Part shown: in pieces, positions 1 through 38,036 of the stretch
Position numbering within the stretch: position 1 is the first letter of the stretch
Layout: each line of letters starts with the position of its first letter
DNA from: Chloroflexota bacterium
GTDB taxonomy: Bacteria; Chloroflexota; Anaerolineae; Anaerolineales; Villigracilaceae
Direction: 5' to 3'
NCBI GenBank assembly: GCA_016191985.1
Contig: JACPVB010000195.1
Span: forward strand, 1-38,036
Length of the DNA stretch: 38,036 nucleotides
Translations under genes and position numbers: made by a program
Notes under the pieces: generated by a model
The model's input: only the letters and a program-made list of their open reading frames with translations
Databases searched by the model: none
Told to the model about the DNA's origin: nothing

Positions 1-380
1 ACAATCGCGCCCGCGCTAAAACCAACCAGCGGCAGCCCCGCTTGAACCTTCTTTTTCAAATATGGCATCACCCCGCTGATATGCAAACGATGATTGAGCA
101 AAAACGTGTTTCCACCGGGGATGTAAACCAGAGACGCATCCTGCAGAATATCCTCGATCTCTTTCTGGCGCATCAACTCGGCGTTAATGGTTTGCAAATG
201 CGCCAAGCCTTTGAATGCAGCCTCATTCATCCCCAGCCATTTCTCCGCATATAACGACGCCAATGGCATGTACGCAATGACGGGATCGTCTTTATTTTCC
301 AAATACGGGCGGCTGGCTTCGACAATATCATTGATGTCATTTCGGCCGGGGGTGGAGAAGAGATGGAGGTTGGGAGACAT
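1..380 (-). CDS. Peptidase S51 / dipeptidase E-like protein (partial, truncated by the left window edge)
   Basis: Manual translation of the minus strand from ATG at 380 gives MSPNLHLFSTPGRNDINDIVEASRPYLENKDDP...LVYIPGGNTFLLNHRL...GLPLVGFSAGAIV. The GGNT and G-x-SAGA motifs are typical of S51 peptidases. It is missing from the ORF track because it is open at the edge. Confidence 0.75.
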   Translation of the reverse strand, partial: MSPNLHLFSTPGRNDINDIVEASRPYLENKDDPVIAYMPLASLYAEKWLGMNEAAFKGLAHLQTINAELMRQKEIEDILQDASLVYIPGGNTFLLNHRLHISGVMPYLKKKVQAGLPLVGFSAGAI

Positions 381-389
381 GGGAAACTT

Positions 390-1013
390 TCAACCTTCAA
401 CCTTCAACCTTCCAATAATCACCTTCCTCAATTCCTCCTGCACCGACTCCCACTTCTGGTCCGAGTTGACCACCATCCAGCGATTCGGTTCTGCTTTCAC
501 CATCTCCAAATACCCGGCGCGGACTCGTTTGTGGAATTCCACAGTATAGGCATCCATGCGATTCCATTCGACTTCATTTTGCGTTTTGCGTTTTAGACCG
601 ATCTCTACTTCAAGGTCAAGCAAAATGGTGAGGTTGGGAGTCAAACCACCTGTGGCGTATTTGACCAGCGCGCGGACTTGATCTAAATCCTGCTGGTGTC
701 CATAACCCTGATAGGCAATGGTTGAATCATAATAGCGGTCTGAAATAACGATCTCATCATCCGCCAGGCGCGGCTTGATGACCTGCTCCACGATCTGCGC
801 ACGCGCGGCCTGATAGAGCAGGGTTTCCGTGCGTGGGTGCATTTCCGCATTTTTCAAATCATGCAAAATATCGCGGATCTGTTCGCTGATGGAGGTTCCG
901 CCCGGTTCGCGGGTGGGAAACACGATATGCCCTTGCTCGCGCAGGAATTCAACGAGATGGGGAATGTGGGATGTCTTGCCGGAGCCTTCGGGGCCTTCGA
1001 GTGTGATGAACAT
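390..1013 (-). CDS. tmk: Thymidylate kinase (dTMP kinase)
   Basis: MFITLEGPEGSGKTSHIPHLVEFLREQG...FPTREPGGTSISEQIRDIL...ISDRYYDSTIAYQGYG: P-loop, DRYYDS and REPGGT motifs. Confidence 0.96.
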   Translation of the reverse strand: MFITLEGPEGSGKTSHIPHLVEFLREQGHIVFPTREPGGTSISEQIRDILHDLKNAEMHPRTETLLYQAARAQIVEQVIKPRLADDEIVISDRYYDSTIAYQGYGHQQDLDQVRALVKYATGGLTPNLTILLDLEVEIGLKRKTQNEVEWNRMDAYTVEFHKRVRAGYLEMVKAEPNRWMVVNSDQKWESVQEELRKVIIGRLKVEG

Positions 1014-1022
1014 GGGTTATCC

Positions 1023-1105
1023 GTAGGGACAGGGCTTGCCCCTGTCCATGGTTTTATTTCCCGAAATAATAATACAAAAAGGGCGACCGCGAGGATCGCC
1101 CCTAC
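1023..1105. repeat. Composite palindromic intergenic element bounded by GTAGGG...CCCTAC
   Basis: GTAGGGACAGGGcttgCCCCTGTCC (1023-1047) and GGGCGAccgcgaggaTCGCCCCTAC (1081-1105): two hairpins with inverted outer termini. Confidence 0.55.
1076..1105 (-). terminator. Likely Rho-independent terminator of the R3H/AAA gene
   Basis: Minus strand reads GTAGGGGCGATCCTCGCGGTCGCCCTTTTTG: GGGCGA/TCGCCC stem followed by a T tract, just after the stop at 1108. Confidence 0.6.
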
Positions 1106-1107
1106 AT

Positions 1108-2736
1108 TTACTCCCTAAAAATCCTCACATGCCTTCGCGGTTCCTTCCCATACGAATGACTCACCAACTCGGCGTTGCGCGCCATTTCATGTTGGAGTCT
1201 TCGCACGAGCGAGGGACCGGGCGGCAGATCCACCCAGCGCTCGCCATTTAATACAGCGGCAATGGCTTGCTGGGTTTCATGGCGGACATCGTCCATTGCA
1301 TCGCGCGGGTGCTGCTGTTCGGAGAGGTTATACAGGTCGCCAAGGAACTGCTCCACTTGCGCCACCGTGTTCGCGCGCAGCACATAAATGGGCATGCCGC
1401 GTTGTTCGGCTTCGATGACGGTCTGTTCGCGGTTGCGATAATACGTCCGCAAAGTGACGAGCACGTTGGCTTCGTTCACATCGGTCACCACCACGGCGGG
1501 CACGCCGAGTCTCTTGGCAGCTTGCATCAGTCGATTGCGGGCCACGCCATAGGCAAAGACTCGCACGGTCTGCAATTTTGCGCTGATGTTCGAGGTTGCA
1601 ACGACGGGCGGGTTGATCGACTCGGAGCGTGGCGAATGGTCCTCGAGAACAGGAACAGGCCTGCCCGGAGTCTGATCGAAAGGCTGACGTCGAGTACGAG
1701 GCGATTTCGGTTCCACTTTGGTGGTGGGCTTGGGCAGCGTGGCCTTTTCGATCTGCACCTGTCCCGCTTCATCGCGGGTGCGAATCTCCGGCGACATGGG
1801 CACGTCACGCAGAAGCGCATCCACAGCGGACATGATATCGACATGGACAGCAAATCGTTCGCGGTGCTGGATTTCGATCAGGACATCGAAGGTGGGCGGA
1901 GCGCGTCTTTCCAAAACTGTTTTCTGGGTGCCGCGTCGACGGGCTTCCTCGTCTGACAGAGTGACCGCTTCAATGCCGCCGACAAGGTCGCTCAGCGTTG
2001 GGTTGAGCAAAAGATTATCAAGGGTCTGACCGTGCGCCGTACCGATGAGCTGCACGCCGCGCTCGGCGATGGTGCGCGCAGCGAGGGTTTCTAACTCGCG
2101 CCCGATCTCGTCAATGACGATGACTTCGGGGTTGTGATTCTCAACGGCTTCGATCATCACTTCATGTTGAAGCATCGGCTCGCGGACCTGCATTCGGCGT
2201 GCCTTGCCAACAGCGGGATGCGGCACATCGCCATCTCCACCGATCTCGTTGGAGGTATCGACGATGACAACACGTTTGTTTTCAGCGAGGATGCGCGCGG
2301 CTTCGCGCAGAAGGGTGGTCTTGCCAACGCCAGGGCGGCCAAGAATCAGCACGGACTTGCCCGATTCGATGATATCTTGAATAATGTCCACAGTGCCGTA
2401 GACGGCGCGCCCCACACGGCAGGTTAAACCGACGATGGCCCCGCGCCGGTTGCGAATGGCGGAGATGCGGTGGAGCGTGCGCTCCATGCCGGCGCGGTTA
2501 TCGGCGTCGAAGTCGCCGATACGCTCGGTGATATGGTCAATTTCTGTGCGGGTAATCTCTTTTTCAGAAAGGGTGATTTCACCCTCCACAAATCGCGCGG
2601 CGGGCAGGCGGCCAAGGTCAATGACGATCTCGATCAATTTGTCGCTGTTATTGGCCTTTTCCACCGCATGGCGAAGGTTGGTTGGGAGGACATCCAGGAG
2701 AACGTCTAGATCGTCTGTAATTCGATGTTGGGTCAT
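1108..2736 (-). CDS. R3H domain / SpoIIIAA (Ycf45)-like AAA ATPase
   Basis: Walker A GRPGVGKTTLLREAARIL; VVIVDTSNEIGGDGDVPHPAVGKARRMQV; VIVIDEIGRELE; C-terminal basic R3H-like region. Confidence 0.85.
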   Translation of the reverse strand: MTQHRITDDLDVLLDVLPTNLRHAVEKANNSDKLIEIVIDLGRLPAARFVEGEITLSEKEITRTEIDHITERIGDFDADNRAGMERTLHRISAIRNRRGAIVGLTCRVGRAVYGTVDIIQDIIESGKSVLILGRPGVGKTTLLREAARILAENKRVVIVDTSNEIGGDGDVPHPAVGKARRMQVREPMLQHEVMIEAVENHNPEVIVIDEIGRELETLAARTIAERGVQLIGTAHGQTLDNLLLNPTLSDLVGGIEAVTLSDEEARRRGTQKTVLERRAPPTFDVLIEIQHRERFAVHVDIMSAVDALLRDVPMSPEIRTRDEAGQVQIEKATLPKPTTKVEPKSPRTRRQPFDQTPGRPVPVLEDHSPRSESINPPVVATSNISAKLQTVRVFAYGVARNRLMQAAKRLGVPAVVVTDVNEANVLVTLRTYYRNREQTVIEAEQRGMPIYVLRANTVAQVEQFLGDLYNLSEQQHPRDAMDDVRHETQQAIAAVLNGERWVDLPPGPSLVRRLQHEMARNAELVSHSYGKEPRRHVRIFRE

Positions 2737-2935
2737 ATGTTAAGTTTCAAATTTCAGGTGTCAGGTATCAAGTGACACGTTAATACGAAAAAGGAAAGAA
2801 GAAAGAACTTTGCTCGCGTGGGTTTGAAACTACGCGGCTTTTCGGTTTGGAAAATTAGTGGGAAATGTTGAACATGGCAATGATCCTGCCTCGTCGAGAA
2901 ATGTCACGCGCCAGGTGTAGGTCACGTGCAGGGAT

Positions 2936-2941
2936 ATTATA
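2936..2941 (-). promoter_or_regulatory. Putative extended -10 (TGC-TATAAT), minus strand
   Basis: Minus strand CACTGCTATAATATCCC, about 200 nt upstream of the R3H gene start; no convincing -35. Confidence 0.35.
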
Positions 2942-3030
2942 GCAGTGTCTCGGCTGGCAATAAATTAAAGACTTGTGTTAATTTTGTCGAGTTGTCAGAC
3001 GAATTTTCCCGCTACATAGCCAATCTTGAT

Positions 3031-3411
3031 TTATTTTGATCTGAGATAACTTTGTGCGGCGGCAAGAAATTCGCGGGCCTGTTCAATGATTTCCTGCACG
3101 TCTTCCAAAATAAAATCAGAAGTTGCGCCATAATCTCCGATAATCCTTTGGCTGAAGGTGGTTACAAGCCAGCGCTGATATTTTGGGTCAAACTCACCTG
3201 TTTTCACAAAATGTTGGGCAAATGCTCCATGCACACCGCCATGTTTACTGAAATACATATCTTTTTCACCCAATAGGGCGCTCGCAATATAAAACATGGC
3301 GTAATAGACGCGGCTTATTGCAAAATCAAAGTCTCCATCCGCCATTGTATTTTCTGCATTATGAATGGCGCGCTCCGCTTTTGTCAGTAACTCGGCAGTT
3401 TCCTGTTTCAA
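3031..3411 (-). CDS. HEPN domain protein (UPF0332-like)
   Basis: 126 aa; AISRVYYAMFYIASALL...KHGGVHGAFAQHFVKTGEFDP; overlaps the upstream MNT gene by 4 bp. Confidence 0.85.
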   Translation of the reverse strand: MKQETAELLTKAERAIHNAENTMADGDFDFAISRVYYAMFYIASALLGEKDMYFSKHGGVHGAFAQHFVKTGEFDPKYQRWLVTTFSQRIIGDYGATSDFILEDVQEIIEQAREFLAAAQSYLRSK

Positions 3412-3728
3412 ATTGCCACCCCCTCTTTTTTGACATTACGAAGCAGCGGGAATTTATTCATTTTCCATTCGCTTTCGCGCATGAAGAGAGGGCTGACCGT
3501 TATTTCAAAATCCAGGGAAAGGTCACCTATCAATTGGCTGATGCGGCGAAGCTCAGCCGCGCGGCGTTGAAAGTCGTTCAACACCACGAGCACATCCAAA
3601 TCCGAGCCATCCTTGTTGTCACCGCGTGCATAGGAACCATACAAATAGACAGAATCCAATTGTTCGCCATAGATGCGAACGAGACCTGTTTTTAGTTCTT
3701 TGAGGAGTCTTTTAATCTGTGGTGACAT
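3408..3728 (-). CDS. MNT-type minimal nucleotidyltransferase
   Basis: 106 aa; LYGSYARGDNKDGSDLDVLVVL matches the GSx10DxD nucleotidyltransferase signature. Confidence 0.9.
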   Translation of the reverse strand: MSPQIKRLLKELKTGLVRIYGEQLDSVYLYGSYARGDNKDGSDLDVLVVLNDFQRRAAELRRISQLIGDLSLDFEITVSPLFMRESEWKMNKFPLLRNVKKEGVAI

Positions 3729-3754
3729 TAGTCCAACTCGATTACTTAATCTGT

Positions 3755-3760
3755 ATTATA
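3755..3760 (-). promoter_or_regulatory. Putative extended -10 (TGC-TATAAT) of the MNT-HEPN pair
   Basis: Minus strand GGCACTGCTATAATACAG, about 27 bp upstream of the MNT ATG; spacing is compatible with a short leader. Confidence 0.45.
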
Positions 3761-3781
3761 GCAGTGCCGCAGTCAGTGCAC

Positions 3782-4651
3782 CTACACCTGCTGGCTTGTC
3801 ACGCCAAGTGAGGCATATTTCCTCTTCCAATTTTTAAGGACAAGGAACACCACCGGCAGGTTCGGGCCGACCCCGGAGATGCGGATGTATTTTTTGCTGG
3901 TCAGGTCGACCCGCACAAAATAGTTCTTGCCGTTGCGGGTCTGGGTGTAATTAAGGCTTAGGGACGCGACCTCATGTGCGCGAATAGATTTTTCGCTGAA
4001 GAAGTATTTGATAAACAGGGTATCCCCTTCAATGTTCAGAGATTTTGGCAAGGAGAATGTTACGTACGCAACAAAAAGCGCAATGATCAAAAAGAAGATG
4101 AAAATAACCACCCCTGCACCGGACTGGGTCAAAAGGAAAAAGCCCGTCCCCACTACAAACAGGGCAATGACGGCCAGCAGGATGTACCCATACCAATTCC
4201 TGGTCATTTCTCTGTAGTCCTGGGGTGTGAAAAGGTCGGGACGCTTGCTGCCGATAAACTCAACCACTTCGTTGTAACCAGCCAATTGTGAACTGGGCGC
4301 TACGGTTATATCGCCATCCAGATTATGCAACTTAATGGAATATCCCCTGCCTGAAACGCGGTTGATCTCACTCCATTTCAATGACTTTGCACCCAGCAGA
4401 CTTTGAGTGGAAATTTCATCGTCCGAGATCGTTGTTTTCACGGTCACCGAATACAGAGAGAATAGAAAAACCAGCACAAAAAATACGGCAAACGGCAGGG
4501 TGGAAACAGAATCGGCTCCATCAAACGATACGACCATCCCAACCGCCAGGGCGCCAAAGATCAATAACAACATCACAAACTGAAAAGGGGAATGACGATA
4601 GGTGCGCGGTTCATTAAGCATGGGTATTTTTCCTTTGGCTGACTCTATCAT
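3782..4651 (-). CDS. Integral membrane protein, possibly with bacterial PH-like domains
   Basis: 289 aa; two hydrophobic hairpins (FVMLLLIFGALAVGMVVSF, FAVFFVLVFLFSLYSV; YGYILLAVIALFVVGTGFFLL, VVIFIFFLIIALFVAYVTF) alternating with beta-rich segments. Confidence 0.6.
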   Translation of the reverse strand: MIESAKGKIPMLNEPRTYRHSPFQFVMLLLIFGALAVGMVVSFDGADSVSTLPFAVFFVLVFLFSLYSVTVKTTISDDEISTQSLLGAKSLKWSEINRVSGRGYSIKLHNLDGDITVAPSSQLAGYNEVVEFIGSKRPDLFTPQDYREMTRNWYGYILLAVIALFVVGTGFFLLTQSGAGVVIFIFFLIIALFVAYVTFSLPKSLNIEGDTLFIKYFFSEKSIRAHEVASLSLNYTQTRNGKNYFVRVDLTSKKYIRISGVGPNLPVVFLVLKNWKRKYASLGVTSQQV

Positions 4652-4854
4652 ATTTTGTAAATATTTTTACCGCCAGGAGCGTGAGGTTTTTCTTTGATTT
4701 TGTAGGTAATGCTTACAGCGTGACCGCCCCGTTACAAACATGGCCTACAGCGGATTTTTTGAAATGAAACTTTTTCATAGATGCTCTGTAGCAAAAGGCT
4801 TTTAAATCATTTCAAATCCATCATCCTCCCTTCCTATCCTGTATAATTGAAAAC

Positions 4855-6195
4855 ATGTCCCTTTCTGATGACCCGATCATTCCAACGGAGCCGCCATCCC
4901 GTCCGCGAGAGGAAATTCGCAACCGCCGCAGGCGCGCCACGCGCCGTTCCTCCATCCCCCGGGATGCAGAGGGACAGGCCACACTCATCTCCGATCTTTC
5001 ACGCCGTGCGTATCCGTCCTTTGAATTATTCATCTTCTCGCTTGTGTGCGGCGCGATCCTTGGGCTGGGATTTTTGCTTGATTCACAAACCGTGCTTTTG
5101 CTCGGTATCCTCGTCGCACCGTTAATGACTCCCTGGGTGGGATTCCTGCTCTCCATCCTGACCGGCTCACCGCGTTTTCTTTTTGAAACCATCATGGCAT
5201 TGCTCATCAGCGCCGCGCTAGTCTTTGCCGGCGGCCTGCTCACGGGCTTTGCGGCGCGCCTCTTCATGCCGATGACTCTCACCAATGTCTTCATTCATTC
5301 GCGATTGTGGCTTCCCGCATTGGTGGTGCTTGCCATCGGCGCAGTCACACTGGTTGCATCCTTTGCGCGTTCCGAGGAAAAACCGTTCCTGCCGAGCGTG
5401 CTGATTGCCTACGTTTTTTATCTGCCCATCAGTGCCGGTGGTTTTGGGCTTGGCTCCGGTTTGGAAGGCGTATGGCCGCAGGGCCTGCTTGTATTCCTTG
5501 CGCATTTTGCAATGGCTGGCGTGCTGGGTCTCATCACGTTGTATGCCTTAAGGCTCCGCCCGTCGATGGGGGGAATCATCTTCAGCGGAGTCGCATTCCT
5601 GCTCTTCGCGTGGATTCTGTTTGCTTTAATGGGATCAGGCTTCCCGTCGACGAATGAAGCGGCGGCAGCAATTTCCACGCCCACGACTCAAGCATCCCCG
5701 CTCCCTGCTTCAAGCGCGACCTCGAGCCTGCCATCCACGACGACAAGCAGTCCCCGCCCTTCCAGCACTTCCGCTCCGCGTACCCCCACAAATTCTCCTG
5801 CACCAGACGGAACGATCACAGTGACGGAGGAAACTCCCAGCCCCGTGCCGTTGACCATTGAAGTGACCCTGCCCGCCACTGAAACCCCCACCATCACATT
5901 GACCATTCCCGCCGCCCCAACCTATGGGAAAGTTGCCGCCAATGAAGGCGGCGGTGCGAACCTCAGACAGACCCCAGGCGGAAAATATGTAATGACCCTG
6001 CTCAACGGCACCATTGTGGAAACCTATTCAGATTTCACCGAGGTAAACGGGGTAACGTGGGTGCATGTGTTTGTGACGGTCAATGGACAACGTGTGGAAG
6101 GCTGGCTGTTAGAGTCGGTGGTGGCTTATGCCACGCCCGCACCAGATTTTGAAGCCTCCGCCACACCGACCTTTGGCGTGACCCCCGCTCCATAG
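4855..6195 (+). CDS. DUF389-like membrane protein with Ser/Thr/Pro linker and C-terminal SH3b-like domain
   Basis: SQTVLLLGILVAPLMTPWVGFLLSILTGSPRFLFET resembles DUF389; S/T/P-rich linker at about aa 265-350; then GKVAANEGGGANLRQTPGGKYVMTLLNGTIVETYSDFTEVNGVTWVHVFV...EGWLLESVV (bacterial SH3). Confidence 0.75.
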   Translation: MSLSDDPIIPTEPPSRPREEIRNRRRRATRRSSIPRDAEGQATLISDLSRRAYPSFELFIFSLVCGAILGLGFLLDSQTVLLLGILVAPLMTPWVGFLLSILTGSPRFLFETIMALLISAALVFAGGLLTGFAARLFMPMTLTNVFIHSRLWLPALVVLAIGAVTLVASFARSEEKPFLPSVLIAYVFYLPISAGGFGLGSGLEGVWPQGLLVFLAHFAMAGVLGLITLYALRLRPSMGGIIFSGVAFLLFAWILFALMGSGFPSTNEAAAAISTPTTQASPLPASSATSSLPSTTTSSPRPSSTSAPRTPTNSPAPDGTITVTEETPSPVPLTIEVTLPATETPTITLTIPAAPTYGKVAANEGGGANLRQTPGGKYVMTLLNGTIVETYSDFTEVNGVTWVHVFVTVNGQRVEGWLLESVVAYATPAPDFEASATPTFGVTPAP

Positions 6196-6226
6196 TTTTC
6201 ATATCAATTTTTAAAAAGGAAAATCA

Positions 6227-7675
6227 ATGCCCATTCATTTTGGCACCGACGGCTGGCGCGCCGTCATCTCAGACAGTTTTACATTCGGCAATTTACGGAT
6301 GGTCTCGCAGGCCATCGCAGACGCAGTGGCTTCCGACCATTGGGATAAATCCAACCATGTGGATGCCACGAAGATCGTGGTCGGCTACGATACACGCTTT
6401 CTCTCTGACCGTTTTGCGGGTGAGGTGGCGCGTGTGCTGGCCGCCAATGGTTTTACCGTTCTGCTGGCTCAATCCGATTCGCCCACACCCGCCATTTCAT
6501 ATTCGGTGAAACACAACAATGCCATCGCGGGCGTGATGATTACCGCCTCGCATAATGCGCCGCGTTATAACGGCGTAAAATTGAAGGGCGCGTTTGGCGG
6601 CTCGGCTCTCTCCGAACAATGCCGCCGTGTGGAAGTGTACATCAACGACAACGAAGAGCAGGCGCGCGGCCCCAACCTGATGGATTTCAAAAAGGCGCGT
6701 GAAGCGGGTTTGATCCAGAAGTTCAATCCATTGCCCGCTTATTTCGACCACCTGCGAACCCTGATCAACACCGATATTATTGCGGACAATCCCCAACGCT
6801 TCGTGGTGGACGCCATGTATGGCTCCGGGCGCGGCGTGATCAAATCCTTTTTACAGGGGACAGGCTGCGAGATCGCCGAGATCCGCGGCGAGATGAACCC
6901 CGGCTTCGGCGGCGTGCATCCCGAACCGATTGCAAAAAATCTCGGCGCATTGGCAAGCGCGGTCAGTTCCGGTGTTGGCAACTTCGGCGTGGTGACAGAT
7001 GGCGACGCGGACCGCATCGGCGCAATGGACGAACGTGGAAATTTTGTCGACCCGCACAAGATCATGGCTCTTTCATTGAAATATCTGGTTGAAAAACGCG
7101 GTATGAGCGGCGCAGTGGTGCGGACCGTCTCCACCACGCGCATGATCGACCGTCTGGCAATCCGTTACGGTTTGAAATTGTACGAGACCCCCGTCGGCTT
7201 CAATCACATTGCCGATTACATGATGAAGGAAGATGTGTTGATCGGCGGCGAAGAATCGGGCGGCATTTCCTTCAAGGGACATATTCCCGAAGGCGACGGG
7301 CCCATCATGGGATTGCTGTTGGTCGAGATGGTGGCCGAGTCGAAAAAGCCGCTCATTGAATTGGTGGATGATTTGCTTGCGGATGTCGGTCCAGCCCTTT
7401 ATGAGCGCGTGGACTTGCGCCTTAGTCGTCCCGTTGCCAAAGCGGAGATGACAGAGTTCCTCACCAAAAAAGCCCCAGCCGAGATCGGCGGACAAAACGT
7501 GCAGGAGATCAGTCAGCGTGACGGTGTCAAGTACATCATGGCCGATGATTCGTGGCTGCTCATCCGCCCATCGGGCACGGAACCCGTCCTGCGTGTGTAT
7601 GCAGAGGGACGTTCACAGGGAATGGTCAAATCCCTGATAGGATATGGAAAGACGGTGGCTGAAACGGTTGTGTAG
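6227..7675 (+). CDS. Alpha-D-phosphohexomutase (phosphoglucomutase/phosphomannomutase)
   Basis: FGTDGWRAVI; catalytic GVMITASHNAPRYNGVKLKG; TDGDADRIG metal loop; GGEESGG sugar loop; RPSGTEP phosphate-binding motif. Confidence 0.95.
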   Translation: MPIHFGTDGWRAVISDSFTFGNLRMVSQAIADAVASDHWDKSNHVDATKIVVGYDTRFLSDRFAGEVARVLAANGFTVLLAQSDSPTPAISYSVKHNNAIAGVMITASHNAPRYNGVKLKGAFGGSALSEQCRRVEVYINDNEEQARGPNLMDFKKAREAGLIQKFNPLPAYFDHLRTLINTDIIADNPQRFVVDAMYGSGRGVIKSFLQGTGCEIAEIRGEMNPGFGGVHPEPIAKNLGALASAVSSGVGNFGVVTDGDADRIGAMDERGNFVDPHKIMALSLKYLVEKRGMSGAVVRTVSTTRMIDRLAIRYGLKLYETPVGFNHIADYMMKEDVLIGGEESGGISFKGHIPEGDGPIMGLLLVEMVAESKKPLIELVDDLLADVGPALYERVDLRLSRPVAKAEMTEFLTKKAPAEIGGQNVQEISQRDGVKYIMADDSWLLIRPSGTEPVLRVYAEGRSQGMVKSLIGYGKTVAETVV

Positions 7676-7726
7676 GATGCGATTAGATCCGATAACACGG
7701 CAGGCTTTAATGTGAAGCTGCTATAT

Positions 7727-7759
7727 AAAAAAGGACAGCCGAGTTGCTGTCCTTTTTTT
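7727..7759. terminator. Bidirectional Rho-independent terminator
   Basis: AAAAAAGGACAGC-cgagtt-GCTGTCCTTTTTTT between convergent genes. Confidence 0.9.
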
Positions 7760-7775
7760 CATGCGGGAAAATTTT

Positions 7776-8348
7776 CTATCTTATATTTGGTGAAAAACGC
7801 AGCCGGCGCGCCAGCAGGATGACAATTACAAAAGCCAGGGCCATCACAACCATTCCGGGCACGCCATAATCATCAATGAAGCCGGTGTTGGGCAGGGCCG
7901 TGGTGGTCGGGACAATAGTCAACTGGGCGGCGGCGGCCTGGGTCAATGCCGCGCCGACAGTGGCTGTGGCAGCGGCGGGAGTGCCGTCCAATGAGGCGGT
8001 TCCAGCAGAGGCATCTGGGGTGAGGGTGGCTTTGGCAACATTGACGACCGCCGTCGGCTCGGGTGTGGATGTGGTGGTGGGCAATATCGAAGCCTCGAAG
8101 GTGGCGGTCAACGCATCATTGATAAAGTTATTAGACGCCTGGGCGGTCAGGGTAGCATTTGCGGCTTCGGCTTGAGCAGTGTTACTTCCTCGTAAACCAA
8201 ACAGGTATACCCCCACAAGGCAGGCAATGGAAAGCAGGATGATCCCGCCTAAAATACCGACGGCAACAAGAAAAGTGCGGTTGTTGTTCGACTCTTCGGG
8301 CAGTTGGGCATCGTCAGATTCATCAAAATTGGTTTCATCGAAAGACAT
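7776..8348 (-). CDS. Signal-anchor surface protein with C-terminal LPxTG-like sorting signal
   Basis: 190 aa; N-terminal TM; A/T-rich extracellular stretch; C-terminal LPNTGF-IDDYG-VPGMVVMALAFVIVILLARRLRFSPNIR (LPxTG motif, hydrophobic helix, basic tail). Confidence 0.7.
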   Translation of the reverse strand: MSFDETNFDESDDAQLPEESNNNRTFLVAVGILGGIILLSIACLVGVYLFGLRGSNTAQAEAANATLTAQASNNFINDALTATFEASILPTTTSTPEPTAVVNVAKATLTPDASAGTASLDGTPAAATATVGAALTQAAAAQLTIVPTTTALPNTGFIDDYGVPGMVVMALAFVIVILLARRLRFSPNIR

Positions 8349-8486
8349 GTAACACTCTCCTGATTATTTTTCAAAGACCCTGATGGTCTCCTTGCAATCA
8401 AAACTGCGTTTTTGTTGAAGTTTTTTTTTCGCAAATTTTTCCGATGGTTCACTGAAAAATCTTTAGAGGCCGCGATTGCGGGATTA

Positions 8487-9542
8487 TTATCCCACAACTT
8501 CAAGGTTTACGAGAGGCGCAGTGACCGTTTCGTCGTTCTCAAGTTTTACTTCCGCGGCAGGCGCGCGCAGACCGCTCGGCAGAGTGCTCAACCCGGGTTT
8601 GATGGCGATAATCGAACCGATCATTCCCATGAACGGCGGACGCCTCATCCGCACCTGCAAGCCCGGCGCGAAGGTTTCCACTTCCCTCGGCGCGGGCGGG
8701 TTCGATGAAATGGGAAGGGGAATGATCACTTCCGGCTTTGCACCGCTGTACCGGTCGAACATTTCCGCGTTTACCGTCACGTCCCGTTTGGCATTCGTGC
8801 TCAACAATTTAAATGCGGCGGAATTCATCGGCAGGGCGCCGAATCCATCCGTGATCATGATCGGGTAACGCATCTCACGCGCGGTTTGAAGCAGGGATGG
8901 AAAAATGCTGGAAAGGATCAACCCGCGCACAGGCAGGTCGGCAGCGGCTTGCAGGGTCTCCGCATCCTTCACCATGCCTCCCAAAATAATGGAACCGCGC
9001 AGGCTGATATCCAGTTTGGCGGTGGTTAGAACGCCATCCTGTTTTTCAGCGATATTAACCAGCAAACCCGAGTCGATGCGCCCGTTACCCCACACGCCCT
9101 GCACCAACGCGCCCGCTGTTTGGATCACAGCGCCGCGATTTGGCATCACTTCAATGATCGTGCCGGGAATACCGGCCCGTAATTCCATTTTGGTCTCGCC
9201 CACTTCCATCAACACCTGGCCGCCGCCCACAGCCACCACACGTCCTTCGCGCGGGGTGCGAACGGAGCGCGGGAAGAGTCCTTTGCCCACGGCAATCTCA
9301 ACGCTGGCCGCAAGCTGATCGTCCACCTTGCATTTGATCAGTCGGTCGGCGGCATTGGGAGATACGCGCAGGATGCGCGCCACATCCAAAAGAATATGTT
9401 CACGCGCCCATTTTGTTTCGGCAACCACATCGTTCGGGCTGACCTTTTGATTCGGGCGCACGAGCACAGTCCCTGAAACGGGCAAAAGCCGTTCACGCAC
9501 TATGGAAGTAAGTCCGACAATATGATTAACAGGCGCCTGCAT
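8487..9542 (-). CDS. Conserved hypothetical protein (beta-rich, barrel-sandwich-like), in the MutL-like operon
   Basis: 351 aa ORF in a tightly packed operon; VRPNQKVSPNDVVAETKW...GRVVAVGGGQVLMEVGETKMELRAGIPGTIIEVMPNRGAVIQTAGALVQGVWGNGR. Confidence 0.75.
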   Translation of the reverse strand: MQAPVNHIVGLTSIVRERLLPVSGTVLVRPNQKVSPNDVVAETKWAREHILLDVARILRVSPNAADRLIKCKVDDQLAASVEIAVGKGLFPRSVRTPREGRVVAVGGGQVLMEVGETKMELRAGIPGTIIEVMPNRGAVIQTAGALVQGVWGNGRIDSGLLVNIAEKQDGVLTTAKLDISLRGSIILGGMVKDAETLQAAADLPVRGLILSSIFPSLLQTAREMRYPIMITDGFGALPMNSAAFKLLSTNAKRDVTVNAEMFDRYSGAKPEVIIPLPISSNPPAPREVETFAPGLQVRMRRPPFMGMIGSIIAIKPGLSTLPSGLRAPAAEVKLENDETVTAPLVNLEVVG

Positions 9543-9545
9543 CTT

Positions 9546-11303
9546 CTACTCGCCTCCGAGGGTCCAATTCCATTTTTTGATCAATTCACGCCGCCGCACC
9601 GTATCGGATGGAAGTTCCAACGGGCGGCCACGCCCATCGAAGACCACGCCTAACGCCCCGCCGCTTACTGGGATGGTCCCACTGCGGCCGGGCCCAAAGC
9701 CGACATCCGCTCCGCGCAAGCCCTGGATCGTGAGCTTTCCCGTTTCTCCAATTGCCAATGGCAAAGTTTCAAGCGTGCCATACTTCAAATCCACACGCGC
9801 TTCCGCGCCGTTCTCGTAGTTCAATTTCGCTTTCAGAATCAGCGTGCCGTAACTGGCGGAAACCACCGGTGAAACAATCGTGCCCACGCTAAGGAACGCG
9901 CCGGATTCCAATACCTGCACAGGCAGGATGTTGTTTTGTGAAGCCGCCGCACCCAACAGGGGCAGCAGGTTGTTCTGGTCGAGGATGACCGTGGTCACAC
10001 CCACAGGCTGGATCGAGTCAAGGAGCAGGAGCAGGTTGTGGCCGGGGCGCGAAGCGTCGCTCAACGCGCCGCCTCCAGCGAGGATCGGCTCGAAAAGTGG
10101 AGTCAGGTTTGGTTTGATCGAGGCGATGTTCTGCGGAAAATCACGGCGCGCAGACTGCATCGCAAGGTATAGGGCCTGTCTCGCAACCGCCTGAGACATG
10201 GCCAGGTCTTCGCGGGTGGCTGCAATCGTGGAAGGGTAGAGGGATTTTTGATACAGGTAATCGCGCAGCACGCCATTGGAAATATCAAGCGATGACCAAC
10301 GCAAAATTTCTTCAAGTGTTGTGTAATTGAGCAGGCCTGGCAGGTTTTCGCCCAAACCAAATTGCGGCGAAACCTTCAGCGTGGATTTGCCGTTGAAGCC
10401 CGCGGCAATGACCGCCGCAGATGCGCCAAGGTCCACACTTAAGATTCCTTTTTTGGAACCGTATACTTTTGCGAGGAAGCGCACCATACGCCCGGTGGCA
10501 TACGCGGTGGGAAGCATGTGCCCGCCCGACCATAAGTCCAAAAGATCCACGCCTTTGATCTGCCGCTTGCGGATGTTGATGAACATGCGCGCAAGTTCAC
10601 GTTCCGCAGGATCGATATCTTCGGTTTCAAGGGATGGCCGCACATTGGGGCTGAAATGCAGGGAAGTGGCAAGCTCGCCTACCAGGGTCTTGACCTCCGC
10701 GCCCATCTTTTCGTTGCCCGCAAACAACACGGCGGGGCGTTTTTCCTGGGGCAGAAGAAAGCTGGCGAGACCGATGGGTTCAAGTAATTTTTGAATGGAA
10801 AGCGATGCGCCGCCGTCGGTGCCGCCGGTGATCAGAACGAGATCGGGCCGCAGGCGCAGGATGCTGTCTATTTGCTGGTCGGGCCTGCGCTGGTCGTTCA
10901 AGCCGATGGTATCCACAATGCGGGTATAGGTGGATTCCGTCAACCTGCGGGCGCTTTCCAGCGAGACGTCCTTGAGCAGGCCGACAACGACCGTCTTGAC
11001 AACCGGTCCTGCAGACAGGGTGACGACCAGCGCATCCACACCGGTCCCATTGGACTGGCTCGGCGTAATCAATCCGCGTGAAGCATCCAGCAGATTTTTC
11101 CCCAATATCTTTTGCAAACTCATGATGGCGTTGCGCGCGCCTTCCGCCACATCCTTGAAAGGAGCTTCCGCTGTGGTAGGCGCAGTACCGGATGCCACAA
11201 AGCGATATTCGCCTTCGATGACATCAAAAAGGACAGCGCGTGTATTCGCCGCGCCGACATCGATTGCGAGCAGGGAGTTACCGTCAACCAGTGAGGATGG
11301 CAT
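9546..11303 (-). CDS. Glutamate mutase MutL/GlmL-like ASKHA ATPase
   Basis: 585 aa; N-terminal SLLAIDVGAANTRAVLFDVIEGEYRFVASG and internal ILSVDLGASAAVIAAG phosphate motifs; VLITGGTDGGAS. Confidence 0.85.
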   Translation of the reverse strand: MPSSLVDGNSLLAIDVGAANTRAVLFDVIEGEYRFVASGTAPTTAEAPFKDVAEGARNAIMSLQKILGKNLLDASRGLITPSQSNGTGVDALVVTLSAGPVVKTVVVGLLKDVSLESARRLTESTYTRIVDTIGLNDQRRPDQQIDSILRLRPDLVLITGGTDGGASLSIQKLLEPIGLASFLLPQEKRPAVLFAGNEKMGAEVKTLVGELATSLHFSPNVRPSLETEDIDPAERELARMFINIRKRQIKGVDLLDLWSGGHMLPTAYATGRMVRFLAKVYGSKKGILSVDLGASAAVIAAGFNGKSTLKVSPQFGLGENLPGLLNYTTLEEILRWSSLDISNGVLRDYLYQKSLYPSTIAATREDLAMSQAVARQALYLAMQSARRDFPQNIASIKPNLTPLFEPILAGGGALSDASRPGHNLLLLLDSIQPVGVTTVILDQNNLLPLLGAAASQNNILPVQVLESGAFLSVGTIVSPVVSASYGTLILKAKLNYENGAEARVDLKYGTLETLPLAIGETGKLTIQGLRGADVGFGPGRSGTIPVSGGALGVVFDGRGRPLELPSDTVRRRELIKKWNWTLGGE

Positions 11304-11308
11304 GATTG

Positions 11309-11998
11309 CTAAAAATTCCCGAAGAGTTTAAAGAAGTTGATGAGGGATGAAATGCGTTCGATCAATGCGGTGAGCGCGGCGGCGTACACGCCCGCAAAGA
11401 TCGCACCCAGCGTAATGCCGATAAAGATACGTCCCACCCAGGCAATAATTTCGATCACCTTCGGACGGCGCATGGAACCGTCCGCTTTGGGGCTTGCGCC
11501 GAAGTGGAAATAAACCAGCGAGAAGATCGTCCCAGCGAGGACAATCGACCCGTTGCCTATCGCCTCCATGAAGCCGATGTTGCGTGACGCGGCAGCGTTC
11601 AGGTCGAAGAAATTAATGGTCGCTTCCACCTGGGGGATAAGCGTGCCGATGACCGCTCCAGCCAGGATCACCGCTGCGCCTGCGCCGACCAAAAAGGCCA
11701 TCGTCATGCGCGCAACGCCAGACAGGCGTGACGAGGCTTTCATGAAAATAAACAGCACACCGAGCAATGGGACGGCTGCAAATATCTTTTCGTTAAGCGA
11801 ACCGAACCAGAGTGGGTACCCCAAACGTGGGATGAGCACCTGCCAAACCGCAATTGCGGCCACATATCCCGCAGACACCCCAACGAAAAGGTAAACCGCA
11901 ATTCGGAAGAGGGGGTTATCCCCTATCAGGTAACTGAAGATAAGGATGGTAAATATAAAGCTGATAACGCCGATGATCAGGTCGGGAGAAAAGGTCAT
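11309..11998 (-). CDS. Multi-pass membrane protein, in the MutL-like operon
   Basis: 229 aa, several TM helices; packed 1-6 bp from its neighbours. Confidence 0.75.
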   Translation of the reverse strand: MTFSPDLIIGVISFIFTILIFSYLIGDNPLFRIAVYLFVGVSAGYVAAIAVWQVLIPRLGYPLWFGSLNEKIFAAVPLLGVLFIFMKASSRLSGVARMTMAFLVGAGAAVILAGAVIGTLIPQVEATINFFDLNAAASRNIGFMEAIGNGSIVLAGTIFSLVYFHFGASPKADGSMRRPKVIEIIAWVGRIFIGITLGAIFAGVYAAALTALIERISSLINFFKLFGNF

Positions 11999-11999
11999 T

Positions 12000-14567
12000 C
12001 TATTTTGCCTCCCTTGCTGAGGCGCGGTCTCGCAGGCCCAGGGCTAAATTCCATAAACCACCGCCCAACACCAACGACATGGCAAGCAACATGCCGAGGC
12101 TGTAGGCATCCCAATAATTTCGCGCAGTGCCGGGACGCCCGGCGTTGTTCTGCTCGAACACTGCCCCGCCATATAAACCCGCCACCATGCCGCTGACCTG
12201 CTGCGAGTCGTAATATGGCTGGATCATGGGCGCGGCTTGTGCGCTGGTAATCACCACAAATGGAATATTGCCGCGCGCCGACTCAGTCTGTTCGATCCAC
12301 ACGCGGGCAGATTCAGCGTTATCTGTAATCAAAACCAAAGCCGCAAATTGCGAAAGCGAAGATACGCCCTCCAGCGAAGCAGAAGCCCAGGCCGGTTGCA
12401 GGGACATATCCAGCGGGCTGATGATATGCGGGTTTTGCGCAAAAGCATGAATGCCCAACTGTCCGCCGGGCAGGTAGCCCAGATTCAGGTAGGAGAATCC
12501 GCTATTTTTGTAATGCTCAGCCAAAGGTCCAGAAACGAAGCGCTCTGCCAGAATTGCACCTGTTTCGTTGGTGGAAATAAAAGTCAAACGTGGATGGCTA
12601 TAAAAGATCATTTGGTCAAAGAACGGAGCGGCGGCGGCTTCTATTTCACCAACGCGGGAGGCTTCGTAATCGACAGCCACCAGCACCGCCCCATCCGCCG
12701 GTATGGCGCGAGCCACATCCACGGCACCGCCGACTTCACGCGGAACACCCACAGGCATGGAAAAGATCGGTGCAGGCAGCAGCAAAGCAGCGATGACGAC
12801 CACAAAAACCATAAAGAAAAGGAACCAGCGTAAACCGCGCGAACCCCTCAGCGTGGAAAAGGAAGCGATTGGAACAGGGGCAGTTTCAGCCGCGAGGATT
12901 TGCTCCAGTAATTCGGCATGAGCCAATTGCTCGTCACTGGTTTGCAATCGGATCGAATAAGGCTTGGGCTTGCTGGTGGGTGAATAGCCCGGCACCGCCG
13001 GCAGCACGCCTTGCAAACCCGCCAGCGCCCCGCGAGACTCCAGGGTTTGGTCGCTGCTGACAAATGACGATGATAATGAGGGCAACGGCTCGTCCACCGG
13101 GCGCATGGCCTGCACCCACGATGGCAATTCGCCCGGAGCGATCGCATCGGTATTTGTGATCGGCGTCGGGCTGGAGGATGCGGGCAGATCCATTGCATTC
13201 GAAAGCCAGTCCGGCATTTCCGTGAACAGCTCATCCGTGGTCTCGCCTTTCGCTTCTTCTACAAAAGCTGGCGGTACCTCAAACGGCGTCTCTTTTTCAG
13301 GCGCGGGCGTCTCTGCGGTTGTGAAAGTGTTGAGCCAATCCGGCGAATCAAACGAAGCATCAGCCGGTTCAGCTTCAGCCGCTGTTTTTTCCTCGGGCTG
13401 TTCAAAAATGGATGCCTGCGGCGCGGCGGCTTTCAACCAATCAGGCAAGCCGGCAAGCGCATCCTCGTCTTTTGCGGGTAAATTTTCTTCTTCCTGCGCG
13501 GCTGGCAAAGGAATCGTCTCTTCATTGCCAGACAACCAGGCAGGCAGTTCGCCAGTACCTGAATCTTCGGCTTCCTTTTTCAACCATTTCGGAGTCGTAT
13601 CTTGAAGTGGCTTGGCGGCGCTTTCACCCTGATCGTTCAACCAGGCGGGCAATTCATCTTTGGAGGAAGGATCAAACGCCTCCACCTCACTCGAAGCTGG
13701 TCCTGTAAAAGCGGCAGAGTCGGTGCTTTGGTTTTTATCTTCCATACCTCGCAGCCAGTCCGGGGTGTCTTTGAGTTCATCCGCAGGTGAGTCCGCCGCT
13801 ATTTGGCGCAACCAATCCGGTGATTCGGATGCCTCCGGTGGGAACGCATTCGATGAACTATCGAAGGACGGGGGCTGTGCTTTTTTGGCATCATCTTCCG
13901 CAGCCATGCGGCGCAGCCAATCTGGCGTATCGTCGGCGGCGGATGTGGAAAAAATATCGTCAACCGCGGGCGTTTCGGCAGCCTTTTCCGTAGGCTTGGA
14001 ATCATCCGCATCACGGAACCATTCGGTCAGTTCATCTTTTTCATCGGCTTGTGATCCGGTTGGAGTCAAACTTGCCAGCCAAGAGGGAGTCTCCGCGTCA
14101 CCCGCAGTTTCCTCCTGGGCAAAGTCGGCCTTATCTCCTAATTCAACCCAGCGCACCTCGGATGATTCTGATGTGGATTTTTTGGGTTTGGGCGCCGCGC
14201 CAGTGATACTGGCCAGCCAGTCCGGCGTTTCATCTTCATCGCCATCGGCAGCCTGGGACCGCAAACCAGCCAAAAGGTCTTCTGTGTGAGATGCAGGCTG
14301 GGTCTGCCCGGGTTTTTGTGAGGCCTGTTGCCCTTCCTGTTGTTCGGTATTTCGCGCCGAGTCGCGCGCATCCCTTAGCCATTGCGGCAGGATCGGCTCG
14401 AGTTCAGCGGTATTTTTTTTGGTTGGAATCTGGCCGGGTTTAATGGGCGCATCCACACCCTTGAGAGGCCCGCTGCCCGGTTGCAGGCGAGACTGGCAAT
14501 GCTGGCAAAATTCCTGGTTCGCCGGATTGCTTTCACCGCAAACGGGGCATTTGATAATCTCCGCCAT
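12000..14567 (-). CDS. Zinc-ribbon protein with 14 PxWL-like repeats in an acidic linker plus C-terminal two-TM region
   Basis: N-terminal CPVCGESNPANQEFCQHCQ; repeated LPQWL/TPDWL/SPDWL/LPAWL motifs over about 430 aa; TM helix WFLFFMVFVVVIAALLLP; C-terminal TM. Confidence 0.85.
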   Translation of the reverse strand: MAEIIKCPVCGESNPANQEFCQHCQSRLQPGSGPLKGVDAPIKPGQIPTKKNTAELEPILPQWLRDARDSARNTEQQEGQQASQKPGQTQPASHTEDLLAGLRSQAADGDEDETPDWLASITGAAPKPKKSTSESSEVRWVELGDKADFAQEETAGDAETPSWLASLTPTGSQADEKDELTEWFRDADDSKPTEKAAETPAVDDIFSTSAADDTPDWLRRMAAEDDAKKAQPPSFDSSSNAFPPEASESPDWLRQIAADSPADELKDTPDWLRGMEDKNQSTDSAAFTGPASSEVEAFDPSSKDELPAWLNDQGESAAKPLQDTTPKWLKKEAEDSGTGELPAWLSGNEETIPLPAAQEEENLPAKDEDALAGLPDWLKAAAPQASIFEQPEEKTAAEAEPADASFDSPDWLNTFTTAETPAPEKETPFEVPPAFVEEAKGETTDELFTEMPDWLSNAMDLPASSSPTPITNTDAIAPGELPSWVQAMRPVDEPLPSLSSSFVSSDQTLESRGALAGLQGVLPAVPGYSPTSKPKPYSIRLQTSDEQLAHAELLEQILAAETAPVPIASFSTLRGSRGLRWFLFFMVFVVVIAALLLPAPIFSMPVGVPREVGGAVDVARAIPADGAVLVAVDYEASRVGEIEAAAAPFFDQMIFYSHPRLTFISTNETGAILAERFVSGPLAEHYKNSGFSYLNLGYLPGGQLGIHAFAQNPHIISPLDMSLQPAWASASLEGVSSLSQFAALVLITDNAESARVWIEQTESARGNIPFVVITSAQAAPMIQPYYDSQQVSGMVAGLYGGAVFEQNNAGRPGTARNYWDAYSLGMLLAMSLVLGGGLWNLALGLRDRASAREAK

Positions 14568-15178
14568 TATTGCCCCCCGTACGGACGGTCTACGCCGAAC
14601 AGTACACGTATGCCGGTGGTCAATGTGCCAAGCGCCACGCCGATCAAAATTCCGCGCGCGCCACCGAGGGCGAGGATCTGGCTAACCCAGGGACGGATCA
14701 ACGTGCCGATCAAAGGAATATCACCGGACCGCATCGTAGCAGAACCAAGGAAAAGCAGGGCTGCTGTCACCAAAAAGACGATGCCCATCATGTCTGTGCG
14801 ACGGCGCAGGAGGCGGATGGCCGCATACAGCAGGGAGATGGTCAGCACACCCATCAACGCGGCTTCGGCCGGGATGATGATGCCGCTCAACACAATTTGC
14901 ATTGCAGAATGCTGGGGGCGTAGGAGAATGCCGATAGTAAACGTGGCAACCAACCCGATGACAAGAAGCGCGCTGTAGGTGCTCCCTTTTTCACCACGGC
15001 GAATTTTATCTGTATGGACTGAAATCAAATTAAATATCCCCACCAGTGCGGCAGCCCCCGCAAGGATGATGGCCCAATTCAACAAAAGGGTTTGCACATC
15101 CGCCAGGGCCGGGAAGAAATAACCGCCTAATATCAAAACGCCAGTTGTAATGGCAATGAACGCAGTAATGACTCGCAT
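14567..15178 (-). CDS. Multi-pass membrane protein, in the MutL-like operon
   Basis: 203 aa, about 6 hydrophobic segments; start and stop overlap its neighbours. Confidence 0.75.
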   Translation of the reverse strand: MRVITAFIAITTGVLILGGYFFPALADVQTLLLNWAIILAGAAALVGIFNLISVHTDKIRRGEKGSTYSALLVIGLVATFTIGILLRPQHSAMQIVLSGIIIPAEAALMGVLTISLLYAAIRLLRRRTDMMGIVFLVTAALLFLGSATMRSGDIPLIGTLIRPWVSQILALGGARGILIGVALGTLTTGIRVLFGVDRPYGGQ

Positions 15179-15909
15179 TAGATGACCCCGAAAAATTTCG
15201 CCGCCGCGCCGACTAGGAGGGCGAGGATAATCAGCCAGCGCAAAATATCCTGTACAGTCAGGCTGGCGATGTGTGTTGCACCCGCGCCGAGATAGGCGCC
15301 AGCGGCAAACAATTCCTCACCGATCAATGCATCCTGAGTGTTTGCAAAAAGAACAGCCTGCCCGCTAAGGTTATCGCTTGCGCCAATCATGGTTACGCTT
15401 TCACGGTCTGAGGCATCGGCAAGCAGGGCCGCTTCAGGACCAAAATGCCCGAGCATGACGTTCGTGGAAACTTTCTCGTTTTGCGCAATGTGCATTGCAC
15501 CGGCCGCAAACCCAAAGGGACTTAACCCGGTAATGCGGCCTGCAGTTGGGACATACAATTCACTTACGCCGGCAGCTTGATACCCAGCCTGCAAGGTATC
15601 CTGTGTAAGCAGGCCAAGCACAGGGTCACCGGAAGAGGCAACTACGGGCATGTCACTGACGGATGTTTTTTCCGCAATGATCCGCAGGGTTGCCAACCCA
15701 GCCAGCGCCGAGCCTCCGCGCGCATCCAGCAGGCTCCCGCGCCCAAGTGAAATATGCAGGCGGGTGCCGTCTTCCACACTTAGTCCTAACATGCGGTATA
15801 GGCGGGTTAGGGCGGGGATGTCACGCAGCCTGGCGGGGGAATTTCTTTTCCATAAAGTAATCCCCAGCAAAAGTGCGGCGGTAAAGACAATCACCAACAA
15901 GGCGGTCAT
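15178..15909 (-). CDS. Membrane-anchored conserved hypothetical protein (possibly DUF6754)
   Basis: 243 aa; RLHISLGRGSLLDARGGSALAGLATLRIIAEKTSVSDMPVVASSGDPVLGLLTQDTLQAGYQAAG; N- and C-terminal TMs. The DUF number is from memory. Confidence 0.6.
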   Translation of the reverse strand: MTALLVIVFTAALLLGITLWKRNSPARLRDIPALTRLYRMLGLSVEDGTRLHISLGRGSLLDARGGSALAGLATLRIIAEKTSVSDMPVVASSGDPVLGLLTQDTLQAGYQAAGVSELYVPTAGRITGLSPFGFAAGAMHIAQNEKVSTNVMLGHFGPEAALLADASDRESVTMIGASDNLSGQAVLFANTQDALIGEELFAAGAYLGAGATHIASLTVQDILRWLIILALLVGAAAKFFGVI

Positions 15910-16151
15910 TGGCCTGCTCCCTCGTGCTCCAGGAAGAATGCAAATGCACGCGCTTCTGTTTCCTCTTCAAGTGTTTCCGCAAGCGCGATCAATTGATCGC
16001 TTTTTACAAAACCGCCGCTAAAATAAATCGCCTGCGCTCCAAGCAAGGCAAGAGGACTTCCTGCTTCAAGGAACGAGGCGACCAGATTGTGAAGTTGATA
16101 TCGGCGCAAGGACTCAGCCCAGCGCGGCCAAAATTCGCGCGGTGACTTCAT
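15906..16151 (-). CDS. Small hypothetical protein, first gene of the MutL-like operon
   Basis: 81 aa; 4-bp overlap with the next gene; short distance to a promoter-like sequence. Confidence 0.6.
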   Translation of the reverse strand: MKSPREFWPRWAESLRRYQLHNLVASFLEAGSPLALLGAQAIYFSGGFVKSDQLIALAETLEEETEARAFAFFLEHEGAGQ

Positions 16152-16161
16152 AGTTAATGCG

Positions 16162-16170
16162 AGTATAGCA
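16162..16170 (-). promoter_or_regulatory. Putative extended -10 TGC-TATACT for the 8487-16151 operon
   Basis: Minus strand ATTATGCTATACTCGC, 10 bp upstream of the ATG at 16151. Confidence 0.45.
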
Positions 16171-16241
16171 TAATTTCATGGCCGACCCGCATGGCCTTTA
16201 TGGGAGAAAGATTACAGTTATATAAAATTTTAAACCATCAA

Positions 16242-17489
16242 TCAGGGCGCAATGGTTGTACCGGATAATATCTCCGCATCCTTTGGGATGACAACGATGC
16301 CATCGCGAACATACCAGTTTACATTTTCCATATCCGTGTTGCGCGGGAAGGGGCGGATGGTGACATTACTTCCAATGCGCGCATTTTTATCGAGGATCGC
16401 GCCTTCGATGTAACAATTCGCGCCAATGCCAATGGGCAGGCCTTCGCGGTCGCGTTCATAATAATCCGACCCCATCACAATGCTGTCCTTGATCACACAT
16501 CCCGCTGCAATCTGGCTGCGAATGCCGATAATGGAATGAGTAATCTCGGATTTGAGAATGCGACTCCCTTCCGCAAGTAGAACATTTTGCAGCCTGCTAT
16601 CCTCCACAATGGAGCCAGGCAGGAAGCGTGTATCGGTATAGATGGGAAGTTTTGCATCGTAAAAATTAAAGGGTGTTTCAGGAGTGGTCAGCGCAAGGTT
16701 GGTCTCGTAGAACGAGCGGATCGTCCCAATGTCCTGCCAGTATCCATCGAAATCGAAACCAAAGACAGCATGCGAGGTGATTGCCTGTGGGATGATGTCA
16801 CCGCCGAAATCATCGTGGTTGGGGAAGTTCGTCAATAAATCCACCAGCACTTTTGTGTTGAACATGTAAATGCCCATGGAGCCGAGGAACGGTCTCAGCG
16901 GGTCGTCACGGCTGACAAATTTCTTCTGGATTTCCGGGTCTTTGGGCTTTTCCACAAAGGAGGAAATACGTCCGCCTTCTTCGCGTTTTAAGATGCCAAA
17001 ACGCGTCACCTCTTCTTTTGAGACCGGTTGCACCGCCACGGTGATATCCGCCTTATTTTCCCAATGATATTCGGCCATTGCCTTGTAATCCATGCGGTAC
17101 AAATGATCGCCTGCGAGGATCAGGATGTGCTTTGCCCCGGCAGCCTGGATTTCAAGCATTTGTTTGCGGACCGCGTCGGCTGTGCCCTGGTACCAGTCCG
17201 CGCTCTCAAGGGTCTGCTCGGCGGCCCAGATCTGCACCCAGCCCTGGTGAAAGGCGTCAAAATTATAGGTGCGCGTAATGTGGCGATGCAATGACACGGA
17301 ATTGAACTGCGTCAGGATCGCGATACGATAAATCTCTGAATTGATGCAATTGCTGATGGGAATATCAATGAGGCGGTATTTGCCCGCAATCGGCACGGCC
17401 GGTTTGGAGCGCATTTGGGTCAGTGGATACAGGCGCGCCCCGCGCCCTCCACCCAAGATCACCGCCAGGACATCGTTCAATGAGGGCAT
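16242..17489 (-). CDS. glgC: Glucose-1-phosphate adenylyltransferase
   Basis: VLAVILGGGRGARLYPLTQMRSKPAVPIAGKYRLIDIPISNCINSEI...QGTADAVRKQ...ILAGDHLYRMDY: canonical GlgC motifs. Confidence 0.96.
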   Translation of the reverse strand: MPSLNDVLAVILGGGRGARLYPLTQMRSKPAVPIAGKYRLIDIPISNCINSEIYRIAILTQFNSVSLHRHITRTYNFDAFHQGWVQIWAAEQTLESADWYQGTADAVRKQMLEIQAAGAKHILILAGDHLYRMDYKAMAEYHWENKADITVAVQPVSKEEVTRFGILKREEGGRISSFVEKPKDPEIQKKFVSRDDPLRPFLGSMGIYMFNTKVLVDLLTNFPNHDDFGGDIIPQAITSHAVFGFDFDGYWQDIGTIRSFYETNLALTTPETPFNFYDAKLPIYTDTRFLPGSIVEDSRLQNVLLAEGSRILKSEITHSIIGIRSQIAAGCVIKDSIVMGSDYYERDREGLPIGIGANCYIEGAILDKNARIGSNVTIRPFPRNTDMENVNWYVRDGIVVIPKDAEILSGTTIAP

Positions 17490-17537
17490 AATGGGCCTCC
17501 TGGAATTTTCTTCGCCCGTACAGCAAGCGAGATGGCA

Positions 17538-17642
17538 CTATTTTACACCCATCATCTTACGAATGCGATGAATTACGTACACAATCGGATATGCCAGCAG
17601 GACCATGATATCAATAACGGCAAAAAGCAGGTATAGTTTCAT
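17538..17642 (-). CDS. Candidate 34-aa single-TM microprotein upstream of glgC
   Basis: Manual translation MKLYLLFAVIDIMVLLAYPIVYVIHRIRKMMGVK*; GGAG upstream; lies downstream of a strong promoter. Below the length cutoff of the ORF track. Confidence 0.45.
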   Translation of the reverse strand: MKLYLLFAVIDIMVLLAYPIVYVIHRIRKMMGVK

Positions 17643-17723
17643 ACGCGTTGGTTCTCCGGAAGAAAGCGTAAAGACTCGTCTTAGGAGGGTTTACGTTTTT
17701 TCACGTTTTGAGTTTCCATTTTG

Positions 17724-17752
17724 ATTGTACAGTTCAAAAAATTCGATGTCAA
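17724..17752 (-). promoter_or_regulatory. Sigma70-type promoter TTGACA-N17-TACAAT
   Basis: Minus strand TTGACA TCGAATTTTTTGAACTG TACAAT, reading toward the microprotein and glgC. Confidence 0.75.
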
Positions 17753-17774
17753 CGCCAGCGATTCAGGGTCATAT

Positions 17775-17812
17775 AAAACTCAAACGCCCTCTCGAATTGG
17801 AGGACGTTTGAG
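17775..17812 (-). terminator. Rho-independent terminator of tRNA-Leu
   Basis: Minus strand CTCAAACGTCCTC-caattcga-GAGGGCGTTTGAGTTTT; 13-bp stem with one G-T wobble. Confidence 0.75.
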
Positions 17813-17860
17813 GATGAACCCTGTAAGGTATAATACCGCTTCGGGTACGATGTCACCTGT

Positions 17861-17942
17861 GCCGAAGGAGGGAATCGAACCCTCATTCCCGTAGGGAACA
17901 CGATTTTGAGTCGTGCGCGTCTGCCTATTCCGCCACTTCGGC
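17861..17942 (-). tRNA. tRNA-Leu, anticodon CAA
   Basis: Minus strand GCCGAAGTGGCGGAATAGGCAGACGCGCACGACTCAAAATCGTGTTCCCTACGGGAATGAGGGTTCGATTCCCTCCTTCGGC; 7-bp acceptor stem, class II long variable arm, TTCGATTC, anticodon loop CTCAAAA. CCA is not encoded. Confidence 0.93.
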
Positions 17943-17956
17943 CAATTGCGAACGCA

Positions 17957-17984
17957 AGTATACCACTCCCAAGAACAAGGTCAA
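17957..17984 (-). promoter_or_regulatory. Promoter of tRNA-Leu, TTGACC-N16-TATACT
   Basis: Minus strand TTGACC TTGTTCTTGGGAGTGG TATACT immediately upstream of the tRNA. Confidence 0.65.
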
Positions 17985-17985
17985 G

Positions 17986-19044
17986 ATGAAACTAGGAATT
18001 ATTGGATTACCCCAATCAGGAAAGACCACCATTTTCAACGCGTTGACACGCGGCAATGCCCCCACCACCGCCTCGGCGGGACGCATCGAAGTGCATCAGG
18101 CCGTGGTGGATGTTCCCGATCCGCGCGTGGATAAACTCTCCAGCATGTTCAATCCGAAGAAGACAGTCTACACCAAGGTGACTTATGCGGATATTGCCGG
18201 GCTGGAAACTGGTTCGGCCAAAAGCGGCATTTCCGGGCAACTGTTGAATCACCTCAACCAAATGGACGGACTGATTCTGGTGGTGCGCGCCTTCGAAAAC
18301 GACAGCGTGATGCACCCAAATGGAAGCGTGAATCCACTCCGCGATGTGGACACGATGCTGACCGAGCTTTTGCTGAACGATCTCATCGCCGTCGAACGTA
18401 AATTGGAACGCCTCGTTGAAGAACGCAAAAAAGGCGGCACCGACAAAACCTTAAACGCTCGGCAAACAGAGTTGTTCGAAAAACTGCACAAAACGCTTTC
18501 AGATAACCTGCCTTTGCGCAGCATGGAATTTACGCACGAGGAGCAAAAGGAGCTTTCCAGTTTCGGGCTGCTTACTCGCAAACCCATTCTGACTGTGTTT
18601 AATCTGGGCGAAGGACAGCCAGCACTCGAAGCAAAGCTGGACCATCCGTCTGTGGCGTTGATGGGGAAACTGGAAATGGAAATTGCCCAGCTCTCTGCGG
18701 AAGATGCGGCGGTTTTTATGGAAGAATATGGCATTAAAGAACTCAGCTTAAACCGTATGATCAATTTGTCTTATGAATTGTTGAAGATACAGACATTCTT
18801 CACTGTGGGTGAGGATGAAGTGCGCGCATGGACAACCCATCGCGGTGCGACGGCACAGGAATCTGCCGGGGAAATCCATACCGATCTTTCGCGTGGATTT
18901 GTCCGGGCGGAGGTAGTGGCTTACGAAGACCTGATCAGCCTCGGGTCGATGAATGAGGCGAAAGCCAAAGGGAAATTAAGGCTCGAAGGCAAGGAGTATC
19001 CAGTTAAGGACGGCGATATCATGCACGTCCGATCCAGTTTGTAA
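17986..19044 (+). CDS. ychF: Redox-regulated ATPase YchF (Obg-like GTPase family)
   Basis: MKLGIIGLPQSGKTTIFNALTRG; C-terminal TGS domain ...IQTFFTVGEDEVRAWTTHRGATAQESAGEIHTDLSRGFVRAEVVAYEDL. Confidence 0.95.
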   Translation: MKLGIIGLPQSGKTTIFNALTRGNAPTTASAGRIEVHQAVVDVPDPRVDKLSSMFNPKKTVYTKVTYADIAGLETGSAKSGISGQLLNHLNQMDGLILVVRAFENDSVMHPNGSVNPLRDVDTMLTELLLNDLIAVERKLERLVEERKKGGTDKTLNARQTELFEKLHKTLSDNLPLRSMEFTHEEQKELSSFGLLTRKPILTVFNLGEGQPALEAKLDHPSVALMGKLEMEIAQLSAEDAAVFMEEYGIKELSLNRMINLSYELLKIQTFFTVGEDEVRAWTTHRGATAQESAGEIHTDLSRGFVRAEVVAYEDLISLGSMNEAKAKGKLRLEGKEYPVKDGDIMHVRSSL

Positions 19045-19116
19045 AAATGAAGTGACGGCTGTCGTCGTTCACTGCACGGGCGATTGAAGTCGCCACCACC
19101 TATTTCAGGAGAATAT

Positions 19117-20985
19117 ATGACCTACAAACTTTCCAAATGGGATCTTTCCCCGCTGTACCCTGGTTATGAAAGTGCGGAACTACAAAATGCCTTTGACATG
19201 ATCGAAGAGCAAGTGACTTCGTTTGAAGGCGTGCGCGACAAACTCAAACCCGACATGCCCGCCGAGCAATTCGTGGAAGTATTGAAAGCCAGCGAAGAGA
19301 CGACACGCATTGGGAACAAGTTGTATTCGTTTGCGGGTCTGTCATTTACGGCGGATACGCAGGATCAGAAGGCGCAGACCTTACAGAACCGCGTGCTGCA
19401 ATTTTTAGCGGAGATCCAAAACCGCACACTGTTCTTCAATTTGTGGTGGAAGGATGTGGATGAGGAAAACGCAAAACGCCTGATGGACGCTTCGGGCGAT
19501 TACCGCTATTACCTCGAAGCGATTCGCCTGTTCAAGCCGCACACTTTGAGCGAAGCGGAAGAGAAGGTCGTCAATCTCAAAAATGTAACAGGCGTGAATG
19601 CGCTCGGCAATCTGTATGATTCGATCACGAACCGCTACACGTTCAAATTAAAGGTCAACGGCAAAGAAAAGGAAATGACCGCTTCTGAATTATTTTCCTT
19701 CCGCTACAGTACCGACCCGAACCTGCGCGCCGAGAGTTACAAGTCTCAGTTTAAGGTTTTTGGCGAAGACGGCCCAATCCTTGGGCAGATTTACCAGACG
19801 ATTTTGCGTGACTGGCACAACGAGAATGTGAACCTGCGCAAGTTCAAGAATTCGATTGCACCGCGCAACCTTAATAATGATATTCCCGATGAAGCGGTGG
19901 AAACCCTGTTGAATGTGGCCCGCAAAAATGTGGGCATCTTCCAGCGTTATTTCAAGATGAAAGCCAAATATGTGGGAATGAAAAAGATTCGCCGCTACGA
20001 TATTTATGCGCCTGTGGCCGCCTCGAAGAAAACTTACAAATGGGACGAAGCCGTCAACATGGTACTGGATGCGTTCACGGCTTTCGAGCCGAAGGTGGCG
20101 GATTTGGCAAAGCGCGTCTTTGACGGGAGCCGCATTGACAGCGAAATCCGCAAGGGCAAACGCGGCGGCGCATTTTGCTGGTCCTACCTGCCCGAAGAAA
20201 CCCCATATGTGCTGGTCAATTATCAGGGGACAGGACGCGAAGTGGCGACGCTGGCGCATGAACTCGGTCATGCCATTCATGCCATGCTGGCTTCGCATCA
20301 CAACACGTTTACTTTCCATTCCTCCCTGCCGCTGGCAGAGACCGCATCCACATTTGCGGAAATGGTCCTGATCGACAAACTACTCGCGGAAGAGAAGGAT
20401 GATTCCGTACGCCGCGATATTCTCTTCAAGCAAATGGATGACGCCTACGCGACCATCATGCGCCAATCCTATTTTGCGCTGTTCGAGAAGACCGCACATG
20501 AGATGGTACAAAAGAACGCCTCAGTAGACGACTTGAGCAATGCCTATCTTGAAAACTTGAAGGAACAGTTCGGTGATTCCCTCGCCCTGAGCGACGAGTT
20601 CAAGTGGGAATGGGTGGGGATTCCGCACATTTACCAAACTCCGTTCTATGTGTATGCCTATGCCTTTGGTCAGTTATTGGTGCTGGCCTTGTATCAGCAG
20701 TTCAAAGCGGAAGGGGAATCGTTCAAGCCAAAGTACCTCAAGATTCTGTCTGCGGGCGGTTCCGAAGCTCCCGAAAAGATTCTAAGTGAAGCGGGCATCA
20801 ACATCCGCGACGCGAAGTTCTGGCAGGGCGGGTTCGATGTGCTGGAGAAATTGGTGAGTGAATTGGAGAAGCTGCCGGTGGCGAAGAAGGTGAAGTCTGT
20901 AAAGCGTAATGCGAAATCTGTAAAAGGTAAGGCGGTGGGGAAGAAGGCAGTAAAGAAAACTATTATGAAGAAGAAGAAAAAGTAA
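19117..20985 (+). CDS. pepF: Oligoendopeptidase F (M3 family) with lysine-rich C-terminal tail
   Basis: LAHELGHAIHAMLAS contains HExxH; AGGAGAATAT RBS before the internal ATG at 19117; C-terminus KKVKSVKRNAKSVKGKAVGKKAVKKTIMKKKKK. Confidence 0.92.
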   Translation: MTYKLSKWDLSPLYPGYESAELQNAFDMIEEQVTSFEGVRDKLKPDMPAEQFVEVLKASEETTRIGNKLYSFAGLSFTADTQDQKAQTLQNRVLQFLAEIQNRTLFFNLWWKDVDEENAKRLMDASGDYRYYLEAIRLFKPHTLSEAEEKVVNLKNVTGVNALGNLYDSITNRYTFKLKVNGKEKEMTASELFSFRYSTDPNLRAESYKSQFKVFGEDGPILGQIYQTILRDWHNENVNLRKFKNSIAPRNLNNDIPDEAVETLLNVARKNVGIFQRYFKMKAKYVGMKKIRRYDIYAPVAASKKTYKWDEAVNMVLDAFTAFEPKVADLAKRVFDGSRIDSEIRKGKRGGAFCWSYLPEETPYVLVNYQGTGREVATLAHELGHAIHAMLASHHNTFTFHSSLPLAETASTFAEMVLIDKLLAEEKDDSVRRDILFKQMDDAYATIMRQSYFALFEKTAHEMVQKNASVDDLSNAYLENLKEQFGDSLALSDEFKWEWVGIPHIYQTPFYVYAYAFGQLLVLALYQQFKAEGESFKPKYLKILSAGGSEAPEKILSEAGINIRDAKFWQGGFDVLEKLVSELEKLPVAKKVKSVKRNAKSVKGKAVGKKAVKKTIMKKKKK

Positions 20986-21003
20986 CGAGTGATGAGTAAT
21001 GAG

Positions 21004-21035
21004 AAAGAGACCCGGTATTATTGCCGGGTCTCTTT
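21004..21035. terminator. Bidirectional terminator between pepF and the GNAT gene
   Basis: AAAGAGACCCGG-tattattg-CCGGGTCTCTTT, perfect 12-bp stem. Confidence 0.85.
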
Positions 21036-21047
21036 AGTTGAGCGGAT

Positions 21048-21563
21048 TTATTTCAGCAATTTATACATGAACACAGTGGAGTGGAGTTTCCCATTCGTGC
21101 TACGCGCGTACTCCGGGATGACTCCCGCCCGCACATAGCCGAGTTTTGCATACAACGCCTCAGACGGGTCTCCTTCGCGCGTATCCAAAACCAGTGTGGT
21201 TCTACCTGCGGACCGGGCTTCTGCTTCGATGGCATTCATCAGCAATCGAGCGACTCCCTGCCTGCGAAAAGATGTGTGCACCATGAGCTTGGCAACTTCC
21301 GCACGATGGCTTCCATTTGCGCGAGTCGCAAGGTCGAGTTGGACAGTGCCTGCAAGTTCATCGTCCGCTTTTGCAATCAACAAAATGCGGCTCGAGCTTT
21401 CAATGGCCTTCGCCACATCCTGCCAGTAGACGAGGGCGTCTTCTTCGGAAAGCGGCAGTAAAAATCCCACAGATGCACCGTTTGTGACAGCATTTTGTAA
21501 AAGAGACGCGAGTTTCGAAAGTTCGGGAAGGATTGTTTGGGATGTGAGGCGATGGATGTGCAT
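21048..21563 (-). CDS. GNAT family N-acetyltransferase
   Basis: AEVAKLMVHTSFRRQGVARLLMNAIEAEARSAGRTTLVLDTREGDPSEALYAKLGYVRAGVIPEYA: GNAT motif A. Confidence 0.92.
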   Translation of the reverse strand: MHIHRLTSQTILPELSKLASLLQNAVTNGASVGFLLPLSEEDALVYWQDVAKAIESSSRILLIAKADDELAGTVQLDLATRANGSHRAEVAKLMVHTSFRRQGVARLLMNAIEAEARSAGRTTLVLDTREGDPSEALYAKLGYVRAGVIPEYARSTNGKLHSTVFMYKLLK

Positions 21564-21605
21564 GTGCGAAATTTACCACAGATACTCATTCGGACATGAT
21601 GTGAA

Positions 21606-21760
21606 CGTGGATGGGAGTGGCTAATCTCGTGGGCTTATCCAAAGATTTGACCACAGAGTCCACAAAGAACACGGAGTTTCTCTTTTATTTTTCTCAGTGA
21701 ACTTCGTGCGCTCTGTGGTAGGAAGGTTTTTAGCCCATCCTTTTAGCCACTCTCACGTGG
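21606..21760. repeat. Large nested imperfect inverted repeat (about 155 bp)
   Basis: Outer arms CGTGGATGGGAGTGGCTAATCTCGTGGGCTTA (21606-21637) and TTAGCCCATCCTTTTAGCCACTCTCACGTGG (21730-21760, complementary orientation); inner arms ACCACAGAG (21650-21658) and CTCTGTGGT (21711-21719). Confidence 0.65.
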
Positions 21761-21799
21761 ATGAAAGGGATTTATCCACAGTAAACGAGAGGTAAAAAC

Positions 21800-21835
21800 A
21801 AACTCGCCCACGAAACGATTTTCATGGGCGAGTTT
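21800..21835. terminator. Terminator hairpin downstream of ssb
   Basis: AAACTCGCCCA-cgaaacgattttca-TGGGCGAGTTTTT; T tracts on both strands. Confidence 0.8.
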
Positions 21836-21857
21836 TTACTATTCACTATTTACTGTT

Positions 21858-22241
21858 CTACACATCGTAATCGCCGGGGTCTTCATCCACTGCCATCACG
21901 GGTTCTTCCTTATCCCTCTTATCGAGGAATTGCAGGGTTTGGGCCACGATTTTTGTGAAATACTTTGTTTCGCCTTTATCTTCATACTTGTCAGTCTTCA
22001 ACCGACCTTCGAGGTAGATGAGACTGCCTTTCTTCAGATATTCCTGGCAGATTTCGCCAAGCCGTCCCCAGGCTTCGATGTTGACCCACTCGGTGGCTTC
22101 CTTCGTCTCGCCGCTCTTGTCCTTCCAGCGGTTGCTGACAGCGAGGCTGAAATGGGTCACTTTTTTGCCGGTGGGGGTGAACTTGCTCTCTGGGTCCCTG
22201 CCCAGGCGGCCAATCAATTGAACGCGGTTTAATGTTGGCAT
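21858..22241 (-). CDS. ssb: Single-stranded DNA-binding protein
   Basis: MPTLNRVQLIGRLGRDPESKFTPTGKKVTHFSLAVSNRWKDKSGETKEATEWVNIEAWGRLGEICQEYLKKGSLIYLEGRL. Confidence 0.96.
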   Translation of the reverse strand: MPTLNRVQLIGRLGRDPESKFTPTGKKVTHFSLAVSNRWKDKSGETKEATEWVNIEAWGRLGEICQEYLKKGSLIYLEGRLKTDKYEDKGETKYFTKIVAQTLQFLDKRDKEEPVMAVDEDPGDYDV

Positions 22242-22349
22242 GGCTGCTCCCCTTTTATTTCATAACTTTTAGATGCATGTGTACGTGTCATATGAGTCTC
22301 CTTTTTAATCTAAAAGAACAGGTTTGGGTTGTGTCGAACAGGTTATACT

Positions 22350-22565
22350 TTACGAAGCTGCCTCTGTTTTCTCCGCGGGTTTCGCTTCGCCTTCGGCAAC
22401 GATCTTCTTCAAGACCAACAAGCCGGTCTTCATCTCAGCCACCTGGTAGCCCGCAGGGACGGCATCGAGAGCGCCTTCCTTCACTTCCTTCGAGAAGAAG
22501 AACATCTTGCCCTTCGAGTGCAGGTAGTAGGTGGTTCCTTTTGAATTGGTGTGTCCGTAAGCCAT
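22350..22565 (-). CDS. Small conserved-looking hypothetical protein
   Basis: MAYGHTNSKGTTYYLHSKGKMFFFSKEVKEGALDAVPAGYQVAEMKTGLLVLKKIVAEG... with RBS AAAAGGAGATAATA before the ATG at 22565. The upstream extension in the ORF track is probably not translated. Confidence 0.75.
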   Translation of the reverse strand: MAYGHTNSKGTTYYLHSKGKMFFFSKEVKEGALDAVPAGYQVAEMKTGLLVLKKIVAEGEAKPAEKTEAAS

Positions 22566-22660
22566 TATTATCTCCTTTTGTCTAAGTGTAGCAAGAGTGT
22601 AGAACAAAATTTCTAGCCTGTCAAGCCCCTAAACGGGGTTTTGTATAGACAAATTTAACC

Positions 22661-22708
22661 TAGGGGCGGCCCACCCACGAGAGCAAGCCAACGTGACAAT
22701 CGCCCCTA
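22661..22708. repeat. Palindrome-bounded intergenic element TAGGGGCG...CGCCCCTA
   Basis: TAGGGGCGGCCC...GACAATCGCCCCTA between the 22350-22565 gene and panC; same termini as the 1023-1105 element. Confidence 0.45.
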
Positions 22709-22724
22709 CTGCCTCGGAGTAGAC

Positions 22725-23558
22725 ATGAAAACCATAACCACCCTCTCTGACCTACGAGCCGCGCGCCTCTCTCTTACAGGGACAGTTGGCCTTGTCCCGA
22801 CGATGGGATATTTACACGAGGGGCATCTCTCTCTTATCCGCCGAGCCAGGGTCGAGTGCGAGCATGTGATCGTGACCATCTTCGTCAATCCCACACAGTT
22901 CGGCCCAACCGAAGACCTCTCGAAATATCCTCGTGACCTTGAACGTGATCTTGGTCTGATAGAACCTCTCGGTGTGGATTTGGTCTGGAATCCCTCAGCG
23001 GAGGTAATGTACCCGTCTGGCTACCAGACCTGGGTGGAGGTCGAAGCGATGACTCGTCCACTGGAAGGCGCGATGCGGCCCGGTCACTTCCGCGGTGTGA
23101 CCACCGTCGTGGCGAAATTGTTCAACGCCACCCAGCCGCACAAGGCCTACTTCGGCCAGAAGGATGCCCAGCAGGCGGCGGTCATCCGCCAGATGACTCA
23201 GGATTTAGATTTCCCAATCGAAATTGTGGTCTGCCCCATCGTGCGCGAGGCGGACGGGCTGGCGATGTCCAGCCGCAACAAGTATTTGAGCGAGGCCGAG
23301 CGCAAGGCGGCTACGGTGCTGTTTCGGGCGTTGAGCGCGGCAAAGGATTTGTATGAGGGCGGGGAAAGGGATGCAGAGAAGGTAAGGGGAAAGATGAAAG
23401 AAGTTTTGGCGGGCGAACCGCTGGCACAGATGCAATATGTCTCCTGCGCAGACTATGTTTCGTTGGAAGAATTAAGGGAGATTAAAGGAAAAACCCTGCT
23501 TTCGATGGCCGTCTTCTTCGGCAAAACCAGATTGATCGATAATTTTGTGTTGGGGTAA
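22725..23558 (+). CDS. panC: Pantothenate synthetase (pantoate-beta-alanine ligase)
   Basis: GLVPTMGYLHEGHLSLIRRAR; VTIFVNPTQFGPTEDLSKYPR; FGQKDAQQAAVIRQM; SSRNKYLS. Confidence 0.97.
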   Translation: MKTITTLSDLRAARLSLTGTVGLVPTMGYLHEGHLSLIRRARVECEHVIVTIFVNPTQFGPTEDLSKYPRDLERDLGLIEPLGVDLVWNPSAEVMYPSGYQTWVEVEAMTRPLEGAMRPGHFRGVTTVVAKLFNATQPHKAYFGQKDAQQAAVIRQMTQDLDFPIEIVVCPIVREADGLAMSSRNKYLSEAERKAATVLFRALSAAKDLYEGGERDAEKVRGKMKEVLAGEPLAQMQYVSCADYVSLEELREIKGKTLLSMAVFFGKTRLIDNFVLG

Positions 23559-23581
23559 CTCATAGGGCACAGCCAAATCCA

Positions 23582-24478
23582 TTGATGAAATTTTCTCTTT
23601 TTCTAAAAACTTTCGTTTGGATTCTCCTTGCGCTTGTCTCGCTGATGCTTGGCCTGAGTTTATACGGCCTGTACGATGTGCTGCACCCTCCACGAAAAAT
23701 CCCACCGGGGACAACGCTCAGGGAGGAAAATATCCCCTTTCAAAACGTGGATTTAACAACTGAAGACGGAATTCGTCTCACCGCCTGGTACACGTTGCCA
23801 AAGCCTGCGCTGAACAGCGGCGAAGGCAAGGGAGCGGTCATCCTGCTGGCGCATGGTTATGGCGATAACCGCCCCGAATGGGTGTATGCCCTGCTTGCAA
23901 AAAAGGGCTACGGTGTGCTGGCCTGGGACGCCCGTGCACATGGAGAAAGCGGCGGGGATATTTCCACGCTCGGTTATTTGGAAATTTTGGATGTGAAAGC
24001 CGCGCTCGATTTTGCACTCACCCAACCGGATGTGAATCATGTCGGCGCGTGGGGCGGCTCAATGGGCGGGGCGACGATGATCCGCGCAACGGCGGAGTTC
24101 CCGCAGATCGAAGCATTGATCGTGGATAGTTCTTTCGCCTCACTGGATGCGGAGGTGGATTTCCTTGCGCCCTATCCGTTGCTCAACCCGCTGGCAAAAT
24201 TGATGATGGGCATCGGCCTTGGCGTAGACCTGGGTCAGGTGAGTCCTGCCGCCGTAATCGGGAAAATCAGCCCGCGGCCCGTATATATCATCCACGGCAT
24301 GGAAGATTCAGTGGCATCGCCCGAATCAGCGGAGGTTTTATTTAACGCGGCAAACGAACCAAAACAGCTATGGCTTGAAGAAGATGCGATTCATCTGGGG
24401 ATTCACATGGAAAACCCGCCTCGTTATCAGAGACGGGTGATTCGTTTCTTTGACGAATGGCTGTTGAATAAAAAGTAG
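23582..24478 (+). CDS. Alpha/beta hydrolase, membrane-anchored
   Basis: N-terminal TM; ILLAHGYGDNRPEW; YGVLAWDARAHGESGG; nucleophile elbow GAWGGSMGGATMI; IIHGMEDSVASPES; C-terminal His in EEDAIHLGIH. Confidence 0.9.
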   Translation: MMKFSLFLKTFVWILLALVSLMLGLSLYGLYDVLHPPRKIPPGTTLREENIPFQNVDLTTEDGIRLTAWYTLPKPALNSGEGKGAVILLAHGYGDNRPEWVYALLAKKGYGVLAWDARAHGESGGDISTLGYLEILDVKAALDFALTQPDVNHVGAWGGSMGGATMIRATAEFPQIEALIVDSSFASLDAEVDFLAPYPLLNPLAKLMMGIGLGVDLGQVSPAAVIGKISPRPVYIIHGMEDSVASPESAEVLFNAANEPKQLWLEEDAIHLGIHMENPPRYQRRVIRFFDEWLLNKK

Positions 24479-24525
24479 GGACACGGCGACCCTTTGACAA
24501 AGCTCAGACAGGCGCCGTGTCGCTA
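24475..24525. repeat. Palindromic element GTAGGGACACGGCGACC...GCGCCGTGTCGCTAC
   Basis: ACACGGCG/CGCCGTGT arms flank CCTTTGACAAAGCTCAGACAG; the element supplies the TAG stop of the hydrolase gene (24476-24478). Confidence 0.55.
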
Positions 24526-24589
24526 CGGCAAAATTACGGTGTCTCTTCTCCTTCGTACAACGCGGGGACGAGAAAATCACTTCACATCA

Positions 24590-27274
24590 TCAACTCATCT
24601 TCCCGAACCAGCCTCTACGCTCCATCCACTTTGCAATTTCCAGCACCGGTGAAATCGTCAGTGCCAACGTAAACACGATGAGCCAGTCCACCAACGGCAT
24701 GTAATACGTACCGAAAGCGTCATGCAGGAAGGGCACATAAATGATTAGTATCAATAGTATCACCTCCCACAGGATGGCGACATTCAGCCACCTGTTGGAA
24801 AACGGGTTATTGAATACCGAGTGGCGATCGGAGCGAAAGTTGTAGGCTTTGAAAAACTGAATTAGCACCAATGAGACAAAGGTCATCGTCATGGCTTCTT
24901 CGATACTTCGCCCGGAATTCAGCGCCCAGGTGAATAACCCCAGGTTGATCAGCGCGGACCAGATTCCGCCCAGCACCATTAGTATGACCACCGGACGGGT
25001 GAAAATACCGGTGCGCGGATCGCGCGGCCTGCGCTTCATCAAGTCCTTCTCAGCGGGATCAATCGAGAGCGCCAGGGCGGGCAAACCATCCGTCGCCAGA
25101 TTGACATATAAAATTTGAACTGCTGTTAATGGAAGCGGCAATCCGAGCAGGGTAGCGCCAGCCATCAGCCCGATTTCTCCGATATTCGAAGAAAGCAGGT
25201 ACATCAGATATTTCTTGATGTTGCCGAAAACTCCGCGCCCTTCCTCCACTGCGGCGACGATGGATGCAAAGTTATCGTCCAGCAGGGTCATGGCTGCGGC
25301 TTCCTTGGTCACGTCGGTGCCGGTAATGCCCATTGCAACGCCAATGTCGGCTTTCTTGAGCGCCGGGGCATCGTTCACGCCGTCGCCCGTCATGGCGACA
25401 ATATGTCCATTGGTTTGCAAAGCTGTCACCACGCGCAGTTTATGCGCCGGGGAAACGCGCGCATAAACATCGATGGTTTCCACTTCGCGCGCGAACTGCT
25501 CGTCGCTCATGTTTTCCAGTTCCGCGCCCGTAACAACCCGCCCGCTCTTGAGCAACCCCAACTCGCGCGCCACAGCCTGCGCCGTCATGGGATGGTCGCC
25601 GGTGATCATCACCGGGCGAATGCCTGCTTCTTCGCAAACGGCAATCGCGGCTTTGGCTTCGGAGCGCGGCGGGTCTATCATCCCTGCCAGCCCGAGAAAT
25701 ACCATATCCGCTTCAGCGGTTTCCAACGCCGCGCGCGGCTTGGATGCAATCGCCAGCACACGCAACGCCTCGCCTGCCATCTCCTGCGCTGTGGCAAGTA
25801 TCTTTTCGCGCCCGGGGGCATCCAGCGGCAGAGTGCCATCGGCGGTCAGCTGCCAATTGCAACTTCCAAGAATCACTTCCGGCGCGCCCTTGGCGTACGC
25901 TGTCAGGCCGTCTTCCGTTTTGTGCAAGGTGGTCATGCGTTTTGATTCGGATGTGAATGGGATTTCCTGCACTCGTGGATAAGCGGAATCAAGAGACTCT
26001 TTCTGCAGCCCGGCTTTTGCCGCCGCCGCCACCAACGACCCTTCAGTTGGGTCGCCCTTAATATGCCATCCACTACCCGATTCATTTTCTCCATTAACCA
26101 GATGCGTATCCGAAGCCAGTGTTGCAGCGGTCAGCATCTGCTTGAGCGCATCGGTTGGAAGAGTGGGCGTTCCACCATTGACCGAGAACTCTCCCAGCGG
26201 GGCGTAACCCGCGCCCGACACCTTGAATATCTGTCCGCCCGCATAAATTTTGCGCACGGTCATCTCGTCTTTGGTCAACGTACCGGTTTTATCCGAGCAG
26301 ATCACGGAGGTGCTGCCAAGTGTTTCCACGGCGGGCAGGCGGCGAATCAACGCATTGCGCTTGACCATCTTCTGCACACCGATTGCCAGTGAAATTGTCA
26401 CCACTGCGGGCAGGGCTTCCGGCACGACCGCTACTGCCAGCGCAATGCCAAAGATGAGCATTTCGATGAAAGGCTGTCCACGGAACAAACCGAGTGCAAC
26501 GATAATGGCAACCACCACAAAAGCCGCTCGAGCCAGCATGGTACCGACTTTATCCAGATTATGCTGGAGGGGCGTTTTGCCCGTTTCAACCGTTTGCAGA
26601 AGTTGGGCAATTTTTCCGAACTCGGTCTGCATGGCGGTTGCGATTACCAATCCGCGCCCGCGCCCGTAGGTGGCGGCGGTTCCAGCGTAGATCATGTTCT
26701 TGCGGTCACCAACAGCCAACCCGTCAGAAGGAAGCGGAAGGGTGTGTTTTTCCACTGGCATAGATTCGCCCGTCAGCGCGGCTTCATCCACTTGCAAGTT
26801 GATCGATTCAAGCAGGCGCGCATCGGCAGGGACGCGGTCTCCTGTGTGAAGAAGGATCACATCGCCCAGAACCAACTCACGAGCAGGGATTTTAGTTTCC
26901 TTGCCGTCGCGCAAGACTGTTGCCGTAGGCGCCGCCATATGGCGCAGGGCTTCGATGGCGCGTTCGGCGCGGTACTCCTGAATGAAGCCCAGCACAACGG
27001 CAAACAGGACAATGACGGCAATCACAATGGATTCTACGCCATGCCCCAAAAATAAGGAAATCGCCGTCGCGCCAAGCAGGATTAGAATCAACACATTTTT
27101 GAATTGTTCCAGCAGGATTTCCCACGCTGAAATGCGCTTTGCCGCTTGGATTTCATTTGCTCCATATTCTGAAAGTCTCAGGGCGGCATCCGCACTGCTT
27201 AATCCTTCGTGTTGGCTTTGGACCTGCGTCAATGCCGTATCAATCGTTAGGCTGTGCCAGTTATTCTGTTTCAT
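24590..27274 (-). CDS. Cation-translocating P-type ATPase (P2A/Ca2+-ATPase-like; candidate Mn2+/Ca2+ exporter)
   Basis: 894 aa; TGES; AVAVVPEALPAVVTISLAIGVQKMVKRNALIRRLPAVETLGSTSVICSDKTGTLTKDEMTV; MTGDGVNDAPALKKADIGVAMG; NLATDGLPALALS. Confidence 0.95.
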   Translation of the reverse strand: MKQNNWHSLTIDTALTQVQSQHEGLSSADAALRLSEYGANEIQAAKRISAWEILLEQFKNVLILILLGATAISLFLGHGVESIVIAVIVLFAVVLGFIQEYRAERAIEALRHMAAPTATVLRDGKETKIPARELVLGDVILLHTGDRVPADARLLESINLQVDEAALTGESMPVEKHTLPLPSDGLAVGDRKNMIYAGTAATYGRGRGLVIATAMQTEFGKIAQLLQTVETGKTPLQHNLDKVGTMLARAAFVVVAIIVALGLFRGQPFIEMLIFGIALAVAVVPEALPAVVTISLAIGVQKMVKRNALIRRLPAVETLGSTSVICSDKTGTLTKDEMTVRKIYAGGQIFKVSGAGYAPLGEFSVNGGTPTLPTDALKQMLTAATLASDTHLVNGENESGSGWHIKGDPTEGSLVAAAAKAGLQKESLDSAYPRVQEIPFTSESKRMTTLHKTEDGLTAYAKGAPEVILGSCNWQLTADGTLPLDAPGREKILATAQEMAGEALRVLAIASKPRAALETAEADMVFLGLAGMIDPPRSEAKAAIAVCEEAGIRPVMITGDHPMTAQAVARELGLLKSGRVVTGAELENMSDEQFAREVETIDVYARVSPAHKLRVVTALQTNGHIVAMTGDGVNDAPALKKADIGVAMGITGTDVTKEAAAMTLLDDNFASIVAAVEEGRGVFGNIKKYLMYLLSSNIGEIGLMAGATLLGLPLPLTAVQILYVNLATDGLPALALSIDPAEKDLMKRRPRDPRTGIFTRPVVILMVLGGIWSALINLGLFTWALNSGRSIEEAMTMTFVSLVLIQFFKAYNFRSDRHSVFNNPFSNRWLNVAILWEVILLILIIYVPFLHDAFGTYYMPLVDWLIVFTLALTISPVLEIAKWMERRGWFGKMS

Positions 27275-27277
27275 AAT

Positions 27278-27535
27278 TTATTTTTTTCCTGTGTAAGTCA
27301 TGTCTAGCCTGTCCTCGCGGCGGGGCATGCGGGATTTGAAGATGAAATGATCGAACAGGCAAATCAGCCCGCCAAGGATAGCCACGAGAATCACGCCAAA
27401 GATTTCCGCGGCAAAGGCCATCGTCTCCTCGAACCAGATGACAAGCGTTGTGCCGCCTGCACCGCTGGCAAGGACGGGCTTCCAGAATCTTCGAAAACGC
27501 GGGAAACGGGAAGGATGTGAAGGGTGTCTGGACAT
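27278..27535 (-). CDS. Small hypothetical membrane protein
   Basis: 85 aa; basic N-terminus and a hydrophobic segment EIFGVILVAILGGLICLFDHFIF; 3 bp upstream of the P-type ATPase ATG. Confidence 0.6.
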   Translation of the reverse strand: MSRHPSHPSRFPRFRRFWKPVLASGAGGTTLVIWFEETMAFAAEIFGVILVAILGGLICLFDHFIFKSRMPRREDRLDMTYTGKK

Positions 27536-27604
27536 GGGAAGCTCCTTTTTTGAATAATTGAAATCCTGTCGCGTATAGCACCTGTTGGTTTGGCGGAGCG
27601 TTGC

Positions 27605-28264
27605 CTAGTCGTCGTTCGAACGAACATGGGCAAACGCCGGAACCAATAACCGACGGGTGTAGTAAATGTAAATTGCCAGCGCCGCCATTCCACCGATCAG
27701 CAGGTAGGGCAGGTATTGTTTGAGATAGGTGCTGACCAGCGTCCACTCGTGCCCAAGCACATATCCTGCGCCAATCAGCAGAGTACACCAGGCATAAGCG
27801 CCGATAAAGGTGGCGATAAAAAATGTCGTAAATGACATACGCGCCAATCCTGCTGGAATGCTGATGAGTGTGCGGATGCCGGGCATCACACGCCCAACGA
27901 GCACCAGGCCTGCACCCCAGCGATGGAACTGGTATTCCGCGCGGGTGATGTGGACTGGGTCAATCCGCAGCCAGCGGGCAAATTTATCCACCACTGGACG
28001 CCCACCCAGACGCGCCACCCAATAGGTGAGGGACGCGCCGAGGGTACTGCCAAGGGCGGCATATAACCCACCCAGGAAAATCGTTGAGATGGGTAATTGA
28101 TGTTCGGCAATCAGCATCCAGCCTGCCAGCCCAAGAATGACCTCGCTGGGCGTGATGCCTGTGGCGTTTTCAAAGACCAGAAGCGCTGCCACGCCAAACC
28201 AGCCCCAGGCATCGTAAATAGTTTGGATGGCGGATAGTATGATGGTTTCGAGCCTGTCTATCAA
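27605..28264 (-). CDS. DedA family membrane protein
   Basis: FENATGITPSEVILGLAGWML...LGASLTYWVARLGGRPVVDKFARWLRID...GAGLVLVGRVMPGIRTLISIPAGLARMSFTTF; TTG start preceded by AAGGAG. Confidence 0.9.
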   Translation of the reverse strand: MIDRLETIILSAIQTIYDAWGWFGVAALLVFENATGITPSEVILGLAGWMLIAEHQLPISTIFLGGLYAALGSTLGASLTYWVARLGGRPVVDKFARWLRIDPVHITRAEYQFHRWGAGLVLVGRVMPGIRTLISIPAGLARMSFTTFFIATFIGAYAWCTLLIGAGYVLGHEWTLVSTYLKQYLPYLLIGGMAALAIYIYYTRRLLVPAFAHVRSNDD

Positions 28265-28395
28265 AATATGTCTCCTTCAGAATTACAAACAAATAGAAAA
28301 TAGCCGGCTTGTTATGCAAGGTCTGGTATGCCTTGCGACAATAAGCCACAACAACAAGAGATCCCTGTCTGTTGTTTGATTGGGAGTCCGATAAA

Positions 28396-28671
28396 TTATG
28401 TGTGTTTGGGGGGAGGGAAAACAGGTAACAAGTCGGCAGTTTGAAAATCCAGATTTATCCACCCATATTTCGAAATAATCAAACCTGCGATTGCTATGGC
28501 GATGACCAATATGAAATAATCATCTTCAAATTCACTTTGCTCGAAATCAATTTCGGAAAGTTCCAACATGGATATGCCATCAGCAGGCACAGACAGCATG
28601 ACCTGAGCGCTTAAACAAAAGCAGAGAATCAGAATTACGAGGGAGATTCGAAAACGGGATTGTCCAAGCAT
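28396..28671 (-). CDS. Small membrane protein with acidic segment, first ORF behind the Mn2+ riboswitch
   Basis: 91 aa; hydrophobic N-terminus, acidic ELSEIDFEQSEFEDDY, second TM YFILVIAIAIAGLIISKYGW; ATG 32 bp after the riboswitch terminator. Confidence 0.55.
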   Translation of the reverse strand: MLGQSRFRISLVILILCFCLSAQVMLSVPADGISMLELSEIDFEQSEFEDDYFILVIAIAIAGLIISKYGWINLDFQTADLLPVFPPPKHT

Positions 28672-28702
28672 GGTTCACTTAATCAATAGAACTTCCAAAA
28701 AC

Positions 28703-28735
28703 AAAAAGACCATCGCCAAAAATAGCGATGGTCTT
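28703..28735 (-). terminator. Terminator/expression platform of the Mn2+ riboswitch
   Basis: Minus strand AAGACCATCGC-tattttt-GGCGATGGTCTTTTTGTTTTT; uses the same CCATCG that closes the aptamer P1 stem. Confidence 0.85.
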
Positions 28736-28820
28736 GCGCTTCACTCAGGCAGCCGGGAAATTTCTTTCCGTCTTGACGACTGCTCAACCCGAAAAATCGG
28801 GTGGCTACTCCCCATCGGAG
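28725..28820 (-). ncRNA. yybP-ykoY family Mn2+-sensing riboswitch aptamer
   Basis: Minus strand CGATGGGGAGTAGCCACCCGATTTTTCGGGTTGAGCAGTCGTCAAGACGGAAAGAAATTTCCCGGCTGCCTGAGTGAAGCGCAAGACCATCGC; carries GGGGAGTAGC, AGTCGTCA, CCGGC and GCAAGACC signatures of the family. Confidence 0.9.
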
Positions 28821-28833
28821 TAATTACACTTAC

Positions 28834-28862
28834 AGTGTACAGGAGAATTGGATTTGCGTCAA
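28834..28862 (-). promoter_or_regulatory. Sigma70-type promoter TTGACG-N17-TACACT upstream of the riboswitch
   Basis: Minus strand TTGACG CAAATCCAATTCTCCTG TACACT. Confidence 0.75.
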
Positions 28863-28954
28863 ATAGGCGTAGTTAGATGATTTGGATTGCTCTTGTCCGA
28901 AATAACAGATTCTGGTGAACGACCACTGAGACGATAAGCGCGCCCGGGCAGAAA

Positions 28955-29215
28955 CTAAACCTGTTCGTAATGCTGCACAGGGACAACAAAAATAGTGGCG
29001 CGTTTCTGGTCGGCTTTGGGCGGCAGGGAATTGCGAACGGTTTGAATGACCGCATCCACCTGCTCCTCGTCCACGCCCAAGAGCATGGTCACAACGCCGC
29101 TGCGCAGAAACCCTCCTGTGGATGCCACGCGCGTCACACGGAAACTTGCGGCGGTGAAGGCCTGCGTCAGAAGATCGGCGTCGTGATCTTTTACAATGAC
29201 AATGATCATTTTCAT
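28955..29215 (-). CDS. DarA-like (YaaQ/PstA) cyclic-di-AMP receptor, short paralog
   Basis: MKMIIVIVKDHDADLLTQAFTAASFRVTRVASTGGFLRSGVVTMLLGVDEEQVDAVIQTVR...ATIFVVPVQHYEQV; RBS AAGGAGAGTG before the ATG at 29215. Confidence 0.85.
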   Translation of the reverse strand: MKMIIVIVKDHDADLLTQAFTAASFRVTRVASTGGFLRSGVVTMLLGVDEEQVDAVIQTVRNSLPPKADQKRATIFVVPVQHYEQV

Positions 29216-29276
29216 GATTTCACTCTCCTTTGTGCTCAAGCCGCCGTACCCTAAAGGGCACTTTCCTCGGCGGCGG

Positions 29277-29300
29277 TTTTGCGCCGAGGACGGCGCAAAA
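29277..29300. other. Perfect 10-bp stem hairpin between the DarA paralogs
   Basis: TTTTGCGCCG-agga-CGGCGCAAAA. Confidence 0.6.
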
Positions 29301-29307
29301 AGCAGAA

Positions 29308-29643
29308 TTATATCTGCTCGAATCTTTCCACAGGTAAAGCGAACACCGTCGCGCCGCCGACCGTCACCGGCACGGGCGCGGGCATGGGCATGGGCGAGCC
29401 TTCCAGCGGAAGCGTCATATACTCGATGCGCTGACGGCAGACTTGCTGCAAGGCAGCCAGGGCTTCGTCTTCTTTTTCAACAGGCAGGCCGATCAATAAA
29501 GTGGCATTGCGCCTGCCAAGAAAACCACCCGCGCTCGAAAGATACGTAAGCGACGCCCCAACATTTTGCAGGGCTTTGGTGGCGGCATCGAGGTCCTGTT
29601 CCTGGATCACGGCCACCAGCAATAAGTGGATTGGATTTTCCAT
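29308..29643 (-). CDS. DarA-like cyclic-di-AMP receptor, long paralog
   Basis: MENPIHLLLVAVIQEQDLDAATKALQNVGASLTYLSSAGGFLGRRNATLLIGLPVEKEDEALAALQQVCRQR...PVPVTVGGATVFALPVERFEQI; RBS AAAGGAG before the ATG at 29643. Confidence 0.85.
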   Translation of the reverse strand: MENPIHLLLVAVIQEQDLDAATKALQNVGASLTYLSSAGGFLGRRNATLLIGLPVEKEDEALAALQQVCRQRIEYMTLPLEGSPMPMPAPVPVTVGGATVFALPVERFEQI

Positions 29644-29710
29644 CTTCGATCTCCTTTGGACAAAAAACGCTTCGCACTGCGCCTTGAACTGGTCGCTGTT
29701 TCGATGAGAT

Positions 29711-29750
29711 GTCATTGCGGGGAGGGTGTTCTCCCCAACAAGGCAATCTC
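29711..29750. repeat. GTCATTGC...GCAATCTC palindromic dispersed repeat
   Basis: GTCATTGCGGGGAGGGTGTTCTCCCCAACAAGGCAATCTC: ATTGC/GCAAT outer and GGGGAG/CTCCCC inner arms. Confidence 0.55.
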
Positions 29751-30006
29751 CGTCACATTATCAGTACTTCACGAAATGGTCCCGTAGTGGCGACTTTAGT
29801 CGCTGCAATGGCATGATGAGTAGATATTATCAGATGTCTGACGATGATTCAACCATACAGGTTGATTCTCAGCGGGCTTTTTCAAAATCGATACTGCTTG
29901 CAAATTAAAAAATAACCGCGACGAGCACAAAATTTTAGAACTTTCTTCGCGGGACTGGCGGTAAAACGGGTTTGTCAATCATTAATTTTAAAAAATCATA
30001 TCGATT

Positions 30007-31299
30007 TCACAGCCAGCGATACACAAGCGCATACAAGATACTGGCTATCGCGCATGTGACCAGCATGACCGGCAGGCCGCGTTTGAGCCACAAGGCGGAA
30101 GTGATCGGCGTGCGTGTTTTCTCCGAGAGCGTGGCAACGATGATATTTGCGCTCGAACCGATGATCGTTCCGCTACCGCCAAAGCCCGCGCCAAACGCCA
30201 GCGCCCACCAAAGCGGACTGATATCCATGCCGGTCTCGCCCAGCCCCTTGATGACAGGGATCAATGCAATGGTGATCGGCACGTTATCCACAACTGCGGA
30301 GAGCGCCGCCACGATCCAAATCATAAGAATACCGAACAACACCGGCGACATCCCATCGGCGTTTTGGAACAAGGTAACCACTATTTCCAGCACGCCGGAA
30401 TGTTCCAGCCCGCCCACCATCACAAATAACGAACCAAAGAAGAGCAGGATGCTCCACTCTACTTTTTTCAATATTTCGTGAATGTCCGGCTGCACCCAAA
30501 TCAGCGCGACCGAAGCCGCGCTCAACGCAACAAACGACGGTTCAATGTGCAAAAAGTGGTGCACAAAGAAAAACAGGGTCGCCCCGCCAAGCACAATCAG
30601 AACGCGGCGCGCATTTTCAGGATGGTTCAGGGTCTCCGCAGGGTTTAGCTTCATCACGGCTTTGCTTCTGCGCGGACGTTTGGATAATTCCTTTTTGAAA
30701 AGTGCTTGCAGCAGGAACGTGGCTCCCGCCAGCGCCACAAGCACGATCGGCATGGAATAAACGAGAAAATCATTGAAAGAAAGCCCGGCTGCCGAGGCGA
30801 TGAGCACATTAGGCGGGTCGCCCACCAGGGTGGCAACCCCCCCTGTATTGGACAACAACGCCTCCGCGACAAGATATGGAAGCGCGCTGACACCGATGAT
30901 CTCGCTGATAAGAATGGTGACCGGCGCGATCAAAACAATGGTGGTCACGTTGTCCAGGAACATGGAAAGAACGGTGGTAATTCCCCCCAGCAGGAGGAAC
31001 AGACGAATGGGTTTTCCCTGGGAAGCGCGCGCCGCAAGCACAGCCAGGTATTCAAAGAACCCTGTCGGCTCCAGCATGGCGACGAGGATCATCATCCCCA
31101 TTAAGAGGCCGAGCGTATTAAAGTCAATCGCTTCGATGGCGGCCTCCTCCGAATAAAACCCCATGATTTTTCCAACACCAATCATAAGCACAGACCCGGC
31201 AATGGCGACGATGGAACGGTTTATTTTTTCGGAAAAAATAAGGATGAGGCTTCCAAAAAAGATAACGCTGGAAATGATGATGGCGAGAATGGGCATCAT
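30007..31299 (-). CDS. ArsB/NhaD family transporter
   Basis: MMPILAIIISSVIFFGSLILIFSEKINRSIVAIAG...SMFLDNVTTIVLIAPVTILIS...GGVATLVGDPPNVLIASAAGLSF...VVDNVPITIALIPV...GFGGSGTIIGSSANIIV. The start is placed at the ATG overlapping the CBS gene stop; the upstream ORF extension overlaps the CBS gene. Confidence 0.92.
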   Translation of the reverse strand: MMPILAIIISSVIFFGSLILIFSEKINRSIVAIAGSVLMIGVGKIMGFYSEEAAIEAIDFNTLGLLMGMMILVAMLEPTGFFEYLAVLAARASQGKPIRLFLLLGGITTVLSMFLDNVTTIVLIAPVTILISEIIGVSALPYLVAEALLSNTGGVATLVGDPPNVLIASAAGLSFNDFLVYSMPIVLVALAGATFLLQALFKKELSKRPRRSKAVMKLNPAETLNHPENARRVLIVLGGATLFFFVHHFLHIEPSFVALSAASVALIWVQPDIHEILKKVEWSILLFFGSLFVMVGGLEHSGVLEIVVTLFQNADGMSPVLFGILMIWIVAALSAVVDNVPITIALIPVIKGLGETGMDISPLWWALAFGAGFGGSGTIIGSSANIIVATLSEKTRTPITSALWLKRGLPVMLVTCAIASILYALVYRWL

Positions 31300-31754
31300 T
31301 CCCCCTTTGCCCATGTGGAAAGGATGGCAACGCCGACATCGACGCGCGATGCGATCCCGATCAATTTTCCATCCTTGGAGACCACGGGGATGTCGTGCAG
31401 GTTTTGTTGCAGCATCAGGGCATAGGCGCGCAGGAGACCGCAATCCTCGTCCACGGTGATTACGGGGCGCATCAGGGATTTGATGGTCTTGTTCAATGTC
31501 TTCGCGGGCGGACGTGTATCCTCCACCGCCCCAAAGTCGTGGACAAAATCCACATCGACAACAAAATTTACAAAATCGGGCAATTCAAGTTTGAGCAGGT
31601 CGCGCATACCGATGACGCCGATGGGTTTGTTATCCTCATCCACGACGGGCAGCAAGCCGATATGTTTTTTTACAAAAATGGCAGCGGCTTCGTGGATCGT
31701 GGTGCCCGGCGTAATGGAAACAACGTGCCGTTTCATACAGGTGGTTACGTTCAT
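31296..31754 (-). CDS. CBS domain pair protein
   Basis: MNVTTCMKRHVVSITPGTTIHEAAAIFVKKHIGLLPVVDEDNKPIGVIGMRDLLK...LMRPVITVDEDCGLLRAYALMLQQNLHDIPVVSKDGKLIGIASRVDV. Confidence 0.93.
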   Translation of the reverse strand: MNVTTCMKRHVVSITPGTTIHEAAAIFVKKHIGLLPVVDEDNKPIGVIGMRDLLKLELPDFVNFVVDVDFVHDFGAVEDTRPPAKTLNKTIKSLMRPVITVDEDCGLLRAYALMLQQNLHDIPVVSKDGKLIGIASRVDVGVAILSTWAKGE

Positions 31755-31804
31755 ATCATCTCCACAAATTTTTGAAATTCAAAGAAGCACCTTACTTGAT
31801 ATTT

Positions 31805-32371
31805 TTACCGCCTCCATTCCACACGAATAGGCTTCGCGTTTTCTGGAATATGGTCATAGACCCGGTCCATTGGAATGCTGTGCGCGTGGCAAAGAATAAC
31901 CGCGAGCGAGAGTCCATGCGCAACGATCAGAATATTTCCGTTCGGATGCCTGCCTGCGATCTCTTCCATTGCCGCAAGGACGCGCTCCGCAACCTGGCGG
32001 GGCGATTCTCCATCCGGCGCGCGGGTGTAAAACGGATTCTTTGCGCGTTCCTCCAGTTCGTTTGGATATTTTTCCCTGATCTCTTCCGCAAGCATGCCTT
32101 CCCATGCGCCAAGGTTCATTTCACGCAGACGCGGCTCCAGCGTAACGGTCATGCCCAGGGTCTCGGCAAGCAGCTCCGAGGTCTGGCGAGAGCGTAACAG
32201 GTCGCTGGAATAAATCGCAGAAAAATGCACATCCTTCAATTCATCACAAACGGCAAGTGCCTGCGCGCGTCCTGTGCCATTTAATCCCGGCGCATCCGGC
32301 GTTTGCCCCTGCCAGCGGCCGGTTAGATTCCAGTCGGTTTGTCCGTGACGAACAAGCCAGAGACCTGTCAT
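31805..32371 (-). CDS. Histidine phosphatase family protein (candidate glucosyl-3-phosphoglycerate phosphatase)
   Basis: LWLVRHGQTDWNLTGRWQGQ (RHG motif); overlaps the GpgS-like gene by 4 bp. The GpgP role is inferred from context. Confidence 0.88.
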   Translation of the reverse strand: MTGLWLVRHGQTDWNLTGRWQGQTPDAPGLNGTGRAQALAVCDELKDVHFSAIYSSDLLRSRQTSELLAETLGMTVTLEPRLREMNLGAWEGMLAEEIREKYPNELEERAKNPFYTRAPDGESPRQVAERVLAAMEEIAGRHPNGNILIVAHGLSLAVILCHAHSIPMDRVYDHIPENAKPIRVEWRR

Positions 32372-34167
32372 CGTTTTCTTTCCAAATATTCCTGAACTTC
32401 GATCATGGGTGGACGTTCGCGCTCGGCGATTTCTTCCACTTCCAAATAATAACCTTTTCTACCATGGCGGATCAACTTCATGGAGCGGTTCACATCCTCC
32501 AGGACCGCCCCCCCGAAGCGGCTCTCCAGTTTTCGGATGACAGTTTGGATAATGGCAAAGGACATTTTGCTCAATGCCTCCAGGTGCTGGTTGTGATGGA
32601 TGCGCTCGAGCAAATCCACCTGCGCGATGGCACGCAATCCAAACTTTTCATAAATATCGATCAACAAGCCGGTCTCCACCCCATAGCCGGAGAAGAAGGA
32701 AATCTGTTCCAATGCTTTGCGCCTGCCCGCATATTCACCGGAGAGCGGCTGCACCACCCCGGAGAGTTCGGGATAAAACAGGTTCAATAATGGCCGCGCA
32801 GTCAACTCGGTGACGCGCCCGCCGCCGCCCACCTGCATCTTCTGCCCCACTCTTAAAGGCCGCCGATAAAAACCTTTCACCAACTGCACCTGTTGATTCA
32901 GCAGCAGCGGGCCGATGATGCCATACACAAAGCGCGGGTGAATATTGACGATGTCGGTATCGATCCATACCACGATGTCGCCGCGCGTTACAAGCAAACT
33001 CTTCCACAAGGCTTCGCCTTTGCCGTCTCGCGGCCTTAACCTCTCCAACAGTTGCTGGTGAATATAAACAGGCACACCCGTCTCTTTTGCGATCTCACGC
33101 GTCTGATCCGTTGAATTTGAATCGATCAAAACGATCTCATCCAGCAGCGGCACTTTCTCGACCAGTTCCTTCTTCATCATGTTGATCACTTTCCCCACAG
33201 TCTCCTGCTCGTTCAGGGCCGGTAGCGCCAGACTGATCGTGACACCCTGCTGGCGTTTCAACTCGATCAGGTCTTTCAATTGCGAAAATTCATCGGCATG
33301 GTAGGTATTCTCGGCAAACCATTTATCCACCAAAATGGAGATGGCTTGCAAACCCGCGCTTTCATCGTAATTCAATTGAGGCAGGGGGCGTCCACTTTTC
33401 ACGGCAATCACCACGCCGGGCGCTTCACGCAAAATGCGGTCTGCAAAAGGGCCGAGCGAAGCGGAACTTGAAGCGGGCTGGGATGTGGTTCCGAGAATGA
33501 TGGCATCTGCCTGCTTTGCGTTATTCAGGATCAATTCTGCCGCATCATCCGTAACTGTGAACTGCTTCTGCACTTCCGGCATTTGCTTCAGAATGCGTTC
33601 GAGTCCCTTGAAGGGCGCGTCGCTTCCCGCTGCAGGGTCATTTGTGCCGCGCAGATGCAAAGCCGTGACACCCTTTGAATGCAGACCCAGACCCACGCGT
33701 AACGCCAATTCGGCATGAGGCCCGCCTCTTAACGGAACGAGTACCTGCTTCGGTTTACTGGAGAGTTTTCCACGCACCAAAGCGACATTGCACGGGGGCC
33801 GTGTCAGCACTTCGTTCACCGTCACGCCCAACGCCTGGAAGTGCGCGTCCCAATCCAGGCAGAGCAGGTCGGGCTTTTCATCCTGCAAAACTTTCACCAG
33901 ATCCACCCACGGGTGGTATGAGACGATGATCTGTGACTTGCTGGTGATGTTTTCGTCTTTTCCATAATGACGTAATTGTTTTCGCAACGCGCGTGCAGCG
34001 GGAGCCGCCGTGCTCAGCGACTCTTCTGAAGGCACGACCACGATGCCCACAAGGATGAACTTCGCATCGAAATGGCGCGCAACTTCAAGTGTGTGAATGC
34101 CCGGCCCATCGTGCACAAAAGGGATGAGGATCTTATGGATGGGGACAAATTCGGAATGTGTTCGCAT
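32368..34167 (-). CDS. Fusion of two universal-stress-protein-like domains and a glucosyl-3-phosphoglycerate synthase (GpgS-like, GT81) domain
   Basis: N-terminal USP-like repeats (ILIPFVHDGPG...; VLVPLRGGPHAELALRVGLGL...IILGTTSQP); C-terminal SLALPALNEQETVGKVI...VLIDSNSTDQTREIA...DGKGEALWKSLLVTRGDIVVWIDTDIVN...QLVKGFYRRPL...GGGRVTELTARPLLNLFYPELSGVVQPLSGEYAGRR. Confidence 0.85.
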   Translation of the reverse strand: MRTHSEFVPIHKILIPFVHDGPGIHTLEVARHFDAKFILVGIVVVPSEESLSTAAPAARALRKQLRHYGKDENITSKSQIIVSYHPWVDLVKVLQDEKPDLLCLDWDAHFQALGVTVNEVLTRPPCNVALVRGKLSSKPKQVLVPLRGGPHAELALRVGLGLHSKGVTALHLRGTNDPAAGSDAPFKGLERILKQMPEVQKQFTVTDDAAELILNNAKQADAIILGTTSQPASSSASLGPFADRILREAPGVVIAVKSGRPLPQLNYDESAGLQAISILVDKWFAENTYHADEFSQLKDLIELKRQQGVTISLALPALNEQETVGKVINMMKKELVEKVPLLDEIVLIDSNSTDQTREIAKETGVPVYIHQQLLERLRPRDGKGEALWKSLLVTRGDIVVWIDTDIVNIHPRFVYGIIGPLLLNQQVQLVKGFYRRPLRVGQKMQVGGGGRVTELTARPLLNLFYPELSGVVQPLSGEYAGRRKALEQISFFSGYGVETGLLIDIYEKFGLRAIAQVDLLERIHHNQHLEALSKMSFAIIQTVIRKLESRFGGAVLEDVNRSMKLIRHGRKGYYLEVEEIAERERPPMIEVQEYLERKR

Positions 34168-34220
34168 GGTTGTTATCCTTTGCAGCTATGGAGTGCGTCG
34201 TACCTGACTCATAAGCGGAT

Positions 34221-35477
34221 TTATTTCTTCACGGCTCCACCCGCCAGGTGCGACACACCTTCAGAGGAAATAAGGGGCACGATATATTGGCGATGGATCG
34301 CTTCCCAACGGAAGGTGGAACGGATGCGCATCGAAAGGCGCGCAGGTGCGGTCAATTGAAAATAATTTGCGATCAACCCCGCAACTCGTTCCGGCTTTTC
34401 ATCCGGTGAAAAGAAAATTGCATCCTCCATCCCCAACTCGCGCAAAGGGAGAATATCCGCGCAAAATGCGGGCAAATGACCGAATGCGGCTTCGATCAAC
34501 GGAATGCCAAATCCCTCCTCGCGGCTGGGGAGGAAGAGCGCATCGGCAACACGAAAAAAATCCGCAATGACGGCATCGGGCAAAAAAGAGTCTACGAGTT
34601 CGGCAAGGAAATGAGCTGAACCCTGCAAACCCAATTGCGTACGCAAATTCGATAACATGTCGAAGTAAACGTGGTTGCTGGCATTATGCGGCCCCAACGG
34701 ACCTGTCACCACGAGGGCCGCTTTTGGAAATTGCCTTTGTAATTCCAGCAGCATATGCAAAGCCAGTTCAATATTTTTGCGCGGCGTCACACGGACGGGC
34801 AGCAGCAGGATCGGTGCGGCATCCAGCAGCTTTGTCCGTTCCAACAGAATTTGAGTCTGCAATTCCAGTTTGTAAAAGCGATCTACATCCACACCGTTGG
34901 GAATGACGTGAATCGCCTCGGGAGAAATATCCATTAAACGCGCCAATTCCGCGCGGCGCAATTCCGAAACGACCACATGTGTGGTCTCCCCCCAATCCGT
35001 CCGCAATAAATCCCAGGGATGTCCGTTATGAAGTTCGGGCAAATAGCGTGGCGTTGTCCACGCGAGATCATGATGCCATAAAATCAAACGCGGCAGTTTT
35101 TGCGCAGCGTGCAATTTATGAAGCGCGGCGGTGAGCGCAAGATTCTTGTTCAATGAACAGACATTATGCGCGATCAAAATATCCATGTCCGATACCGCAT
35201 CCTGCAATTGGACGGCGAGTTCATCGCGCAGCGCCTCGAACCCCGCCGTCACTTCGCCGCGATCCAACTGGTCCTTCACCTGCGCCACCCGTTCATGGCG
35301 CGAATCGGCCAGGGGAATCTTTGTCAACGGAATCTGATAGCTCAACGATTCGCCGCGTGCCGCAAGCAGGTGGATAGAATGCCCTTCCTCCGTCATCAGC
35401 CGCGCGTGATGAGCGATCACACTTTCCACGCCGCCGACGATGGGCGGGACCGAATAATGGAGAATGGCAATCTTCAT
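34221..35477 (-). CDS. GT4-family glycosyltransferase
   Basis: MKIAILHYSVPPIVGGVESVIAHHARLMTEEGHSIHLLAARGE...VIPNGVDVDRFY...LFLPSREEGFGIPLIEAAFGHLPAF; ATGA overlap with the upstream GT gene sets the start at 35477. Confidence 0.9.
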   Translation of the reverse strand: MKIAILHYSVPPIVGGVESVIAHHARLMTEEGHSIHLLAARGESLSYQIPLTKIPLADSRHERVAQVKDQLDRGEVTAGFEALRDELAVQLQDAVSDMDILIAHNVCSLNKNLALTAALHKLHAAQKLPRLILWHHDLAWTTPRYLPELHNGHPWDLLRTDWGETTHVVVSELRRAELARLMDISPEAIHVIPNGVDVDRFYKLELQTQILLERTKLLDAAPILLLPVRVTPRKNIELALHMLLELQRQFPKAALVVTGPLGPHNASNHVYFDMLSNLRTQLGLQGSAHFLAELVDSFLPDAVIADFFRVADALFLPSREEGFGIPLIEAAFGHLPAFCADILPLRELGMEDAIFFSPDEKPERVAGLIANYFQLTAPARLSMRIRSTFRWEAIHRQYIVPLISSEGVSHLAGGAVKK

Positions 35478-36817
35478 ATCTGCTGCCCCAAACAATCCGC
35501 GAGGATGGATTGCAGGCGGCGCTCCAAAACGGTGTAGGAGAAATAGCGTTTCGCAAGTTGATAATTCTCCTCGGCCCATACCCGCGCTTGCGCCGGTGTT
35601 TGTAAAACATCGCGCACCGCTTTGAGCGTATTTGCGCTGATGAATCCATCGAACCAGACCGCGCGAAAGCCTTTCGGCTTGATATCCACTTCGTAGATGG
35701 AATAGTTATTCACCAAAATCGGGCGGCGATAATACACGGCTTCCAAAAACGCATTGCCAAACCCTTCGATACTGGATGGATACGTGACCATATCCGCGTG
35801 TGGATACACATCGCCGAGTGTGTAAATTTTCCTGCCGTCTTCGGTCATGCCGCGAAAATCCTGCACCTGATCCGCTTCAAAGCGAATGGTCACATCCAAT
35901 AAATGGGCATACTCACGGACACGCTGCTCGTAGTCTGTACCTTCATCTCCCGAGGCGTGAGAGATGACCAGTTTTGCGGGGAGGTCGAGCCTGCGGACAA
36001 GTTCCACGGCATGTTCAATCCCTTTGCGCTGGATGACGCGCGTGGGTTGCAGGAAAAAATATTCGTCCGCTTGAATGCCAAAATCTGCGCGAACGGTTTG
36101 GGTGTAGAGGTCCGGGTCGGGTGGCGGAGAGTCGAAGTCCATCACGTTGGGGATCATGCGCGAGGTGACACCATACCGTGAAGCGATCTGCTGGGCCTGG
36201 ATCGAGTTGATGACCACATGTCGAATCGAAGGCAGGGTGGGCGGGAAGGCCGCGGCGAGATAATCTCCCACACAATTCACCTGAAAGCGCTGGCGTTCCC
36301 AGTGAAAATCATGATGGTGCGCAATCGTGGGGAAACCCGTCTCGGCGATGAACTCCGTCAATGCAAGACCAAGCGGCAGATTAAGCGGGATCGTCACCGC
36401 GTTTTCGATGATGAGGATTTGCAAATCGAAACGATGTGCAAACTCGTACAACTGCACTTTGAAATATTCCTTGAGCACATTTACGCTGCGTGTCAGTTGC
36501 GGCGGGCGCACGTAGATGGAGAAAAAATCCTTATGCAGGGAAGCGATCTCAGGATGGGCGGCGCGCGCTTCTCTTGTGACCATCCAGCTGCCGGAATACG
36601 CCATTTTATTGAGCGCGTCGATTTCCGGGTGACGATAAAACGCCTCAGGCACGACCTGGGAGCGTTCCGGGCTTCGATCAGATTGACCTGCGAAATAAAA
36701 GCATTCGTGGCCGAGCCGTTCGAGTACGGTTGCCCACTTCGCCGTTTCAAGTGAAACGCCGTCAGTCCCTGCGAAACGGGTGGAGATAAAACCGATATGA
36801 AGGTGGGGGGTTGTCAT
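35474..36817 (-). CDS. GT4-family glycosyltransferase
   Basis: MTTPHLHIGFISTRFAGTDGVSLETAKWATVLERLGHECFYFAG...MIPNVMDF...FLQPTRVIQRKGIEHAVELV...VTYPSSIEGFGNAFLEAVYYRRPILVN; ATGA overlap with the GH13 gene. Confidence 0.9.
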   Translation of the reverse strand: MTTPHLHIGFISTRFAGTDGVSLETAKWATVLERLGHECFYFAGQSDRSPERSQVVPEAFYRHPEIDALNKMAYSGSWMVTREARAAHPEIASLHKDFFSIYVRPPQLTRSVNVLKEYFKVQLYEFAHRFDLQILIIENAVTIPLNLPLGLALTEFIAETGFPTIAHHHDFHWERQRFQVNCVGDYLAAAFPPTLPSIRHVVINSIQAQQIASRYGVTSRMIPNVMDFDSPPPDPDLYTQTVRADFGIQADEYFFLQPTRVIQRKGIEHAVELVRRLDLPAKLVISHASGDEGTDYEQRVREYAHLLDVTIRFEADQVQDFRGMTEDGRKIYTLGDVYPHADMVTYPSSIEGFGNAFLEAVYYRRPILVNNYSIYEVDIKPKGFRAVWFDGFISANTLKAVRDVLQTPAQARVWAEENYQLAKRYFSYTVLERRLQSILADCLGQQI

Positions 36818-38036
36818 ATTATTTTTACCCATAAAATTTGATAAGGGTCGAGATGGATTTTTGAAACCTGTAAAGATTGACCTGTAACCAGGTCTACTGC
36901 CGATGTGTAATTTGTTGTGAAAGCAATCTCCTGTGCACCGACATTATGCAAACATACCACATGTGATTTTGAATCAGGTGAGATGCGTTCAATGGCAAAG
37001 ACAGCCGGGTGAACATCCAATATCTTTTGCGTGCCATGTGGATTAAAGGCCGGTGCGCTGCTCCTTGCCTGCAGCAACTGGCGGTAGCGTGTGAAAACTT
37101 TTAAGCGCAGGGAGCTTTCATCCATGAGTTCGTTCTGCAATTGGTCGAGCTGGAATTTTTCGCGGTTGATCGTGCGGTTGCGCCCTGTCTGCTTGACGCC
37201 TTCGATCCATCCGCGTGAGCCGAAGAGACTGTGAAAGTAAATTCCCGGCATACCCACAAGCGTGAGCATGATGGCTTGCGAGGCAATGAAGCGGTTGATC
37301 TGCAAATCCAGCGGCTCGCTCCCATTCGGGTTGGAGAGTGCGTTGAAATAGTTGATGTTCATTTCATACGGACTTTGCGAACCATCTGCGTTGTGTTTGT
37401 AGGAAATGAGTCCGCCGTGTTCGAGGGCTTTGTCCACAAGCGCGTCGATGTCAGCGTTGGATAATATCCCTCGGGCAGGATTCAGCCCGATCCCGTCGTG
37501 TGAGGCGAGGAAGTTGAAGAAGGTTGTTTTATCGGAAGGCAGCGCCAGCGTCTTCGCCCAATCGGATAAGATGCGCGCATCGCCGGTGTGAAAGGTGTGC
37601 AGGGTCAGCGGCGGCAGGGCAAAGTTGTAAACGAGCTGCGCTTCGTTCGTCCCATCTCCAAAATAGGAGATGTTGTCGATGTGCGGCACGTTGGTTTCGG
37701 TGATGAGGTAAACATACGGGGCGACTTCGTTCAGCGCAGCGCGCAGGAATTGAATGACATGATGGGTTTTCGGCAGATGGATGCAGTTTGTGCCGATCTC
37801 CTTCCATAAATAGGCAATCGCATCGAGGCGGATAAAGGTGGCTCCGCGCTCCACGTACATGAGCAGGATGTCGAGAATTTCAAGCAGAACTTCGGGGTTC
37901 TGATAATTCAAATCGATCTGGTCTTCACTGAATGTCGTCCACACGCGTTTTTCACCTGAGGGTGTAGTGCAGGTTGTCAGCAAAGACAAGGCGCGCGGAC
38001 GGACCACCTGCGAAAGATCAGGCGAGCCATCCACTG
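36814..38036 (-). CDS. GH13 sucrose-phosphorylase-like enzyme, candidate glucosylglycerate phosphorylase (partial at the right edge)
   Basis: VWTTFSEDQIDLNYQNPEVLLEILDILLMYVERGATFIRLDAIAYLWKEIGTNCIHLPKTH...ITETNVPHIDNISYFGDGTNEAQLVYNFALPP...FLASHDGIGLNPARGIL; the N-terminus is beyond the window. Confidence 0.82.
   Translation of the reverse strand, partial: VDGSPDLSQVVRPRALSLLTTCTTPSGEKRVWTTFSEDQIDLNYQNPEVLLEILDILLMYVERGATFIRLDAIAYLWKEIGTNCIHLPKTHHVIQFLRAALNEVAPYVYLITETNVPHIDNISYFGDGTNEAQLVYNFALPPLTLHTFHTGDARILSDWAKTLALPSDKTTFFNFLASHDGIGLNPARGILSNADIDALVDKALEHGGLISYKHNADGSQSPYEMNINYFNALSNPNGSEPLDLQINRFIASQAIMLTLVGMPGIYFHSLFGSRGWIEGVKQTGRNRTINREKFQLDQLQNELMDESSLRLKVFTRYRQLLQARSSAPAFNPHGTQKILDVHPAVFAIERISPDSKSHVVCLHNVGAQEIAFTTNYTSAVDLVTGQSLQVSKIHLDPYQILWVKII

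Follow-up and report, generated by a model that had tools for sequence, protein, structure and literature searches.

Organization of the locus

The window analyzed here is a DNA stretch of 38,036 nucleotides (contig C183) from a 3.41-Mb MAG of 304 contigs that is 78% complete and whose lineage lies in the Anaerolineales (Chloroflexota), near Candidatus Villigracilaceae. On its minus strand, a putative promoter and a structured RNA lie ahead of four open reading frames, all of which had been claimed in an initial annotation of this DNA and all of which were found on that strand in the list of open reading frames. The features are as follows.

28834-28862, minus strand: sigma-70-type promoter, predicted (-35 TTGACG at 28862-28857, 17-nt spacer, -10 TACACT at 28839-28834)
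28807-28821, minus strand: P0, a 5' hairpin (ACTCC-GATGG-GGAGT), a family-specific addition predicted to compete with P1.1 and L1
28726-28817, minus strand: yybP-ykoY (Mn2+) aptamer, assigned by covariance model CM R1 and compensatory changes in P3.2, P3.1, and P2
28697-28735, minus strand: intrinsic terminator AAGACCATCGC-TATTTTTG-GCGATGGTCTT with a T-rich tail, its 5' arm including the 3' strand of P1.1
28396-28671, minus strand: 91-aa small protein with a hydrophobic N-terminus, an acidic middle (FEQSEFEDD), and a C-terminal PPPK
27605-28264, minus strand: DedA (VTT-domain) membrane protein of 219 aa (PF09335), with a TTG start after AAGGAG
27278-27535, minus strand: 85-aa small membrane protein with a WKPxxATGAGGT....WFEE motif and a start after AAAGGAG
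24590-27274, minus strand: P2A-type cation ATPase of 894 aa (PF00122, PF00689, PF00690)

The genes are separated by gaps of 131 nt (91-aa ORF to DedA), 69 nt (DedA to 85-aa ORF), and 3 nt (85-aa ORF to ATPase). Clear ribosome-binding sites stand in front of DedA and the 85-aa gene, and the translation start of the ATPase is likely coupled to the 85-aa stop across the 3-nt gap. Two adjacent minus-strand genes immediately ahead of the riboswitch promoter encode DarA-like cyclic-di-AMP receptors (PF06153; 28955-29239 and 29308-29715), and at 30007-31754, also on the minus strand, a CitMHS/ArsB-type ion transporter (478-aa ORF) adjoins a two-CBS-domain protein.

The motifs quoted for this RNA in the initial annotation were all located on the minus strand, namely GGGGAGTAGC, AGTCGTCA, CCGGC, GCAAGACC, the P1.1 strands CGATGG/CCATCG, and the AAGACCATCGC...GCGATGGTCTT hairpin and T-run, as was the quoted promoter, TTGACG-N17-TACACT, at 28862-28834. 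Promoter-like matches arise easily in this sequence (16 observed versus 7 expected); the promoter is nevertheless credible because, of 62 family loci, 81% have a match of at least 9-of-12 ahead of the RNA, compared with 11% of shuffles.

A yybP-ykoY riboswitch below the RF00080 cut-off

The RNA had been proposed to be a yybP-ykoY (Mn2+) riboswitch, with an RF00080 search as the check. Formally this check failed, as a local scan gave no gathering-level match (14.9 bits against a cut-off of 45). The failure extends well beyond the window: at the gathering threshold, RF00080 had no match in the window, in its own genome, or in any of the 149 family genomes, and a single match in 399 phylum genomes. 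The current Manganese RF00080 model (Rfam 15), which spans 177 positions, thus misses Mn riboswitches family-wide, and its cut-off was dropped as a criterion of class for that reason. Below the cut-off, it does match at orthologous riboswitches, with E = 2.0e-6 (G126:C278) and E = 9.8e-6 (G125:C5).

The class assignment proposed earlier is supported comparatively by a covariance model, CM R1, derived from 37 Mn riboswitches outside the family, in other families and phyla. These comprise 33 located by sequence pattern in named genomes and 4 found by RF00080 in the phylum; the pattern that selected the 33 includes the core motifs, so that agreement in motifs is partly built in and agreement in pairing is not. 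CM R1 matched the window copy with a score of 72.2 bits (E = 1.7e-16) and found matches in 134 of the 149 family genomes, compared with 0 of 149 for RF00080 over its cut-off. Scanning the window up to E = 10 returned nothing besides the copy at 28862-28703, and no second convincing copy was found in its own genome. Judged by these homologies, the window RNA is a genuine yybP-ykoY (Mn2+)-class riboswitch of known kind. Because no family genome passes RF00080 while orthologous copies match it below the cut-off, and because CM R1 recognizes the window copy at the E-value above, we judge the low RF00080 score to be a limitation of the model and not of the RNA.

Other RNA classes (sul1, RsaJ, and others) gave noise-level scores, mostly on the wrong strand. 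An apparent archaeal Mn riboswitch on a Methanoregulaceae archaeon contig (L144) is near-identical to a Fimbriimonadaceae copy (L148) and was set aside as a probable mis-binning.

Structure and conservation of the aptamer

The elements of the aptamer, all on the minus strand, are laid out as follows.

28817-28812 with 28731-28726, minus strand: P1.1 (CGATGG/CCATCG)
28811-28806, minus strand: L1, the predicted metal-binding loop
28805-28804 with 28737-28736, minus strand: P1.2
28802-28787, minus strand: P2, with compensatory changes
28783-28777 with 28755-28749, minus strand: P3.1, with compensatory changes
28776-28770, minus strand: L3 (UCAAGAC)
28769-28756, minus strand: P3.2, with compensatory changes

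The conserved L1 (GGGGAGUAGC), the 3' GCAAGACC, L3 (GUCGUCA, with the Mn-sensing A position), and the P1-P3 layout are all present, and the RNA folds more stably than dinucleotide shuffles (z = -5.35). In a structure alignment of 60 family sequences, the aptamer helices are paired in 93.3% of cells, compared with 25-45% when the partners are slid, and changes on both sides occur in 10 of 25 aptamer pairs (shuffled mean 7.0), most clearly in P3.2, P3.1, and P2.

L3 reads UCAAGAC here and, in what we take to be the L. lactis sequence, UCAAUUC (U39-C45), an alignment that places the A at 28774 at the A41 position. In the L. lactis riboswitch A41 is the Mn-sensing residue, and the published site numbering agrees with the sequence as we took it (PMC9190785). 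P4 and the four-way junction are absent from the window copy and from the 60-sequence family alignment. Their loss is not unique to the family, as P4-less or nearly P4-less copies were also found in other phyla (Bacteriovoracaceae, Fimbriimonadaceae, and others), and on account of these copies P4 appears to be optional in Mn riboswitches.

Terminator competition and the 5' hairpin

The terminator stem comprises 13 pairs and was the top match in a scan of 22-32 kb. It is paired in 97.1% of cells across 60 relatives, all of which keep the sharing of a strand (CCATCG in the window) with P1.1. P1.1 is near-invariant, so that its covariation rests on one sequence, L085, in which the 5' strand of P1.1 (TGATAG), the shared strand (CTATCG), and the 3' strand of the terminator (TAGTC) have changed in a co-ordinated manner. 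By predicted energies, which ignore metal and tertiary contacts, the full terminator is favoured over P1.1 in 60 of 60. An expression platform in which P1.1 competes against the terminator is thus present on sequence evidence, and the mutual exclusion and ON-switch logic put forward in the initial annotation gain comparative support from the retention of the strand sharing in the 60 relatives and from the joint change in L085; a transcriptional ON switch is a well supported prediction. The Mn riboswitches of L. lactis and X. oryzae use the same P1.1/terminator competition mechanism (PMC6754395, PMC11087558).

P0 pairs ACTCC, just 5' of P1.1, with the GGAGT of L1, and is paired in 98.7% of cells across the 60 relatives. 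ACTCC is identical in 53 of the 60; among the 7 variants, read by eye, 4 keep the five pairs intact by using G-U, and for the other 3 pairing is possible after a shift of register. The unliganded nascent RNA is predicted to prefer P0 over P1.1 in 48 of 60, with a median of 1.8 kcal/mol by energies that again ignore metal and tertiary contacts. P0 was not established as a general feature of Mn riboswitches: Anaerolineales copies are plentiful even in the comparison set from beyond the family loci, and the CCCC-GAA-GGGG examples in Armatimonadota give no more than a hint.

Genes downstream of the riboswitch in relatives

Downstream genes were surveyed over a 6.5-kb range at 62 family riboswitch loci, 58 of which have enough downstream sequence. 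A P2A ATPase lies downstream in 55 of these 58 informative loci, as the first gene in several, which supports comparatively the earlier designation of the ATPase as the riboswitch target; at L100, L102, and L106, where sequence is ample, no ATPase was found within 6.5 kb. Three ATPase classes were distinguished, with identities to the window ATPase of about 80%, 45%, and 49%. The first two are located behind detected Mn riboswitches, and for the class at about 49% a Mn riboswitch was found in 19 of the 27 upstream regions tested. Given a P2A ATPase at 55 of 58 loci, and Mn riboswitches in front of two other ATPase classes as well, Mn2+ efflux is likely the core function of the operon.

DedA was present at 27 of the 62 loci, the 85-aa protein at 33, and the 91-aa protein at 10. 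All three had been assigned to the Mn2+ response; DedA and the 85-aa protein recur as that assignment would have it, but the link of the 91-aa protein to Mn is weaker than had been implied, since only 10 loci carry its gene. By its homologues in those loci (28-52% identical), the 91-aa ORF is nonetheless a real conserved gene; its product has no significant match in Pfam or NCBIfam. The VTT domain of DedA (PF09335) scored 80.6 bits against a gathering threshold of 33.9 (E = 1.7e-22), and the protein matched the UptA equivalog models, in every case below cut-off.

The 85-aa family has 38 strong matches in the 149 family genomes, nearly all of them beside the ATPase on the same contig; in one exception (G057), the 85-aa gene and the ATPase gene lie on different contigs, and a riboswitch of its own precedes each. 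Within a sample of 301 phylum genomes, the 85-aa family is confined to this Anaerolineales family, and the protein belongs to no Pfam or NCBIfam family. Its AF2 model consists of one long helix (residues 18-69; pTM 0.37).

Where the ATPase belongs to the 45%-identical class, its gene overlaps that of DedA or stands almost directly against it. At L080 (G145:C147), a 1122-aa frame directly behind the Mn riboswitch reads as DedA fused to an ATPase of this class; the fusion may be real or may have arisen in sequencing or assembly and, as a single metagenome case, is a lead only. Further arrangements were noted in passing. At L242, L243, and L247, two Mn riboswitches in tandem flank an ORF taken by eye for a GlgC-like ADP-glucose pyrophosphorylase, and at L243 a hydrophobic ORF of ~35 aa (MKLHIFFALIDALILLAYPF...) lies right behind the first of the two. 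A lamin-tail-domain-like protein (MSKQLSQIVRMGQLMG..., by eye) is encoded downstream of the riboswitch, sometimes before DedA, at L035, L039, L045, L047, L095, L102, L105, L112, and L113. In another lineage of the phylum (L027, L029, L031, and L032), the riboswitch precedes a CaCA-type cation exchanger-like protein (MDMMTLGLIIAGLALLALGGELLVRG..., by eye).

Identity of the P2A ATPase

The ATPase carries actuator, phosphorylation (CSDKTGT), and C-terminal cation-ATPase domains (PF00122, PF00689, PF00690, and PF13246), and D328 is invariant. Its closest solved structure is human SPCA1/ATP2C1 (E = 1e-187) and its best NCBIfam model the PMR1-type TIGR01522, whose equivalog cut-off it does not reach (762 versus 798.3 bits), so that we file it as a relative and not as an equivalog. 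SPCA1 and PMR1 are Golgi Ca2+/Mn2+ pumps. At its ion-site positions (E286, N697, E700, N725, T728, D729, and Q806) the ATPase is SERCA-like except for the Q at the E908 position. We predict that it is an efflux pump for Mn2+, or possibly for Mn2+/Ca2+, and of the two ions the evidence from regulation speaks for Mn2+; because the ATPase retains ion-site residues typical of Ca2+ pumps, it could also transport Ca2+ beside Mn2+ or be chiefly a Ca2+ pump.

Proposed mechanism and alternative explanations

We place at roughly 85% the probability that a Mn2+-activated (ON) yybP-ykoY riboswitch controls a metal-detoxification operon at this locus, through competition among P0, P1.1, and the terminator and through Mn2+ export by the ATPase. 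With little Mn2+ present, the transcript would fold at its 5' end into P0 (ACUCC/GGAGU), which would occupy the 5' strand of P1.1 together with L1; the CCAUCG 3' strand would therefore be left free, the terminator would form, and transcription would stop. At high Mn2+, L1 and L3 would dock around the metal, stabilizing P1.1 and blocking the terminator, and RNA polymerase would read through into the operon. The P2A ATPase would then export Mn2+, perhaps Ca2+ too. The 85-aa membrane protein, made just before the ATPase, would most likely be an accessory or regulatory subunit of the pump, DedA would probably provide membrane support under metal stress, and the 91-aa protein may be an occasional accessory. 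A bolder extension is speculative, and we consider it doubtful as a whole. In it, the P2A Mn2+ pump would have the 85-aa WKP...WFEE protein as its dedicated subunit or regulator, which would make this protein the bacterial equivalent of phospholamban/sarcolipin-like regulators; DedA would act directly together with the pump, and the P0 anti-aptamer would sharpen the Mn2+ threshold.

The part of this mechanism most open to another explanation is P0, which might not be a regulatory anti-aptamer at all, ACTCC being conserved as initially transcribed sequence or otherwise. In most relatives the -10 element ends 6 nt before ACTCC, so that P0 begins where transcription should start, and the 7 variants are few to judge by; on the other hand, all 7 can still pair, in place or in a shifted register, and the window, where the spacing is 12 nt, retains ACTCC. 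We lean towards a regulatory P0 while giving conservation for reasons of transcription start a substantial minority share. Much less credence is due to a riboswitch that governs only the promoter-proximal 91-aa gene, with DedA, the 85-aa gene, and the ATPase transcribed separately. The gap before DedA has room for an internal promoter and holds a stable hairpin, and there is a promoter-like match at 28264, but this match falls inside the DedA coding start, the hairpin lacks a U-run, and the minus strand of the gap yielded no scoring terminator. In relatives without the 91-aa gene, moreover, the ATPase, DedA, or 85-aa gene directly follows the riboswitch, and we regard separate transcription as very improbable.

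Between these two in plausibility, though still unlikely, is a Mn riboswitch whose ATPase pumps mainly Ca2+ and is induced by Mn2+ to keep ions in balance, not to export Mn2+. Several Ca2+-ATPase models match the ATPase, and its two-site, SERCA-like pattern of ion sites includes the TM5 glutamate E700 that is absent from SPCA1 and LMCA1. In pneumococcus, the switch has been described as Mn/Ca-sensing and the ATPase that it controls as Mn2+/Ca2+ (PMC11434433). Against this, the closest structure and best NCBIfam model are those of the SPCA1/PMR1 pumps, which handle both ions, and Mn riboswitches also precede ATPase classes that differ in TM5 residues, such as the 45%-identical class with its K (e.g., L080). 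Mn2+ export remains our preferred reading of the pump.

Comparison with known systems

A Mn riboswitch before a P-type ATPase is already known from L. lactis yoaB and S. pneumoniae mgtA; what is new is the set of accessory genes, the hairpin at the 5' end, and the failure of Rfam to cover the family. With this locus, Mn2+ detoxification by P-type ATPases under riboswitch control would reach throughout a large Anaerolineales family, mostly uncultured, that RF00080 leaves unannotated. The locus also suggests a function for DedA proteins, the relation of which to divalent cations is under debate, and for a new small-protein family abutting a metal pump, and the P0 hairpin offers a simple mutational handle on how a Mn riboswitch sets its threshold. 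DedA proteins of Klebsiella have been implicated in divalent-cation homeostasis (PMC10846249). The window DedA has the VTT domain in common with the DedA/VTT family (UptA, YqjA/YghB) and falls below the UptA equivalog cut-offs. We found no literature linking DedA or the 85-aa membrane protein to a Mn riboswitch-pump operon, in itself weak evidence of novelty.

Among pumps, the closest solved structures, SPCA1/PMR1 and Listeria LMCA1, have the P2A architecture in common with the window ATPase, which differs from SPCA1 and LMCA1 in its TM5 Glu. S. pneumoniae mgtA (formerly caxP), reportedly described by Martin et al. in 2019, is a riboswitch-controlled, Mn-exporting P-type ATPase that acts as a Mn2+ failsafe (cited in PMC11434433 and PMC9331361). 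It resembles the window in having a Mn riboswitch before a cation-exporting P-type ATPase, whereas the window ATPase shares its operon with DedA and the 85-aa protein.

The Mn2+ riboswitch of L. lactis yoaB precedes the gene for YoaB, which we take to be a P-type ATPase. That riboswitch (PDB 4Y1I; PMC9190785, PMC11087558) shares with the window copy the core motifs and an L3 of the form UCAnnnC with the Mn-sensing A, and it acts on transcription as an ON switch, with P1.1 and an intrinsic terminator in competition, a logic that we infer for the window as well. The window copy differs from it in having no P4 and an extra conserved 5' P0, in an operon that includes DedA and two small proteins, and in belonging to a different phylum.
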